Source: Microbacterium sp. STN6 (GTDB taxonomy: Bacteria; Actinomycetota; Actinomycetes; Actinomycetales; Microbacteriaceae). Taken from it: a stretch of 64,000 nt of DNA. The stretch spans positions 558,001 through 622,000 of the forward strand of contig NZ_JAPMIT010000002.1 in NCBI RefSeq assembly GCF_026410545.1. Direction: 5' to 3'. The number at the start of each line of letters is the position of its first letter. The first letter of the stretch is position 1. A program made the position numbers and the translations under genes. The notes under the pieces were generated by a model. The model searched no databases and had not been told where the DNA came from. It saw only the letters and a list, made by a program, of their open reading frames with translations. Shown here piece after piece: positions 1 through 64,000 of the stretch.

Positions 1-485
1 GTGCCGCGCGGTCGAGTGCGAAACCGTTTCTCAGCGGTCCGCAGCGCGGTCTCGGCCACCTCCCGAGGCCACACGGGAGCGAGCTCGAGCGAAACGGCGA
101 GATCCCAACCATGGATCAGCGAATCCATCTGATTGATGGCCGCCGCGGCCTCTGCCGGGAAGTCGCCAAACGACAGCGAAAGCACGGCAGACGGGTCGGC
201 GAGGGAGGCCCATGCCGCCACATTTCGCTCGACGGCCGCGTCGAAGCGCTCGAGAGCGGTGCCGACCGCCGCGTCGGGATCGCTTTCAGCAACCGGCGCG
301 CTCCGAGTGCCCCCGCCGGCCGCTCTGGAGAACATGTCGATCGTGTCGACGACGTGGTCGAACACGTCACGGACAGTCCATTCCGAGCACGGGGTCGGCT
401 GACCCAACACGGCGTCGTTGATGCGCGCGATGGGCTCTCGCACGACGGCGTATGTGCCGGCAAGCAACTTTGGCCAGTCATTCAT
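1..485 (-). CDS. TIGR03086/DinB-like metal-binding protein (3' end outside window)
   Basis: The gene reads leftwards from an ATG at 485 and leaves the window with no stop, giving 161 visible codons. The protein begins MNDWPKLLAGTYAVV, has an N-terminal helix with C-S-E-W-T-V-R-D-V-F-D-H-V near residue 33, and later carries an H-G-W-D-L-A motif. These two histidine-containing motifs are typical of the TIGR03086 / mycothiol-dependent maleylpyruvate isomerase N-terminal (DinB-like) family, where they bind a metal. Members are thought to be thiol-dependent enzymes, often of unknown substrate. It is divergent from the TetR gene at 598, and a palindrome lies between them, so that regulator may control it. 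The exact reaction cannot be assigned. Confidence 0.75.
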   Translation of the reverse strand, partial: MNDWPKLLAGTYAVVREPIARINDAVLGQPTPCSEWTVRDVFDHVVDTIDMFSRAAGGGTRSAPVAESDPDAAVGTALERFDAAVERNVAAWASLADPSAVLSLSFGDFPAEAAAAINQMDSLIHGWDLAVSLELAPVWPREVAETALRTAEKRFRTRPRG

Positions 486-563
486 CACGGTTCCCTACAC
501 CTTCAGATTTCTTCTTGGGAACGCTTCAATCACCGGAGCGCTCCAGTTCAGCAACTCTCGCTC

Positions 564-581
564 GCTAGAGTACGCTCTAGC
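564..581. promoter_or_regulatory. Perfect palindrome, probable TetR operator
   Basis: The sequence GCTAGAGTACGCTCTAGC has 7-bp arms and a 4-bp spacer. It lies just upstream of the TetR gene and in the divergent region with the gene at 485. A further half-like CTCTAG occurs at 587-592. A -10-like TACTCT (585-590) sits only 7 nt before the ATG at 598, so the TetR mRNA may be leaderless and bound repressor would cover its promoter. Autoregulation is inferred. Confidence 0.6.
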
Positions 582-597
582 TGATACTCTAGTCAAC

Positions 598-1221
598 ATG
601 GCGGCATCGGGGACTCGACGGGAGCAGGCTGAGCGTACGCGGGGACGCATCAGCGCTGCAGCCCAGCAGTTGTTTCTCGATCGCGGCTACAGGGCCACAA
701 CGATCATGGACATCGCCAAGGCGGCAGATGTCGCCCATCAGACCGTGTACTTCACGTTCGGATCGAAGGCGGCCCTGCTGTCGGCGATCATGGATAGCGA
801 GATCGTGGGCGATTCGCTCGCTGTCCCGCTGCTCGAGCGGCCACAGATCGGCGAGATCGCGCGGGTCCCCGACGCGGCCGAGCGGCTCGAGCGCATTGTC
901 GCCGTCACGTGCGATATCACGGCGCGGTTGGCACCGCTGTATGAACTGGTGCGAAGCGGCGCAGCTGACGAGGAAGTGCGCCTTCTGCTCGACCGCCATG
1001 AGGAGCAGCGGTGGCGAAGCCTTCGTGGCCTCGTAGGTCTCCTCGACGGCGAACTGGCTGCGCACCTGAACCTCGACCGGGCGGCCGACCGCCTGTACGC
1101 CACGCTGAGCCACGAAGTCTTCTGGCTGCTCGTTCGTCGCCGGGGGTGGGGGCGTGCTCAGTGGCAGGAATACGTCGCGCAGCAAGCCGTGCGAGAGATC
1201 CTGCCTGCCGGGATCAGGTGA
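598..1221 (+). CDS. TetR/AcrR family transcriptional regulator
   Basis: 207-residue protein with a TetR N-terminal helix-turn-helix in the first 60 residues (AAQQLFLDRGYRATTIMDIA, then a recognition helix ending in the VYFTFGSKAALL pattern). The C-terminal half is a helical ligand-binding domain without a recognisable subclass. The ATG at 598 is chosen because the family alignment begins shortly after it. An upstream in-frame start at 418 would add 60 residues overlapping the divergent gene. No Shine-Dalgarno precedes 598, which fits a leaderless transcript. It converges on the ABC transporter ATPase gene with a 21-nt gap. Targets are probably itself and the divergent TIGR03086-family gene. 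Confidence 0.85.
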   Translation: MAASGTRREQAERTRGRISAAAQQLFLDRGYRATTIMDIAKAADVAHQTVYFTFGSKAALLSAIMDSEIVGDSLAVPLLERPQIGEIARVPDAAERLERIVAVTCDITARLAPLYELVRSGAADEEVRLLLDRHEEQRWRSLRGLVGLLDGELAAHLNLDRAADRLYATLSHEVFWLLVRRRGWGRAQWQEYVAQQAVREILPAGIR

Positions 1222-1242
1222 CGTTCCTGCTCGTTCCGGCTG

Positions 1243-2940
1243 TCAGGATTGCCGTGGCGTGAGGTCGCGACGATGCGGGACGGCGGTGAGTAGCCGTCTG
1301 GTGTATGGATGCCGGGGGTCGCTGAACACGGTCTCGGTCGCTCCCGTCTCCACGATTCGCCCCTCGGACATCACCGCGACGCGGTCGCTGATATGCCGGA
1401 TCACGCCCAGGTCGTGCGAGATGAACAGGTAGCTGAGGTTCCGCTGCTCCTGCAGCTCGTCGAGGAGGTCGAGCACCTGGGCCTGCACCGAGACGTCGAG
1501 CGAGGAGACGGGCTCGTCGCAGATGAGTACGCGCGGGCCCGGCGCGATCGCGCGGGCGATCGAAACGCGCTGGCGCTGACCGCCTGAGAGCCCGTGCGTG
1601 CGCCGCCGCATGAGGTCAGGGTTCAACCCGACCGATCGCAGCAGCGCCGCTACCTCGTCTTCATACCGGCGAATGCTCCTGCTGGCGCCGCCGGTCAGAG
1701 CGTCGGTCAGGATGCCACCGACGCTCCAGCGCGGGTCGAACGAGCTGAGCGCGTCCTGGTACACCGCGCCGAGCAGATGGCGCCGCGGCCTCCGTTCGCG
1801 CTCGGGGAGCGGCGCCCACTCCTGGTCGAGGAGGCGCACCTGCCCGGCATCCGGCGCGAGGAGACCGAGGGCGATGCGCGCGGTGGTCGACTTCCCCGAC
1901 CCCGACTCGCCGACGAGCCCAAGAGTGGTTCCCGGCTCAAGCCTCAGCGAGACGTCGCGAACTGCCTGCAGCGTGCCTGCAGGGGTTCGGAATGCCTTCG
2001 AGACGTCGGTGATCTCGAGAGCGGCGCTCCCGTGAGCGTCGTCCCGATCGGTGACCGCTCGCGTCTCGGCTGCTGCTCGCGCCTCCACGGTCAGCCGGGT
2101 TCCCCGCGCCTGCGACCACGGAACGGCCGCAAGCAGCGTCTTCGTGTATTCCTGCTGCGGGTCGCCGAGCACGGCTTCGGTCGCACCCGTCTCCACGATG
2201 CGTCCATCCCGCATGACCGCCACGCGGTCGGCGACGCGCGCGACAAGCGAGAGGTCGTGACTGATGAGCAGCAGCCCGGTTCCGCCCGCCCGCAGCTTCT
2301 CGAGCAGCCCGAGCACCTGCTGCTGCACGCCCACGTCGAGCGCGGTAGTCGGCTCATCCGCAATGACCAGCGACGGGTTCAGCACCACGGCCGAGGCGAT
2401 CAGCGCACGCTGGCGCAGCCCGCCGGAGAGCTGCCCGGCGCGCTGGCCGGCGCGAAGCGCCGGGTCCGGCACGCCGGCATCCGTCAGCGCGTCGATCACA
2501 CGGCGGTGTCGGTCCGCCGCGCCGAGCCGGGTGTGCAGGCGAAGGGCGTCGTCGATCTCGCGGCCCACTGTGCGAAGCGGGTCGAGCGAGACGAGGGCAT
2601 CCTGCAGCACGAACCCGATACGTGCCCCGCGGATGCGCCGCCACGCCGCCGCACTCGCCGACAAGAGCGGCGCACCGTCGAAGACGAGCGACTCCGCGCT
2701 CACGCGGGCATCGCCGCCGGTCAGCCCCACGAGGGTGCGCGCGGTCACCGACTTGCCTGAGCCCGATTCGCCGACGAGCGCGAGGCACTCGCCCGGACGG
2801 ATCTCGAACGAGACGTCGTCGACGACGGGTGGCGCGGTTCGCCCGAAGCGCACGCTGAGGCCCGAGACCGTGAGCAGGGCAGGCGAGGGCGCCGCGGCGG
2901 ACGCGCGATCGGCCGCGGAGTGGGAGGTCGTTTCGCTCAT
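1243..2940 (-). CDS. Dipeptide/nickel-type ABC transporter, tandem ATPase protein (DppD-DppF fusion)
   Basis: 565-residue cytoplasmic protein with two complete ABC ATPase domains. The first has Walker A GESGSGKS at residues 57-64, signature LSGGLRQRA and Walker B LVIADEPTTALD. The second has GESGSGKSTTAR, LSGGQRQRVSIARA and LICDEPVSSLD. Each half ends with the oligopeptide-transporter C-terminal pattern (DPQQEYTKTLL; DPRHPYTRRLL). It energises the importer formed with the permeases at 2937-4759 and the binding protein at 4756-6414. The ATG at 2940 overlaps the stop of the upstream permease (ATGA), so the operon is tightly coupled. Fusing the two ATPases into one chain is common in Actinobacteria. 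Substrate (peptide, nickel or other) is not determinable. Confidence 0.92.
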   Translation of the reverse strand: MSETTSHSAADRASAAAPSPALLTVSGLSVRFGRTAPPVVDDVSFEIRPGECLALVGESGSGKSVTARTLVGLTGGDARVSAESLVFDGAPLLSASAAAWRRIRGARIGFVLQDALVSLDPLRTVGREIDDALRLHTRLGAADRHRRVIDALTDAGVPDPALRAGQRAGQLSGGLRQRALIASAVVLNPSLVIADEPTTALDVGVQQQVLGLLEKLRAGGTGLLLISHDLSLVARVADRVAVMRDGRIVETGATEAVLGDPQQEYTKTLLAAVPWSQARGTRLTVEARAAAETRAVTDRDDAHGSAALEITDVSKAFRTPAGTLQAVRDVSLRLEPGTTLGLVGESGSGKSTTARIALGLLAPDAGQVRLLDQEWAPLPERERRPRRHLLGAVYQDALSSFDPRWSVGGILTDALTGGASRSIRRYEDEVAALLRSVGLNPDLMRRRTHGLSGGQRQRVSIARAIAPGPRVLICDEPVSSLDVSVQAQVLDLLDELQEQRNLSYLFISHDLGVIRHISDRVAVMSEGRIVETGATETVFSDPRHPYTRRLLTAVPHRRDLTPRQS

Positions 2941-3755
2941 GAGCCGCGCACCCGCCCCTGGATGGTGCGGCCGAGCACCGTGGCGGCGGCCGCACTGGCC
3001 ACGATCACAAGACCGGGGAAGAAGGTGAGCCACCACGCAGAGTCGATGTAGGTGCGGCCCGCCGAGAGCATGGCGCCCCACTCGGCGGTGGGCGGCTTCG
3101 CGCCGAGGCCCAGGTAGCTGAGTGAGGACGCCCACACGATCGACTGGCCGACACCGAGGGTCACGAGCACGAAGAGCGTCCCCGCGACGTTCGGCAGAAT
3201 ACTGCGACGAAAGCGCCACAGCGGCGGCCTGCCGAGCACGACCTCCGCCTCGATATACGGCGCGCCGCGCACCGCGAGCATCTGGCTGCGCACGATACGC
3301 GCGTATCCCGGCGCGGTCGCGAGCCCGACCGCCACCGTCGACGTCGTGATGCCGGGCCCGTAGATCACGATGAACAACAGCGCGAGCAGCAGCCCGGGGA
3401 ACGCGAAGAGCACCTCGAGCAGCCTGCTCGTGCCGAAATCGAGCCAGCGGGGCCCGAGCCCCGCCAGCGTGCCGAGCGCGACGCCGAGCACGATCCCGAT
3501 CGCGGTCGCGGCCACGCCGATGAGCAGCGACGGCCCCGCGCCGTGCACCACCCGCGTGAACACGTCGCGCCCCGACTCGTCGGTACCGAACCAGTGCGCG
3601 AGCGACGGCGGCTCGAACCCCTGCAGCGGGTGGATGGCCAGCGGGTCTCCCGGCGCCACGAGCCCGGGCGCCACCGCGCATGCCAGAAGCCAGAGCACCA
3701 CGAGGGCGCAGACAACGAGAGCCACACGAGGCCCAGCGGATGCCGCCCGCCTCAT
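2937..3755 (-). CDS. ABC transporter permease, DppC-like
   Basis: 272-residue inner-membrane protein of the binding-protein-dependent permease family, with about six predicted transmembrane segments. The first is VALVVCALVVLWLLACAVAP near residue 10. The DppC hallmark HWFGTDESGRDVFTRVVHGA follows, with the characteristic [FW]GTD..GRD motif. The cytoplasmic coupling helix falls near IEAEVVLGRPPLWRFRRSILPN. The ATG at 3755 overlaps the preceding permease stop (3752-3754), and its own stop overlaps the ATPase start. It forms the membrane channel together with the DppB-like protein. Confidence 0.92.
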   Translation of the reverse strand: MRRAASAGPRVALVVCALVVLWLLACAVAPGLVAPGDPLAIHPLQGFEPPSLAHWFGTDESGRDVFTRVVHGAGPSLLIGVAATAIGIVLGVALGTLAGLGPRWLDFGTSRLLEVLFAFPGLLLALLFIVIYGPGITTSTVAVGLATAPGYARIVRSQMLAVRGAPYIEAEVVLGRPPLWRFRRSILPNVAGTLFVLVTLGVGQSIVWASSLSYLGLGAKPPTAEWGAMLSAGRTYIDSAWWLTFFPGLVIVASAAAATVLGRTIQGRVRGS

Positions 3756-4759
3756 CGCGGCGACTCCGCGAGCCGGGGATCGGCGACCCGATCCAGCACC
3801 TCGCTCGCCACCGTGACCAGACAGTAAGCGAGGGCAACGACGAGCACGATGCCGGAGACCAGGGGAACGTCGCGTTCCTGCACCGCGCGCAGCAGGGTGC
3901 GGCCGATGCCGGGCCGGGCGAAGATGGTCTCGACCACGACGGCGCCACTGACAAGCGAGCCGAATGCCCAGCCGGAGAGACTGATGGCCGGCAGGGCGGC
4001 GTGCCGAAGAGCGTGCCGAACGAGCACGCCAACCTCCGATTCGCCCCGTGCCCGTGCGGAGAGCACGAAGGGGGAGTGCAGGGCGTTCAGCAGCGACTCG
4101 CGCATGACCTGGCCGAGGAATCCGGCGAGCGGTACGGCGAGAGTCACGACGGGCAGAACCAGGCCAACGGGGCCGGGCACGTTGATGGCGGGCAGCCATC
4201 CGAGCGTCGAACTGAAGAGCAGGATGAGCACGGTCGCCAGCCAGAAGTGCGGGACGGCGGCAGAGACGATCTCCAGCCCGTTTCCCACGGCCCAGGCCGC
4301 CCGACCGGCCCGAACCGAGAAGACAGCGACGGCCAGCGCGAGCACCCACGCGACCGCCAGCGACGCGACAGCGAGAACGAGCGTGCCGCCCAACTGCTGG
4401 CCGATCGCTTGTACGACGCTCTCATGCAGCGAGTACGACGTGCCGAAGTCGCCGGTGACATAGCGCCCGAGCTGTCCCAGGTACTGCAGGATCAGCGGCT
4501 GGTCCAGCCCGTATTCGGCCCGCGCCTGCGCCAGGGCCGCCGCGCTCGCCTGCGATCCCGGCCCGCCGAGGATCGCCTGCGCCGGGTCGCCCGGAATCAG
4601 CCGGATGGCGAAGAAGGTGAGGGTCGCGGCCGCCCACAGTACGAACAGGAGACCCGCGAGGCGCGTGGAGAGCCAGCGAACCGCGCCACGGCCCGAGCGC
4701 CGAGTCGAGGCCGCGCTCTCCAGCGCCGCCTCGACCTCGGTGCCGGGGCCGAGCGTCAC
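3752..4759 (-). CDS. ABC transporter permease, DppB-like
   Basis: 335-residue integral membrane protein. After a hydrophilic N-terminus of about 30 residues it has the first transmembrane segment (LAGLLFVLWAAATLTFFAIRLIPGDPA), which carries the DppB-typical R-x-x-P-G-D-P motif. Five further hydrophobic segments and the coupling sequence (ARARGESEVGVLVRHALRHAALP) follow. The start is GTG at 4759, overlapping the TGA of the substrate-binding protein by GTGA. The N-terminal extension is slightly longer than usual. Together with the DppC-like protein it forms the pore of the peptide/nickel-class importer. Confidence 0.92.
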   Translation of the reverse strand: MTLGPGTEVEAALESAASTRRSGRGAVRWLSTRLAGLLFVLWAAATLTFFAIRLIPGDPAQAILGGPGSQASAAALAQARAEYGLDQPLILQYLGQLGRYVTGDFGTSYSLHESVVQAIGQQLGGTLVLAVASLAVAWVLALAVAVFSVRAGRAAWAVGNGLEIVSAAVPHFWLATVLILLFSSTLGWLPAINVPGPVGLVLPVVTLAVPLAGFLGQVMRESLLNALHSPFVLSARARGESEVGVLVRHALRHAALPAISLSGWAFGSLVSGAVVVETIFARPGIGRTLLRAVQERDVPLVSGIVLVVALAYCLVTVASEVLDRVADPRLAESPR

Positions 4760-6414
4760 CGATCCAGCCAGGTGTCGTAGAACAGCGGCGTGGAGACGCT
4801 CGGCAGGGCGCGCAGGCCCACCACGTCGTTGCGTAGCAGGTAGTGGTTCTGCTGGTCGTAGAGCGGCAGGATGTAGTAGCCCTCGAGAATCGTCTTCTGC
4901 GCGGTCTCGTAGAGCGCGGAGCGCTCTGCGACATCCGACACCTGGGCCGCCTTCTCCAGCGTCGCGTCGAGCGAGGGAATGTCGACCTGGGCGAGGTTGG
5001 CGAAGTAGCCGCTCGGCGCCGGCGTGATGCTGGCGGAGTCGTAGAGGATGCGCAGCACGTCAGGCCCCACCTTCGTGTACGGCGCACTGACCGCGTCGTA
5101 GTCGTTCTTGGCGAGGGCGGCGTACCAGCTGGAGAGGTCCATGGGCTCGAGCTTCACATCGAAGCCCACCTTCTTCGTCGTGGCCTGGATCTGCTCGAAC
5201 AGGGACTGCTCGGCGGGGATCGACTGGTTCGTCGAGACGGGGAAGACGACGGTCAGGCGGGTGCCGTCCTTTGTGCGGTAGCCGTCCGCGTCGCGCGTGG
5301 TGTAGCCCGCCGCATCCAGCAACTCGTTCGCCTTCTTCGGCTCGTAGCCGAACAGGCCCGGCTCGGAGTAGCCGAGCGGCTCGACGCTCGACAGCGCCGA
5401 GTACGAGCGCTTCGCCGTGCCGAAGAACAGCGTCTTGATGCCGTCGTTCACGTCGGCCGCACGAATGAACGCCTCGCGCACCTTCTCGTCGTTGAACGGC
5501 GCCTTGCCGGAGTTGAGCTCGATACGATTGGATGCGCCCGGTCTCGGCGCATTCAGTTCTGTCAGCGACTTGGTCTTGTGCGCGGCCACGATGGTGTCGG
5601 GCTGGGCGTTGTCTATCACGTCGACCTCGCCGGCCTTCAGCGCCGCATAGCGGGTGGCCGAGTCGGGGATGAACCGCCACACGATCTTTGACAGGTACGC
5701 GGGGCCGTGGTGCGCCGCGTCAGCGGGCGGCGACGTGTAGCCCGCGTTGCGTACCAGGGTGATGGAATCCTGCTTCTTCCACTGCTTCACGATGAAGGGA
5801 CCTGTGCCGACCGGGTGGGCGCAGTTGACGTCTTTACTGCGCTTCAGCGCGGCGGGCGACTCGATGGCGAGCCACGGCTGCGTCAGCGACTCAAGCAGTG
5901 CGCTGTCGGGCTGGCTGAGCGTGAAGCGGATGACGCGGGGGCTCACGATCTCGGTCGAGGCCACCTTGCCGAGCGCGAGGTAGCCGGTGGAAGACCCCGT
6001 CGCGGGGTCCTGGATGTGTGCCACGTTGGCCTTGACGGCGGCGGCATCCAGCGGCGTGCCGTCGGTGAACTTCACGCCGTCACGCAGCGTGAAGTCCCAG
6101 CTGAGGCCGTCCTTCGACTCCGTCCACTTCGTGGCGAGCCAGGGAATGATCTGCCCCTTGGTGTTCTTGGAGACGAGTTCCTCGAGGTACTGGGTGGCGA
6201 CAAGGGCCTGCGGGTAGTTGCCGCCGACGTGCGGGTCGAGGCAGGTCGGCTCGGCGTCTCCGCTCGCGTAGGTGAGCGTGCCGCCGCGCACGGGGGAGTC
6301 GCTCGAGCCGGCGCCCGTCGACGATTGCGGCGTGCAGGCGGCCAGAGACAGCGCGAGCGCGCCGGCCGTTGCAAAGGCGATGATGGTGCTGCGGATCACA
6401 GGGCGTACGGGCAT
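4756..6414 (-). CDS. ABC transporter substrate-binding lipoprotein, family 5 (DppA/OppA-like)
   Basis: 552-residue secreted lipoprotein. A signal peptide (MPVRPVIRSTIIAFATAGAL and onwards) ends in the lipobox SLAAC with the lipidated cysteine at residue 27. The mature protein has the family-5 extracellular solute-binding hallmarks, including the LRDGVKFTDGTPLDA segment and a C-terminal lobe with YDAVSAPY. A GAGG Shine-Dalgarno precedes the ATG at 6414. It is the first gene of the four-gene transporter operon, divergent from the TetR gene at 6532 with a palindrome between. Ligand could be a peptide, a metal complex or an opine-like compound. Confidence 0.92.
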   Translation of the reverse strand: MPVRPVIRSTIIAFATAGALALSLAACTPQSSTGAGSSDSPVRGGTLTYASGDAEPTCLDPHVGGNYPQALVATQYLEELVSKNTKGQIIPWLATKWTESKDGLSWDFTLRDGVKFTDGTPLDAAAVKANVAHIQDPATGSSTGYLALGKVASTEIVSPRVIRFTLSQPDSALLESLTQPWLAIESPAALKRSKDVNCAHPVGTGPFIVKQWKKQDSITLVRNAGYTSPPADAAHHGPAYLSKIVWRFIPDSATRYAALKAGEVDVIDNAQPDTIVAAHKTKSLTELNAPRPGASNRIELNSGKAPFNDEKVREAFIRAADVNDGIKTLFFGTAKRSYSALSSVEPLGYSEPGLFGYEPKKANELLDAAGYTTRDADGYRTKDGTRLTVVFPVSTNQSIPAEQSLFEQIQATTKKVGFDVKLEPMDLSSWYAALAKNDYDAVSAPYTKVGPDVLRILYDSASITPAPSGYFANLAQVDIPSLDATLEKAAQVSDVAERSALYETAQKTILEGYYILPLYDQQNHYLLRNDVVGLRALPSVSTPLFYDTWLDR

Positions 6415-6490
6415 GAGTCCTCAAGGGTTAGGGACGAATCGAAAGCTGCACGAGCGGAAGCGGCTGTGGTCCATGCTCGGGCGGGCGTGC

Positions 6491-6513
6491 ATTATTGTAC
6501 TGAGACCAATAAT
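6491..6513. promoter_or_regulatory. Inverted repeat ATTATTG-N9-CAATAAT, probable TetR operator
   Basis: A perfect 7-bp AT-rich inverted repeat in otherwise GC-rich DNA. It lies 78 bp upstream of the transporter operon start and 18 bp upstream of the TetR start at 6532. Location and 23-bp symmetry fit an operator through which the TetR protein represses itself and the importer. Inferred from position and symmetry only. Confidence 0.65.
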
Positions 6514-6531
6514 AGCCACGATGGGATACAG

Positions 6532-7152
6532 ATGACGGCACATGAAGGTCGCGTCGGCCGCAGGCGCGCGTCGTCGCGGGCGATGCTGGAGGAGGCGGCA
6601 TGCGAGCTGTTCCTCGAGCAGACGTACGCCGGAACGACCATCGAGCAGATCACGCAGCGTGCGGGCGTGAGCCGGAACACCTTCTTCAACTACTTCGCGG
6701 CCAAGAGCGACGTTCTCTGGTCGGGTGTCGACGACAGCGTCGAGACTCTTGCGCGAGAACTGTCGAACCTGCCTCGAGGCGCCCATGTGATGCTCGGTGT
6801 GCGCGACGCCCTTCTCGCCACCGCGACGCAGCTCACCCCCGGCGCCATCCCGCTCGCCATCACCCAGTGGGAGACCATGGGGGTCGCCGAGGAGCTGCAG
6901 TCCTCCGGGCTCGCCCGCTTCCTGCGGCTCGCGAGCGTTCTCGAGCGGCACGTTGCAGCGGCGCAGCTGGGGAGTCCAGCCCGGGTCCCGGCGCAGCCCG
7001 CGGCGTTCGCCGTGATCGCTGCCGCCGCGTCGGCCGCAGGCGCATGGGCTCGCGCCGGCATCGGCAGAGATCCGCTCGTCGACTACGTTGCGGCGGCCAT
7101 CACGCCGGTGTGCAGCGGATTCGAGCAGGTGCTGGGCTCAGCGAGCCGTTAG
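6532..7152 (+). CDS. TetR/AcrR family transcriptional regulator
   Basis: 206-residue regulator with a clear TetR DNA-binding domain (LEEAACELFLEQTYAGTTIE followed by RAGVSRNTFFNYFAAKSD) in residues 15-65. The C-terminal helical domain resembles the AcrR-like group (W-E-T-M-G region, alanine-rich last helices). The ATG at 6532 is preferred because an ATG at 6521 is out of frame and longer versions run into the divergent transporter gene. It ends 8 bp before the T-box leader of ileS. The likely target is the divergent dipeptide-type ABC operon through the palindrome at 6491-6513. Confidence 0.87.
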   Translation: MTAHEGRVGRRRASSRAMLEEAACELFLEQTYAGTTIEQITQRAGVSRNTFFNYFAAKSDVLWSGVDDSVETLARELSNLPRGAHVMLGVRDALLATATQLTPGAIPLAITQWETMGVAEELQSSGLARFLRLASVLERHVAAAQLGSPARVPAQPAAFAVIAAAASAAGAWARAGIGRDPLVDYVAAAITPVCSGFEQVLGSASR

Positions 7153-7159
7153 TATTGAG

Positions 7160-7374
7160 GAAGCGACATTGATCCGGCCATCACCGGGGAGTCTTCGGAA
7201 GAACGATGCGGTTGCCGTTCGCGGCAGCAGCGCCAAGTAGAACCGAACGGGGCTGGCCCGTCACAGCCAAAGAACGAGCGGCCGTGGTTTCACGGCAAGC
7301 GGGGTGGTACCGCGGCATCCGCAGTTCATGTGGGTGACGTCCTCGTGCAGAGTCTGCAAGCTGCCAGGAGAGAC
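7160..7374 (+). ncRNA. T-box riboswitch leader of ileS
   Basis: The leader between the TetR stop and ileS carries the canonical T-box sequence GGTGGTACCGCGG at 7303-7315. A short 5' stem (CCGG...CCGG around 7174-7187) presents an ATC isoleucine specifier at 7180-7182, followed by the typical GGGGAGTCTTCGGAAGAACG. This matches the actinobacterial ileS T-box class, which senses uncharged tRNA-Ile and controls translation rather than termination. A TCCT at 7340-7343 could pair with the Shine-Dalgarno AGGA at 7366-7369 in the OFF state. The 5' boundary is approximate. Confidence 0.9.
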
Positions 7375-10300
7375 ATGCCGTACCCGAAGTCGAATTCCGG
7401 CGATGCCGGTGTCACACCGTCGCCCAACTTCCCCGCGGTCGAGAACGAGGTGCTGTCGTTCTGGGACAAGGACGGCACGTTTCAGGCGTCCATCGAGAAC
7501 CGTGAGGGATGCGATGAGTGGGTCTTCTACGACGGCCCGCCCTTTGCGAACGGACTGCCGCACTACGGGCACCTGCTGACCGGGTACGCCAAGGACCTCT
7601 TCCCGCGCTACCAGACCATGCGCGGCAAGCTCGTGCACCGTCGATTCGGCTGGGATACTCATGGATTGCCCGCTGAGCTTGAGGCCGAGCGGCAGCTGGG
7701 CATCACTGACAAGAGCCAGATCGAGAGCATGGGCATCGGCGCCTTCAACCAGGCGGCCCGCGACTCGGTGCTGCGTTACACCGCCGAGTGGCAGCAGTAC
7801 GTCACCCGGCAGGCGCGCTGGGTCGACTTCGACAACGACTACAAGACCCTCGACACCAGCTACATGGAAAGTGTGATCTGGGCCTTCAAGCAGCTCTACG
7901 ACAAGGGCCTCGCCTACGAGGGCTACCGCGTTCTGCCGTACTGCTGGCGAGACCAGACGCCGCTGTCGAACCACGAACTGCGCATGGACGACGACGTCTA
8001 CAAGATTCGGCAGGACCAGACGGTCACCGTCACTTTCCCGCTCGTCGGCGAGAAGGCCGAGGCCATGCAACTGACCGCGGTGCGCGCGCTGGCCTGGACG
8101 ACGACGCCGTGGACCCTGCCCACCAACCTGGCTCTCGTGGTCGGCCCCGAGATCAGCTACGCGGTTGTGCCGGCCGGCCCGCTCGGCGCCGCCGACGGGG
8201 AGCGCGAGGGCAACGACGAGCGAGATCTCTCTGGCGAATACCTGCTGGCGGCCGACCTGGTTGCGGCGCACGCGAAAGACCTCGGGTACGAGAGCGGGGA
8301 TGCGGCGGTTGCCGCCATCCGTCGCACCATTGCCGGTGCCGAGCTCGAGGGCGTGCAGTACGACAGGCTGTGGGACTACTACGCCGACGCCGAGACGTAC
8401 GGAACGCACAACGCGTGGCGCGTGCTCGTCGACGACTACGTGACGACCACCGAGGGCACGGGCATCGTACATCAGGCCCCCGCGTACGGCGAGGACGACC
8501 AGAGGGTGTGCGAGGCGAACGGCATCCCGGTGATCATCTCGGTCGACGAGGGAGCGCGGTTCCTGCCCGCTGTCACCGACGTGGCAGGGCTGCAGGTGTT
8601 CGAGGCGAACAAGCCGCTCACACGCCTGCTGCGGGAGAAGGGCCGCCTGCTTCGCCAGGCGAGCTACGAGCACTCGTACCCGCACTGCTGGCGCTGCCGC
8701 AACCCGCTCATCTACAAGGCCGTCTCCAGCTGGTTCGTGCGTGTGCCTGAGTTCCGCGAGCGCATGGTCGAGCTGAACCAGCAGATCGACTGGGTGCCCG
8801 AGAACGTCAAGGACGGCCAGTTCGGCAAGTGGATCGCGAACGCGCGCGACTGGTCGATCAGCCGCAACCGCTACTGGGGGTCGCCGATCCCCGTATGGAA
8901 GAGCGACGACCCTGCCTACCCACGTATCGACGTGTACGGTTCGCTCGCCGAGCTCGAGCACGACTTCGGCGCCCTGCCGGTGAACGACAGCGGCGAGCCC
9001 GACCTGCACCGACCGTACATCGACGCTCTCACGCGGCCGAATCCGGACGATCCGAGCGGCCGCTCCACCATGCGCCGCATCACCGACGTGCTCGACGTGT
9101 GGTTCGACTCCGGCTCGATGCCGTTCGCGCAGGTGCACTACCCGTTCGAGAACCGCGAGTGGTTCGACACGCATAACCCGGCAGACTTCATCGTCGAGTA
9201 CATCGGCCAGACGCGCGGCTGGTTCTACCTGCTGCACGTGCTCTCGACCGCACTCTTCGACCGGCCGGCGTTCCGCAATGTGATCAGCCACGGCATCGTG
9301 CTCGGCAACGACGGGCAGAAGATGTCGAAGTCGCTTCGCAACTATCCCGACGTCAGCGAGGTCTTCGACCGCGACGGCTCGGATGCGATGCGCTGGTTCC
9401 TCATGGCGAGCCCGGTGCTGCGCGGCGGCAACCTCATCGTCACAGAGGAGGGCATCCGCGAGGGCGTACGCCAGGTCATGCTGCCGCTGTGGAGCACGTG
9501 GTACTTCTTCTCGCTCTACGCCAATGCGTGCGGCTACGAGGCCGAGTGGCGCACCGACTCGACCGACGTGCTCGACCGCTACCTGCTCGCCAAGACGCAC
9601 AATCTCGTTGCCACCGTCACCGCCGATCTCGACGCGCTCGACAGCACGGTGGCCGCCGCGACGCTGCGCGACTTCGCCGACGTTCTCACGAACTGGTACG
9701 TGCGGCGCTCCCGCGACCGGTTCTGGGTGGGCGTCGGGCCCGACGGCTCCAACCGCGGGGCGTTCGACACTCTCTACACCGTGCTCGAGACGGTCACGCG
9801 CGTCGCCGCGCCCCTGCTGCCGCTCGTCACCGAGCGCATCTGGAAGGACCTGACCGGCGGGCGCAGCGTGCACCTGACCGATTGGCCGGATGCGTCGGCC
9901 TTCCCGGCCGACGACGCGCTGGTCGCCGCCATGGACCAGGTGCGCCTGACCAGCTCAACCGCGCTCTCGCTGCGCAAACAGGCCGGGCTGCGCGTGCGCC
10001 TGCCGCTGGCGACCCTCACGGTCGTCGCTGCGGGCGTCGATCGTCTCGCGCCATTCACGGAGATCCTGCGCGACGAGCTGAACGTGAAGCAGGTTGTGCT
10101 CGTCGAGCTGGGAGACACGAGCGCCGAAGAATACGGCATCACTCGCCGGCTCACGGTCAACGCGAGGGCCGCCGGTCCGCGCCTCGGCAAGCAGGTGCAG
10201 TCCGTCATCACGGCGGCACGCGCGGGCGACTGGATTCAGGCCGACGGTGGCGTCACGGTCGGCGGCATCGAGCTTCAGCCCGCCGAATACGACCTCGTAC

Positions 10301-10701
10301 TCGACGCGGCGGGAGCGAACGGCGCGCTCGCGCTGCTCGACGGCGGCGGTTTCGTGCTGCTCGACACCGCCACCACGCCCGAGCTCGAGGCTGAGGGCCT
10401 GACCCGCGACGTGATCCGCGCCGTGCAGGACACGCGCAAGGCGGCCGGCCTCGACGTCAGCGACCGCATCCGCCTCAGCATCCGGCTTGAGGACGAAGCG
10501 GATGCCGCAGCCCTCGCCCGCACGACCGATGTCGCCCTCGCCGCGGAAACCCTCGCGGTCGAGCTCATCATCCTCGGCCCCGGGGACCCGGAACGGGCCC
10601 CGGATGCCACCTTCAGCCAGACGTTCGACGCCGGGCAGTTCGCCAACCGCGGCTCCTTCGTCGTCACGCTTTCGCCCGTACAGGAGGCCGTCGATGCCTG
10701 A
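7375..10701 (+). CDS. ileS: Isoleucyl-tRNA synthetase
   Basis: 1108-residue class Ia aminoacyl-tRNA synthetase that charges tRNA-Ile. The HIGH motif is HYGH at residues 63-66 ([20 protein letters not shown]) and KMSKS is at 649-653. The editing (CP1) domain lies between them, and a long C-terminal anticodon-binding region follows. The length and a zinc-like C-x2-C segment (HCWRCRNP) fit the eukaryote-like IleRS of Actinobacteria, the type often less sensitive to mupirocin. The ATG at 7375 follows AGGAG at 7366-7370. The in-frame start at 7330 would lie inside the leader and is rejected. The stop overlaps the folC start region by 8 nt. Confidence 0.97.
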
Positions 10702-12085
10702 CACCCCACTCGACTCAGAGACTCCAGAAGACGACGCCTTCCGTGAGGCGGGTGACGCGGTCTACGCCGAGCTCCTCTCGCGCCTCGGCGAGGCCGAGCC
10801 CCAGCCGCGCCTGCACGCCACCCGGAGGGCCGTCGAGACCCTCGGCGACCCGCACCGCGCGTATCCGATCATTCACATCACGGGCACGAACGGCAAGACC
10901 TCGACGAGCCGCATCACCGCGAGCATCCTTCGCGCCCATGGCCTTCGCGTCGGACTGTTCACGAGCCCGCATCTCGTGCGCTTCAACGAGCGCATCGTGA
11001 TCGACGGCGCACCCATCAGCGACGAGGCCCTTGTTCGCAACTGGGTCGACATCAGGCCATACATCGAGATGACGGATGCCGCCCTCGTCGCCGAGGGCGA
11101 GCCGCGGCTCACCTTCTTCGAGACCATGACCGTGCTCGCCTTCGCCAGCTTCGCCGACGCCACCGTCGACGTCGCAGTGATCGAGGTCGGCATGGGCGGC
11201 GAATGGGATTCGACTAACGTCGGCGACGGCCAGGCCGCCGTGTTCACGCCCATTTCGCTCGACCACATGGCGCGCCTCGGCAATACGGTGGCCGAGATCG
11301 CCCGCACCAAGTCCGGCATCATCAAGCCGGCCGCCGACGTCGTCTCGGCCGCCCAGACCCCCGAGGCGCTGGCCGAGCTGCGCCGGGCGGCCGAACTGAC
11401 CGAGTCGACACTCGCCGTGCAGGCCGACGCGTTCGACGTGACCTCCACCGCCGTCGCGGTCGGCGGCCAGCTGGTGACCATCCGCGGCATCGCGGGCACA
11501 TACTCCGACCTGTTCCTGCCGCTCTATGGCGACCACCAGGCGCAGAACGCGGCCGTCGCCGTCGCCGCCGTCGAGACGTTCCTCGGCCGCGGCAGCCAGA
11601 CGATCCCGCGCGACATCCTGGAGGAGGGCTTCGCGACGGCCACCTCGCCGGGGCGCCTGCAGCTGATCGGCACCGAGCCGACCGTCATCGTGGATGCCGC
11701 GCACAACCCGAGCGGAGCCGCCTCGCTCGCCGCCGCCCTCACGTCGTACTTCGACTTCGACGAGATCGTCGCGGTGCTCGCGATCGTCGCTGACAAGGAC
11801 ATCCACGGCATCATCGACCAGCTGGCCCCCGTCGTCTCGCGCTTCCATGTGACGCAGTCCCAGTCGTCGAGGTCGGTGCCGCATGACGAGCTCACCCGCG
11901 ACGTGTCGCGGTGGGCACGGCCCGACGAGGAGATCGTCGAGTACGACGAGCTCTTCGACGCGCTCGACGAGGCTCGCGCCTGGGCCGCGTCCGCTCCGCG
12001 CCGCGCCGTTGTCGTCACGGGCTCGATCCTGCTCGTCGGCGAGGCGATGGCCATCGCTGACGACCGCGGCTGGAAGCAGAGCTGA
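10694..12085 (+). CDS. folC: Bifunctional folylpolyglutamate synthase / dihydrofolate synthase
   Basis: 463-residue Mur-ligase-family enzyme that adds glutamate to dihydropteroate and folates. It has the ATP-binding loop [13 protein letters not shown], the family motif [14 protein letters not shown], the central [13 protein letters not shown] and the C-terminal VDAAHNPSG. The ATG at 10694 lies within the last codons of ileS and is preceded by AGGAGG at 10682-10687, so translation is coupled. Its stop overlaps the start of the DUF4233 gene by one base. Confidence 0.95.
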
Positions 12086-12441
12086 TGCGTTCCGCGCAAC
12101 GCAGCCTCGCGCAGATCGTGCTCGGCTTCGAGCTCGTCGTCGTGTTCCTCGGCGCCCTCGTCGTGTTCGGCCTGAAGGCGGCGCCGGCGGCCTGGGCTCT
12201 CGGCGGGGGAGCAGCCCTCATCGTCGTCATGGCCGCCACGATCGGCCTGCTCCGCTACCGCTGGGCCTACGTGATCGGCTGGCTCGTGCAGCTCGCGGTG
12301 ATCGCCGGCGGAATTCTCGTGCCGATGCTCTACATCGTCGGCGTCATCTTCACGGCCATCTGGACCTGGTGCATGATCACCGGCGCCCGGCTCGACCGGC
12401 AGACCCCCCATCCACCCAACGAAACGGAGACACCCGCATGA
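12085..12441 (+). CDS. DUF4233 small integral membrane protein
   Basis: 118-residue protein with four hydrophobic helices (LAQIVLGFELVVVFLGALVV; ALGGGAALIVVMAATIGLL; YVIGWLVQLAVIAGGILV; LYIVGVIFTAIWTWCMI) and a short hydrophilic tail. This is the DUF4233 family, which is almost always found between folC and ndk in Actinobacteria. No function is established. Start and stop overlap both neighbours (TGATG and ATGA), so it belongs to the folC-ndk operon. Confidence 0.88.
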   Translation: MRSAQRSLAQIVLGFELVVVFLGALVVFGLKAAPAAWALGGGAALIVVMAATIGLLRYRWAYVIGWLVQLAVIAGGILVPMLYIVGVIFTAIWTWCMITGARLDRQTPHPPNETETPA

Positions 12442-12857
12442 GCACCACTGTCGAAGAGACCCTCGTTCTCGTCAAGCCCGACGGCGTCGCCCGCAGTTTG
12501 ACCGGCGAGATCCTGCGCCGTATCGAGGCGAAGGGGTACCAGATCGTCGACATCCGCATGCTGCAGGCCGACCGCGAGCTGCTGGCCCGTCACTACGAGG
12601 AGCACCAGGGCAAGCCGTTCTACGAGCCGCTCGTGGAGTTCATGGAGTCCGGGCCGATCGTCGCGGTGCGTCTCGCCGGTGATCGTGTGATCGAGGGCTT
12701 CCGCTCTCTCGCCGGCACCACCGATCCCACGACTGCCGCGCCCGGCACGATCCGCGGCGACCTCGCGCGCGACTGGGGCCTCAAGGTGCAGCAGAACCTG
12801 GTGCACGGCAGCGACTCGCCGGAGTCGGCCGCTCGCGAGCTCGCTCTCTGGTTCTGA
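12438..12857 (+). CDS. ndk: Nucleoside diphosphate kinase
   Basis: 139-residue enzyme of full family length that transfers a phosphate from ATP to other nucleoside diphosphates through a phosphohistidine. The catalytic histidine is H123 in the signature NLVHGSDSPESA. The N-terminal TLVLVKPDGVAR and nucleotide-binding TDPTTAAPGTIRGD are present. The ATG overlaps the DUF4233 stop. It converges on the VKOR gene with a 13-nt gap in which I see no terminator. Confidence 0.97.
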   Translation: MSTTVEETLVLVKPDGVARSLTGEILRRIEAKGYQIVDIRMLQADRELLARHYEEHQGKPFYEPLVEFMESGPIVAVRLAGDRVIEGFRSLAGTTDPTTAAPGTIRGDLARDWGLKVQQNLVHGSDSPESAARELALWF

Positions 12858-12870
12858 ACTGGCGGAAGAC

Positions 12871-13470
12871 TCAGATGCGGTGCAGCCAGTCCAGCTGCAC
12901 CTGCGCCACGATGGCGACGAACGCGTAACAGACGATCGTGATCAGCGGCACCCAGGCATAGAGAACAGCGGATGCGCGGCGCACCCCCGCCGGCACGGGA
13001 ATGTTGCCCATCTTCAGGTTGTACAGCGTGACCGCGAAGAATGTGGGGATGGTCACCGACCAGGTGACCATGCACCAGGGGCACAGCACGAACAGTGCGT
13101 ACACGCTCTGCCAGATGAGCCAGCCCACGAGCACGATGGCACCGAGCACGCCGAGGTTGAAGAGCATCCAGAACCAGCGGGAGAACTTCGCCTCGGCGAG
13201 GATGCTGACGCCGACGGCGATGACGGCGGGCCAGCAGGCGATACCGATGAGCGGGTTCGGGAACCCGAGTACCGCACCCTGAGGTGAGGAGAGGTTGGTG
13301 CTGCAGCCGATGAGAACACTGAAGTTGCAGCTCAGCTGGGCCTTCGGATGCTCGAGCAGCGTGAACTTGTCGAGCGTGAGCAGGAAGGCGGCGGCGAACC
13401 CGATTGCCCCGGCGATCACGAGGAACACTGCCAGAACGGTCGGTCGCTTCTCGGGTGCAGTCAGGGACAC
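12871..13470 (-). CDS. Vitamin K epoxide reductase (VKOR) family protein
   Basis: 199-residue membrane protein with about five transmembrane helices and the VKOR redox centre CPWC (C130, C133). The upstream loop pair is C48/C56 (SCNFSVLIGC). Bacterial VKOR homologues reoxidise extracytoplasmic thiol-disulfide oxidoreductases at the expense of menaquinone, replacing DsbB in Actinobacteria. The start is GTG at 13470. It is divergent from the rne transcript, and no DsbA-like partner is visible nearby. Confidence 0.9.
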   Translation of the reverse strand: MSLTAPEKRPTVLAVFLVIAGAIGFAAAFLLTLDKFTLLEHPKAQLSCNFSVLIGCSTNLSSPQGAVLGFPNPLIGIACWPAVIAVGVSILAEAKFSRWFWMLFNLGVLGAIVLVGWLIWQSVYALFVLCPWCMVTWSVTIPTFFAVTLYNLKMGNIPVPAGVRRASAVLYAWVPLITIVCYAFVAIVAQVQLDWLHRI

Positions 13471-13517
13471 CCTCGGATTATGGCACAGCGTCGTAAGCGG
13501 CTCCCCACAGCCGGGCG

Positions 13518-13766
13518 TGCGATAATGGGGGGCAAGTCATCGCCGGCCGCGCCGGTGAGACGCCAAAGAAGGCTTTACGGGCGAACTTCGCCCAGTGCCC
13601 GCATCGAAGAAACGATCGGGAGAACATCGACCAGATGATGATGTGATCAGAGCCACAGGGCCGGTCGCATCACGTGAGAATTGGCGGCAGCCCGCACCGG
13701 CGGGCCCGCTCGAGAGAGTAACCGGACGGTGGCGCGGCCCCCATCCGGTCGAGGAGTGCACCAGAG
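13518..13766 (+). promoter_or_regulatory. Promoter and long structured 5' leader of rne
   Basis: An extended -10 (TGCGATAAT, 13518-13526) precedes roughly 230 nt of leader before the RNase E start. The leader contains hairpins such as GGGCGA-ACT-TCGCCC (about 13577-13591) and GC-rich stems closer to the gene, with Shine-Dalgarno GAGGAG at 13751-13756. A long structured leader suits feedback control of RNase E on its own mRNA, as known for rne elsewhere. No Rfam family is recognised from memory, and the function here is inferred. Confidence 0.5.
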
Positions 13767-16256
13767 ATGGTGGAAGACGACAACACGAACAATCAGGCAG
13801 CAGACAATACGACGGGGGAGACGAGGAAGCGCGGCAGGCTTTTCGGTTCGCGGCGAGCGAGCCGTAAGCCGGAGCAGGCCGAGGTCGAGGTCGTCGCTGA
13901 GGCGACCGCACCCGCCGATCCCTCCGCTGGTCGAGTAGGCGCCAACGGCGCCGTATCGAGACCCGCCCACGAGCACGTCGAGCCCGCGGCCGAGCCCCCG
14001 CAGGCGGATGCGCCCGCACAGACGGTCACGGCAGAGTCGGCCGCCGAGCCCGCGCCGGCACCCGAGGTGTCGGCCGCGCGCACCGGCCTGCCATCCACAT
14101 CGATACTCTTCAAGGCGCCAGACATCGTTCCGCTGCCACCCCTGCCCGGAAACGAGCGCGAGGAGCGCGACGACCGCGGCGACGAGCCCGAGGAGGGCAC
14201 CCGAACGCGCAAGCGCCAGCGCCGCCGCTCGGGCGATTCAGGTGACGAGTCGTCGTCACGGTCGCGCCAGCGCGAGGCGCCCGAGCCCATCACGGAGCCG
14301 CAGCGCATCAAGGGTTCTACTCGGCTCGAGGCGAAGAAGCAGCGACGCCGGGATGGCCGCGACGCCGGCCGTCGTCGCCCCGTCATCACCGAGGCCGAGT
14401 TCCTCGCCCGCCGTGAAGCCGTCGACCGCACCATGATCGTTCGCGAGAAGAACGGGCGCATCCAGATCGGCGTGCTCGAAGACAGCGTGCTCGTCGAGCA
14501 CTACGTCGCCCGCTCGCAGGAGGCGTCACTCATCGGCAACGTCTACCTCGGTCGGGTGCAGAACGTGCTGCCGAGCATGGAGGCGGCGTTCGTCGACATC
14601 GGACGCGGCCGCAACGCGGTGCTGTACTCCGGCGAGGTCGACTGGGAGGCGGCCGCGGAGAACGCGGGCGGCAACCAGGCCCGCCGCATCGAGCTCGCGC
14701 TGAAGCCGGGCGACAAGGTTCTTGTGCAGGTCACGAAGGACCCGGTCGGCCACAAGGGTGCGAGGCTCACGAGCCAGGTCTCCCTGCCGGGGCGGTACCT
14801 CGTCTATGTGCCGAACGGCTCGATGAACGGCATCAGCCGCAAGCTGCCCGACACCGAGCGCGCTCGCCTGAAGAAGATCCTCAAGGAGGTTCTGCCCGAG
14901 AACACCGGCGTCATCGTGCGCACGGCCGCCGAGGGGGCGACCGACGATCAGCTGACGCTCGACGTCAACAGGCTGCGCGCCCAGTGGGAGGCGATCAGCG
15001 CGCAGGCCGAGAACGGCCAGGCGCCCGCCATGCTGCACAGCGAGCCCGACCTGCTCATCAAGATCGTGCGCGACGTCTTCAACGAAGACTTCCACCGCCT
15101 CGTCATCGAGGGCGACGAGGCCAGGGAGACCATCGAGCGCTACCTCTCGCAGGTGGCCCCCGACCTGCTCGAGCGCGTCGAGCGCTACGAGGGCGCGAAG
15201 GACTCCTTCGACGAGTTCCGCATCACGGAGCAGATCGAAAAGGCGCTCGAGCGCAAGGTGTGGTTGCCGTCCGGCGGCTCGCTCGTCATCGACCGCACGG
15301 AGGCCATGACGGTCGTCGACGTCAACACCGGCAAGTTCGTCGGCAGCGGCGGCAACCTCGAAGAGACCGTGACGAAGAACAACCTCGAGGCCGCGGAAGA
15401 GATCGTGCGTCAGCTTCGCCTACGCGACATCGGCGGCATCATCGTGGTCGACTTCATCGACATGGTGCTCGAGACCAACCGCGACCTCGTGCTTCGACGC
15501 CTCGTCGAGTGCCTCAGCCGTGACCGAACGAAGCACCAGGTCGCCGAGGTCACCTCGCTCGGCCTCGTGCAGATGACGCGCAAGAAGCTCGGCCTCGGCC
15601 TGCTCGAGACCTTCAGCGAACCGTGCGAGGTGTGCGCGGGCCGCGGCGTGGTCGTGCACCACGACCCTGTGGCCAAGCACCGCTCATCGTCGAACTCGTC
15701 AGAACGCCGCCGCGGCAAAGGCGGGAACGGCGGTGGCAACGGTGGCGGCAGCAGCAACGCGCCGGCCGTCGCGCCGCACGCCATCACCGATGACGCCAAG
15801 AACGCGCTCGCCCAGATCGCCGCAAGCACGCTGGCCGCCCACGCGGCCGATCTCACGACCGAGCACGGCCAGGAGATCACCCAGGCTCGCATCGACGACG
15901 TGATCGCCGAAGAGAAGACCGAGGAGAACGCATCGGGCCGCACCGGCAAGTCGAGCCGCGGCCGAAAGCGTGACACCGGTCGCCAGACCGCTGAGCAGAA
16001 TGCCGAGCAGCGCACGGAACAGGCCATGGAGCAGAGCACCGTCGCGATCCTCGACATCCCCATTGAGCCGGCCCCCCGCGCCCGTCAGCGCGCGAAGAGC
16101 AGCGAGACCGAGCACCTGCTCGACTCGGTGCTCGAGGCGCTCCCACAGCCGAAACAGCCCGGCCACGGCCGTTCCCGCAGCCGTCGGGTGACGACGGCTG
16201 CTCTCACGGGTGTCGCGGTCACGCCCGAGAGCGCGGGCGAGACGCACCAGGCGTGA
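13767..16256 (+). CDS. rne: Ribonuclease E/G
   Basis: 829-residue endoribonuclease of the RNE/RNG family for mRNA decay and rRNA/tRNA processing. A disordered N-terminal extension of about 200 residues rich in P, A, E and R precedes the S1 domain (EDSVLVEHYVARSQEASLIGNVYLGRVQNVLPSMEAAFVDIG, residues about 236-275). The catalytic core includes VVDVNTGKF and DFIDM, and the zinc-link CEVCAGRG follows. The C-terminal tail is again low complexity (GKGGNGGGNGGG). N-terminal extension and glycine-rich tail are normal for actinobacterial RNase E. A palindromic repeat (13923-13963) lies in frame in the N-terminal extension. Confidence 0.95.
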   Translation: MVEDDNTNNQAADNTTGETRKRGRLFGSRRASRKPEQAEVEVVAEATAPADPSAGRVGANGAVSRPAHEHVEPAAEPPQADAPAQTVTAESAAEPAPAPEVSAARTGLPSTSILFKAPDIVPLPPLPGNEREERDDRGDEPEEGTRTRKRQRRRSGDSGDESSSRSRQREAPEPITEPQRIKGSTRLEAKKQRRRDGRDAGRRRPVITEAEFLARREAVDRTMIVREKNGRIQIGVLEDSVLVEHYVARSQEASLIGNVYLGRVQNVLPSMEAAFVDIGRGRNAVLYSGEVDWEAAAENAGGNQARRIELALKPGDKVLVQVTKDPVGHKGARLTSQVSLPGRYLVYVPNGSMNGISRKLPDTERARLKKILKEVLPENTGVIVRTAAEGATDDQLTLDVNRLRAQWEAISAQAENGQAPAMLHSEPDLLIKIVRDVFNEDFHRLVIEGDEARETIERYLSQVAPDLLERVERYEGAKDSFDEFRITEQIEKALERKVWLPSGGSLVIDRTEAMTVVDVNTGKFVGSGGNLEETVTKNNLEAAEEIVRQLRLRDIGGIIVVDFIDMVLETNRDLVLRRLVECLSRDRTKHQVAEVTSLGLVQMTRKKLGLGLLETFSEPCEVCAGRGVVVHHDPVAKHRSSSNSSERRRGKGGNGGGNGGGSSNAPAVAPHAITDDAKNALAQIAASTLAAHAADLTTEHGQEITQARIDDVIAEEKTEENASGRTGKSSRGRKRDTGRQTAEQNAEQRTEQAMEQSTVAILDIPIEPAPRARQRAKSSETEHLLDSVLEALPQPKQPGHGRSRSRRVTTAALTGVAVTPESAGETHQA
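13923..13963. repeat. Palindromic intergenic-type repeat inside the rne coding region
   Basis: The stretch runs CCGCTGGTCGAGTAG, then a GGCGCC-AAC-GGCGCC hairpin, then GTATCGAGACCCG. Its ends (CTGGTCGAGTA and TATCGAGACC) have the shape of the dispersed palindromic repeats I recall between genes in Microbacteriaceae (GGTTTCGA...CTCAACCAGC). Here it is translated as roughly SAGRVGANGAVSRP in the disordered N-terminus of RNase E. Confidence 0.55.
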
Positions 16257-16324
16257 GCGACGCGAGCGGGCGGTGGCCACGGCCGAGTGCGCTCCCGAGG
16301 CGAGCGAGTGGATGCGGCATCCGC

Positions 16325-16609
16325 TCAGCGTCTGCCTTCGTGAGGCGCTCGATCGCGGCCGCGCACCCGCAACCCGCTGGCGCGAAGACGCACGACCAGC
16401 TCCCGTCCCGTGACCGGCAGAGCGCCGGCCACGACGAGGCTGTCATAGCGCGCGGCGGGAACGTCGTAGTGGTCGAGGTCGAACGCCCGCGGCGGAACCC
16501 CGTTTGCCTCGGCGAAGGCGTGCAACTCGTCAAGCGAGTGGTCGCTGACCAGGTGCGAGAAGAACGTGCCATGTGCCGGCCACGCGGGCGAGTCGATGAG
16601 CACGGTCAT
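16325..16609 (-). CDS. DUF4031 domain-containing protein
   Basis: 94-residue protein starting MTVLIDSPAWPAHGTFFSHL and containing SLDELHAFAEANGVPPRAFDLDHYDVPAARYDSLVVAGA, the near-complete DUF4031 signature. The family is small, soluble and uncharacterised, with conserved His and Asp residues (H13, H19, D44, H46, D48) that could bind a metal. It lies on the opposite strand between rne and rplU, with 69 bp to the rne stop. No function is proposed. Confidence 0.85.
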   Translation of the reverse strand: MTVLIDSPAWPAHGTFFSHLVSDHSLDELHAFAEANGVPPRAFDLDHYDVPAARYDSLVVAGALPVTGRELVVRLRASGLRVRGRDRAPHEGRR

Positions 16610-16639
16610 GTCTCGAGCCTATTGCCGTCTCGGCTCGAA

Positions 16640-16703
16640 TTGACCGGCGCCCTCGCCGTCGAGTAAACTCGACCGTTGGTGTGTGTCGGCCCTTTCGGCC
16701 GCA
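16640..16703 (+). promoter_or_regulatory. Promoter and leader hairpin of rplU-rpmA
   Basis: A good housekeeping promoter is visible: TTGACC (16640-16645), 18 nt, TAAACT (16664-16669). The transcript would begin near 16676. A hairpin follows (GTG-CGGCC / GGCCG-CAC around 16682-16703), about 42 nt before the GTG start of rplU. The hairpin could be a ribosomal-protein autoregulatory leader, but that is only a guess. Confidence 0.6.
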
Positions 16704-16744
16704 CGAATTCCCACAAGATTCCCCCCAGAGAATAGGTACGTGAA

Positions 16745-17053
16745 GTGGTTTACGCAGTTGTGCGCGCCGGTGGTCGGCAGGAAAAGGTCGAGGTCGGCAC
16801 CATTGTGACGATGGACCGGATCAAGGCCGACAAGAACGGCAATGTCGAGCTGCCTGCGGTGCTGCTTGTCGATGGCGAGAAGATCACGTCTGACGCATCG
16901 TCGCTCGCCAAGGTGACCGTCACGGCCGAGGTTCTCGGTGACCTTCGCGGCCCGAAGATCGTGATCCAGAAGTTCAAGAACAAGACCGGCTACAAGAAGC
17001 GCCAGGGCCACCGCCAGGAGCTCACGCGCGTCAAGGTCACCGGCATCAAGTAG
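16745..17053 (+). CDS. rplU: 50S ribosomal protein L21
   Basis: 102-residue ribosomal protein of full family length, beginning [21 protein letters not shown] and ending with the basic motif [19 protein letters not shown], typical of bL21. It binds 23S rRNA and contacts L20. The start is GTG at 16745, directly before GTT-TAC. It is co-transcribed with rpmA, 22 bp downstream, from the promoter at 16640. Confidence 0.97.
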
Positions 17054-17075
17054 TCAGCTTCGAGGAGAGAAACCC

Positions 17076-17330
17076 ATGGCACACAAAAAGGGAGCGAGTT
17101 CCACTCGCAACGGTCGCGACTCCAACGCGCAGCGTCTCGGCGTCAAGCGCTTCGGCGGCCAGGTCGTCGGTGCAGGCGAGATCATCGTCCGCCAGCGCGG
17201 CACGCACTTCCACCCCGGCGTGAACGTCGGTCGTGGCGGCGACGACACCCTGTTCGCCCTTGAGGCGGGTGCGGTCGAGTTCGGCCAGAAGGGCGGCCGC
17301 AAGGTCGTCAACATCGTCGCGAGCGCCTAG
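17076..17330 (+). CDS. rpmA: 50S ribosomal protein L27
   Basis: 84-residue ribosomal protein with the family start [28 protein letters not shown] and the [20 protein letters not shown] core. Its N-terminal tail reaches the peptidyl-transferase centre. There is no N-terminal Firmicutes-type prepeptide, so processing is not needed. A strong hairpin follows at 17356-17377. Confidence 0.97.
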
Positions 17331-18971
<1,641 letters not shown>

Positions 18972-18980
18972 GCACGCACG

Positions 18981-19763
18981 ATGACGATCCGCGATCGCAG
19001 TCAGGTGCCGTCGGCTAAGCGCGTCGTCGTGAAGGTGGGTTCGTCGTCGATCAGCGGCGAGAACGCCGGCCAGATCCCTCGCCTGGTCGACGCGCTTGCC
19101 GAAGCCCACGGTCGGGGCACCGAAATCGTGCTCGTCTCCTCCGGCGCCATCGCAACGGGGGCGCCGTTTCTGGCTCTCGACGAGCGGCCGACCGACCTTG
19201 CGACGCAGCAGGCCGCCGCGGCGGTGGGACAGAACGTGCTCATCTACCGTTACCAGGACAGCCTCGACCGGTATGGCATCGTTGCGGGGCAGGTGCTGCT
19301 GACCGCGGGTGACCTCGACAATACGACCGCGAGAAGCAACGCGCAGAGGGCCATGGAGCGCCTGCTCGCGCTGCGCATCCTGCCCATCGTCAACGAGAAC
19401 GACACGGTCGCGACACACGAGATCCGCTTCGGCGACAACGACCGACTCGCGGCGCTCGTCGCCATTCTGGTGCGGGCAGACCTGCTCGTGCTCCTTTCCG
19501 ACGTGGATGCGCTCTACACGCGCCCGCCCGACCAGCCCGGGGCGACACGCATCGATGTTGTGCCCGCCTTCGACGATCTCGACGGTGTCGAGGTCGGCGC
19601 AACAGGCAGCAGTCGCGTCGGCACAGGCGGCGCCGTGACGAAGGTCTCTGCCGCCCGGCACGCGGTCGAGGAGGGCACGGCCGTGATCTTCACGTCGACG
19701 GCGCTCGTCGAGGCGGCACTGGCGGGTGAAACAGTGGGCACCTGGTTCGAACCCGCCGGATAG
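18981..19763 (+). CDS. proB: Glutamate 5-kinase
   Basis: 260-residue amino-acid kinase that phosphorylates glutamate in the first step of proline synthesis. It has VVVKVGSSSISGE at the N-terminus, the LVSSGAIATG motif, NENDTVAT and the SDVDALYT segment. It lacks the C-terminal PUA domain found in the longer enterobacterial enzymes, a normal short variant. It starts 9 bp after obg and is followed 9 bp later by proA, whose product takes its labile glutamyl phosphate. Confidence 0.95.
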   Translation: MTIRDRSQVPSAKRVVVKVGSSSISGENAGQIPRLVDALAEAHGRGTEIVLVSSGAIATGAPFLALDERPTDLATQQAAAAVGQNVLIYRYQDSLDRYGIVAGQVLLTAGDLDNTTARSNAQRAMERLLALRILPIVNENDTVATHEIRFGDNDRLAALVAILVRADLLVLLSDVDALYTRPPDQPGATRIDVVPAFDDLDGVEVGATGSSRVGTGGAVTKVSAARHAVEEGTAVIFTSTALVEAALAGETVGTWFEPAG

Positions 19764-19772
19764 ACTGGCGGC

Positions 19773-21041
19773 ATGTCGCTGCCTACCGTCGCTCAGACGA
19801 GCCTGACAGAGCGGCTTGCCGCCGCCCGAACCGCCTCACGCGCTCTCGCGGGTGCCACGACCGACGTGAAGAACCGGGCACTCGCCGCCATTGCGGACGG
19901 CGTGCGCGCACACGCGGGCGAGATCGTCACGGCCAATGAGCTCGACCTGGCCAACGGCCGCGAGAACGGCCTGACTGTCGGGCTCCTCGACCGACTTACG
20001 CTCACTGAGGCGCGCCTGGATGCCCTTGCCGACGCTGTGCTTGAGATCATCGCTCTGACCGACCCTGTTGGCCAGGTCGTGCGCGGCAGTTCGCTGCCGA
20101 ACGGCGTGAAGATCAGCCAGGTGCGCGTACCGTTCGGCGTTGTCGGCGCCATCTACGAGGCGCGGCCGAACGTGACCATCGACATCGCGTCCCTGGCGAT
20201 CAAGAGCGGAAACGCCGTCGTGCTGCGCGGCGGCAGCGCCGCGCTCAACTCGAACCGGGTTCTCGTGGGCGTCATCCAGGCGGCGCTCGAGTCTGTTGGG
20301 CTTTCCGGCGATGCCGTGCAGACGATCGACGACTTCGGTCGTGATGGAGCCAGGAAGCTCATGCGGGCCCGCGGGTACGTTGACGTGCTGATTCCGCGCG
20401 GCTCCGCCGAGCTCATTCAGACCGTCGTCACCGAGTCGACCGTGCCCGTCATCGAGACCGGGGCCGGGGTGGTGCACATTCTGCTCGATGAGAGCGCGCC
20501 GCTCGACTGGGCGGTCGAGATCGTGCACAACGCGAAGGTGCAGCGGCCCAGCGTGTGCAACGCCGTCGAGACCGTGCTCGTGCACGAGGGCGCGGCCGAG
20601 CGGCTGCTTCCCTCCGTACTTCAGCGGCTCGCGGCATCCGGTGTCACGGTGCATGGTGACGAGCGCACGCGCGCCCTTTGGCATGATGCGGTGCCGGCGA
20701 CCGAGGAGGATTGGTCGAGCGAGTACATGAGCCTCGACGTCTCCGTGCGCGTGGTCGACTCCCTCGACGAGGCGATCGAGCACATCCGCCGCTATTCGAC
20801 CGGGCACACCGAATCGATCGTGACGAACGACCTGCAGCGGGCCGAGCGCTTTCTCGCCGAGGTCGATTCCGCGGTCGTCATGGTGAACGCGTCGACACGG
20901 TTCACCGATGGCGGCGAGTTCGGCTTCGGCGCCGAGGTGGGAATCTCGACGCAGAAGCTGCACGCGCGCGGGCCGATGGGGCTGCCCGAACTGACGAGCA
21001 CGAAGTGGATCGTGCGCGGCACCGGCCAGGTTCGCTCGTAA
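19773..21041 (+). CDS. proA: Gamma-glutamyl phosphate reductase
   Basis: 422-residue NADPH-dependent aldehyde-dehydrogenase-superfamily enzyme making glutamate-5-semialdehyde. The catalytic cysteine is C262 in VQRPSVCNAVETVLVH. The glycine-rich cofactor region (AIKSGNAVVLRGGSAALNSN) and the C-terminal FTDGGEFGFGAEVGISTQKLHARGPMGL signature are intact. It is coupled to proB; proC is not in this window. Confidence 0.96.
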   Translation: MSLPTVAQTSLTERLAAARTASRALAGATTDVKNRALAAIADGVRAHAGEIVTANELDLANGRENGLTVGLLDRLTLTEARLDALADAVLEIIALTDPVGQVVRGSSLPNGVKISQVRVPFGVVGAIYEARPNVTIDIASLAIKSGNAVVLRGGSAALNSNRVLVGVIQAALESVGLSGDAVQTIDDFGRDGARKLMRARGYVDVLIPRGSAELIQTVVTESTVPVIETGAGVVHILLDESAPLDWAVEIVHNAKVQRPSVCNAVETVLVHEGAAERLLPSVLQRLAASGVTVHGDERTRALWHDAVPATEEDWSSEYMSLDVSVRVVDSLDEAIEHIRRYSTGHTESIVTNDLQRAERFLAEVDSAVVMVNASTRFTDGGEFGFGAEVGISTQKLHARGPMGLPELTSTKWIVRGTGQVRS

Positions 21042-21101
21042 CAGGCTGAGCGGCCGATAGAATCGTAAACCGGCGCCTGCGCCGACGAAAGGAAGAACCA
21101 C

Positions 21102-21332
21102 ATGTCACTCGTGACGGCCGTACTGGCCGAGGCCGAACACGCACTGCCCGCTCCCACCTGGGTCTTCGGCGTCGTGCCGCTCGTTCTCTTCGCGGTGCTC
21201 GCATTCGTGCTGTGGACCTACCGCGACGTGGCCAACCGCCACGTGCACAAGGCCGAGGCCGCCGCCTCTGACCACGCAGGCTCGCCCGGCGCGACGAGCC
21301 ACGGCGACGGCCACCCAGGGCACGGCCACTGA
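21102..21332 (+). CDS. Small single-pass membrane protein with His/Gly-rich tail
   Basis: 76-residue protein of unknown function. One transmembrane helix ([17 protein letters not shown], about residues 24-40) is followed by a cytoplasmic-looking tail [14 protein letters not shown]. The last residues are histidine/glycine rich ([11 protein letters not shown]), which could bind a divalent metal. A GGAAG Shine-Dalgarno precedes the ATG. It sits between proA and nadD, and I recall similar short proteins at this position in related genomes. The start of nadD lies only 14 bp downstream. Confidence 0.7.
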
Positions 21333-21346
21333 CCCGCGCCTCGCAG

Positions 21347-21955
21347 ATGGTGCAGACCGAGAAGCGTCGCCCACGCGTTGGCGTGATGGGCGGCACCTTC
21401 GATCCGATTCACCACGGCCACCTCGTGGCCGCGAGTGAGGTCGCCCAGTCGTTCGACCTCGATGAGGTCGTCTTCGTGCCGACGGGAGAGTCCTGGCAGA
21501 AGGCGGAGGTCGATGTCACGCCCAGCGAGCATCGCTACCTCATGACGGTGGTGGCGACCGCGTCCAACCCGCGCTTCACGACCAGCCGCGTTGACATCGA
21601 CCGCGGCGGGCCGACCTACACGATCGACACGTTGCGTGACATCCATGCCCAGAGGCCGGATGCCGAGCTGTTCTTCATCACCGGCGCCGACGCGATCGCC
21701 CAGATTCTCAGCTGGCACAACGTCGAGGAGCTCTGGGAGCTGGCACATTTCGTCGCTGTGAGTCGCCCGGGACATGACCTGACTATTTCTGAATTGCCGA
21801 GCCGGGACGTAAGCTTGTTGGAGGTTCCGGCCCTGGCAATCTCGTCGACGGACTGTCGGAGCCGGGTGAGAAGGGGATACCCCGTCTGGTACTTGGTTCC
21901 GGATGGCGTGGTTCAGTACATCTCCAAACACCATCTGTATCGGAGTGTGGCATGA
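21347..21955 (+). CDS. nadD: Nicotinate-nucleotide adenylyltransferase
   Basis: 202-residue NAD-biosynthesis enzyme. The nucleotidyl-transferase motif [12 protein letters not shown] is at residues 15-26, and the second motif ([28 protein letters not shown]) is near the C-terminus in the ISST.IR form. It joins nicotinate mononucleotide to AMP. The stop overlaps the next gene by ATGA. Start at 21347 leaves about ten residues before the fold, as usual. Confidence 0.95.
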
Positions 21956-23220
21956 CTGTGTGGCAAGATCGGCCGCCACAGACGCGGCGAGAGGCACGAG
22001 AGCGCGAGCGTCGTGAAGCGCTCGACTCCTCGGGCGGTTCGCGCCGTGCCACTGCCACTGAGCCGACGCAGGCGGGCGAGGCCCCGCAGCTCTCCACGCC
22101 GTTCATCCAGGTACGCCCCACACGTGAGGGCGACGAGTCAGAGGTCGAGCGCGAGCGCGAGACCGTGCCCGCTAGTTCGTTCGCACCGCCCACGCGTCCG
22201 CGCCTTCCCCGGTACGACGGCCCGTTCGACCTCACCTCGCACGACGGTCAGGACGACCTCGAGAAGACCCTGCCGGGCGTCACCAACCACCGTGCCCGCC
22301 CGCAGAACCCCGACTTCTATCGAACCGGCCGCGACGATTCCGAGCCGGAGCCGGTCACGGTGCCCGTCGCCCTCGTTCCCGGCCGTCAGCCGGGCAGGCT
22401 CTACCCGCCTGAGACGGCCGACGAGTCCGACACGCACCCGCCGCAGGACGACGACGCGGTGCCCGAGCGCACCCTGACCCGCCGCGAGCTGCGCGCCATG
22501 CTGCAGGCGCAGCAGGCGAACGAGCAGGCACGCGGCGACGAGGAACACCCCGAGCAGGGTGAGGCTCATCCGCTCGGCGACGATAAGCCGCTCGGCGACG
22601 ATAATCCGCTCAGCGACGACCACGACGGCGCGCCTCGCGCCTCGGCTGAGGCCGCAGAGAGCGACCACGGCCCGTCGGCGGTTGCGGTGGCCCCACCCGC
22701 CACCGTGGCGCTGCAGGGCGGCTCGACACAGCGCGATGAAGCGGATGCCGCATCCGCTCCTGTCGCGGCCAGACCGGCACCCCGGCAATCCTCCTTCGAC
22801 GATGTGTTGGCCCAGAACACCGACAACGGCGGATCGACCACGGCATCGAACGCGCTGATCCTGCCCGTGGTGCCGTCGGCGCCCGACGCGACCGGCCCGC
22901 TGACGAGCACGGGAGAGATTCTCGTGACCGGCACCATCGACCTGCCGCGCAGCCTCGGCGCGACCGGGCAGCACCCCGACCGCTACGACTCGTCCGAGAT
23001 GGATCGGCTCTTCGACCAGGAAGCCGACCCACGCACCTCCGACGTGGCGCCCGTGCGCGCGAGTCGTGCCGTGAGCACGCACACCTCCACCCGCGGCATG
23101 ATTGCCCCGCCGAAGAAGCGCAGCTCTCGCCTGCCTGTCATCCTTCCGGTCACCGCCGCCGTGCTTGCGCTGGCTGTGATCGGCCTCGTCATCGCAGGCG
23201 TCGTCTTCAAGGTCTTCTGA
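21952..23220 (+). CDS. Hypothetical protein, acidic/disordered with C-terminal membrane anchor
   Basis: 422-residue protein without a recognised domain. The N-terminus is charged ([16 protein letters not shown]), the middle is a low-complexity region rich in D, E, P and T, and the end is one transmembrane helix ([26 protein letters not shown]) with only a few residues after it. A 15-bp tandem repeat encodes [17 protein letters not shown] near residue 205. It is translationally coupled to nadD and followed 4 bp later by rsfS, so its position is conserved-looking although its sequence is not. A tail-anchored topology with a large cytoplasmic part is inferred. Confidence 0.75.
22570..22620 (+). 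repeat. 15-bp tandem repeat in the nadD-rsfS spacer gene
   Basis: Three consecutive units of CCGCTCGGCGACGAT(A/A)A type encode [12 protein letters not shown] and PLSDDH. The copies are nearly identical at DNA level, so they are a recent in-frame duplication in a disordered region. Confidence 0.65.
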
Positions 23221-23224
23221 TCGA

Positions 23225-23602
23225 GTGACGGCAACAGAACGAGCCCGCGAGCTCCTCGCTATCGCCGCGAAGGCGGCGGATTCTCGCGGTGGCGAGGACG
23301 CGGTTGCGCTTGACGTTTCCGGACCTCTGCCGCTTGCCGACATCTTCCTGCTCGTCACCGGCACGTCGGAACGCGCCGTGGCCGCGATTGCCGACGGAGT
23401 CGAAGACGCCCTGATCGCGGCCGGCGTGAAGCCGCTGCGACGCGAGGGCCGGGCCGAGGCGCGTTGGGTGCTGCTCGACTTCGGCGACCTCGTGGTGCAC
23501 GTCTTCCACGAGCAGGACCGCATGTTCTACTCGCTCGAGCGGCTCTGGAAGGACTGCCCGGTGGTGCCGCTCGCGGTGGAGGCAGACCGCCGCGCCGGCT
23601 GA
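23225..23602 (+). CDS. rsfS: Ribosome silencing factor
   Basis: 125-residue protein of the RsfS/DUF143 family, which binds L14 and blocks subunit joining during starvation. Family hallmarks are AADSRGGEDAVALDVS, DIFLLVTGTSERAVAAIADGVEDAL, the WVLLDFGDLVVHVFHEQDRMFYSLERLW block and a short C-terminus. The start is GTG at 23225, 4 bp after the preceding gene. Confidence 0.94.
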   Translation: MTATERARELLAIAAKAADSRGGEDAVALDVSGPLPLADIFLLVTGTSERAVAAIADGVEDALIAAGVKPLRREGRAEARWVLLDFGDLVVHVFHEQDRMFYSLERLWKDCPVVPLAVEADRRAG

Positions 23603-23705
23603 GTCGGGCTCGCCCTGAACGGGGCCTCCTCGTGAGGGCCGCTCGGTTTCAGGGAGCCGCCGGTCATGTAGTACTCTGTTCAGGTTGCTTCCGCGAGGAA
23701 GAGAC

Positions 23706-23782
<77 letters not shown>

Positions 23783-23834
23783 TCCTGTCGTCCTCCCGCG
23801 GCTTTCGAGCGGCTCTCGGTGCTACCGTCGCTCC

Positions 23835-24230
23835 ATGACATGGCGCGCGCGACACGTTTCCCAGCCGATCGAGCGGGATACGGCGGCTGTCGCCGCCTTC
23901 GCGGGGGACCCCCGTAATCTGCCGCTCTGGGCCGCGGGGCTGAGCGCCGGCATCCGTCTCGAGGGGCAGCGATGGCTGACCGATTCGCCCATGGGCGTCG
24001 TGGAGGTCGCGTTTGTCGGTCCGGTGGAGCACGGGGTGCTCGATCACGACGTCGTCATGCCCGATGGCACGCGCGTGCACAACCCGTTGCGTGTGCTGCG
24101 CAACGGCGATGGCAGCGAGGTCGTCTTCACGCTGTTCCAGCGCCCGGGGATGTCGGAGGCCGATTTCGAGCATGACGCAGAGATGGTACGAACGGATCTG
24201 GCGAGGCTTCGAGAGCTGCTCGAGCGCTGA
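23835..24230 (+). CDS. SRPBCC-family (START/polyketide-cyclase-like) protein
   Basis: 131-residue soluble protein. The pattern of an N-terminal helix followed by strands (WLTDSPMGVVEVAFVG, TRVHNPLRVLRNGDGSEVVFTLFQRPGMSEADFEHDAEMVRTDLARLRELLE) resembles SRPBCC hydrophobic-ligand-binding proteins. The long last helix is typical. The ATG at 23835 is chosen because longer in-frame starts read back through the tRNA. No ligand or partner is evident, and it stands alone between tRNA-Ala and the LacI gene. Confidence 0.7.
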   Translation: MTWRARHVSQPIERDTAAVAAFAGDPRNLPLWAAGLSAGIRLEGQRWLTDSPMGVVEVAFVGPVEHGVLDHDVVMPDGTRVHNPLRVLRNGDGSEVVFTLFQRPGMSEADFEHDAEMVRTDLARLRELLER

Positions 24231-24249
24231 GGCTCGGCTCTGGGTTTCG

Positions 24250-24362
24250 AGACGCGCCTTGCGGCGCTCCTCAACCCGCCTGCGGCGCTCCTCAACCCGC
24301 CTGCGGCGCTCCTCAACCCGCCTGCGGCGCTCCTCAACGTGCCTGGAGCGCTCCTCAGCCCA
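24250..24362. repeat. 21-bp tandem repeat derived from a CTCAACC-type palindrome
   Basis: A GGGTTTCGAGACGCG element at 24242 is followed by four 21-bp units (24261-24344) built around GCGCTCCTCAACCCGCCT and one degenerate unit. The last copies overlap the stop codon of the LacI gene (24355-24357). The first copy with its upstream GTTTCGAGACG reconstitutes one palindrome, so the array looks like slippage on one arm of a dispersed repeat. Confidence 0.75.
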
Positions 24363-25392
24363 CGTGCCGCGGGGCGGCGGTACTGCTGCGCACGACAAGG
24401 CGGGTCGGTGCCACGACCATGCCCGGCGTCGTCTCGCCGCGCTCGATTTCGGCAAGCAGGATCTCGATGCTTCGGCGGCCGACCACGTCGAAGTCCTGGT
24501 GGATCGTGGTGAGCGGCGGCCAGAACGAGTCGGCCTCGGCCATGTCGTCGAAGCCGACCACGCTGATGTCGCCCGGCACGTCGATGCCGCGCTCGTGGAA
24601 CGCGCGCAGCGCGCCGAGCGCCATCTGGTCGTTCCCGGCGAAGACCGCGGTGACGCCCGCCACGCGGGAGAGGTCGAGCCCGGCCGCGTAGCCCGAGGCC
24701 GTTGACCAGTCGCCGCGAACGGCATCCGGTACCTGGCGCCCTGCCTGCACCAGCGTGTCGCGCCAGGCCTGCTCGCGGCGGGATGCCGAGTACGACGTCT
24801 CGGGACCGGCGACATGCCAGACCGTGTCGTGGCCGAGGTCGAGCAGATGCTGCGTGGCGAGACGCGCCCCCTGCATCTGGTCGGTGTCGATGACGGGGTA
24901 GTCGTCACGCTCGGCCGAATCGATCACGACGACCGGCAGCCCCGGGGGCAGCTCGACGTCTGCCTTGTCGACGATATGAGCTTCGATGACGATGACGACC
25001 CCGTCGACGGCCTGTTCGATGAGGCGGGCCAGGGCGACACTGACATCGCTCTGCGTCGTGTGCTCGACGGGAACGAGCGTGATGGAGTAACCGGCCCGTG
25101 CTGCGGCGACCGCGATGGCGTCGAGGGTGCGCATGTTGCCGAACGACGAGAGCGTGAACATGATGACGCCGATGTTGCGGAAGCGGCCCAGTCGGAGGGC
25201 CCGCGCCGCCTTATTCGGGCGATAGCCGAGGGTGCGCATCGACGCCAGGACACGCTCGCGGGTGCCCTGTTCCACGTTCTGCAGGCCGTTCGCCACGCGC
25301 GAGACGGTTTGGGTCGAGACGCCCGCATGGGCCGCGACGTCTCCCATGGACGGGCCGCGAGAGGCGGAGCGCGCAGGTAACACTTCGGTCAT
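24355..25392 (-). CDS. LacI family transcriptional regulator
   Basis: 345-residue repressor. The helix-turn-helix is at residues 15-40 (MGDVAAHAGVSTQTVSRVANG) with the hinge RPNKAARALR, followed by a periplasmic-binding-protein-like sensor domain (NIGVIMFTLSSFGN; VFAGNDQMALGALRAFHERG; VVGFDDMAEADSFWPPLTT). ATG at 25392 has GGAGAG upstream. It is divergent from the sugar transporter/beta-galactosidase genes, and two operator-like sites lie between. Its inducer is presumably the imported galactoside. Confidence 0.92.
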   Translation of the reverse strand: MTEVLPARSASRGPSMGDVAAHAGVSTQTVSRVANGLQNVEQGTRERVLASMRTLGYRPNKAARALRLGRFRNIGVIMFTLSSFGNMRTLDAIAVAAARAGYSITLVPVEHTTQSDVSVALARLIEQAVDGVVIVIEAHIVDKADVELPPGLPVVVIDSAERDDYPVIDTDQMQGARLATQHLLDLGHDTVWHVAGPETSYSASRREQAWRDTLVQAGRQVPDAVRGDWSTASGYAAGLDLSRVAGVTAVFAGNDQMALGALRAFHERGIDVPGDISVVGFDDMAEADSFWPPLTTIHQDFDVVGRRSIEILLAEIERGETTPGMVVAPTRLVVRSSTAAPRHVG

Positions 25393-25426
25393 GATCGGCT
25401 CTCCTTTGGCCCGGGCCACTGTTGCA

Positions 25427-25474
25427 TGGTGACGTGAACATGTTATTGTGCTCGAGCAGATGTTGACGTAAACA
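25427..25474. promoter_or_regulatory. Two LacI operator sites between the repressor and transporter genes
   Basis: Two copies of TGKTGACGTRAACA are visible: TGGTGACGTGAACA at 25427-25440 and TGTTGACGTAAACA at 25461-25474, 34 bp apart (about three helical turns). Their central ACGT and TG..CA symmetry fit LacI-family operators. Two in-phase sites would allow cooperative repression of both divergent units. Confidence 0.75.
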
Positions 25475-25497
25475 TTCCCTCGATCGTGAAAGCAGTC

Positions 25498-26415
25498 ATG
25501 ACGACGACGTCCCTGAACCACAGCGGCACAGGCCGCACGCTGCGACGTGAACGCCGCGACTGGCGCGGCTGGGCGTTCGTCGCCCCGTTCATGATCGTCT
25601 TTCTCGCCATGATCATCGCTCCTGTGCTCTACGCGCTCTGGCTCAGCCTCTTCCGTGACCAGCTCATCGGCGGCAACGCCTTCGTCGGTCTCGAGAACTA
25701 CGCGGATGCGCTGAAGGACAGCAAGTTCTGGGAGTCGCTCTGGCGGGTCACGCTGTTCCTCGTGGTCCAGGTGCCGATCATGCTGGCGTTGGCCCTGGTC
25801 GCCGCACTCGCCCTCGACAGCGCGCGCCTGAACGGCAAGAGCTTCTTTCGCATCGCGATCTTTCTGCCGTATGCCGTGCCCGGAGTCGTCGCCGCGCTGA
25901 TCTGGGGCTTCATGTACGGCGACCAGTTCGGCCTGACCGCGAGCATCAACGACCTTCTCGGCTCACACATCGTGAAGCCGTTCAGCAGCAGCTGGATACT
26001 GCCCTCGATCGGCAACATCGTCACGTGGGAATTCATGGGCTACAACATGCTCATCTTCTACGCGGCGCTGAAGGTGATCCCGACCGAACTGTACGAAGCG
26101 GCAGAAATCGACGGGGCGGGCCAACTGCGCATCATCGCCAGTATCAAGATCCCCGCGCTGCGCGGTGCGCTCGTGATCACGACGATCTTCTCGATCATCG
26201 GCAGCTTCCAGCTGTTCAATGAGCCCAACCTGCTCAAGTCGCTCGCGCCCAACGTGATCACGAGCTACTTCACACCGAACATGTACGCATACAACCTCTC
26301 GTTCGCCGGGCAGCAGTTCAACTACGCGGCGACCATCGCCATCGTGATGGGCGTGATCACCGCGGTGATCGCCTACATCGTTCAGTCCCGCGGCTCGCGA
26401 ACGGAGGACTTCTGA
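25498..26415 (+). CDS. Carbohydrate ABC transporter permease (MalF-like)
   Basis: 305-residue inner-membrane protein with six hydrophobic segments (first WAFVAPFMIVFLAMIIAPVLYALWLSLF) and the coupling motif EAAEIDGAGQLRIIASIKIPALR, the EAA loop of CUT1 sugar permeases. ATG at 25498 is preferred over GTG at 25486 because neither has a strong Shine-Dalgarno and the ATG lies closer to the family start. It pairs with the next permease, whose start overlaps its stop. No ATPase gene is adjacent. Confidence 0.92.
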   Translation: MTTTSLNHSGTGRTLRRERRDWRGWAFVAPFMIVFLAMIIAPVLYALWLSLFRDQLIGGNAFVGLENYADALKDSKFWESLWRVTLFLVVQVPIMLALALVAALALDSARLNGKSFFRIAIFLPYAVPGVVAALIWGFMYGDQFGLTASINDLLGSHIVKPFSSSWILPSIGNIVTWEFMGYNMLIFYAALKVIPTELYEAAEIDGAGQLRIIASIKIPALRGALVITTIFSIIGSFQLFNEPNLLKSLAPNVITSYFTPNMYAYNLSFAGQQFNYAATIAIVMGVITAVIAYIVQSRGSRTEDF

Positions 26416-27329
26416 TGACGACTCTCACCCGGTCCGCAGCGCCCGTCGTAGTGAAGCCCGGCGCGACGAAGCGCTCACGGCGGCCGCGTCGGCGCCGATC
26501 CGTCGTGCTCATGATCATGATGATCGTGTTCACCGTCTACTCGGTGTTCCCGCTGCTGTGGCTCATCATCAACGCCACGAAGAGCCAGGCCAGCCTCTTC
26601 TCGTCGTTCGGCCTCTGGTTCGGCGACGGCTTCGACCTGTTCAGCAACATCGCTCAGACGTTCAGCTACGACAACGGCATCTTCCTGCACTGGTTCGGCA
26701 ACACGCTGCTCTACGTGGTCTTCGGGGCGGGCGGTGCGACTCTGCTGGCAACGGTCGCGGGCTACGGCCTCGCCAAGTACCGGTTCCCCGGCAGGCGCGC
26801 CGTCTTCGCGGTCGTGCTCGGCGCCGTGGCGATCCCCGGAACCGCGCTCGCCGTGCCGACGTTCCTGATGTTCAGCTCGATCGGGCTCACGAACACCCCG
26901 TGGGCGGTCATTCTGCCCTCGCTGATCAGCCCCTTCGGTCTCTACCTCATCTGGGTCTTCGCGACGGATGCGGTCCCCTCAGAGCTGCTCGAGGCGGCGC
27001 GCATGGATGGAGCGAGCGAGTTCCGCACCTTCTTCACGATCTCGCTGCGGCTGCTCGGGCCCGGCATCGTGACCGTATTGCTGCTCACGATCGTGGCCAC
27101 CTGGAACAACTACTTCCTGCCCCTGATCATGCTGAGCGACCCCACGTGGTACCCGCTGACGGTCGGCCTCGGCCAGTGGAGCGCGCAGGCGAGCGGCGTC
27201 GGCGCGCAGCCCATCTTCAACCTCGTCATCACCGGCTCGCTCATGACGATCGTGCCGATCGTGATCGCGTTCCTGTTCCTGCAGCGCTACTGGCAGTCCG
27301 GTCTCGCCGCGGGAAGCGTCAAGCAATGA
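26415..27329 (+). CDS. Carbohydrate ABC transporter permease (MalG-like)
   Basis: 304-residue membrane protein with an arginine-rich N-terminus (KRSRRPRRRRS), six hydrophobic helices and the EAA loop EAARMDGASEFRTFFTISLRLLGPGI. It is the second CUT1 permease and has a one-base overlap with the first (TGATG). It and its partner import the sugar delivered by the lipoprotein encoded at 27413. A shared MsiK-type ATPase encoded elsewhere is expected. Confidence 0.92.
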   Translation: MTTLTRSAAPVVVKPGATKRSRRPRRRRSVVLMIMMIVFTVYSVFPLLWLIINATKSQASLFSSFGLWFGDGFDLFSNIAQTFSYDNGIFLHWFGNTLLYVVFGAGGATLLATVAGYGLAKYRFPGRRAVFAVVLGAVAIPGTALAVPTFLMFSSIGLTNTPWAVILPSLISPFGLYLIWVFATDAVPSELLEAARMDGASEFRTFFTISLRLLGPGIVTVLLLTIVATWNNYFLPLIMLSDPTWYPLTVGLGQWSAQASGVGAQPIFNLVITGSLMTIVPIVIAFLFLQRYWQSGLAAGSVKQ

Positions 27330-27412
27330 GTGGCAGCGCACGTGCGACCGACGTGCCCCGCGCATCCGACTGACCTGCACCACCAACCCCCAATGAAGTG
27401 AAAGGTTGACAC

Positions 27413-28774
27413 ATGAAACGCAGCACTCGACCCGCCGTTCGCCGGCTCGTCACGGCGCTCGCCGCGGGCGCCATGATCGGCGCGACCCTCGTGGGATGCT
27501 CGAGCGGGGGCGGCACGACATCCGGCTCCGACGCGAAGACGGGCATGGCCGCCGTCGACGCCGCTCTCAAGAAGGGCGGCACCATCACCTACTGGACCTG
27601 GACGCCCGCCGCCAAGGCCCAGGTCGCCGCCTTCGAGAAGAAGTACCCGAAGGTGCACGTCAAGCTCGTCAACGCGGGCACGAACACCACCGAGTACACG
27701 AAGCTGCAGAACGCCATTAAGGCGGGGTCAGGGGCACCGGATGTCGCGCAGATCGAATACGGGGTCATTCCCCAGTTCGCGCTCGCCAAGTCACTCGTTG
27801 ACCTGAAGACGTTCGGCTTCGACTCGCTGAAGAAGGACTACGCGTCGGGCCCCTGGGGTGACGTGACGGTCGATGGCGGACTGTGGGGCCTCCCGCAGGA
27901 TTCCGGGCCCATGGCCATGTTCTACAACAAGACGGTGTTCGACACGTACGGCATCACGGTGCCGAAGACGTGGGATGAGTACGTCGCCGCAGCCAAGAAG
28001 CTGCACGCCGCCAACCCCAACGCCTATATCACCAGCGACACGGGCGACCCCGGCCAGACCACGAGCATGATCTGGCAGGCCGGCGGCACGCCGTTCTCGG
28101 TCAAGGGCACCGACATCACCATCAACCTGCAGGATTCCGGCACCAAGAAGTACACCGAGATGTGGAACCCGCTGGTCGAGGGCAAGCTCGTCGCCCCGAT
28201 CCCCGGCTGGAGCGACGACTGGTACAAGGCGCTCGGCAACGGCACGATCGCCACGCTGCTGACCGGCGCGTGGATGCCCGGCGTGCTCGAGTCGTCGGTG
28301 AAGGACGCCTCGGGCGACTGGCGCGTTGCCCCGATGCCGACGTATGACGGCACGCCCGTGAACGCCGAGAACGGCGGCAGCTCGGAGGCCGTCATCAAGC
28401 AGAGCAAGAACCAGGCGCTTGCTGCCGGGTTCCTGCGGTGGCTGAACGACAGCAAGCAGAGCGTGTCGATCTTTGTCGAGGCCGGCGGCGGGTTCCCGTC
28501 GACGACCGAGGCTCTCAACTCGTCCGAGTTCCTCGACGCCGCCCCGGAGTACTTCGGCGGCCAGAAGATCAACCAGGTTCTGGTCGAGGGTGCCAAGAAC
28601 GTGCTGCCCGGTTTCAGCCTGCTGCCGTACCAGCTGTACGCGAACAGCATCTTCGGCGACACGGTCGGCAAGTCCTACGCCGCGAACAGCGACCTGAACG
28701 CCGGCCTGAAGTCATGGCAGAAGCAGCTCGTCGACTACGGAAACCAGCAGGGGTTCACCGTGACCGGCAAGTGA
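27413..28774 (+). CDS. Sugar ABC transporter substrate-binding lipoprotein
   Basis: 453-residue extracellular solute-binding protein, family 1. The signal peptide has lipobox TLVGC with lipidated C29. The mature part opens GGTITYWTWTPAAKAQVAAFEKKYP and contains DVAQIEYGVIPQFALAKSLVDL, the usual CUT1 fold. AAAGG precedes the ATG. The linked beta-galactosidase suggests a galactoside ligand, possibly plant galactan oligomers, but that is inferred from context. Confidence 0.92.
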   Translation: MKRSTRPAVRRLVTALAAGAMIGATLVGCSSGGGTTSGSDAKTGMAAVDAALKKGGTITYWTWTPAAKAQVAAFEKKYPKVHVKLVNAGTNTTEYTKLQNAIKAGSGAPDVAQIEYGVIPQFALAKSLVDLKTFGFDSLKKDYASGPWGDVTVDGGLWGLPQDSGPMAMFYNKTVFDTYGITVPKTWDEYVAAAKKLHAANPNAYITSDTGDPGQTTSMIWQAGGTPFSVKGTDITINLQDSGTKKYTEMWNPLVEGKLVAPIPGWSDDWYKALGNGTIATLLTGAWMPGVLESSVKDASGDWRVAPMPTYDGTPVNAENGGSSEAVIKQSKNQALAAGFLRWLNDSKQSVSIFVEAGGGFPSTTEALNSSEFLDAAPEYFGGQKINQVLVEGAKNVLPGFSLLPYQLYANSIFGDTVGKSYAANSDLNAGLKSWQKQLVDYGNQQGFTVTGK

Positions 28775-28789
28775 GAATCGAGCGCAACG

Positions 28790-28856
28790 ACGCGTGATCC
28801 CTCACGCGCTTCGAACAGCGGATGCGTGTGGCCGGCCCCAGGCGGCCGGCCACACG
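28790..28856 (+). terminator. Two hairpins between the binding protein and beta-galactosidase genes
   Basis: The first, CGCGTGA-N5-TCACGCG, is at 28790-28808. The second has a 13-bp stem (CGTGTGGCCGGCC pairing with GGCCGGCCACACG) at 28825-28856. Neither has a U-tract, so they probably act as partial terminators or 3' stabilisers that keep the binding protein more abundant than the downstream enzyme. Confidence 0.55.
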
Positions 28857-28903
28857 TGCGCTCCGCACCCCTCCCGCAGCCACCCCACACCGGAGCCCCC
28901 TCA

Positions 28904-30664
28904 GTGACCACCTTCTCCATCGCCGGCGACGACTTCGTTCTCGACGGGCGGCCCCACCGCATCCTCTCCGGTGCCCTGCACTATTTCCGAGTGCACCCAG
29001 GGCTGTGGGCCGACCGGATTCACAAGGCCAGGCTCATGGGGCTCAACACCATTGAGACGTACGTTCCGTGGAACCTGCACGAGCCGCGAGTCGGGGAGTG
29101 GGTGAGCGACGGCCCTCTCGATCTCGGCGCGTTCCTCGACGCCGTGGCCGCCGAGGGCATGCACGCGATCGTTCGGCCCGGCCCGTACATCTGCGCCGAA
29201 TGGAGCAACGGCGGCCTGCCGGCCTGGCTGTTCGCCGACGCCGGCGTGGGGCTGCGCCGCAACGAGCCGCAATACATGGCGGCGGTCGAGCGGTACCTGA
29301 CGCACGTGCTCGAAATCGTGGCGCCGCGCCAGGTCGGCGCAGGCGGGCCGGTCCTCCTCGTGCAGATCGAGAACGAGTACGGCGCGTTCGGGGACGACGC
29401 GGAGTACCTGCGCGAACTCGTGCGCATCACGCGCGCGTGCGGCATCACCGTGCCGCTGACCACCGTGGACCAGCCACGGGCGAGCATGCTCGAGAACGGC
29501 TCCCTGCCCGAGCTGCTGAAGACCGCCTCGTTCGGCTCACGCGCGACGAGCCGCCTCGCCACCCTTCGTGCGCACCAGCCGAAGGGCCCGCTCATGTGCT
29601 CAGAGTTCTGGGACGGCTGGTTCGACAGCTGGGGCGAGCACCACCACACCGCCGACGTCGCCGAGTCGGCGGCAGAGCTTCGCGCGGTGTTGGGCGCCGG
29701 CGCATCCGTCAACATCTATATGTTCCACGGCGGAACGAACTTCGGCTTCACCAACGGCGCCAACGACAAGGGCGTCTACAAGCCCATTGTGACGAGCTAC
29801 GACTACGACGCGCCGCTCGACGAGGCGGGGAACCCGACGGCAAAGTATTGGGCGTTCCGCGAGGTGATCGCCGAGTTCGCGCCGGTGCCCGCTGAGGTGC
29901 CGCGGGCGGCGGCGGACGCGCCGCGCCCCTCGTCCCGGCTGGATGTCACGGTGCCGCTCGCCGACGTTCAGGAGCGACTGGGGGAGTGGAGTGAGCACGT
30001 TGACCCCGCCACCTTCGACGAGCTGGGGCATGACGGGCCGTTTGCGGTGTACGCGACGACGATTGACACCGCGGTTGATGCCGTTCTCGAGTTCGGTGAG
30101 GTTCGCGACCGCGCCCAGGTCTTTCGTGACGGATGCCGCGTGGCCGCACTCGCCCGCGACCACCACGAGCGCGCCGTGACGGTGCCGGCCGGCAGTGCCT
30201 CCATTTCGGTGCTGGTCGAGGATCTCGGGCGTGTGGACTACGGGCCGCGTCTCGGCGAGGCCAAGGGGCTCATCGGCCCGGCGCTGCTCGACGGCGAGCC
30301 GCTCCGACGGTGGCGCGTGCTGCCGCTCGACCTCACGCGGCTCGACGTCATCGATGCGGCGCTGGACGCCGGCGCGCCCGCCACGGCGACGCTCGTGGGC
30401 CCCTCTTTCGCACGGGGCCAGTTCGTGCTCGAGGAGCCGGCCGATCTCTTTCTCGACACCGGAGCATGGGGCAAGGGCGCGGTGTGGGTGAACGGCTTCG
30501 CCCTCGGGCGCTACTGGTCACGCGGCCCGCAGCGCACGCTCTACGTTCCAGCGCCGGTGCTGCGCGAGGGTGCCAACACGGTGCTCGTGCTCGAGCTCGA
30601 GGCGGCGCGCTCCACGGCGATCACCTTCGCCGCGTCTGCCGACCTCGGTCATCTCGAGTCGTAG
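28904..30664 (+). CDS. Beta-galactosidase, glycoside hydrolase family 35
   Basis: 586-residue GH35 enzyme releasing terminal beta-galactose. The acid/base is E158 in QIENEYGAFG and the nucleophile E234 in MCSEFWDGWFDSWG. The substrate-binding region YVPWNLHEP and the C-terminal jelly-roll domains (GKGAVWVNGFALGRYWSRGPQRTLYVP) are intact. No signal peptide is present, so it works in the cytoplasm on imported galactosides. GTG at 28904 is chosen from the family start (FSIAGDDFVLDGRPHRILSGALHYFR). An ATG at 28826 lies inside the hairpin. It is the last gene of the LacI-controlled locus. Confidence 0.93.
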   Translation: MTTFSIAGDDFVLDGRPHRILSGALHYFRVHPGLWADRIHKARLMGLNTIETYVPWNLHEPRVGEWVSDGPLDLGAFLDAVAAEGMHAIVRPGPYICAEWSNGGLPAWLFADAGVGLRRNEPQYMAAVERYLTHVLEIVAPRQVGAGGPVLLVQIENEYGAFGDDAEYLRELVRITRACGITVPLTTVDQPRASMLENGSLPELLKTASFGSRATSRLATLRAHQPKGPLMCSEFWDGWFDSWGEHHHTADVAESAAELRAVLGAGASVNIYMFHGGTNFGFTNGANDKGVYKPIVTSYDYDAPLDEAGNPTAKYWAFREVIAEFAPVPAEVPRAAADAPRPSSRLDVTVPLADVQERLGEWSEHVDPATFDELGHDGPFAVYATTIDTAVDAVLEFGEVRDRAQVFRDGCRVAALARDHHERAVTVPAGSASISVLVEDLGRVDYGPRLGEAKGLIGPALLDGEPLRRWRVLPLDLTRLDVIDAALDAGAPATATLVGPSFARGQFVLEEPADLFLDTGAWGKGAVWVNGFALGRYWSRGPQRTLYVPAPVLREGANTVLVLELEAARSTAITFAASADLGHLES

Positions 30665-30678
30665 AGACGCTCGATCGC

Positions 30679-31125
30679 TCAGGTGGGGCGGGTGAGCACC
30701 ATGAGATCCATGCGGCCGGACTGCACCGTCTCGCCGCGCTGATTGGCGAGGCTCACCCGGCGCTCGATGATGCCGTTGCGACCGTTGCTCGTTGGCCGCG
30801 TCGACAGGATCTCGACCGTGCACGTGACGGTGTCGCCGATGAACACCGGCGCAATGAATCGCCACTCGTCGATGCCGAGGAGCGCCACCGCGCTGCCCTC
30901 GAACACCCCGGTGCGGGCGATGAGCCCGAGGCACAGCGACGCGCCGAGCATGCCGTGCACGATGCGCTGCCCGTAACGCGTCTCGCGGGCGAACTCGACA
31001 TCGGTGTGCACCTGGTTGTTGTCGCCCGTCCACGCGGCAAACGACACGACGTCGGCCTCCGTGATGGTGCGGCCGGGCGTGACGATTCTCTGGCCGGGGT
31101 GGAGGTCTTCGAGGTAGAGCGGCAC
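30679..31125 (-). CDS. MaoC-like (R)-hydratase / dehydratase
   Basis: 148-residue hot-dog-fold protein. The N-terminal pattern LEDLHPGQRIVTPGRTITEADVVSFAAWTGDNNQVHTD and the following RIVHGMLGASLCLGLIARTG match the MaoC hydratase-2 motif (D-x4-[NQ]-x-[VI]-H), which hydrates enoyl-CoA esters. The start is GTG at 31125. It converges on the beta-galactosidase gene with 14 bp between and shows no acyl-CoA gene partners nearby, so the substrate is open. Confidence 0.87.
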   Translation of the reverse strand: MPLYLEDLHPGQRIVTPGRTITEADVVSFAAWTGDNNQVHTDVEFARETRYGQRIVHGMLGASLCLGLIARTGVFEGSAVALLGIDEWRFIAPVFIGDTVTCTVEILSTRPTSNGRNGIIERRVSLANQRGETVQSGRMDLMVLTRPT

Positions 31126-31193
31126 GGGGCCAGTATTCCACGGCAGGGCCGGTTCGTGCCGGAAGCCGATTCCACGCGCATCCGCTTGCCGGA

Positions 31194-31210
31194 ATACCCG
31201 GGAGGGGTAT
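31194..31210. promoter_or_regulatory. CsoR-type copper operator
   Basis: ATACCC-GGGAG-GGGTAT is a near-perfect inverted repeat of the kind bound by CsoR Cu(I) repressors (ATACCC...GGGTAT). It sits 46 bp upstream of copZ. No csoR gene is in the window, so the repressor must lie elsewhere. Confidence 0.7.
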
Positions 31211-31256
31211 GCTGTTGCTGGCTGTGACGTGTAAGTCTGACGAAGGAGAACCGTAA

Positions 31257-31466
31257 ATGACGACGACCGAATTCACCGTGACGGGCATGAGCTGCGGGCA
31301 CTGCGAACGCGCGATCCGCGACGAGGTCACGGCGGTGCCGGGCGTGACGGGCGTCGAGGTGAGCGCTGCCACCGGCACGCTGCAGGTCACAAGCGACGTT
31401 GCCGTCGACGACCGCGCGGTGCTCGCCGCCGTGGATGAGGCGGGCTACAGCGCCGTGAGGTCCTGA
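31257..31466 (+). CDS. copZ: Copper chaperone CopZ (heavy-metal-associated domain)
   Basis: 69-residue single HMA domain with the Cu(I)-binding motif GMSCGHC (C13, C16) and the full ferredoxin-like length. It passes Cu(I) to the P-type ATPase encoded next. AAGGAG precedes the ATG, and its stop overlaps the copA start (TGATG), so the two are co-expressed behind the CsoR-like box. Confidence 0.93.
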
Positions 31467-33661
31467 TGGCGGGCACGACGACCGCGACGCCAGCAGCTGC
31501 CGGAAAAGGGCCGCTGACGCAGCTGGATCTCGCGATCGGCGGCATGACGTGCGCGAGCTGCGCCAGCCGCATTGAGAAGAAGCTCAACCGTCTCGACGGC
31601 GTCGAGGCGAGCGTCAACTTCGCGACCGAGAAGGCGCGGGTCACGGCGCCCGCAGGGATCGACCCGCAGCTGCTCATCGACGAGGTGGCGCGCACCGGGT
31701 ATACCGCGGCCCTGCCGGCGCCCGCGGCCGAGGCCGCGGCATCCGCTGATCGGGATACCGAGCTGGGTCGCCTGCGTCTACGCCTCATTGCGGGAATCGT
31801 GCTGGCCGTGCCGGTAGTGGCGCTGTCGATGATCCCGGCGCTGCAGTTCGCCGGCTGGGCGTGGGTCGCGCTCCTTCTCTCGACGCCGGTCGTGCTGTGG
31901 TGCGCGTGGCCGTTCCATCGCGCCGCGGCGGTCAACCTGCGGCACGGCGCCGCGACCATGGACACGCTCATCTCGGTGGGCACCCTCGCGGCGTTCGTCT
32001 GGTCGGTGTACGCGCTCGTCACGCCAGGCGATGGCCTGCACGTGTACCTCGAAGTGGCGGCGGGCGTGACGGTGTTCGTCCTCGCGGGCCGCTACATGGA
32101 GCGGCGCACCACCAGGCGTGCGGGGGCCGCGCTGACCGCGCTGCTCGAGCTCGGGGCGAAGGATGCGGCGGTCATGCGAGACGGCGTCGAGACCCGCGTG
32201 CCGATCGACGAGATCGCCGTGGGCGACGAATTCGTGGTGCGGCCGGGTGACAAGATCGCTGCTGACGGTGTGGTCGTCGAGGGCGCCAGCGCGGTCGACG
32301 CCAGCATGCTCACGGGGGAGTCGCTGCCCGTCGACGTTGGCATGGGCGACCGGGTCACCGGCGCCACCATGAACGCCGGCGGCCGGCTTCTCGTGCGCGC
32401 GACGGGCGTCGGCGCTGAGACCCGGCTGGCGCAGATGGCGGCGCTCGTGGAGAACGCTCAGGCGGGCAAGGCGCAGGTCCAGCGCCTGGCAGACCGTATC
32501 TCGGCCGTGTTCGTGCCGATCGTGATCGGACTCGCCCTCGCGGTGCTGGCGGGCTGGCTGCTCGCGGGCGCCCCCGCGGCCGACGCGTTCACGGCGGCGG
32601 TCGCCGTGCTCATCATCGCCTGCCCCTGTGCGCTCGGCCTCGCCATGCCCACCGCGCTCCTGGCCGGAACGGGCCGCGGCGCCCAACTCGGCATCCTCAT
32701 CAAGGGGCCCGAGGTGCTCGAGAGCACGCGCCGCGTCGACACGATTGTGCTCGACAAGACGGGAACCGTCACCACCGGCCGCATGACACTGACCGACGTC
32801 GTCGCCGCGCCCGGCGCCGACCGGGACGAGCTGCTGCGGCTTGCCGGCGCGCTTGAGAGCGGCTCCGAGCATCCGATCGCCCGGGCAATAGCGGATGCGG
32901 CGGCGCACAGCGCCGGCCCCCTTCCCGCTGCCGAATCGTTCGTGGCCACTGCCGGCCACGGCGTCAGCGGCGTCGTGCAGGGCCGCGCCGTGCGCATCGG
33001 CCGGCCAGAAGAGCCGCTCACGCAGGAACTGGCTGACGCCCGGGAGAGGGCAGAGGCCGGCGGCGGCACCGTCGTCGCCGTGATGCTCGACGGCAGCACG
33101 CGCGGCATCCTCGTGGTGGCCGACCGGCCCAAACCGACGAGCGCCGAGGCGGTGCTCCAGCTGAAGCGCGCGGGTCTTCGACCCGTGCTGCTGACCGGCG
33201 ACAACGCCGGCGCGGCGCGGCGCATCGCCGACGAGGTGGGCATCGACGAGGTCATCGCAGGCGTTCTGCCCGAAGGCAAGGTGGATGCCGTGCGGCAGCT
33301 GCAGGCCTCGGGCCGGGTCGTCGCCATGGCGGGCGACGGCGTCAACGACGCGGCGGCGCTCGTGCAGGCGGATCTCGGCATGGCCATGGGCGACGGGACC
33401 GACGTGGCGATGGAGGCCGCGGACATCGCTCTCGTACGCGGCGACCTTCTCGCCGCCGTCGATGCGATCCGGCTCGCGCGCTCCACGTTCAGCACCATCA
33501 GGGTGAACCTGTTCTGGGCGTTCGCGTACAACGTCGCAGCGATCCCGCTTGCGGCCGCCGGCCTGCTCGATCCCATGTTTGCGGGGGCGGCGATGGCCCT
33601 CTCGAGCGTGCTTGTCGTGGGGAACAGCCTCAGGCTCCGCACCTTCCGGCCCCTGGGCTGA
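31466..33661 (+). CDS. copA: Copper-exporting P-type ATPase
   Basis: 731-residue P1B-1 ATPase. One N-terminal HMA domain (GGMTCASC, C29/C32) is followed by eight transmembrane helices with the Cu(I) channel motif CPC (C386, C388). The actuator TGE is in MLTGESLPV, the phosphorylated aspartate is D430 in DKTGTVTTG, and the SEHPIA and [10 protein letters not shown] motifs are present. All catalytic motifs are intact, so it should export Cu(I) to the outside. It shares the operon with copZ. Confidence 0.95.
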
Positions 33662-33666
33662 GCGCC

Positions 33667-33873
33667 TCACGCCGGCGGCGTCACCAGGAAGTGCCAGGCC
33701 AGCCACCACCAGAACAGCACGAGCGTGATGCGGGCGGCGCGCGAGAGCATGACGTCATCGAGCAGGCGACCGAACGGCACAACCCGATTGCGGTCGCGGC
33801 GTGAGGCGATGACGAGCACAAGCATGGCGAGCGCGCACAGCGCGAAGCCGGCGATGGTGACGACGCGCATCAT
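33667..33873 (-). CDS. Small membrane protein (DUF6186-like)
   Basis: 68-residue protein with two hydrophobic segments (VVTIAGFALCALAMLVLVIA and ARITLVLFWWWLAWHFLV) joined by a basic loop (SRRDRNRVVPFGRLLDD). The arrangement resembles the DUF6186 family of small actinobacterial membrane proteins; that match is from memory. Its ATG overlaps the stop of the gene upstream (ATGA), indicating an operon. Function unknown. Confidence 0.65.
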   Translation of the reverse strand: MMRVVTIAGFALCALAMLVLVIASRRDRNRVVPFGRLLDDVMLSRAARITLVLFWWWLAWHFLVTPPA

Positions 33874-34511
33874 GATGATCGACCCCGGCGCAGCAGCGCG
33901 AAGCCGCCGATGAACCAGACGGCCACACACAGCGCCCGACCAGCCACCGAATCGAGCAGCGGCCCGACGATGTCCGACAGCGGCGGGTGCGCGAACTCCG
34001 CGGTGGCCGAGGGCAGACCCAGGAAGTAGGCGGAGAGCTCCCACAGGCAGCCCGCGACCCCGACGATCGACCACAGCACGCCCGTGCGCCGAACCGAGCG
34101 CCGAGTATCGAGCGCCTGCTCCGCGACTCCCGTGCCGTCGTCGGTGGGCAACCCCGCGGGCTCGGGCCACACGAGCACCAGGGAGGCGACGCCGAGGGCG
34201 GCCAGGGTCACGGCATCCGCTGGGCTGTAGCGCGGCGCGAAGACGAGAACGAGGCCCGCGACCACGGCGACCGGTGCCGCCACGCGGCCGGTGAGCACGG
34301 CCCCGCTACGGGGCGCGCCGAGCAGGCCGGCGGAATCCGCGAGAACGGCGAGCCCTGCGGCCACGAAGATGACGCCGTCGGCCGGCACGCCGCGATAGAA
34401 GTGGAAGCCACCCGTCAGAAGAAGAATGCCGGTCCACGGTGCTCCCGTGCGCAGTGCGCGTGCACGTGCGGCGATGGCGGCACGGCTGAGCGATCGCTGA
34501 CGGTTGTACAT
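33870..34511 (-). CDS. Hypothetical multi-pass membrane protein
   Basis: 213-residue protein with about six hydrophobic helices, including GILLLTGGFHFYRGVPADGVIFVAAGLAVLADSAGLLG, and a WSIVGVAGCLWELSAYFLGLPSATAEFAHPPLSDI segment followed by a last helix. No domain is recognised. AAAGGAGG precedes the ATG at 34511. It is divergent from the IclR gene and co-transcribed with the 68-residue membrane protein. A transport or stress role cannot be judged. Confidence 0.7.
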   Translation of the reverse strand: MYNRQRSLSRAAIAARARALRTGAPWTGILLLTGGFHFYRGVPADGVIFVAAGLAVLADSAGLLGAPRSGAVLTGRVAAPVAVVAGLVLVFAPRYSPADAVTLAALGVASLVLVWPEPAGLPTDDGTGVAEQALDTRRSVRRTGVLWSIVGVAGCLWELSAYFLGLPSATAEFAHPPLSDIVGPLLDSVAGRALCVAVWFIGGFALLRRGRSS

Positions 34512-34559
34512 GGCCCTCCTTTCAAGGCTACGCGCGGCGATCGGCTACGTTTGTGATCG

Positions 34560-35360
34560 ATGTCAGGCAAACCGAGAGCTGCCGACGGCGAGGGCGCGCC
34601 GGCAGCAGACGACCGCAGCGTCGCGGCGCGGCTCTTCGCGGTCATCGACGCGTTCGGCGGCCCGGCAGCCGGCCCGTCGCTCACGCTCACGGCCATCGCC
34701 CGCCGGGCGGGCCTGCCGCTCTCGACGACGCATCGGCTCGTCGCCGAATGGGTGCGCTGGGGCGGCCTCGACCGGCAGGAGGACGGCCGTTACCGTCTCG
34801 GCATGCGGCTGTGGGAGCTCGGCGTGCAGACGCCAACCGCGCACAACCTGCGCACCATCGCGCTGCCCTACCTCGAAGACCTCTACGAGGCCACGCGCGA
34901 GCACGTGCACCTTGCAGTGCTCGACGGGCACGACGCGCTCTACCTCGAGAAGCTCTCCGGGCACCGGGCCGTGCACGTCATCTCGCGCGTCGGCGGCCGC
35001 CTGCCCCTGCACACGACCGGCGTCGGCCTCGTTCTTCTCGCCTTCGCGGCGCCCGAGACCATCGACGAGTACCTGGCCTCGCCTCTGCAGAGATTCCTGC
35101 CCGGCACCGTGACGTCGCCCGAGCAGCTGCGCCGCCGGCTCGCGGCCGTTCGCTCGGGCGGCCTGGCCCACATGCGCGAGGAGATGACCGTGGGCTCCAG
35201 TTCGATCGCCGCGCCCATTCGCGACCGCGCGGGCAGGGTGGTCGCCGCCGTCTCGATCGTCACCCGAACGACGCCCCGAGCGGATGCGGCGCACGAGCAC
35301 GCCGTTCGCCAGGCCGCGCGCGGGGTGAGCCTCGCGCTCGGCTACCGCCGAGCCGACTGA
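34560..35360 (+). CDS. IclR family transcriptional regulator of the pob/pca operon
   Basis: 266-residue regulator. The winged helix-turn-helix (LTLTAIARRAGLPLSTTHRLVAEWVRWGGLDRQEDGRYRLGMRLWELG) occupies residues 40-95 and the C-terminal IclR ligand domain spans the rest (VHLAVLDGHDALYLEKLSGHRAVHVISRVGGRLPLHTTGVG). IclR proteins of the PcaR/PobR type commonly control protocatechuate genes, and this one lies 93 bp upstream of pobA in the same direction. Activation by protocatechuate, beta-ketoadipate or 4-hydroxybenzoate is likely but not shown. Confidence 0.9.
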   Translation: MSGKPRAADGEGAPAADDRSVAARLFAVIDAFGGPAAGPSLTLTAIARRAGLPLSTTHRLVAEWVRWGGLDRQEDGRYRLGMRLWELGVQTPTAHNLRTIALPYLEDLYEATREHVHLAVLDGHDALYLEKLSGHRAVHVISRVGGRLPLHTTGVGLVLLAFAAPETIDEYLASPLQRFLPGTVTSPEQLRRRLAAVRSGGLAHMREEMTVGSSSIAAPIRDRAGRVVAAVSIVTRTTPRADAAHEHAVRQAARGVSLALGYRRAD

Positions 35361-35453
35361 CGACGCAACTTCCACTGGGTGGAAACGCCGGGGACAGCGG
35401 CGGCGCGAATCGCCAGACTTGACGAAACGCCCGTCACCGTCGCTGGGAGGAAC

Positions 35454-36668
35454 ATGCCCTCACTCAAGACCCGCGTCGCCATCGTCGGCGCCGGGCCCGC
35501 AGGCCTGCTCCTCGGCTGGGCGCTTGGCGCATCCGGCATCGATTCGGTGATCGTCGAGCGGCGCCCGGTCGACTACATTCTGGCCCGCGTGCGTGCCGGC
35601 GTGCTCGAGCAGGGCTCCGTTGAGACGCTGACCGAACTGGGCCTCGGTGGCAGGCTCGCGGCCGAGGGTCTCGTGCACCGCGGCATCTACCTGCAGTTCG
35701 CGGGCGAACGCCACCACGTCGACTTCGCCGATCTCGTGGGCCGCACGGTCACGGTGTACGGGCAGCAGGCCGTGGTTCGCGACCTCATCACGGCGCACGA
35801 GGGCGCGGGTTCCCGCATCTTCTACTCCGCCGACGATGTGGCGGTGCACGACATCGCCACGACGCCGCGCGTGTCCTTCACCCACGACGGGCAGCCGCAC
35901 GAGATCGAGGCGGACTTCATTGTCGGGGCCGACGGCTTCCACGGGGTGTGCCGCCCGGCGATCCCCGCCGACGCACTGACGGCATACGAACGCGGCTACC
36001 CGTACGCCTGGCTCGGCATACTCGCCGACGTGGCGCCGTCCACCGACGAACTCATCTACTGCCTGCACGAAGACGGCTTCGCGATGCACTCCATGCGCTC
36101 GCCCACCGTCTCTCGCCTGTACCTGCAGGTGAACCCCGACGAGAAGATCGAGGACTGGTCTGACGAGCGCATCTGGGATGCCCTGCACGCGCGCCTCGGC
36201 ATCGACGGCTGGCGACTCAACGAGGGCCCGGTGACCGAGAAGTCCATTACGCCCATGCGCAGCTTTGTCGTCTCGAGCATGAACCACGGCCGGCTCTTTC
36301 TCGCCGGCGACGCAGGCCACATCGTTCCGCCGACGGGAGCCAAGGGGCTCAATTCGGCCATCGCCGACGTCACGCTGCTCGCTGACGCCTTCGCGCGCTA
36401 CTACGCGGGAGACGAGGCGCCGCTGGCCGGGTACAGCGACGCGGTGCTCTCGCGCCAGTGGCGAATCCAGCAATTCTCGCAGTGGATGACGCGCATGCTG
36501 CATCGCCACCCGGGCGACGCCGGCGAGCACCGCTTCGACTACTTCAGCCAGCTCGGCGAGCTCGATTACACGACGGGCTCGGTGCACGCGATGCGGTCGC
36601 TCGCCGAGCAGTACACGGGGCTGCCGCTTTCTCGACATTCCCTTTCACGACAGGAGCACGCGGCATGA
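35454..36668 (+). CDS. pobA: 4-Hydroxybenzoate 3-monooxygenase
   Basis: 404-residue FAD enzyme that hydroxylates 4-hydroxybenzoate to protocatechuate with NAD(P)H. It has the Rossmann GAGPAGLLLG at the N-terminus, the ADFIVGADGFHG motif and GDAGHIVPPTGAKGLN. The segment RARVRAGVLEQGSVETL is characteristic of PobA. GGGAGG at 35445-35450 precedes the ATG at 35454. It feeds the pca genes directly behind it and overlaps pcaH by 4 nt. Confidence 0.94.
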   Translation: MPSLKTRVAIVGAGPAGLLLGWALGASGIDSVIVERRPVDYILARVRAGVLEQGSVETLTELGLGGRLAAEGLVHRGIYLQFAGERHHVDFADLVGRTVTVYGQQAVVRDLITAHEGAGSRIFYSADDVAVHDIATTPRVSFTHDGQPHEIEADFIVGADGFHGVCRPAIPADALTAYERGYPYAWLGILADVAPSTDELIYCLHEDGFAMHSMRSPTVSRLYLQVNPDEKIEDWSDERIWDALHARLGIDGWRLNEGPVTEKSITPMRSFVVSSMNHGRLFLAGDAGHIVPPTGAKGLNSAIADVTLLADAFARYYAGDEAPLAGYSDAVLSRQWRIQQFSQWMTRMLHRHPGDAGEHRFDYFSQLGELDYTTGSVHAMRSLAEQYTGLPLSRHSLSRQEHAA

Positions 36669-37453
36669 CGACGCAGCCCATCACTCAGCCCACTCAGCCC
36701 GAGATCACGAAAGAGATCAGGGACATCGAAGCGGATGCGGCCCGCGCCGCCGCCGCAGGGGGCCGCCCCGAACGGCACGCCCGCCGCGACTACGCGCCGT
36801 ACCGCAGCTCGGTACTGCGCCACCCCACCCACGAGCTCGTCCGTGTGGATCCCGAGGAGGTGGAGCGCTTCTCGCCCGCCTTCGGCCACACCGACGTCGA
36901 CGTGCTCGAATCCGACCTGACGATCCAGCACTCCGGCGAACCGCTGGGCGAGCGCATCACGGTCTCCGGGCGCGTGCTCGACGGCGAGGGCCGGCCGGTG
37001 CGGCATCAGCTCATCGAGATCTGGCAGGCGAATTCGGGCGGTCGCTACGTGCACAAACGCGACCAGCACCCGGCCCCCCTCGACCCGAACTTCACGGGCG
37101 TCGGCCGGGCAGTCACGGGCGATGACGGCTCGTATCGATTCCAGACGATCAAGCCGGGGCCGTATCCGTGGCGCAATCACCTCAACGCCTGGCGGCCCGC
37201 GCACATCCACTTCTCACTGTTCGGCTCGGCGTTCACCCAGCGGCTCGTGACGCAGATGTACTTTCCGGGCGACCCGCTCTTCGCGCTCGACCCGATCTAC
37301 CAGTCGATCACCGACCCGGCCGCGCGTGAGCGGCTGATCGGCCAGTACGACCATGACGAGAGCGTTCCCGAGTACTCGCTCGGCTACGTGTGGGACATCG
37401 TGCTGACCGGCCCGAAGTCGACGCGGATGGAGAGCGAGGAAGACCATGACTGA
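36665..37453 (+). CDS. pcaH: Protocatechuate 3,4-dioxygenase beta subunit
   Basis: 262-residue intradiol dioxygenase subunit carrying the Fe(III) site. It has ligand tyrosine and histidines in PGPYPWRNHLNAWRPAHIHFS and the family segment HQLIEIWQANSGGRYVHKRDQHPAPLDPNFTG. An N-terminal extension rich in Ala and Gln is longer than minimal. With PcaG it opens protocatechuate to 3-carboxy-cis,cis-muconate. ATG at 36665 overlaps the pobA stop. Confidence 0.95.
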   Translation: MTTQPITQPTQPEITKEIRDIEADAARAAAAGGRPERHARRDYAPYRSSVLRHPTHELVRVDPEEVERFSPAFGHTDVDVLESDLTIQHSGEPLGERITVSGRVLDGEGRPVRHQLIEIWQANSGGRYVHKRDQHPAPLDPNFTGVGRAVTGDDGSYRFQTIKPGPYPWRNHLNAWRPAHIHFSLFGSAFTQRLVTQMYFPGDPLFALDPIYQSITDPAARERLIGQYDHDESVPEYSLGYVWDIVLTGPKSTRMESEEDHD

Positions 37454-38006
37454 GCGTGAATACCTGCAGACGCCCTCCCAGACGGTCGGGCCGTTCTTCG
37501 GCTACGCCCTGCCATACGAGGGCGGCGGCGAGCTCATCGCCGCGCACCGGCCTGACGCCATCCGGCTGCACGGCACGGTCTTCGACGGCAACGGGCAGAC
37601 GGTGCCAGACGCCCTCATCGAGCTGTGGCAGGCCGATGCCGACGGGTCGATCGTGCAGCGCCAGGGCAGCTTCCGCCGCGACGGCTACACCTTCACCGGT
37701 TTCGGCCGTGCCGCCACCACCCTCGCCGGTGACTACTCTTTCACCACCGTGAAGCCGGGCGCCGTCGGCTCGTCTGCCCCGTACTGCTTCGTCACGGTCT
37801 TCGCGCGCGGCCTTCTGCACCACCTGTTCACGCGCGCGTACTTCCCCGAAGACTCCGAGGCGCAGGCGACGGATGCTGTGCTCGCCGCCGTGCCGGCCGA
37901 GCGACGATCCACCCTCATCGCGGCCCTCGACGGGCCCGGCTCGTACCGCTTCGACATTCACCTGCAGGGCGAGAACGAGACCGTGTTCTTCGACTTCGAC
38001 GCATGA
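37446..38006 (+). CDS. pcaG: Protocatechuate 3,4-dioxygenase alpha subunit
   Basis: 186-residue partner of PcaH with the same intradiol fold (TPSQTVGPFFGYALPYEGG; LIELWQADADGSIVQRQGSF; LHHLFTRAYFPEDSEA) but without the iron ligands, as expected for the alpha chain. It overlaps pcaH by 8 nt and pcaB by 4 nt (ATGA), which supports equimolar synthesis of the two subunits. Confidence 0.95.
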   Translation: MTEREYLQTPSQTVGPFFGYALPYEGGGELIAAHRPDAIRLHGTVFDGNGQTVPDALIELWQADADGSIVQRQGSFRRDGYTFTGFGRAATTLAGDYSFTTVKPGAVGSSAPYCFVTVFARGLLHHLFTRAYFPEDSEAQATDAVLAAVPAERRSTLIAALDGPGSYRFDIHLQGENETVFFDFDA

Positions 38007-39427
38007 GCGCACCCGGCGGATCCCTGCTCGATCCGCTCGGCGTGACGAGCGACGCCGAGCACCTCGTCGGCGACGACGCGTGGCTGAGAGCGCTCGTGGA
38101 CGCGGAGCTCGCCCTCGCCCGCGCACTCGTGGCAGCGGGCCTCGCGCCGCAGTGGATGAGCGGCGTATGCGAGGCGATTGCCGACGCCTCGTCGCTCGAT
38201 CTCGCTGCGATCACACGCGAGGCCCGCGGCGGCGGCAACCCCGTGATCCCGCTCGTGAAGCACCTCGCGCGCGAAGCCGAGTCGGTGCGGTCGGGCGCAT
38301 CCGATCACCTGCATGTGGGGACAACGAGCCAGGACATTCTCGATACCGCCGCCATGCTCGTCGCCACCCGTTCCGGCAAGGAGGTCGTCGAGGTGCTCGG
38401 CCGGCTCGGCGACACACTGGCGGCACTCGCGCAGGAACACCGGGCGACGGCGATGGCCGGGCGCACGCTCGGCCAGCAGGCGACCCCCACGAGCTTCGGC
38501 CTCGTCGCCGCCGGCTGGCTCGGCGCCGTGACCGACGCGCGTGCGCGGCTCGCCGGCGTGGTCGACTCGCTGCCAGCCCAGCTCGGCGGTGCGATCGGCT
38601 CGCAGGCAGTTCTCACCGAGCTCGCCCGCTCGCGCCGGCCGGATGCCGCCGCAGATGAGGTGGTCGCCACGGTCACGCGGGCCTACGCCGCCGAGCTGGG
38701 CCTCGCGTGCCCCGCCCAGGCGTGGCAGACGAACCGGCTGCCGATCGTTGCTGCCGGGGATGCGTTCGCGGCGGCGACGGAAGCGGTGGGTCGCATCGCC
38801 CTCGAGGTCACCGTGCTCGCACGAACCGAGATCGCGGAGGTCAGCGAGCGGCTGGGCAAGGGCGAGGGCGGGTCGTCGGCCATGCCGCACAAGCGCAACC
38901 CGGTCACGGCCGTGCTCATCGTGGCCGCAGCTCGGCGCACGCCCGGCCTTGTGGCGACGCTGCACGCCAGCATGCTCGCCGAAGACCAACGGCCAAGCGG
39001 CGCCTGGCACGCGGAGTGGGAGCCGCTGCGTGAGCTGGAGCGGCTCGCGCTGACCGCGGCCGGTGCGGCCGCATCCCTCGCCACGCGCCTCGATGTCGAC
39101 GCCGAGCGCATGCGCGCGAATCTGGAGCTGACAGACGGGCTCATCTTCAGCGAGATGGCGACGACCGTGCTGGCCGAGGCGCTCGGCAAGCGGGCGGCGT
39201 TCGACCTCGTCGAGCAGTCGTCGAGGGAGGCGGCTGAGACGCGTCGGCCCCTTCGCGTTGTCCTTTCCGGCAGACTGAGTGCAGACGGGCACGACGACAT
39301 GCTGCGCGAGCGGGTGTGGGACGCCTTCGATCCCGCTCGAAACCTCGGCCAGGCGAACGCCATCGTCGCCCGCGAGGTCGCGAGGCACACCGGCGACGAC
39401 GCCGCAGAGAGGCAGGCGAAACCATGA
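38003..39427 (+). CDS. pcaB: 3-Carboxy-cis,cis-muconate cycloisomerase
   Basis: 474-residue member of the fumarase/aspartase superfamily with signature GEGGSSAMPHKRNPV. The earlier conserved blocks HVGTTSQDILDTA and the QQATPTSFG segment are present. It converts 3-carboxy-cis,cis-muconate to 4-carboxymuconolactone in the protocatechuate branch. The overlap with pcaG and pcaL is ATGA at both ends. Confidence 0.93.
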   Translation: MSAPGGSLLDPLGVTSDAEHLVGDDAWLRALVDAELALARALVAAGLAPQWMSGVCEAIADASSLDLAAITREARGGGNPVIPLVKHLAREAESVRSGASDHLHVGTTSQDILDTAAMLVATRSGKEVVEVLGRLGDTLAALAQEHRATAMAGRTLGQQATPTSFGLVAAGWLGAVTDARARLAGVVDSLPAQLGGAIGSQAVLTELARSRRPDAAADEVVATVTRAYAAELGLACPAQAWQTNRLPIVAAGDAFAAATEAVGRIALEVTVLARTEIAEVSERLGKGEGGSSAMPHKRNPVTAVLIVAAARRTPGLVATLHASMLAEDQRPSGAWHAEWEPLRELERLALTAAGAAASLATRLDVDAERMRANLELTDGLIFSEMATTVLAEALGKRAAFDLVEQSSREAAETRRPLRVVLSGRLSADGHDDMLRERVWDAFDPARNLGQANAIVAREVARHTGDDAAERQAKP

Positions 39428-40617
39428 CCGTACCGTCCCTGAAATGCTCGATCGCACCCGTGCAGGCCTCGGCCCCCGGCGCGCAGTTGCTCGTGTTGGG
39501 CCCGTCACTCGGCACCACGAGCGAGCTGTGGAGTGCGGTACTCGAGCAGCTCACCGGCGACTATCGCGTGCTGCGCTTCGACTTGCCGGGGCACGGGTTC
39601 AGCCCGGCAACGCGCGAGCCCTTCACGGTTGGCGAACTCGCCGACGCCGTAGTCGAGCTGGTCGATTCCGTCGGCGGCGGCGCGTTCCACTACGCGGGCG
39701 TCTCGCTCGGCGGGGCGATCGGCCTCGAGGTCGCGGCGCGGCATCCGTCTCGCGTGCTCAGCCTCACCGTCTTCTGCACGGGTGCGACGATCGGCACTGC
39801 CGAGTCGTGGCGCGAGCGCGCGGCCCAGGTTCGCGCCAGCGGCACCGCCTCGCTCGTCGCCCAGAGTGCCTCGCGCTGGTTCGCCCCAGGCTTCCTGGAT
39901 TCAGAGGCGGATGCCGGTGGCGCGACCCTGAATGCGCTGCTCACCGTCGACGACGAGTCGTACGCCCTCTGCTGCGAGGCTCTCGCCGAGCACGACATGA
40001 CGGCCAGGCTCGGCGAGATCGCGGCACCGACCCTGTGCGTGGCGGGGGAGCACGACCAGGCGACGCCGTCAGAGAAGCTCCGCGAGCTTGCTCGCGGCAT
40101 CCCGAACGCGAGCTACCAGCAGGTCGCCGGTGTCGCCCATCTGCCGATGCTGGAGCGGCCGCGCAAGGCAGCCGCGCTCATTCTGGAGCGAACGGGCGCC
40201 CGCGGGCACGCGAGCCCGCCCGCCCGGCCCGCCGACGCGCACGAGCAGGGAATGAGCGTGCGGCGTTCGGTGCTGGGAGACGCGCACGTGGACGCGTCGA
40301 TCGCGAAGACCACGCCGGAGACGGCCGATTTTCAGGATTTCATCACCCGCTACGCGTGGGGCGAGGTGTGGAGCAGGCCCGGGCTCGACCGGCGCTCGCG
40401 CAGCCTGCTGACGCTCGCGGCGCTCATCGCCGGCGGCCACGAAAACGAGCTGGGCATGCACGTGCGCGCGGCGCTGACGAACGGGCTCACCAGAACCGAG
40501 ATCAGCGAGGCGATTCTGCACACGGGGATCTACGCCGGCGTTCCGGCGGCCAACTCGGCGTTCGCGATCGCCCGTGAGGTCTTCGCCGCCATCGACGACA
40601 AGCCAGTGAAGGGGTAA
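39424..40617 (+). CDS. pcaL: Bifunctional 3-oxoadipate enol-lactone hydrolase / 4-carboxymuconolactone decarboxylase
   Basis: 397-residue fusion. Residues 1-260 are an alpha/beta-hydrolase (PcaD) with nucleophile S94 in GVSLGG and the FDLPGHGFS oxyanion-side motif. Residues from about 280 form a carboxymuconolactone decarboxylase (PcaC) domain (FQDFITRYAWGEVWSRPGLDRRSRSLLTLAALIAGGHENELGMHVRAAL). The order is D then C, as in actinobacterial PcaL, so the last two ring-side steps sit in one polypeptide. It lies between pcaB (ATGA overlap) and pcaI (3-nt gap). Confidence 0.94.
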   Translation: MTVPSLKCSIAPVQASAPGAQLLVLGPSLGTTSELWSAVLEQLTGDYRVLRFDLPGHGFSPATREPFTVGELADAVVELVDSVGGGAFHYAGVSLGGAIGLEVAARHPSRVLSLTVFCTGATIGTAESWRERAAQVRASGTASLVAQSASRWFAPGFLDSEADAGGATLNALLTVDDESYALCCEALAEHDMTARLGEIAAPTLCVAGEHDQATPSEKLRELARGIPNASYQQVAGVAHLPMLERPRKAAALILERTGARGHASPPARPADAHEQGMSVRRSVLGDAHVDASIAKTTPETADFQDFITRYAWGEVWSRPGLDRRSRSLLTLAALIAGGHENELGMHVRAALTNGLTRTEISEAILHTGIYAGVPAANSAFAIAREVFAAIDDKPVKG

Positions 40618-40620
40618 CGC

Positions 40621-41415
40621 ATGGACAAGACGTATCGATCGGCCGCGGAGGCGGTGGCGGATATCGCCGACGGCTCGTCGCTCGCGGTAGGGGGATTCGG
40701 GCTCGTGGGCGTGCCCATCGTGCTGATCCGCGCGCTGCTCGCGCAGGGCACGAGCGATCTGCGTGTGGTATCGAACAACTGCGGCGTGGATGGCTGGGGT
40801 CTCGGTGAGCTGCTCTCCGAGGGCCGCATCAGCCGCGTGATCGCCTCGTACATCGGCGAGAACAAGGACTTCGCCAGGCGCTACCTCGGCGGCGAGCTCG
40901 AGGTTGAGCTGACGCCGCAGGGAAGCCTGGCAGAACGGCTCCGCGCCGGAGGCGCGGGCATCCCCGCCTTCTTCACCGCAAGCGGGGTGGGCACGGCGGT
41001 CGCCGAGGGCGGGCTGCCGTGGCGCTACGGCCCTGATGGCGAGGTGGCCGTGAAATCGCCGCCAAAGGAGACCCGCGTCTTCGGCTCGCTTGGCCATGAG
41101 CGCGAGTACGTGCTCGAGGAGGCCATCGTGACCGACTTCGCCCTCGTGCGCGCGGCGCGCGGCGACCGGTACGGCAACCTCGTGTTCGAGAAGGCCACAC
41201 GCAACTTCAACCCGGTGGCGGCGATGGCCGGCCGCATCACGATCGCCGAGGTCGATGAGCTGGTGGAGCCCGGCGAGATCGACCCGGACGACGTGCACCT
41301 GCCCGGCATCTACGTTCACCGAGTGATCCAGCTGACCAACGAGCAGAAGAGAGACCTACCGATCGAGAAGGTCACCGAGCGACCGCGGCCCGCACAGGCC
41401 CGCGAGGAGGCATGA
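40621..41415 (+). CDS. pcaI: 3-Oxoadipate CoA-transferase subunit A
   Basis: 264-residue class I CoA-transferase alpha subunit. It starts [32 protein letters not shown] with the characteristic GGFG..G.P motif, and contains [27 protein letters not shown]. It activates 3-oxoadipate with succinyl-CoA together with PcaJ, encoded 1 nt downstream. The extra C-terminal basic tail ([11 protein letters not shown]) is unremarkable. Confidence 0.93.
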
Positions 41416-41416
41416 C

Positions 41417-42094
41417 ATGGCGCTGACACGCAACGAGATGGCCGCGAGAGCGGCGGCCGAGCTGAGGGACGGCGAGTACGTGAACCTCGGCATCGGTCTG
41501 CCGACGCTCATCCCCAACTACATCGAGCCCGGCGTGCACGTGGTGCTGCACTCGGAGAACGGGGTGCTCGGCGTCGGGCCATACCCGTGGCAGGGCGAGG
41601 CGGACCCGAAGCTCATCAACGCGGGCAAGGAGACCATCACGGTCGGCCCCGGTGCCGCGTTCTTCGACTCGGCGACGAGCTTCGGCATGATCCGCGGCGG
41701 CATGATCGACGTCGCCGTTCTCGGCGGCATGCAGGTCTCGGCCACGGGCGACATCGCCAACTGGGCGGTGCCCGGCAAACTCATCAAGGGCATGGGCGGG
41801 GCCATGGACCTCGTGCACGGCGCCGCCGACGTCATCGTTCTCATGGAACACGTCACCAAGAGCGGTGAGTACAAGATCGTGAACGGATGCTCGCTGCCGC
41901 TCACCGGCAAGGGTGTCGTCACGCGCATCATCACCGACCTCGCCGTCATCGACGTGACGAGCGAGGGCCTCGTGCTGCGCGAGGTGGCGCCCGGAGTGAG
42001 CGTCGAGGACGTTCAGGCGAAGACCGAGCCCACGCTGATCGTCACAGGCGACGTGCCGACGATCCACACGATGCTGGATGGCGCGGCGCAATGA
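41417..42094 (+). CDS. pcaJ: 3-Oxoadipate CoA-transferase subunit B
   Basis: 225-residue class I CoA-transferase beta subunit with the active-site [10 protein letters not shown] (glutamate that forms the acyl-CoA intermediate) and [17 protein letters not shown]. Family length is full. It partners PcaI. Its stop overlaps pcaF (ATGA). Confidence 0.94.
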
Positions 42095-43311
42095 CCGAGC
42101 TGCGCGATGTCGTCATCTGTGAACCGCTGCGCACGCCCATCGGCCGTTTCGGCGGCGTGTTCACAGCGGTGCCGGCGGTCGACCTCGCGTCGACCGTCAT
42201 CCGTGCCCTCGTCGAACGCACCGGGATCGACGGCGGCCTCGTCGACGACGTGATCTTCGGGCAGGGCTACCCGAGCGCGGAGGCGGCGCCCATCGCGCGC
42301 GTGGCGGCGCTCGATGCCGGGCTGCCCGTGACCGTGGGCGGTGTGCAGCTCGACCGGCGGTGCGGCTCGGGGCTGCAGGCGGTGCTCGACGCGGCCATGC
42401 AGGTGCAGGTGGGAGCGAGCGACGTGGCGATCGCCGGCGGCGCGGACTCGATGAGCCAGGCACCGCTGTACACGGTGGAGGCGCGCTGGGGAATTCGCGG
42501 CACGAACGGGCTGCAGCTGCGCGACGCGCTTGGCCGGGCCAGGGAGACGGCGGGCGGCCGCTACCACCCGGTGCCGGACGGCATGCTGGAGACGGCCGAG
42601 AACCTGCGCCGTGAGTACGGGATCGGCCGCGAGGAACAGGATGAGCTCGCGCTGCGCTCTCAGCAGCGCGCCGTGCGGGCGGCGGCCGACGGGCGGTTCG
42701 CCGACGAGATCGTGCCGGTGACGGTGCCGTCTCGCAAGGGCGACCTCGTCGTGACGGAGGACGAGACGCCGCGGGCGGACACGTCGGCCGAGGCGCTCGC
42801 GAAACTGCGTCCGGTGCTTCTGGCGAAGGACCCCGAGGCGACTGTGACGGCAGGCAACGCATCGGGACAGAACGACGCCGCCGCCGCGTGCCTCGTGACA
42901 TCGAGCGAGCGAGCGGCCGAACTCGGGCTCACGCCCATCGTGCGCCTTCTCTCGTGGGCTCGTGCCGGCGTCGACCCCGCCCGAATGGGCATCGGACCGG
43001 TGCCCGCGACCGCGAAGGCGCTCGCGCGTGCCGGCCTCACGCTCGCCGACATGGATCTCATCGAGCTGAACGAGGCGTTCGCCGCGCAGGCGATCGCCGT
43101 CACACGCGAGTGGGGGTTCACCGAGAAGGACTGGGAGCGCACGAACGTCAACGGATCGGGCATCTCGCTTGGTCATCCCGTCGGCGCGACCGGGGCGCGC
43201 ATTCTGGCGACCGGCGCACGTCAGCTTCAGCGTGACGGTGGCCGCTACCTTCTCGAGACCATGTGTATCGGTGGTGGCCAGGGGCTGGCGGCGGTCTTCG
43301 AGCGCGTGTGA
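42091..43311 (+). CDS. pcaF: 3-Oxoadipyl-CoA / acetyl-CoA thiolase
   Basis: 406-residue thiolase with the acylated cysteine C91 in [11 protein letters not shown], the histidine of [20 protein letters not shown] and the C-terminal cysteine in [10 protein letters not shown]. It splits 3-oxoadipyl-CoA into succinyl-CoA and acetyl-CoA, the last step of the operon. It is the final gene, followed by the hairpin at 43341-43384 and the convergent dioxygenase gene. Confidence 0.94.
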
Positions 43312-43340
43312 GCGCCTGAATAGCGCCGGCGCACCGTACT

Positions 43341-43384
43341 GAACGCCGCTGCCCGGGCCGCGCATCGCGACCCGGGCAGCGTTC
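43341..43384. terminator. Bidirectional terminator between pcaF and the extradiol dioxygenase gene
   Basis: GCTGCCCGGG (43348-43357) pairs with CCCGGGCAGC (43371-43380), with GAACG/CGTTC continuing outside. The inner CGCG-CAT-CGCG could extend the structure. It lies between the stops of two convergent genes, so it can terminate both. No U-run is evident, as is usual for high-GC actinobacterial terminators. Confidence 0.7.
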
Positions 43385-43394
43385 GTGCGTCGGT

Positions 43395-44414
43395 TCAGCC
43401 CTGGCCGTGGCGGGCGAACGGGTTGACCAGCTGGTCCTCCGTGCCGGGCAGCACGCCCTCCTCGGTCGCACTGGGGCCGTCGGCGGGCGGGAACGACTCC
43501 GTCATCGACATCGGCATCTGACCGTTGCGATAGAAGTTGTTCGAGCCCTGGGCGGGGTGCCACTCGTATGGCTCCCAGTCGGGTACGTAGTTGCGGTAGC
43601 CGCCCGTGTTCACCTCGACACGGAACGTGGAGGGGTCACGGAAGTAGAGGAAGTTCTGCTCGCCGATGCCGTGGATCGATGGGCCGTATTCCATCGGCGT
43701 CCCGTTCTCCATCAGGATGTCGGCCGCCCGCAACAGGTCTTCCCGGGTGTCCACCCAGTACGCGAAATGGTTGGCCCTGCCCGCGCGGCTCGAGCCGTCG
43801 AGAACGACACCCAGGTCGTGCGACTTCTCGTTCGTGGTGAGCACCGTGAACACGCTGATGCCGCCGTGCTCGAGCGTGGTGTGCGCCATGATGCGGAATC
43901 CGAGGGTCTCGCTGTACCACGCGGCGAAGCCGCGCACGTCGCTTGCCGCGATCGTCACGTGGTCGAGGGTGCGCGGGGCGACGCCGTCGCGGCTGCGCCG
44001 CGCGGGCCGGTCGGGGTAGGTCGAGGCCTCCTCGCCCTCGCCGTGGTACCGGTCGAGCTCCCACACGAGCTCCATGGTGTGCCCGTACGGCCCCGTGAAG
44101 CGAAATGCGCGGCCGTGTGCAAGCCCACCGGTAATCCACTCGCCGGAGATGCCGGTGGCCTCGATGCGTCGCACCGCCTCGTCGAGCGCGGCGTCGCTCT
44201 CGGTGCGCCACGTCATGACCTCGAGCGCGGGCTCGTCGCCAGGGGCGATCACGAGGCTGTAGCGGTAGTAGTCGCCCCAGTTGCGCAGGTACACGGCGCC
44301 GTCGGCGCGGTCGGTGACCGTCATGCCGACCTGCTCCACATAGAAGCGAACGGATGCGTCGACATCCGGCGTCGTCAGGCGCACCGAGCTGAGTTGGTTG
44401 AGCAGTTTGATCAT
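43395..44414 (-). CDS. Extradiol ring-cleavage dioxygenase (VOC superfamily, catechol 2,3-dioxygenase type)
   Basis: 339-residue two-domain type I extradiol enzyme. The predicted Fe(II)/Mn(II) ligands are H152 (TLDHVTIA), H216 (ANHFAYW) and E267 (FRVEVN), and the C-terminal active-site strand GIGEQNFLYFRDPSTFRVEV is intact. A C-terminal extension of about 65 residues rich in N and P follows. This is a different enzyme class from the intradiol PcaGH next door, so it serves another ring. GGAGG precedes the ATG at 44414. Its upstream region has a motif like that at 52533-52567. The substrate is unknown. Confidence 0.85.
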   Translation of the reverse strand: MIKLLNQLSSVRLTTPDVDASVRFYVEQVGMTVTDRADGAVYLRNWGDYYRYSLVIAPGDEPALEVMTWRTESDAALDEAVRRIEATGISGEWITGGLAHGRAFRFTGPYGHTMELVWELDRYHGEGEEASTYPDRPARRSRDGVAPRTLDHVTIAASDVRGFAAWYSETLGFRIMAHTTLEHGGISVFTVLTTNEKSHDLGVVLDGSSRAGRANHFAYWVDTREDLLRAADILMENGTPMEYGPSIHGIGEQNFLYFRDPSTFRVEVNTGGYRNYVPDWEPYEWHPAQGSNNFYRNGQMPMSMTESFPPADGPSATEEGVLPGTEDQLVNPFARHGQG

Positions 44415-44466
44415 CGTCGATCCTCCGAGGGAAGTGGGTCTGTACGACTACTGTCGCTCGCGGAGG

Positions 44467-44485
44467 CGATATAGGGAACGCTTAT
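44467..44485. promoter_or_regulatory. Candidate regulatory motif upstream of the dioxygenase gene
   Basis: GATATAGGGAACGCTTAT, in AT-rich sequence between the LysR stop and the dioxygenase start, resembles the TATAAGGGAA...TTGCTTATA block at 52533-52558 and the CCGATATC element shared by the other two intergenic regions of this island. Suggests one regulator for the island; strength of the match is modest. Confidence 0.35.
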
Positions 44486-44511
44486 TTCCTGATACTGCAC
44501 ATAGCGCGCAT

Positions 44512-45432
44512 CTATATTGCGGGTGTCAGGCCGGCGCGTTCGACCGCCCGCGGGAGCAGAGAGCGGAACCAGACGTGTTCCGGGTCGCGCTCGTGTACGG
44601 CGTTCCACCAGAAGCTCTCGCGAAGCGGGACCACGTCGAACGGGCACTCGAGAACGCGCACGGAGCCGGCCCGCAGCATCTGCTGAGCGAGCGAGCGTTG
44701 CACGAGCGCAATGCGCTCGCTGTCGGCGATGAGAGAGGGCAGCGCGAGAAAGCTCGGCGTCACGACTTCGACGCGCGGCTCTATGCCGAGCAACTGCATC
44801 TGCTTCACCGCCGGCGTGTACTCGCTCTGCCCGCTGTAGGTGATCGCCCAGGGCAGCTCGGCGAGATGTTCGAGCTGCAGGCTCTCGCCGACCCGGGGAT
44901 TGCCCGGGGCGACGATGCACACCCAGCCGTCCATGAACATGTCCTGATGGGGGATGTCGAGGTAGCCGTGCGGCATGAACAGCCCGTCGTCGTCGCGCAG
45001 CGAGTCCGGCGCGTTAACGACGGCGTTCGTCGACATGTTGTGAAAGCGCACGCGGGCGAGGGGAGCGGCTTCGCGCAGCACGTCGGTCAGTGCTCCGCCC
45101 AGAACGGCCATGCCGTAGTCCGAGCTGAAGACGGCGAACTCGCGTGTGCAAGCCGAGGGTTCGAATTCGGCCTGTGCCGAGAACACGCGGTCAAGGCTCT
45201 GTGCGGCGGAACGCGATCGCTCGAGCAGCTGCGCGGCGAGCGGCGTGAGTTCGTAGCTGTTGCCCCGCCGCTCCAGCAGGTCGTCCCCGAAGTGCCGGCG
45301 CAGCCTCGCGAGCGCGGCCGACAGCGCAGGCTGGCTCATGTGCATGCGCTCGGCGGCCCGGCTGACGCTGCGTTCCTCGAGGAGCGCCCGCAACGGGATC
45401 AGCAGGTTGAGGTCCACGCTCCGCAGTTGCAT
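44512..45432 (-). CDS. LysR family transcriptional regulator
   Basis: About 306-residue regulator. The N-terminal winged HTH (LNLLIPLRALLEERSVSRAAERMHMSQPALSAALARLRRHFGDDLLERRGN) is followed by the periplasmic-binding-type effector domain. Such regulators, of the NodD/NahR-like group, often respond to aromatic acids. The ATG at 45432 is chosen; a GTG at 45438 adds two residues. It is divergent from the FAH gene at 45570 and read in the same direction as the dioxygenase, so it may control both. Confidence 0.9.
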   Translation of the reverse strand: MQLRSVDLNLLIPLRALLEERSVSRAAERMHMSQPALSAALARLRRHFGDDLLERRGNSYELTPLAAQLLERSRSAAQSLDRVFSAQAEFEPSACTREFAVFSSDYGMAVLGGALTDVLREAAPLARVRFHNMSTNAVVNAPDSLRDDDGLFMPHGYLDIPHQDMFMDGWVCIVAPGNPRVGESLQLEHLAELPWAITYSGQSEYTPAVKQMQLLGIEPRVEVVTPSFLALPSLIADSERIALVQRSLAQQMLRAGSVRVLECPFDVVPLRESFWWNAVHERDPEHVWFRSLLPRAVERAGLTPAI

Positions 45433-45455
45433 GCGCACACGCTATCACTCAGGCC

Positions 45456-45468
45456 GATATCCACTATC
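45456..45468. promoter_or_regulatory. LysR-type box GATA-N5-TATC
   Basis: GATATCCACTATC, read on the opposite strand as GATA-GTGGA-TATC, is a palindrome of the T-N11-A kind used by LysR regulators. It lies 24 bp upstream of the LysR start and about 100 bp before the divergent FAH gene, in the usual position for autoregulation and activation. CCGATATC at its left edge recurs at 52560-52567. Confidence 0.5.
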
Positions 45469-45569
45469 AGAAACATTGGCTTGAAGAATACGGGCGGCGC
45501 AGGCAGAGTGAGCAGTGCGGCCTCGGCCGCACGCATCCGTCATTCGCGTCGGTAAAGGAGCCACGAACC

Positions 45570-46565
45570 ATGACCGACCCTTCCGAATGGGCACTCGGGT
45601 ACTTCTCATCAGCTGACGGGCCGTTCGCGGGAATCGTTGTCGGTGACCGCGTGCGCAACCTGACCGGCGACGCGGCCGAGCTGGGCGGCATCGATGCCGC
45701 CTCGCCCGAGGCGACCCGAGTGCTTCTCGAGAGCTGGGCGACGCATTGTCCCACCCTGGCGACGCTCGCGGCGCAGTCGGATGGCGGTAGCTGGCTGCCC
45801 CTCGATTCGCTCGACGCCCTCGCGCCGCTCGCGCCCCGGCAGATCCTGCAGGCCGGCGCCAACTACCGAAAGCACGTCGTCGATCTCGCGGTCGCCCACA
45901 CCGACATCGCGGCGGGTCGCACCGAGGCCGAGGTGCGTGCCGACGCGACCGCCATGATGGACAAGCGGAAGGCCGAGGGTGTTCCGTACATCTTCATCGG
46001 CCTGCCCTCGGCCATTACCGGGCCGCTCGACGAGGTGACACTGCCGGCGTATTCCGAGCGGCACGACTGGGAGCTCGAGCTCGCGGCCGTGATCGGCGCC
46101 ACGGCATACCGCATCTCGCCGGAAACCGCGCTCGAGCACGTCGCGGCCTACACGATCGCCAACGATCTCACGACGCGCGATCTCGTCTTCCGGCGCGACA
46201 TGCCCGAGATCGGCAGCGACTGGTTCCGAGCGAAGAACGCGCCGGGCTTCCTGCCGCTCGGCCCCTGGCTCGTGCCGGCTGAGTCGGTGAGCGACCCACA
46301 GGCGCTGACCCTCACACTCACGCTCAACGGCGACGTCATGCAGAACGAGTCGAGCGCAGACATGCTGTTCACCGTCGCCGAGATCGTCTCGGCGGCATCG
46401 CAGACCACCACGCTGCTGCCCGGCGACCTCATTCTCACGGGAAGCCCCGCGGGCAACGGTGCGCACTGGGGCAGACTGCTGCGCGACGGCGACATCATGG
46501 TCAGTACGATCACCGGGCTCGGCCGCCAGCGCACGCTCGTGAAGGCCGAGGCGCGTCATGAATGA
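45570..46565 (+). CDS. Fumarylacetoacetate hydrolase family protein (first copy)
   Basis: 331-residue FAH-superfamily protein. The catalytic domain contains ILQAGANYRKHVVD, the metal-binding ERHDWELELAAVIG with the E-x-E pattern, NDLTTRDLVFRR and LILTGSPAGNG near the C-terminus. Members hydrolyse C-C bonds of 1,3-diketones or decarboxylate/isomerise 2-oxo acids after ring cleavage. A long N-terminal segment precedes the fold. AAAGGAG precedes the ATG. It overlaps the cyclase-family gene by 8 nt and begins the five-gene operon. Confidence 0.87.
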   Translation: MTDPSEWALGYFSSADGPFAGIVVGDRVRNLTGDAAELGGIDAASPEATRVLLESWATHCPTLATLAAQSDGGSWLPLDSLDALAPLAPRQILQAGANYRKHVVDLAVAHTDIAAGRTEAEVRADATAMMDKRKAEGVPYIFIGLPSAITGPLDEVTLPAYSERHDWELELAAVIGATAYRISPETALEHVAAYTIANDLTTRDLVFRRDMPEIGSDWFRAKNAPGFLPLGPWLVPAESVSDPQALTLTLTLNGDVMQNESSADMLFTVAEIVSAASQTTTLLPGDLILTGSPAGNGAHWGRLLRDGDIMVSTITGLGRQRTLVKAEARHE

Positions 46566-46593
46566 CTCTCCCACCATGAATGACTCTCCCACT
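46558..46593 (+). repeat. Duplicated 18-bp start-codon unit
   Basis: ATGAATGACTCTCCCACC is followed directly by the same sequence with one change (…CACT), then by a third ATG. The stop codon of the upstream gene falls in the first copy. Three in-frame starts thus exist for the cyclase-family gene. Confidence 0.85.
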
Positions 46594-47586
46594 ATGAGCG
46601 AGAAGCCCGCCCACCTGGCGCCGCTCAACCCGGCGGACCCGGATTCCGCCGTGCAGTCCGCCGCTGCGGCGTATCGAAATTGGGGCCGCTGGGGGGACGA
46701 CGACGTCTGGGGAACGCTGAACTTCATCACCGACGCCAAACGCGTCGAGGCCGCCGCCCTCGTGCGCCGCGGCGCCGCATTCTCGCTCTCACAGCTCTTC
46801 GACGGCAACGGACCCCAGAACGGTTGGCGGCGGCGCGTCAACCCCGTGCACACCATGCTCGACACGGGCACGGATGCCGCGCGCGGAAACCAGGGTTTCC
46901 CGCACGGTCTCGGGGGAGCCGACGACGTCGTGTTCATGCCGCTGCAGGCGTCGACCCAATGGGACGGCCTCGGCCACATCTTCGATCGCGGCCGCGCGTG
47001 GAACGGCCGCGACGCCGGTGAGGTCGTCACCGGTGAGGGCGACCTCGTGACGGGCATCGAGACGACGCGCGACCGGTTCGTCAGCAGGGGAGTGCTGCTC
47101 GACGTCGGTGCCCGTTTCGGTGAGGGTGGCGAGCTGCCCGACGGTTTCGCGATCACCCCGGAGCATCTCGATGAGACCATCCGCTCACAGGGCGAGAGTG
47201 CGCGTGTGGGAACCGGCGACATCATGCTCGTGCGCACCGGGCGGCTCGCACGGGCGAGGCGCGAAGGCTGGAAGGACTACGCGGGCGGCCCATCCGCTGG
47301 CCTCTCGTTCACGACGGCGGGCTGGCTGCACGAGCACGAGGTGGCCGCCGTCGCCACCGACACGTGGGGGTTCGAGGTGCGCCCCAACGAGTTCGATGTG
47401 GCGTTCCAGCCGCTGCACCAGATCGCGATTCCCAACATGGGTCTCTTCATCGGTGAGCTGTGGGATCTCGACGCTCTCGCCGCCGACTGCGTTGCGGACG
47501 GCCGCTACGACGTCTTCCTCACGGCCGCGCCGATCCCGTTCACGAACGCGGTCGGCGCCCCGGTCAACCCCATCGCCGTCAAATAG
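46558..47586 (+). CDS. Cyclase family protein (kynurenine formamidase-like hydrolase)
   Basis: 342-residue PF04199-type metal-dependent hydrolase. The family motif appears in its long-form variant STQWDGLGH (residues about 122-130), replacing the shorter HxGTHxDxxxH, and WGTLNFIT and the later LFIGELWDLDAL fit this group. Related enzymes hydrolyse amides, esters or lactones of aromatic catabolites. The start is ambiguous: an 18-bp unit encoding MNDSPT is repeated, giving ATGs at 46558, 46576 and 46594. It overlaps the upstream FAH gene by 8 nt. Confidence 0.82.
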   Translation: MNDSPTMNDSPTMSEKPAHLAPLNPADPDSAVQSAAAAYRNWGRWGDDDVWGTLNFITDAKRVEAAALVRRGAAFSLSQLFDGNGPQNGWRRRVNPVHTMLDTGTDAARGNQGFPHGLGGADDVVFMPLQASTQWDGLGHIFDRGRAWNGRDAGEVVTGEGDLVTGIETTRDRFVSRGVLLDVGARFGEGGELPDGFAITPEHLDETIRSQGESARVGTGDIMLVRTGRLARARREGWKDYAGGPSAGLSFTTAGWLHEHEVAAVATDTWGFEVRPNEFDVAFQPLHQIAIPNMGLFIGELWDLDALAADCVADGRYDVFLTAAPIPFTNAVGAPVNPIAVK

Positions 47587-47635
47587 GTCCAAACCTGTGA
47601 CACCGTCGTGTCACGCCACTCGAAGGAGAGTGCAG

Positions 47636-48772
47636 ATGCCCGCAGTCAGCTCAGTCCTCATCGTCGGCGCCGGAGTCGCCGGAACCGCCGCGGCCATCCT
47701 CCTGGCGGAAGGCGGTGTCGACGTCGACCTCATCGAGCAGAAGAGCGAGGTGACGGCGCTCGGCTCCGGCATCACCCTGCAGGGCAACGCGCTGCGAGTG
47801 TTCCGCCAGCTGGGCGTCTGGCCCGAGATCGAGCGGCACGGCTACAGCTTCACAACGCTGGGGCTGCGGGCACCGGATGCCGCGGGGTCGCTCATCGTCG
47901 AGATGCCGGATGCCCGCACGGGTGGCCCGGACCTGCCGGCCACCGTCGGAATGCCGCGGCCAGAACTCGCGCGGATCCTTGTCGAGCGCGCCGCGGAGGT
48001 GGGCGCGCGCGTGCGTTTCGGCGTTCGACTCGACGGGCTCGAGCAGCAGGGCGAGACGGTGCAGGCCACCTTCGACGACGGCAGCACGGCGCGCTACGAC
48101 CTCGTGATCGGCGCGGACGGCCTGCACTCGCGCGTTCGCGAGGCCATCGGCATCGATGTGAAGCCGCAGCCGACCGGCATGGCGATCTGGCGCGTGTTCA
48201 CGCCACGGCCGGCGAGCGTCACGCGCACCGACCTCACCTATGGCGGCCCCTGCTATATCGCCGGCTACTGCCCCACCGGCGAGGATTCGCTCTACGCGTA
48301 CCTGGTCGAGCCGGCCGACCCTGCCAACTTCGAGTTGAGCGGGCCGGAGCGGGTGGCTCGCATGCGCGCTCTCAGCGAGGCGTATCACGGTCCCTGGGAC
48401 GACATTCGGCCTTACATCACCGACGACCGAGGCGTCAACTACACGTTCTTCGAAGCGCATGTGGTCGACGGCCCGTGGAACCGGGGGCGGGTGGTCATCA
48501 TCGGCGACGCCGCGCACTCGTGCCCGCCGACCCTTGCCCAGGGAGCGGCGCAGTCGCTCGAGGATGCCGCGGTGCTCGCCGAGCTTATGCTCAACGCCGA
48601 CGAGCTCGACGACGGCCTGTGGCAGCAGTTCACCGGGCGGCGCCTGGGGCGCGCACGGGAAGTTGTTCAGGCATCCGTGCAGCTCGGGCAGTGGATGATC
48701 GACCACGATCAGAGCGCCGACGTGCCGGGGTTGATGGGGCGCATCGGCGCGCTCGTCACGGAGCCGGCATGA
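47636..48772 (+). CDS. FAD-dependent aromatic monooxygenase
   Basis: 378-residue class A flavoprotein hydroxylase. It has GAGVAG at residues 11-16, the DGLHSRVR motif, and GDAAHSCPPTLAQGAAQSLEDA for FAD ribityl binding. It is closest in appearance to 3-hydroxybenzoate/salicylate-type hydroxylases, not to the PobA encoded at 35454. GAAGGAG precedes the ATG at 47636. It should add a hydroxyl to a phenolic acid and so prepare it for ring cleavage. The stop overlaps the amidohydrolase gene (ATGA). Confidence 0.88.
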   Translation: MPAVSSVLIVGAGVAGTAAAILLAEGGVDVDLIEQKSEVTALGSGITLQGNALRVFRQLGVWPEIERHGYSFTTLGLRAPDAAGSLIVEMPDARTGGPDLPATVGMPRPELARILVERAAEVGARVRFGVRLDGLEQQGETVQATFDDGSTARYDLVIGADGLHSRVREAIGIDVKPQPTGMAIWRVFTPRPASVTRTDLTYGGPCYIAGYCPTGEDSLYAYLVEPADPANFELSGPERVARMRALSEAYHGPWDDIRPYITDDRGVNYTFFEAHVVDGPWNRGRVVIIGDAAHSCPPTLAQGAAQSLEDAAVLAELMLNADELDDGLWQQFTGRRLGRAREVVQASVQLGQWMIDHDQSADVPGLMGRIGALVTEPA

Positions 48773-49908
48773 GCGCGGCCGGCGCGGGCGTGAGCGCGGG
48801 CGGCGCGGGCATGACGGGTGCGGGCGTGGGCGCGGGCGGCGCGGGCATGACGGGTGCGGGCGTGAGCAGTGCAGCGCCGGTCGTCGATGTGCACGCGCAC
48901 GCGATCTTTCCGGAGCTGCAGCGGCTGGTCGCGACGGGCGATCCCGAAGGTTTCGAGGCTCACCAGCGGCTCGAGGCCCGGCGCAACGGCGCCGCCTCGC
49001 TCGAGGTCTCGGGGGCGATGGTCGGTGCGCGCATACCGCAGCTGACCGTTCTCGAGCGGCGACTGGCCGACATGGATGCCGCGGGCATCGACGTGCAGCT
49101 CGTCTCGCCGTCACCGTCGCACTACTATCCGTTCCTCGGCTCGCGGCTGGCGGCCGAGGTGGCCCGCGCGGCGAACCGCGCCGTGGCGTCGCTTGTGAGC
49201 CGGGCCCCGGATCGGCTGGGCGGTCTCGGACTGGTGCCGCTGCAGCATCCGCAGCTCATGGTCGAGCTGCTGGAGGACGCGGTCGTGACGTGCGGCCTGC
49301 GGGGCGTGGAGATCTCGTCGTTCGCGCCGGGAGTCGAGCTGTCTGGCGAGCGGCTCGAACCGTTCTGGGCGCGCGCGTCCCAACTCGGAGCGGTGCTGTT
49401 CCTGCACCCGTTCGGCTGCTCGCTCGACGAGCGGCTCGACCGCTACTACCTCTCGAACACGGTCGGCCAGCCCGTCGAGAACGCGGTGGCGCTCTCGCAC
49501 CTGATCTTCTCGGGCGTGCTCGACCGGCACCCGGCGCTCACGCTGGTCGCGGCGCACGGCGGGGGATACCTGCCCACCTTCCTCGGCCGAAGCGACCACG
49601 CATGGCGGGTGCGACCCGAGGCGCGCGAGTGCGCCGAGGCGCCGTCGAGCTACCTGCGCAGGCTGTACTTCGACTCGCTCGTGCACACGCCACACGCGCT
49701 GCGGGCGCTCGCGGCGGCCGCGGGCGCCGATCGGGTGCTGCTCGGCAGCGACTACCCGTTCGACATGGGCGTGGACGACCCGCTTGAGCGGCTGCGGGCC
49801 GCGGAGCTGGGCGAGGCGCAGACCGCGGCCATCGCGAGCGGTACCGCGGCGGCGCTCGGCATCGGCGCCGGGCTCGGTATCGCCGCATCCGAACGGAGGA
49901 ACGCATGA
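48769..49908 (+). CDS. Amidohydrolase family protein (ACMSD / aromatic decarboxylase type)
   Basis: 379-residue amidohydrolase-2 protein. Metal ligands are H42 and H44 in VVDVHAHAIFP, the histidine of LTLVAAHGGGYLP, and the aspartate of LLGSDYPFDMG. The group includes 2-amino-3-carboxymuconate semialdehyde decarboxylase, gamma-resorcylate decarboxylase and 5-carboxyvanillate decarboxylase, so nonoxidative decarboxylation of an aromatic acid is plausible. The first 36 residues are an unusual Gly/Ala/Val/Met repeat (GAGMTGAGV units). Start at 48769 overlaps the monooxygenase stop, and the gene ends in an ATGA overlap with the second FAH gene. Confidence 0.83.
   Translation: MSAAGAGVSAGGAGMTGAGVGAGGAGMTGAGVSSAAPVVDVHAHAIFPELQRLVATGDPEGFEAHQRLEARRNGAASLEVSGAMVGARIPQLTVLERRLADMDAAGIDVQLVSPSPSHYYPFLGSRLAAEVARAANRAVASLVSRAPDRLGGLGLVPLQHPQLMVELLEDAVVTCGLRGVEISSFAPGVELSGERLEPFWARASQLGAVLFLHPFGCSLDERLDRYYLSNTVGQPVENAVALSHLIFSGVLDRHPALTLVAAHGGGYLPTFLGRSDHAWRVRPEARECAEAPSSYLRRLYFDSLVHTPHALRALAAAAGADRVLLGSDYPFDMGVDDPLERLRAAELGEAQTAAIASGTAAALGIGAGLGIAASERRNA
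48781..48868 (+). repeat. 36-bp Gly/Ala-encoding tandem repeat at the amidohydrolase N-terminus
   Basis: A 36-bp unit (48802-48837) encoding GAGMTGAGVGAG is followed by a second near-identical copy (48838-48868) and preceded by a partial one. It lies between the start codon and the conserved VDVHAH motif, where the family has no such extension. Confidence 0.8.
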
Positions 49909-50882
49909 AGATCGCAACCTGGCTGCACGGCGACGTGCGGCAGTCGGGCTTCGTCGAGGGGGATCGCGCATACCCGCTTGAGGCGGGCGTGACGGTGCTC
50001 GACCTCGCGAACGCGGGGCTGGCATCCGCTCTGCAGCGCGGCCGCGAGACGATCGACGCCGGCGACGGCGTGCCACTCGACGCGGTTCGGCTTCTGCCTC
50101 CGCTGACGCCGCCCGCCATGCGCGACTTCGTGGCCTTCGAGGAGCACGTCGAGGGCGTGGTGCGCAGCGTCTCGGGCGAGGCGGGAGGCGTCGCGGCCGA
50201 GTGGTACGAGGCGCCCACGTTCTACTTCACGAACCCGCACACGTTGCGGGCGACGGGGGAGGAGATCGCGATTCCGGGCGGCAGCCAGGCGATGGATTTC
50301 GAGCTCGAGGTGGCGGCGGTCATCGGCCGGGTCTCGGGCAGTGACGGGGCGAATCTGTCGCCGGCGGAGGCGCGGCAGCACATCTTCGGTTACACGATTC
50401 TGAACGACTGGTCGGCGCGTGACCTGCAGCGGCGCGAGATGAAGGTGAATCTCGGCCCGTGCAAAGGCAAGGATTTTGCCAGCACGCTCGGCCCGTGGAT
50501 CGTCACGGCCGACGAGTTCGAGGCCCTGCACGACGACGAGGGCTTTCTGCCGCTCGTCATGACAGTGTCGATCAACGGCGAGGAGTTCGGGCGCGACCTG
50601 CTGTCGAACATGGGCTGGCCGTTCGCGGAGCTGGTGGCGTATGCGGCGCGCAACTCGCGCGTGCTGCCGGGCGATGTGCTCGGATGCGGCACCGCCGGGG
50701 GCGGTTGCCTTGCCGAGGCGTGGGGCAGAAACGGCGCCCAGACTCCCAGCCCACTGCGGGCTGGCGACGTCGTTCGTATGGAGGTCGAGGGCATCGGCGC
50801 GATCGAGAACCGGCTCGTCGAGGGCGTCACGCTGCCGCCCGTGCCGCGCGCCCGAGTGCGCACTCGCGCCCGCGCCCGCTGA
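49905..50882 (+). CDS. Fumarylacetoacetate hydrolase family protein (second copy)
   Basis: 325-residue FAH protein similar to FahA-like hydrolases: FYFTNPHTLRATGEEIAIPGGSQAMDFELEVAAVIG with the metal-binding E-x-E, NDWSARDLQRREMKVNLGPCKGKDFASTLGPWIV, and a C-terminal GCGTAGGGCLAE. It is distinct from the first copy and probably performs the hydrolytic C-C cleavage of a diketo acid. The C-terminus ends in a low-complexity PRARVRTRARAR tail. It is last in the operon and convergent with the MFS gene across a long inverted repeat. Confidence 0.88.
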   Translation: MKIATWLHGDVRQSGFVEGDRAYPLEAGVTVLDLANAGLASALQRGRETIDAGDGVPLDAVRLLPPLTPPAMRDFVAFEEHVEGVVRSVSGEAGGVAAEWYEAPTFYFTNPHTLRATGEEIAIPGGSQAMDFELEVAAVIGRVSGSDGANLSPAEARQHIFGYTILNDWSARDLQRREMKVNLGPCKGKDFASTLGPWIVTADEFEALHDDEGFLPLVMTVSINGEEFGRDLLSNMGWPFAELVAYAARNSRVLPGDVLGCGTAGGGCLAEAWGRNGAQTPSPLRAGDVVRMEVEGIGAIENRLVEGVTLPPVPRARVRTRARAR

Positions 50883-51181
50883 CCCGCCCGTCGGCTGACT
50901 GGCCGCCGGCTGACTCGCCCACCGGCGCCTGCACCTGCTGACCCGCCCGTTGACTCGCCCGCGACCCCGCTCACCGCGCCGACGCGAACGAAAACGACGG
51001 ACATTCTGTCTCTTCCATGCCGAAAATGGCATATTCGGGGAACGAGACTGAGAATGTCCGTCGTTTTCGTTCGGCGGGCCGCCGTGGAGCTAGGGGCAGC
51101 TTCGCTGCGGGGCGCGGTGCTCCCAAGCCACGTCGCTGTAGGGCGCGCGCGGCACTCCCTGAGCGGCGCGGATGCCGCCGC
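50883..51181. other. Intergenic region with a 22-bp perfect inverted repeat
   Basis: After some low-complexity DNA (CGGCTGACT, CGCCCG repeats) there is a long inverted repeat. The left arm (about 50986-51007) reads GAACGAAAACGACGGACATT and continues CT. The right arm (about 51051-51072) is its exact complement, ending GTCGTTTTCGTTC. Imperfect pairing continues outward (CG/CG) and inward (GTCTC/GAGAC), and the loop holds a second palindrome ATGCC-GAAAAT-GGCAT (51017-51032). It lies between convergent genes and could be a terminator or a small mobile palindrome. No protein-coding capacity is supported in the rest. Confidence 0.8.
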
Positions 51182-52432
51182 TCAGGCGGCCGGGGCAGCC
51201 AGCGCGGGCTGCGGGTTGCGGGTGAGCACGATCCACATGACAACCGTGGCCACGAGGCTGAGCACCCCGATTACGGCGATCGCGAGCGGCAGCGTTCCCG
51301 TGGCGGAGGTCAAAGCGAGCACGATGAGCGGGGTGATGAACTCGCCGAAGAACAGTGCGGCGGTCCACAGCCCGGTACCTCGGCCGCGCTGCTCATAGCT
51401 CAGCCGGGTGATCGCCCAGGTGAGCATGGTGGGCAGCAGGATGCCGGTCCCGAACCCCGCGATCACGGCGCCCACGATCGCGCCCGCGACAGACCCGGTG
51501 AAGGCGACCACGAGCATCCCGATACCGGCAAGCACGAATGCCAGTGGCAGCAGAACGCGGACGCCGTGGCGCGCGAGCCAGCGGAACAGGAACGCCCCGA
51601 TGGCCGTCGCGAGTGACGCCAGCGCCGTGGCGACACCGATGGTGGCCGTCGAGGTCACCCCGAGGCCGTCGAGAACGTACGGCAGCTCGACGATGAGCGT
51701 GTAGAACACCAGGCCACCGAAGATCGTCACGCCGGAGGGCAGGAAGAGCGAACTCCACCGGATCGGCTCGAGCTTCTCGGCGGCCTTCTCGCCGCCGTCA
51801 TCCGACTGCTGAACCGGCCAGATCGCGAAAACCATGGCGACGGCCACGATCAGGCTGGCGGCGTAGAGCCAGAAGGGCGTGCGCCAGCCGGCCGAGCCCA
51901 TGGCCCCACCGACCGCGAAGAACACGGTGGCGGCCAGGGCCGTCACCATGGCCTGCAGGCCCAGGTACCGATTGCGGCGGTTACCCGAGAAGTAGTCGGC
52001 GATGAGCGTCGTGCAGCACGTCATGATGAAGGCCTCGGTGATGCCGACTCCCACGCGGCTGAGCACGATCATGCCGAGCGTCTCGAGCCACAGCGGCATT
52101 GTGCCGAGAACGGCGTACGCGAGGAGGGCCCAGATGAGCACCCGCTTGCGGCCGACGCGGTCGACGATGGCCCCGGCGAACGGCGCGAGGATCGCGATCA
52201 TGAGCGCCGGGATCGTGAGGATCAGCGGAACGAGGGCGTCCGCGCCGGGGGCGGAGGCGAACTGCTTGCTGAGTATCGGCAGGATCGGCGCGAGCAGCAC
52301 CGCCCCGAGAACGGGCAGACAGCTGCCGATGAGGAGCAGAATGCCCTGAAGCTTTCCCGCGGGCCTGCCCGTCTTCGGGTTGATCGTCGCCTCGTTCAGC
52401 ACCTGCGGTGCGCCGAGAGTGTCGTTCGTCAT
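51182..52432 (-). CDS. MFS transporter
   Basis: 416-residue membrane carrier with about twelve predicted helices. It has the loop-2 MFS motif (AGAIVDRVGRKRVLIWALLAYAVLG) and a hydrophilic central loop (PVQQSDDGGEKAAEKLEPIRW). It most likely carries the substrate of the neighbouring catabolic genes, or exports a metabolite. It is divergent from the SDR gene with the inverted repeat at 52533-52558 between them. Direction and substrate are not determinable. Confidence 0.88.
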   Translation of the reverse strand: MTNDTLGAPQVLNEATINPKTGRPAGKLQGILLLIGSCLPVLGAVLLAPILPILSKQFASAPGADALVPLILTIPALMIAILAPFAGAIVDRVGRKRVLIWALLAYAVLGTMPLWLETLGMIVLSRVGVGITEAFIMTCCTTLIADYFSGNRRNRYLGLQAMVTALAATVFFAVGGAMGSAGWRTPFWLYAASLIVAVAMVFAIWPVQQSDDGGEKAAEKLEPIRWSSLFLPSGVTIFGGLVFYTLIVELPYVLDGLGVTSTATIGVATALASLATAIGAFLFRWLARHGVRVLLPLAFVLAGIGMLVVAFTGSVAGAIVGAVIAGFGTGILLPTMLTWAITRLSYEQRGRGTGLWTAALFFGEFITPLIVLALTSATGTLPLAIAVIGVLSLVATVVMWIVLTRNPQPALAAPAA

Positions 52433-52532
52433 TGAACACCTTCCCTGAAATCACGGCGCGGCGTCCTGTTCGTTGCGAGGTCGCCAAGCGGCCTCGACGC
52501 CGCGATTGCTGCAACTCTCGCGGCACGCGGCC

Positions 52533-52567
52533 TATAAGGGAAGCCGGGGTTGCTTATAACCGATATC
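52533..52567. promoter_or_regulatory. Inverted repeat TATAAG-N14-CTTATA and CCGATATC in the MFS/SDR divergent region
   Basis: A 6-bp perfect inverted repeat, TATAAG (52533-52538) and CTTATA (52553-52558), is immediately followed by CCGATATC (52560-52567), an octamer also found in the LysR/FAH intergenic region. The 26-bp size fits a LysR-type site in the 251-bp divergent promoter region. Regulation by the LysR at 44512 is a hypothesis. Confidence 0.5.
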
Positions 52568-52683
52568 ACGGTGAATGATGATCGCGTCTCAGCGGAATAC
52601 GCAGGACGCGTGACGGATGCCGGGCGCAGGCTGTCGGTGCTCGTGCGTCACGACCGCCGACAACGAACGGGCCAGGTGCTGCC

Positions 52684-53571
52684 ATGAACGACGCCGTCAC
52701 GAATGACGCAACCCGATCGTCCCACGACAGGCCAGCGGATGCGCGTGGCGCGGCCCGCCCGCCCCTCGCCCTGCCCGGGCTCGCCGGCAAGACGATCGTG
52801 GTGACGGGCGCCGGACGCGGCCAGGGCCTCGCCGAGAGCGCTGTGCTCGCGGCGAGCGGCGCGTCTGTCGTCGCCGCCGATCTCGCGCCGGCGGCGCCGC
52901 CGGCCCTGCTCGAGGCGGTCGCCGGTCTTCCCGGCGAACTGATCTATCGCCGTCTCGACGTGACCTCGTCGGCCGACTGGGCTGACCTTGCCGACCGGCT
53001 CGCCGCACGGGCCCAGGGAGTGCACGGGCTCGTCAACAACGCGGGCGTCGCGTTTCGCGCCCGGCTCGGCGAGATCGAACGCGCGGACTGGGATCGCGTG
53101 ATCGGCATCAATCTCACCGGCCCCATGCTCGGCATGCAGGCGCTCGTTCCGCTCATGCACCAGGGCTCATCGATCGTGAACATCGGAAGCGCGGCAGCGC
53201 TGACTCCACACCACACGGCGGCGTACACCGCGAGCAAATGGGGGCTGCGCGGGCTGAGCTCAGCTGCCGCGACGGAGTTCGGCGGGCGCGGCATCCGTGT
53301 GAACCTCGTGCACCCTGGTTACATCGAGACGCCCATGATGGCCGGCGCGCCCGCCGTGATGGCGCAGGCGCAGCGGGCGCTGACCCCGCTGGAGCGCACG
53401 GGCGAGGCGCACGAGGTCGCCGCCGTCGTGGCGTTCCTGCTGTCGGATGCGGCCTCGTATGTGACGGGCGCCGAGATTCCGGTGGACGGCGGGTTCACGT
53501 CGTCGATGGGCGTCAAGTACATGTCGGACGCGATCCGGCGGGCCACGGCTGAAGACACGGCTCGCAGCTGA
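52684..53571 (+). CDS. Short-chain dehydrogenase/reductase
   Basis: 295-residue SDR with cofactor motif TGAGRGQG at residues 41-48, DLAPA after the second strand, NNAGV, and the catalytic Ser...Tyr-x-x-x-Lys in NIGSAAALTP and AAYTASKWG. An acidic residue after the second strand (VVAADL) favours NAD(H). It is divergent from the MFS gene. The first 30 residues are a non-conserved extension. It could oxidise an alcohol intermediate of the island's pathway. The end of the gene lies in a 19-bp tandem repeat. Confidence 0.88.
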   Translation: MNDAVTNDATRSSHDRPADARGAARPPLALPGLAGKTIVVTGAGRGQGLAESAVLAASGASVVAADLAPAAPPALLEAVAGLPGELIYRRLDVTSSADWADLADRLAARAQGVHGLVNNAGVAFRARLGEIERADWDRVIGINLTGPMLGMQALVPLMHQGSSIVNIGSAAALTPHHTAAYTASKWGLRGLSSAAATEFGGRGIRVNLVHPGYIETPMMAGAPAVMAQAQRALTPLERTGEAHEVAAVVAFLLSDAASYVTGAEIPVDGGFTSSMGVKYMSDAIRRATAEDTARS

Positions 53572-53623
53572 AGACGCGGCTCACCGCTGAAGACGCCACT
53601 CGTCGCTGAGGATGCGGCTCACG
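53548..53623. repeat. 19-bp tandem repeat (four copies) spanning two convergent stop codons
   Basis: Units start at 53548, 53567, 53586 and 53605, each beginning GCTGA(A/G)GA and ending in CTC-type triplets; GCTGAAGACGCGGCTCACC is the second. The SDR stop (53569-53571) is in the second unit and the prenyltransferase stop (53619-53621, complementary strand) is in the fourth, so the array replaces most of the intergenic space. Confidence 0.85.
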
Positions 53624-54464
53624 CGAGCATCGAGTGGCCCGCCGTCGCGAGCATGACCACGGCGACGAGGGCCGAGGTCATGATGAGTCGCATGAGCAGA
53701 CGCGTCGGCCGAGACGTGAACGTGAGAACGACCCCGAGCACGGTCAGCACCGCGATAGCGGCGAGGCCCGCCCAACGTACCCAGGTGAACCCGTCATCGG
53801 GCTGTGCGCTCGTGCCCGCCGTGATGAGCGCGGCGACTCCGGCAAGCGCGACGAACGCCGCCAGCCCCGACACGCGTGCCCCGAGTGCGTGCGGCAGCCC
53901 GCGCACGCCCGTCAACCGGTCGTCGTCGAGGTCGGGCAGCACGTTCGTCAGGTGCGCTGCCGCGCCGAGCAGCGCCCCCGCCGCGACGACCCACCACGTC
54001 GGCAGCCGGGCGGCAGGCAGCCCGAGCGTCGCGACCGCCGGCAACAGGCCGAAGCAGACCAGGTACGGCGCGATCGAGGCGAGTGTGTTCTTGACGCCCA
54101 GGTTGTACACCCAGCCCATGCCGAAGCACACCAGATTGACCGCCGCCGCGGCCGGCCCGAGAAGCAGAGCCAGCAGAGCGGATGCCGCTGCCGCAACCCA
54201 TGCGGCGGCGCGGATCGTGCTCACCGCGATCGCGCCGGTGGCAGCGGGCTTGTCTGCGCGATGCACCGCCGCGTCACGCGCCGCGTCGAGCCAGTCGTTC
54301 GACCAGCCGATCGAGAGCTGGCCCGCCAGCACGACGGCGGCGAGGATCACCAGCCGGCCCGGCCCGTAGCCGAGCCCGATCCCGAGCACGGCGGCGACGG
54401 CGGTGACGACCACGGTGGGCCCGGGGTGGCTCGCGCGGAGCAGCGCGGCGAGGTTCAGGCCCAT
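53619..54464 (-). CDS. UbiA-family prenyltransferase
   Basis: 281-residue membrane protein with about nine predicted helices and the first aspartate-rich motif ND-WLDAARD (N56, D57, D60, D64), followed by RADKPAATGAI. The second motif is at LPDLDDDRLTG. Intact motifs suggest Mg-dependent transfer of a prenyl group, as in menaquinone- or other lipid-quinone-type enzymes; related proteins in Actinobacteria are often of unassigned substrate. It is not adjacent to quinone genes. Confidence 0.85.
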   Translation of the reverse strand: MGLNLAALLRASHPGPTVVVTAVAAVLGIGLGYGPGRLVILAAVVLAGQLSIGWSNDWLDAARDAAVHRADKPAATGAIAVSTIRAAAWVAAAASALLALLLGPAAAAVNLVCFGMGWVYNLGVKNTLASIAPYLVCFGLLPAVATLGLPAARLPTWWVVAAGALLGAAAHLTNVLPDLDDDRLTGVRGLPHALGARVSGLAAFVALAGVAALITAGTSAQPDDGFTWVRWAGLAAIAVLTVLGVVLTFTSRPTRLLMRLIMTSALVAVVMLATAGHSMLA

Positions 54465-54824
54465 CCGCTCATGGTAGAGGCTCGCGGCAGAGGCTCATGG
54501 CAGAGGCTCGCGTTACGCGGCCCTCAACCGCGGTACGCGATCCTCAACCGCGGTACGCGACCCTCAACCGCGGTACGCGACCCTCAACCTCCGACTCGCG
54601 CCGCACGCTTCTGCAACACGTGCGCTTCTGCAGGAGGAATCGACCGACACGCGGTTACCCCATGCCTCCGTCACGGCGCGTCGCCCGATTTCTCCTGATA
54701 GAGCGCCGCCGAGGTTTCGAAGCGACGAGGCCGACGGCCTAAAGCGACCGTCGCGGCGAGCCGCACCTCGACGCCTGTAAATAAATTGCACGCGCTTGCG
54801 CGTTCTTTACGTAGAATGGGCGGC
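54465..54824. other. Repeat-rich intergenic region upstream of the second LacI gene
   Basis: The 360-bp region contains a 13-bp repeat (GCAGAGGCTCGCG type, about 54475-54512) and a 20-bp repeat at 54521-54589 with three full units plus a partial one built on CTCAACCGCGGTACGCGA. GAGGTTTCGAAGCGACGAGG lies at 54710, with AT-rich sequence before the LacI gene. No coding potential is supported. The operator-like palindrome at 54790-54803 is listed separately. Confidence 0.75.
54790..54803. promoter_or_regulatory. Palindrome ACGCGC-TT-GCGCGT, probable LacI operator
   Basis: A 14-bp symmetric sequence, 22 bp before the LacI ATG. It shares the octamer GCTTGCGC with the opposite strand of 55849-55856 upstream of the GH13 gene. 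Together they suggest a LacI regulon of the regulator and the alpha-glucosidase/transporter genes. Confidence 0.55.
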
Positions 54825-55832
54825 ATGTCACGACGACTGGCCGAAGTTGCCCGCAAGGTGGGTGTGAGCGAGGCGACCGTGAGCCGCGTACTCAACGAGA
54901 AGCCCGGCGTCTCGGATGCGACGAGGCAGGCGGTTCTCACGGCCCTGGACGTGCTCGGTTACGAGCGCCCCACCAAGCTGCGCGGCGAACGCGCCCGGCT
55001 CGTCGGCCTCGTTCTGCCCGAGCTGCACAACCCGATCTTCCCGGCGTTCGCCGAGGTCATCGGCGGCACGCTCGCTCAGAACGGCTACACGCCCGTGCTC
55101 TGCACGCAGACGGCCGGCGGCATCTCGGAATCCGACTACGTCGACCTCCTGCTGCAACAGCAGGTCTCCGGCGTCGTCTTCGTCGGCGGCCTCTACGCCC
55201 AGGCGGATGCGGCGCACGACCACTACGCGCGCCTGACCGACGTCAACCTCCCCACCGTGCTCGTCAATGCCCCCGTCGCCTCGCTCACGTTCGCCACGGT
55301 CTCCTGCGACGACGCCGCCGCCACCGAGCAGGCGATGAACCATCTGCGGCAGCTGGGACACACCCGGATCGGCCTTCTGCTCGGCCCCCGCGACCATGTG
55401 CCGTCGCGCCGAAAGCTCGCTGCGGCACGGGCGATCAGCGAGCGCTGGGGCGAGCCGCTCGATGACCGCCGCATCGTGCATTCGCTCTACTCGCTCGAGG
55501 CCGGGCAGTCCGCGGCCGCCCGCCTGCTCAAAGAGGGCGTCACGGCCATCGTGTGCGCAAGTGACCCCATGGCGCTCGGCGCGATCCGGGCCGTGCGGCG
55601 CGAGGGCATGAGCGTGCCGGGCGACGTGTCGATCGTGGGGTACGACGACTCGGCCCTCATGAACTGCATCGAGCCACCGCTCACGACCGTGCGACAGCCC
55701 ATCGAGCCCATGGGCCGCATGGTCATTGAGTTGCTTCTGCGCCAGATCTCCAGCGATTCGGCGATCACCGACGAGCTCTTCTTCGAGCCCGAGCTGGTGG
55801 TGCGCGCCTCCACGGGGCCGGCCAGGGAGTGA
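54825..55832 (+). CDS. LacI family transcriptional regulator
   Basis: 335-residue repressor with N-terminal HTH (RRLAEVARKVGVSEATVSRVLNEKPGVSDATRQAVLTALDVLGYERP) and the sugar-sensing domain (GLVLPELHNPIFPAFAEVIGG; VCASDPMALGAIRAVRREGMSVPGDVSIVGYDDSALMNCIEPPLTTVRQP). The ATG at 54825 is chosen by family alignment; an in-frame ATG at 54816 adds three residues. It is in the same direction as the GH13 gene, 185 bp upstream, so it probably controls alpha-glucoside use. Confidence 0.92.
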   Translation: MSRRLAEVARKVGVSEATVSRVLNEKPGVSDATRQAVLTALDVLGYERPTKLRGERARLVGLVLPELHNPIFPAFAEVIGGTLAQNGYTPVLCTQTAGGISESDYVDLLLQQQVSGVVFVGGLYAQADAAHDHYARLTDVNLPTVLVNAPVASLTFATVSCDDAAATEQAMNHLRQLGHTRIGLLLGPRDHVPSRRKLAAARAISERWGEPLDDRRIVHSLYSLEAGQSAAARLLKEGVTAIVCASDPMALGAIRAVRREGMSVPGDVSIVGYDDSALMNCIEPPLTTVRQPIEPMGRMVIELLLRQISSDSAITDELFFEPELVVRASTGPARE

Positions 55833-55839
55833 AAGTCGT

Positions 55840-55913
55840 CGCAATTCTGCGCAAGCCGATTGCGAAAAGTTTAGTTCTTGCATCATTCTGTCGAGTTGGC
55901 TACGTTTTCGACA
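55840..55913. promoter_or_regulatory. Two inverted repeats upstream of the GH13 gene
   Basis: CGCAA-N15-TTGCG (55840-55864) encloses TGCGCAAGC, the complement of the octamer in the LacI promoter. TGTCGA-N13-TCGACA (55889-55913) is a second perfect repeat. Both lie between the LacI gene and the GH13 start, where repression of the downstream operon would act. Inferred from symmetry. Confidence 0.5.
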
Positions 55914-56017
55914 ACGACACCGGTGCCGCCTTCCTGAGGGTTTCGGTTCGTTGCCCGCCAGCCACCGAGCACGCTTCATGAGGAGTCGTACTCGCCACAC
56001 AGAAAAGCGACCCGCCC

Positions 56018-57841
56018 GTGGACCACTTCGCGACCTCGACCTCGACCGCGACCCCGCAGCTCACCCAGCCGACTGCCCAGCCGACTGCCGGGCCGGCTGC
56101 CGAGCCGACTGCCCAGCCGACGGCCGAGCCGACTCCCCAGCCGACGGCCCAGCCGGCGGCATCCGCAGTTCGCTCCATGGTGCCGAACGACGACCCGCTC
56201 TGGTGGCGCAGCGCCGTGATCTACCAGGTGTACACGCGCAGCTTCGCCGATGCGAACGGTGACGGCACGGGCGACCTGGCCGGTGTGCGGTCGAGGCTCG
56301 GCTACCTGCGCGACCTCGGCGTCGACGCGCTCTGGTTCACCCCGTGGTACGCCTCTCCGCTGGCAGACGGCGGCTACGACGTGAGCGACTACCGCCAGAT
56401 CCACCCGGCGTTCGGCACGCTTGCCGACGCAGAGGCGCTGATCTCCGAGGCGCTCGCATACGGCATCCGTACCATCATCGACGTGGTGCCGAACCACATC
56501 TCCGACCGGCACCCGTGGTTCCAGCAGGCACTGGCCGCCGGACCCGGCTCGCCCGAGCGTGAGCGGTTCTGGTTCCGCCCGGGCGGCGGCGCGAATGGCG
56601 AGTCGATGCCGAACAACTGGGTCTCGAACTTCTCGGGCGACACGTGGACGCGCACGACGAACCCCGACGGCACCCCGGGGGAGTGGTACCTGCACCTCTT
56701 CGCCCCCGAGCAGCCCGACCTCAACTGGAACCACCCCGATGTGCGTCGCGAGCACGAGGAGATCCTGAAGTTCTGGTTCGACCGAGGCGTGGCCGGCGTG
56801 CGCATCGACTCCGCCGCACTTCTCGTGAAGGATGCGGCGCTCCCAGAGGTTCCCGAGAACCCGGGGCCGGGCGAGCATCCGAACACCGACCGTGACGAGC
56901 TGCACGACATCTATCGCAGCTGGCGGCGCCTGGCCGACTCGTACCCGGGAACACGCATGCTCGTCGGCGAGATCTGGCTGCCTGACATCGAGAGGTTCGC
57001 GAAGTACCTGCGGCCCGACGAGCTGCACACCGCCTTCAACTTCGACTTTCTCGCGCGCCCGTGGGATGCCGCAGAGCTGCGGGCGTCGATCGACGCAACC
57101 CTCGCCGCGCACGCGCCCGTCGGGGCGCCTTCGACCTGGGTGCTCTCGAACCACGATGTGACCAGGCCCGTCACGCGGTACGGCCGCGCGGACAGCTCGT
57201 TCGCGTTCGCCACCAAGCGTGCGGGCACGCCGACGAACCTCGAGACCGGCCGGCGTCGCGCCCGGGCCGCCGCACTTCTGACGGCCGCGCTGCCCGGCAG
57301 CCTCTACATCTACCAGGGCGACGAGCTCGGCCTCCCCGAGGTCGAGAACCTGCCCGCCGAGCTTCTGCAGGACCCGATGCACTTCCGCTCGGGTGGCGTT
57401 GACCCCGGCAGAGACGGATGCCGCGTGCCGCTGCCGTGGCGAGGCACGACGCCGCCCTTCGGCTTCAGCCCCGCGGGCGCGAGCGCCGCACCCTGGCTGC
57501 CGCAGCCGGCCGAGTGGGCCGCGTTGAGCGTGCAGGCGCAGCAGAGCGACCCGTCGTCGATGCTCTGGCTGTACCGCGAGGCGCTTCGGGTGCGCCGGCA
57601 GCAGCCGGGTCTCGGCGACGGGCCGCTCGCGTGGATCAGCGGGCCAGACGGCGTGCTGGCCTTCGCCCGCGGCACCGCGTTCGTCAACGTCACCAACCTC
57701 TCGGAGCGCGACGTCGCCCTGCCAGAACACCTGAGCATCCTGCTCAGCAGCGCCCCGCTGCACGACGGGATGCTTCCCCCCGACTCCACGGTCTGGCTCC
57801 GCACCCAGCATGAGCCTCCGGAGAACGCGCCACGACACTGA
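56018..57841 (+). CDS. Alpha-glucosidase / alpha-amylase family protein (GH13)
   Basis: 607-residue GH13 enzyme. Catalytic motifs are DVVPNH, nucleophile D264 in GVRIDSA, acid/base E318 in LVGEIWLP, and H379-D380 in LSNHDV. The domain organisation resembles oligo-1,6-glucosidase/alpha-glucosidase types. The first 50 residues are a PTAQ/PTAE-type repeat with no signal peptide; the conserved part starts near residue 60. The GTG at 56018 is the longest plausible start, while an ATG at 56177 would begin just before the conserved domain and may be the true one. It acts in the cytoplasm on sugars brought in by the following transporter. Confidence 0.87.
   Translation: MDHFATSTSTATPQLTQPTAQPTAGPAAEPTAQPTAEPTPQPTAQPAASAVRSMVPNDDPLWWRSAVIYQVYTRSFADANGDGTGDLAGVRSRLGYLRDLGVDALWFTPWYASPLADGGYDVSDYRQIHPAFGTLADAEALISEALAYGIRTIIDVVPNHISDRHPWFQQALAAGPGSPERERFWFRPGGGANGESMPNNWVSNFSGDTWTRTTNPDGTPGEWYLHLFAPEQPDLNWNHPDVRREHEEILKFWFDRGVAGVRIDSAALLVKDAALPEVPENPGPGEHPNTDRDELHDIYRSWRRLADSYPGTRMLVGEIWLPDIERFAKYLRPDELHTAFNFDFLARPWDAAELRASIDATLAAHAPVGAPSTWVLSNHDVTRPVTRYGRADSSFAFATKRAGTPTNLETGRRRARAAALLTAALPGSLYIYQGDELGLPEVENLPAELLQDPMHFRSGGVDPGRDGCRVPLPWRGTTPPFGFSPAGASAAPWLPQPAEWAALSVQAQQSDPSSMLWLYREALRVRRQQPGLGDGPLAWISGPDGVLAFARGTAFVNVTNLSERDVALPEHLSILLSSAPLHDGMLPPDSTVWLRTQHEPPENAPRH
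56055..56160 (+). repeat. 12-bp tandem repeat encoding PTAQ/PTAE-type residues
   Basis: About eight units of the CAGCCGACTGCC / GAGCCGACGGCC type give PTAQPTAGPAAEPTAQPTAE followed by PTPQPTAQ. The DNA copies differ by one or two bases, so the array is recent or still homogenised. It lies before the conserved GH13 domain and has no obvious role. Confidence 0.75.
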
Positions 57842-57895
57842 CGCGGCACGAGTACTGCATCACATTCCGAAAGAGACACCGAAAGGAACACGACA

Positions 57896-59299
57896 ATGAA
57901 GTCCCTGAATTCCCGAAGCACACGGCGCAAGGCCGTCGCTCTCGCCGTCGCCGTGGCGGCTGGCACCGCCATGCTGAGCGGGTGCTCATCGAGCGACGCC
58001 GGCACAGCGGATGGCAAGGTCAACCTCGTGGTCGCCCCCGTGCTGCCCGGCGCGACCGCAGACGCCCTGACGGCGCTGGCCGACCGCGTGAAGCAGTTCG
58101 AGAAGCAGAACCCCGACATCAACGTGAAGGCCATCGAGTACCAGTGGACGGGCACGACGTTCGCCGCCGAGCTGGCCGGTGGCACGCTTCCCGATGTCTT
58201 CAACGTGCCGTTCACCGATTCGAAGACGCTCGCCAACAAGGGCCAGCTCGCCGACATCACGGCCGACTTCAAGAAGACAGCGTCGGCTGACAAGTGGAAC
58301 AAGGCGGTGCTCGACGTGGCCACCGGTGACGACGGCAAGATCTACGGCATCCCCTGGGGGCCGTACGCCATGGCGCTCTCGTACAACCGCGAGCTGTTCA
58401 CCAAGGCCGGCCTCGACCCGGACAAGCCGCCGACGACGCTCGACGAGATCGAAGCGGCGGCCACGACCATCTCGCAGAAGCTGCCCGGTGTGGCGGGGTA
58501 TATGCAGATGACGAACGGCAACAACGGCGGCTGGGAGCTGACGACGAACACGTACGCCCTCGGCGGTCGCATGGAGAAGGTCGCCTCTGATGGAAAGGTG
58601 ACGGTCACCGCCGACAACGCGCAGACCAAGCAGGCGCTGCAATGGCTGCACAAGCTGCGCTGGGATGACAACGTGATGGGCAGCAACTTCCTGTGGGACT
58701 GGAGCGGCATCAACCAGGGATTCGCCTCGGGCAAGATCGCCATGTACATGAGCGGTTCCGACGTGATCGGCTCGCTCATGCAGGCCAACGGGTTCGACCA
58801 GTCGAAGTACGGTGTCACCACCTTCCCTGTTGACTCCTCGAACGCGAAGGCCGGAATCCTTTCTGGCGGCAACGTCGACGTCGTCAACGTCAAGGACACG
58901 CCGGAACAGATCGCGGCGGCCGTGAAGTGGATCGACTTCTATCGCACCCAGCCGACCGAGGACAAGGCAGCGGCCATCAAGAACGCGAAGACGCTGAAGG
59001 CCGGAAACCAGGCCGTGAACGCGCCGACCCTGCCGGTCTTCGACAAGGCCACCTGGGAGCAGAACCAGGGCTGGGTCAAGCCGTACGCCAACATTCCCGC
59101 AGGCAACATCAAGCCGTTCACCGATGGAATCTGGGACCAGAAGATCGTGCCTGAGCCCTCGCGGCATACACAGGACCTGTACGGTGCCCTCGACTCCGTG
59201 GTGCAGGCGGTGCTGACAGATAGGAACGCCGATGTCGACAGCCTGCTGAAGGGCGTCAACACGAAGATCCAGGCACTCATCGACGCCGACCAGAAGTAG
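57896..59299 (+). CDS. Sugar ABC transporter substrate-binding lipoprotein
   Basis: 467-residue family-1 binding protein. The signal peptide ends in lipobox MLSGC with lipidated C30. The mature part has QFEKQNPDINVKAIEYQWTGTTFAAELAGGTLPDVFNVPF, typical of CUT1 proteins for alpha-glucosides. GAAAGGA precedes the ATG. It is 54 bp behind the GH13 gene, so it likely binds maltodextrins or another alpha-glucoside. Confidence 0.92.
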   Translation: MKSLNSRSTRRKAVALAVAVAAGTAMLSGCSSSDAGTADGKVNLVVAPVLPGATADALTALADRVKQFEKQNPDINVKAIEYQWTGTTFAAELAGGTLPDVFNVPFTDSKTLANKGQLADITADFKKTASADKWNKAVLDVATGDDGKIYGIPWGPYAMALSYNRELFTKAGLDPDKPPTTLDEIEAAATTISQKLPGVAGYMQMTNGNNGGWELTTNTYALGGRMEKVASDGKVTVTADNAQTKQALQWLHKLRWDDNVMGSNFLWDWSGINQGFASGKIAMYMSGSDVIGSLMQANGFDQSKYGVTTFPVDSSNAKAGILSGGNVDVVNVKDTPEQIAAAVKWIDFYRTQPTEDKAAAIKNAKTLKAGNQAVNAPTLPVFDKATWEQNQGWVKPYANIPAGNIKPFTDGIWDQKIVPEPSRHTQDLYGALDSVVQAVLTDRNADVDSLLKGVNTKIQALIDADQK

Positions 59300-59375
59300 C
59301 CGCATGCGACCATGGGTCGCCGGGGTGCGTTTCCCGGCGGCCCACGGTTGCGGCTCCAACGAAAGGTGACGTTCC

Positions 59376-60359
59376 ATGTCCGCCTCGACGAGCAGCCTCG
59401 CTGCACCGGCGTCCCCGCCTTCCCCCGCGCACACCGCGCCGCCCGACCAGCGGGCACGCCGCCGTCACAACCCGATCACGTGGGTGCAGCGCGGCGGCCT
59501 CACCACGCTGCTGTTCATGCTGCCGATGCTCATCATCTTCGGCGTGTTCTCGTGGTCGCCGATCGTGCAGTCCGTGATCATGAGTTTCCAGAAGACGAAC
59601 CTCGTCACGGCCCCCACGTTCGTGGGCTGGGACAACTTCGCGGCTGTCTTCCATGACCCCCTCTTTTACACCGCCATCCGCAATACCGGGTACTTCGCGC
59701 TGCTCGCCATGCTTTTCGGCTACCCGATCCCCCTCGTGGCCGCCGTCATCATGAGCGAGGTGCGGCGCATGAAGGGCCTGTACAGCGTGCTCGCGTACCT
59801 GCCGGTGGTGATCCCGCCGGTCGTGTCGGTTCTGCTCTGGAAGATCTTCTACGACGCGAGCGGCGGCGGCGTCTTCAACACGATCCTGGGCTGGGTGGGC
59901 ATCCCGCCTCAGCCCTGGATTCAGGATGCCGCGACGGCGATGCCGTCGCTCGTACTGCAGGCCACCTGGGCGGGGGCGGGCAGCACGATCATCATCTACC
60001 TGGCGGCGCTCACGGGCGTCTCGCCCGAACTCTACGACGCTGCCGAGGTCGACGGCGCGGGGATCTGGAAGAAGATCTGGCACGTCACGATGCCGCAGCT
60101 GCGCGGCATCCTCTTCATCACGCTCATTCTGCAGGTGATCGCGACCGCGCAGGTGTTCCTTCAGCCCTACCTTTTCACCTCGGGCGGGCCCGTGAACTCG
60201 ACGACGACCATTCTGCTTCTCATCTACCAGTACGCGTTCACCAACAGCCTGGGCGGCGCGTACGGGCAAGCGACGGCGCTGAGCCTGATGCTCGCGGTGT
60301 TCCTTGCGATCCTGTCGCTCGCCTATTTCCGCCTCACCGCCCGTTGGAGCGACAAATGA
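59376..60359 (+). CDS. Carbohydrate ABC transporter permease (MalF-like)
   Basis: 327-residue membrane protein. The N-terminus is hydrophilic and rich in A, P and S, followed by six helices (first LTTLLFMLPMLIIFGVFSWSPIVQSVIMSF). The EAA coupling loop DAAEVDGAGIWKKIWHVTMPQLR is clear. GAAAGG precedes the ATG. It pairs with the next permease, whose ATG overlaps its stop. Confidence 0.92.
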   Translation: MSASTSSLAAPASPPSPAHTAPPDQRARRRHNPITWVQRGGLTTLLFMLPMLIIFGVFSWSPIVQSVIMSFQKTNLVTAPTFVGWDNFAAVFHDPLFYTAIRNTGYFALLAMLFGYPIPLVAAVIMSEVRRMKGLYSVLAYLPVVIPPVVSVLLWKIFYDASGGGVFNTILGWVGIPPQPWIQDAATAMPSLVLQATWAGAGSTIIIYLAALTGVSPELYDAAEVDGAGIWKKIWHVTMPQLRGILFITLILQVIATAQVFLQPYLFTSGGPVNSTTTILLLIYQYAFTNSLGGAYGQATALSLMLAVFLAILSLAYFRLTARWSDK

Positions 60360-61336
60360 CCACCACGCTGCCCACGCACGAACCGCCGGTCGCCGAGGCC
60401 CCGCCGGCGCCCGTCGAACCCTCCCGGCGGCGCCGTCGCCGAGACCGCGGCACGGCGGAAGCCGACCGCGGCATCCTGACCGGCGCAGACTGGCGCAGGC
60501 CACGGGTGCGCGTCACAGCCGGCACCCTGCACATCGTGATGCTGGTCGTGCTGCTCGCGGTGGGGCTGCTGCCCCTGCTGTGGCTCATGAAGTCGGCGAT
60601 CACGCCCACGCAGGACACGCTGACGAACCCCATGGGGCTGTTCCCGCACGGTTTCGCCTTCTCGAACCTCGCCAAAGCGTGGAACGACGTTCACATCGGC
60701 GACTTTTTCTTCAACACCATCGCCATGGCGGCGGGTGAGTGGGCCGTACAGCTGATCGTCGCGACCACAGGCGGCTTCGCCCTGTCGGTGCTGCGACCCA
60801 AGTACGGCAGGATCGTCAGCGGCCTCGTGCTCGCGACGCTGTTCGTGCCCGCCGTGGTGCTGCTCGTGCCGCTCTACCTCACGATCCTGCACCCGCCACT
60901 CATCGGCCACTCGCTGATCAACACGTTCTGGGCGGTGTGGCTGCCTGCCGGTGCGAGCGCGTTCAACGTGGTGCTCGTCATGCGCTTCTTCGACAACCTG
61001 CCGCGTGAGGTCTTCGAGGCCGCGCGCACCGATGGGGCAGGTACCTTCCGGCTGTTCTTCTCCATCGTGCTGCCCATGTCGAAGCCCATCATCGGTGTCG
61101 TGTCGGTCTTCGCCATCAACGCCGCGTGGGCGGACTTCCTGTGGCCGAACCTCGTGCTCGCCGACATTCGCGTGCAGCCGCTGTCGGTGCGGCTGCCGCA
61201 GATCCAGTCGTCGACCGATCTCGGCGTGTATCTCGCAGCGCTGGCCATAGCCACGCTCATTCCGGTGGTGATCTTCCTCATCTTCCAGCGCACGTTCCTG
61301 CGCGGCGGCGGCCTCGGCGGCGCCGTGAAGGGGTAG
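60356..61336 (+). CDS. Carbohydrate ABC transporter permease (MalG-like)
   Basis: 326-residue membrane protein with an arginine-rich N-terminus ([14 protein letters not shown]), six helices and the EAA loop EAARTDGAGTFRLFFSIVLPMSKPI. The start at 60356 overlaps the stop of the first permease (ATGA); an in-frame start 12 nt upstream is less likely. It completes the GH13-linked importer. As in the first sugar locus, no ATPase gene is present, so a shared MsiK-type ATPase is expected. Confidence 0.92.
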   Translation: MTTTLPTHEPPVAEAPPAPVEPSRRRRRRDRGTAEADRGILTGADWRRPRVRVTAGTLHIVMLVVLLAVGLLPLLWLMKSAITPTQDTLTNPMGLFPHGFAFSNLAKAWNDVHIGDFFFNTIAMAAGEWAVQLIVATTGGFALSVLRPKYGRIVSGLVLATLFVPAVVLLVPLYLTILHPPLIGHSLINTFWAVWLPAGASAFNVVLVMRFFDNLPREVFEAARTDGAGTFRLFFSIVLPMSKPIIGVVSVFAINAAWADFLWPNLVLADIRVQPLSVRLPQIQSSTDLGVYLAALAIATLIPVVIFLIFQRTFLRGGGLGGAVKG

Positions 61337-61370
61337 GCACGGCCAGCAGAGCGGATGCCGGCGGCTCGTG

Positions 61371-62444
61371 CTAGTCGCCGACGATCTCCTCGCGCACCCG
61401 GCGCAGGTCCTCCATGAGCGAGCCGATCAGGATCCAGTGCGTCGAGCGCGGCGGCCCGATGCTCAGCGGCGCGGTCAGGGCGGGCAGCTCGGCGGTGGTC
61501 GCGGGCGGCTCGTCGCCTTCCCGTGCGTCGCCGCGCCTGCCCGAGCGGCCGGCCGCCCGTTCCGTCTCTTTCGCGAGCAGCCGCAGGTCGTGCGCCGCGC
61601 GCCCCAGCTCGCTCGCGATCCCGCCTACGGCCGGCTCGTCCAGCAGCGACACGTCGTAGTGGTCGTGCAGCGCCCTGGTCATGCCGAGCGCGCGCGTCAC
61701 GAGCGGCCCGAGCCGCACAAACAGCGCCCGGTCGGCCTCGATCAGGTCGCGCACGCGCGAGCGCCGGGGATTCAGTCGCAGGCTCTCCTCGCCCTGGGTG
61801 AGCGCGGCATCCGCTTTGGCCTGCATGGGGCGAAGCAGCCGGGCCGTGAGCAGCATCTCTTCGAGCTGGGCGTTTGTGCGAGGGGTCGAGAGCGTCTCGG
61901 CGAGACGGTCGAGGGTCGCCGCGATCTCGTCGGCCAGCCGCGTGACGGCCTGATGGGCGGGCGCGAGCAGCACGGGCGGCACGATCGCCACGTTGACGAT
62001 CACCCCGATGAGGGCGCCGATGACGGTTTCGATGATGCGGTCGAACGCGTAGTTGGGCGTGGCGGCGCCGATCGAGAGAACTAGCATGGCGCTGATCGGC
62101 ACCTGGTTGGCACTGCCCGGAGTGAGTTTGAGCGCCCAGCCGACGAAGATCGCGACGACGATGGCGGCCAGCACGATCCAGGACTGCTGACCGAACACGA
62201 GGCCGACGCCGTAGGCCACGAGAACGCCCACGATCACGCCCAGGGAACGCTCAACGGCCTTGCCGAACGACTGGTTCACGCTCGGCTGCACGACGAGAAG
62301 CGCGGCGATGGTGGCGAAGATGGGCAGCTGCCCCGGCAGCAGCACGAGGCAGATGAGCCAGGCGGCAACGGTCGCGATGGCGACCTTCACGACCTGGATG
62401 ATCGGCACTCTGCGCGCACTGCGCACGGTGGTCGTCAGCCGCAT
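61371..62444 (-). CDS. FUSC-family / aromatic acid exporter-like membrane protein
   Basis: 357-residue protein with six N-terminal helices in the first 170 residues (VVKVAIATVAAWLICLVLLPG; LPIFATIAALLVVQPSVNQSFGKAVERSLGVIVGVLVAYGVGLVFG; and further) and a helical cytoplasmic C-terminus. The QPSVNQSFGKAVERSLGVIVG motif is typical of the FUSC/aromatic acid exporter (ArAE) family. It converges on the sugar permease gene with 34 bp between. Export of aromatic acids would fit the window but is unproven. Confidence 0.82.
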   Translation of the reverse strand: MRLTTTVRSARRVPIIQVVKVAIATVAAWLICLVLLPGQLPIFATIAALLVVQPSVNQSFGKAVERSLGVIVGVLVAYGVGLVFGQQSWIVLAAIVVAIFVGWALKLTPGSANQVPISAMLVLSIGAATPNYAFDRIIETVIGALIGVIVNVAIVPPVLLAPAHQAVTRLADEIAATLDRLAETLSTPRTNAQLEEMLLTARLLRPMQAKADAALTQGEESLRLNPRRSRVRDLIEADRALFVRLGPLVTRALGMTRALHDHYDVSLLDEPAVGGIASELGRAAHDLRLLAKETERAAGRSGRRGDAREGDEPPATTAELPALTAPLSIGPPRSTHWILIGSLMEDLRRVREEIVGD

Positions 62445-62459
62445 TGTTCCAGCGTAACG

Positions 62460-62541
62460 ATTCGCCCGCCGCCGCCGCCGCGGCCGCCGCCGCTGCTGCC
62501 GTTACCGCCGCCGCTGCTGCTGCCGCTGTTACTGCCGCCGC
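62460..62541. repeat. (GCC/GCT)n simple-sequence tract
   Basis: About 80 bp of near-pure CCG/CTG trinucleotides, with GTTACC and GTTACTGCC interruptions, separate the start of the FUSC gene from the stop of the App1 gene. It is a microsatellite-like tract. The alternative view that it is coding on the plus strand (polyalanine) is rejected. Confidence 0.8.
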
Positions 62542-63606
62542 TCAGCTGAGCAGCCCGAGCTCGACGAGCTGGTCGCTCAGCCCCGCGCCGTCAGGTGCGA
62601 AGACCCAGGGAACCGCGCCGGTGTCCTCGCGATCCTCGGGCTTCGAGCGGCCACCGGCCAACACGGCTTCGCCTGCGGAGAGCTGGCGGATGGCGACCGC
62701 CGCCACGTTGTCCGGGTGTTCGCGCGCGAACTCGCCGTAGATCCGCTCGTCGTGCTGACCGTCGTCGCCGACGAGCAGCCAGTTCACGTGGGGGAACTCG
62801 TTCGCGAGCCGGGCGAGCGCGGTGCGCTTGTGGTCGACGCCGCTGCGGAAGAGCCGGTCGTGCGTCGGCCCCCAGTCGGTCAACAGCAGCGGACCGCCGG
62901 GGTACAGGTTGCGCGAGAGGAACCGGGTGAGGGCGGGTGCGACGTTCCAGGCGCCGGTCGAGACGTAAAAGACCGGTGTGCCCGGATGCTCGGCCGCGAG
63001 CCGCTCGAGCAGAACCGCCATCCCGGGCGTCGGCACGCGCGCGTGCTCGTCGAGCACGAACGTGTTCCACGCGGCGAGCAGGGGCCGGGGGAGTGCCGTG
63101 ACCATGACGGTGTCGTCGACGTCGGAGATGAGCCCGAAGCGCGCCTCAGGATCGACCACGAAGACGGGTGCCTGCCACGAGCGGGACGACTCGCCGCTCG
63201 ACAGGCGGGCGGTGTGCCAGCCGTGCTCGAGCTGCACGGGGATCACGGCGTCGATGACGCCGCCGCGGTCCGGATGCACGGTGTGCACGGTGCCGCCGAG
63301 CTCGACCCGAACATCCGCATCGTTCACGGGCACGCTGAAGAAGCTGCGCCAGCCTCGCACGCTCTCGCCACGCTTCGCCTTGCGCCGCGCGGCTCTGCTG
63401 CCGGGCTTCGGCTGCTTGACCAGCAGTACTCGTCCGAGCACGCGCACCCAGGTGGTCGAGCCGTACCCGGTGTACGGCACGACCGTCGTGACGTCGCCGC
63501 GCTTGCGTGCCCGTCGGGCCAGGAAGACGTGGACTGCGTCTTCGATGCGGGCCGCGCGATGCACCACGGGAGCCGAACGCGCGCTCGGGTCGGTGGATTC
63601 GGCCAT
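62542..63606 (-). CDS. App1-family phosphatase domain protein (DUF2183)
   Basis: 354-residue protein. The C-terminal half has the HAD-like App1 motif LISDVDDTVMVT (D162, D164, D165, T166), WNTFVLDEHARVPTPGMAVLLERLA and the FYVSTGAWNVAPALTRFLSRNLYPGGPLLLTDWGP block typical of phosphatidate-phosphatase APP1 relatives. The N-terminal part is a basic, beta-rich domain. ATG at 63606 lacks a strong Shine-Dalgarno. Bacterial members are uncharacterised; a phospholipid phosphatase role is only inferred. Confidence 0.88.
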   Translation of the reverse strand: MAESTDPSARSAPVVHRAARIEDAVHVFLARRARKRGDVTTVVPYTGYGSTTWVRVLGRVLLVKQPKPGSRAARRKAKRGESVRGWRSFFSVPVNDADVRVELGGTVHTVHPDRGGVIDAVIPVQLEHGWHTARLSSGESSRSWQAPVFVVDPEARFGLISDVDDTVMVTALPRPLLAAWNTFVLDEHARVPTPGMAVLLERLAAEHPGTPVFYVSTGAWNVAPALTRFLSRNLYPGGPLLLTDWGPTHDRLFRSGVDHKRTALARLANEFPHVNWLLVGDDGQHDERIYGEFAREHPDNVAAVAIRQLSAGEAVLAGGRSKPEDREDTGAVPWVFAPDGAGLSDQLVELGLLS

Positions 63607-63826
63607 TGACTCAGTCTGTCACGGACACGGCAGCAGGGCGTGCCGGGTGGCCGGCGCGGAGGATTCGTCAATTAATACTGAGGATTACTTAACGCCACGC
63701 CGAAGCTGCCGACAGTAATGAGGGAACCTCCGAATATGATCCGAGCAGCGGCCGATGACTGTCCGCAGGCCTCGGGTCCCCCATTCGGGACGTAGAGTGG
63801 AACAGCGTTTCAAAAGGAGTAGCCCC
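63607..63826. other. 220-bp intergenic region between App1 and the last TetR gene
   Basis: The region contains an AT-rich stretch (CAATTAATACTGAGGATTACTTAACG, 63669-63694 in part) that is the most promoter-like sequence here. AAAAGGAG (63812-63819) serves the TetR start. I see no palindrome strong enough to call an operator, and no coding potential. Confidence 0.5.
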
Positions 63827-64000
63827 GTGCCGAAGAACAAGACCGCCGCTGCCGAGCAGACGTCTGCGGCCCCCCTGGTCAGGACTGAACCGATCCAGGA
63901 GCGCAGTGCGGCGCGCATCGACGCGCTTCTCGACGCGGCTGCGGCCGTCGTCGATGAGATCGGTTTCGACCGGCTCACGACCGCCATGGTCGCCGACCGC
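63827..64000 (+). CDS. TetR family transcriptional regulator (5' end only)
   Basis: 58 codons from a GTG at 63827, 7 nt after AAGGAG, then the window ends. The visible protein is MPKNKTAAAEQTSAAPLVRT followed by EPIQERSAARIDALLDAAAAVVDEIGFDRLTTAMVADR, i.e. the first helices of a TetR helix-turn-helix with a hydrophilic leader. The recognition helix is beyond the edge, so nothing can be said of its targets. Confidence 0.8.
   Translation, partial: MPKNKTAAAEQTSAAPLVRTEPIQERSAARIDALLDAAAAVVDEIGFDRLTTAMVADR

Follow-up and report, generated by a model that had tools for sequence, protein, structure and literature searches.

The window analysed here is a stretch of 64,000 nucleotides from the genome of Microbacterium sp. 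STN6. The element under study lies in the coding sequence of rne, and the features that concern it are the following.

13767..16256, + strand: rne, the host gene, RNase E/G family, 829 aa (ORF and Pfam RNase_E_G)
13926..13964, + strand: whole element of 39 nt, flanking GCT...C included, read as codons 54-66 of rne, AGRVGANGAVSRP
13929..13963, + strand: 35-nt family core, type A, GGTCGAGTAG...CGTATCGAGACC (pattern matches and covariance model)
13929..13932, + strand: 5' foot GGTC, pairing with GACC at 13960-13963
13935..13938, + strand: GTAG tetranucleotide (GGAG in type B), from the sequence; the letters are those of the REP head tetranucleotide in the excerpts of PMC8266576
13938..13952, + strand: inner hairpin GGCGCC-AAC-GGCGCC, stem 13938-13943 with 13947-13952, loop 13944-13946
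13960..13963, + strand: 3' foot GACC (covariation of the paired ends)
24243..24276, - strand: another intact copy within the window, of type B, GGTTGAGGAG...CGTCTCGAAACC, in a gap where two called genes converge (pattern and covariance model)

The rne copy in its reading frame

The rne element at 13929-13963 (+) is built as GGTCGAGTA-GGCGCC-AAC-GGCGCC-GTATCGAGACC and reads GGTCGAGTAGGCGCCAACGGCGCCGTATCGAGACC in full. With its context it forms a 39-nt unit of exactly 13 codons, from A54 to P66 of rne, and the frame used avoids a TAG stop present in another frame of the element. The original prediction had placed a palindrome in the coding frame of rne at 13923-13963. It is there, in the frame of the 829-aa ORF 13767-16256, which is presumably translated, and the coordinates were correct to within 3 bases, the unit with context being 13926-13964. 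The last G of the GTAG at 13935..13938 serves at the same time as the first base of the inner stem, and the foot pair 13932/13960 is C-G in the rne copy and T-A in the type B copies.

An RNA hairpin is predicted for the element. The folding energy of this single copy is only modestly better than that of shuffles (z -1.5, and -2.0 and -1.7 for the two strands taken separately), and the evidence for the element is the family of copies. The covariance model, built from 28 copies including the one in rne, recognised the rne copy in the window with 53 bits (E 3.8e-13). Rfam gave no match for the element at E up to 1 in 13500-14400. The rne linker is rich in Ala, Pro and Glu and highly variable. The AlphaFold model of the protein had a mean pLDDT of 45.7 and was poor in the catalytic domain as well, so it says nothing about disorder at the N-terminus. 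In our reading, the variable N-terminal arm gained 13 in-frame residues from the element, before the conserved core; this gain is probably neutral, and no new function of RNase E is expected from it.

Copy number and types in the genome

The genome of Microbacterium sp. STN6 (G000; 3.15 Mb, 5 contigs) contains 26 copies of GGTCGAGTAGN{4,34}ATCGAGAC and none of the same pattern read backwards. A loose two-arm pattern with 132 matches against 24 reversed was replaced by the strict pattern GGTYGAGNAGN{4,34}TCGARACC, which found 214 copies and 0 in the reversed control; the segment had been described as a repeat of the dispersed type, and this search for further copies bears that out. The covariance model scored at least 149 matches among 150 candidates. 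The elements are 27-41 nt long and most of the 116 copies examined share the context GC[G/T]...C, with G at -3 in 97 %, C at -2 in 87 % and C at +1 in 74 % of copies in G000.

For G000, contig C1 and the first 582 kb of C2 were listed in full and hold 100 copies in 66 clusters. Of these 100 copies, 77 belong to type B, which begins with GGTTGAGGAG and ends with ...CGTCTCGAAACC, and 16 to type A (GAGTAG; GGTCGAGTAG...CGTATCGAGACC), the type of the rne copy. Halves of the element also occur as arrays. At 24243-24371 of the window, one half of the element (GCGGCGCTCCTCAACCCGCCT) is repeated several times in tandem, in units of 21 nt, behind a type B copy, and a 20-nt tandem repeat at 54509-54588 (CGCGGTACGCGACCCTCAAC) resembles a half-element array of the same family.

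Hairpin structure and covariation

The ends are common to the copies, and the cores differ yet stay paired through compensatory changes. The aligned rows were picked by a pattern that fixes most of the end bases, and the evidence comes from the free columns only. Among 28 distinct 35-mers, 97.0 % of cells were paired against 80.2 % in shuffles, the covariation score was 0.405 against 0.111, and 50 cells were changed on both sides against 13.9. Once the partner was slid by 1-3 bases, at most 49.2 % of cells still paired. Of the five covariation measures on the 35-mers, two did not stand clear of the shuffles, namely the pairs changed on both sides, where 217 of 500 shuffles did as well, and further pair types (43 of 500). 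For 20 distinct 33-mers the values were 98.8 % paired against 81.9 % and a score of 0.387 against 0.097. When the feet were left free they were fully complementary in 117 of 139 matches, including GATT/AATC and GGCT/AGCC, some of these matches being counted twice in overlapping stretches.

The stem is preceded by GTAG in type A and GGAG in type B (three of the four letters are fixed by the search pattern), and the outer helix of the feet encloses this tetranucleotide. A C-GNA-G triloop was present in 74 of 106 copies of G000 with an odd core, or 36 of 62 distinct ones. Loops of this kind are known to form unusually stable DNA mini-hairpins, a hint that the element may pass through a stage as single-stranded DNA.

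The hairpin type differs among the three genomes sampled. Distinct odd-core copies of G000 mostly have perfect stems (50/62) and a tandem G-A/A-G mismatch in 1/62. The congener G001 carries the tandem mismatch in 16/18, one pair from the loop, and G029 in 24/33, two pairs from the loop and mostly together with a mismatch at the fourth pair. According to the excerpts of PMC8266576, REPs of different transposases vary likewise, those of E. coli needing a mismatch bulge and others being perfect palindromes.

Placement relative to genes

Copies are depleted from genes and rare between divergent genes. The 100 listed copies of G000 comprise 67 intergenic ones, 7 lying across a gene end and 26 inside called genes; 16 of the 66 clusters fall inside called genes, and the coding share of a 464-kb sample is 89.8 %. 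The intergenic clusters are located in 24 convergent, 23 same-direction and 2 divergent gaps, while the sample has 63 divergent gaps among 227 that are at least 35 nt long. Copies prefer the 3' ends of genes, and among 74 intergenic copies beside a gene end, 51 are oriented like the gene with the nearest 3' end and 23 opposite. Samples of the other genomes had 9/39 copies (G001) and 2/58 (G029) inside called genes.

Inverted doublets, often with a near-fixed spacer, occur in all three genomes, in a share that differs between them. Close pairs are inverted in 12 of 38 cases in G000 (26 are direct), in all 17 in the sample of G001 and in 20 of 32 in that of G029. The spacer of close +/- pairs measures 13-14 nt in 7 of 11 in G000, and 16 of the 17 inverted pairs of G001 have 14-17 nt between the copies.

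Copies inside genes

Our first census found strict copies inside 19 called genes of G000, and dense stretches added more; genes were called by a custom caller based on codon usage, and a few of these 19 may have wrong starts. The copies are spread over a wide range of unrelated genes; more than one reading frame is used, and the element points either way. Hosts recognised by Pfam with copies between or inside the recognised parts are MenB, MenD, MobA, DnaX, a 2-oxoacid acyltransferase, PheT, an ABC-F protein, NadB, GcvP, acetyl-CoA synthetase, a LuxR-type regulator, TilS, an SNF2 helicase and an FMN oxidoreductase, the gene names being presumed from the Pfam families. In MenD, Pfam sees the N-terminal domain and a solved MenD structure matches both halves. 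The single copy in the 2-oxoacid acyltransferase is degenerate and could be due to chance. Copies at termini were found in NadC, LeuC, an aldolase, Mrp and a LacI-type regulator, several of which may have wrong starts, and the copies in an MFS protein and in an FHA protein are doubtful, as the start of either gene may be wrong. We take DnaX, PheT, TilS and RNase E to be essential.

Copies inside genes remain in frame. Where a gene contains tandem copies, these repeat every 45, 48, 51 or 54 nt, and their spacings are multiples of three in 13 of 13 cases inside five genes, against 3 of 28 outside genes (9 of 9 in four genes without the doubtful FHA gene), which is direct evidence that the reading frame constrains the copies. 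The original prediction that such elements insert into coding DNA where a linker tolerates it agrees with the in-frame copy in rne, but tolerance is wider than linkers, as PheT, TilS, MenB, MobA, GcvP and the SNF2 helicase have copies between or inside recognised domains.

TilS (L388:6242-7462) carries four tandem 51-nt units of the element, giving GFETGAGAPSST peptides, in the middle of the PP-loop domain. NadB (L226:13823-15655) has about 100 residues of mostly element-derived peptides, in both orientations, between the FAD and C-terminal domains. In G029, which represents a third genus, a class I tRNA synthetase of the I/L/M/V type (L306:8848-12291) has the element between the catalytic and anticodon-binding domains.

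Comparison of orthologous sites

If the segment was inserted, as predicted, it should be missing from other rne genes, and the strict element was indeed found in 0 of 108 recognised rne N-terminal regions (110 loci, two of them unrecognised, some from the same genome). Loose two-arm matches in nine of the N-terminal loci look like chance. The linker is too variable between species for an exact empty site to be placed in rne, and the exact insertion point there is unprovable.

Clear comparisons of filled and empty sites come from other genes. At the PheT site, 28 of 29 orthologues are without a strict copy; the congener G001 has one copy and the window genome three. UDP-glucose dehydrogenase contains a 39-residue doublet in G001 and none in the window genome, and at this one clean filled/empty pair no target-site duplication was seen. 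In MenD, the elements of G000 and G001 agree in position, orientation and reading frame but have different cores. Out of 22 flanked clusters of G001, nine could be compared with parts of G000 (the PheT site was included as already known), and four of them are occupied in both congeners and five in G001 only. With four of nine sites filled in both species, some insertions are old, and since the cores differ in all four, the sites seem to outlast the cores.

Distribution among genomes

The strict pattern has at least 8 matches in 11 of 59 related genomes, all from the same family, Microbacteriaceae, with counts of 214, 157, 26, 17, 24, 8, 104, 52, 10, 116 and 358. The other 48 genomes have 0-4 matches each, together more than the 6 matches of the reversed control; most of those listed have no paired core and are probably chance matches, but at least one, on contig C383 of G051, is clearly genuine and lies outside the family. 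A second set comprised the 41 genomes behind the named loci. There, 8 or more matches occurred in Leifsonia sp. Root4 (75), Agromyces subbeticus (100), Agromyces sp. ISL-38 (64), Galbitalea sp. SE-J8 (358), which is probably the same genome as G029, and a Glaciihabitans MAG (13). Leifsonia aquatica has 3 and 16 Microbacterium genomes have 0-3. Nocardioides cremeus (G098, locus L099), which is outside Microbacteriaceae, has 41 pattern matches, a count only.

We searched IMG/VR with the type B pattern and obtained 0 exact matches, and on this basis carriage of the element by phages was rejected. The Y1 transposase family PF01797, the single transposase family covered by our search, was absent from G000 and from all 11 element-rich genomes (0/11). 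The search detected it in 5 of 14 control genomes and in 3 of the 59 genomes overall, all three element-poor. Inspection by eye of the first 80 residues of the genes in 12 dense stretches found no transposase-like gene flanked by copies. A RAYT still present in the genome was rejected as the mover, none having been found in G000 or in the 11 element-rich genomes.

Relationship to known repeats

Depletion from genes, preference for gene 3' ends and inverted doublets, though in a share that differs by genome, mean that the elements behave like REP/REPIN elements. As far as the excerpts of PMC3733652, PMC8266576 and PMC3116915 describe them, GTAG-type REPs and REPINs are alike in being 20-50 nt hairpins that lie mainly between genes, close to 3' ends, with some copies inside ORFs. 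The GTAG that precedes their stem (GTAG or GGAG in the present elements, with three of the four letters set by the search pattern) and their inverted doublets may be further points in common. The placement of REPs in the excerpts of PMC3733652 is that of the G000 copies, and the same excerpts mention in-frame copies inside genes for several families of REPs, noting DNA repair and tRNA metabolism among the functions of the genes. The differences are that the hosts are Actinobacteria, that the element-rich Microbacteriaceae genomes are without a Y1 transposase, and that here the outer feet are common to the copies while the stem varies from copy to copy. We did not class the elements as RAYT-mobilised REPs because none of the 11 element-rich genomes has a Y1 transposase.

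Rickettsia has palindromes (RPEs) that were inserted without loss of frame into many genes unrelated to one another, according to the excerpts of PMC10969869. By that description, and compared by description and not by sequence, RPEs measure about 150 bp, whereas the elements of Microbacteriaceae have 27-41 nt and are mostly intergenic. MITEs are likewise small and dispersed, with inverted ends and in-frame fusions known (excerpts of PMC10969869), but the Microbacteriaceae element had no target-site duplication at the one clean site and no parent transposon is known, PF01797 alone having been searched. Among the literature matches listed (open-licence full texts; the letters of the family, and palindromes or REPs in Actinobacteria), we found no description of this family, and one Agromyces match on palindromes or REPs concerned CRISPR. 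What is new is the Microbacteriaceae lineage and the missing transposase; in-frame palindromes themselves were already known.

Probable origin and proposed spread of the element

It is likely, in our judgement, that the rne segment is one copy of a family of REP-like short hairpins which has multiplied in the genomes of several members of the Microbacteriaceae. On the other side, no transposition event, enzyme or target-site duplication was seen, direct pairs outnumber inverted ones in G000, and some sites are filled in both congeners. If the palindrome had arisen by chance in coding DNA that is GC-rich and of low complexity, or were an ordinary motif of the rne linker, this would fit the variable Ala/Pro/Glu-rich linker and the folding z of only about -2 for the single copy, but this explanation is refuted by the copy count (214 against 0 reversed) and opposed by the lack of the strict pattern in the orthologous regions, and its probability is almost nil. 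That the hairpin is instead a selected RNA element, such as a processing or feedback site in the rne message, is improbable. The RNA hairpin predicted here speaks for it, as does the self-regulation of rne in other bacteria. A role of REPs in mRNA stabilisation and termination has been hypothesised (PMC3733652, excerpts). The strict copy is missing from all the orthologous regions, however, and genes with no relation to rne contain the same element in large number, in either direction and in more than one frame. Some role of the element in the regulation of rne is conceivable.

A more serious competitor, still rather doubtful in our view, is a classical REP/REPIN family that was once mobilised by a now-lost RAYT (Y1 HUH), the copies being fossils spread only by duplication and gene conversion. 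This would account for the GTAG/GGAG before the stem, the inverted doublets, the many tandem copies, and the mismatch type that varies by genome as REPs vary by transposase (excerpts of PMC8266576). On the other hand, the absence of PF01797 from all element-rich genomes would require repeated independent loss in each, and the sites that are filled in a single congener point to spread, or to loss, since the two species separated.

For the REP-like family as we see it, we infer the mode of spread as follows. Elements would be copied to new places via a single-stranded hairpin intermediate, as is presumed for REPs, by an enzyme that would either not be a Y1/RAYT transposase or have since been lost. 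Selection would purge most insertions into genes, and the copies surviving there would be those with a whole number of codons, a stop-free frame and a spot in the protein that tolerates extra residues. In rne, the 39-nt unit would have lengthened the variable arm at the N-terminus by 13 codons, before the conserved core. A further, tentative idea, which we hold possible but would not favour, is a REPIN-like system without RAYT, in which a putative enzyme reads the conserved feet together with the single-stranded hairpin type of each genome (perfect stems in G000; tandem G-A/A-G mismatches near the GNA loop in G001 and G029). Cores, even those in essential genes, might then be rewritten to the local type in each genome, so that the protein inserts would evolve in concert across the proteome.

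These results raise the question of what moves REP-like hairpins in genomes without RAYT. Short palindromes inserted in frame, so far described in Rickettsia and in some genomes with REPs, are now seen in Microbacteriaceae as well, including the core machinery DnaX, PheT, TilS and RNase E. Other conserved proteins of the window genome and of its sister species have also been lengthened by the same kind of repeat, and the copies make up a natural set of insertions that maps where proteins tolerate added residues.
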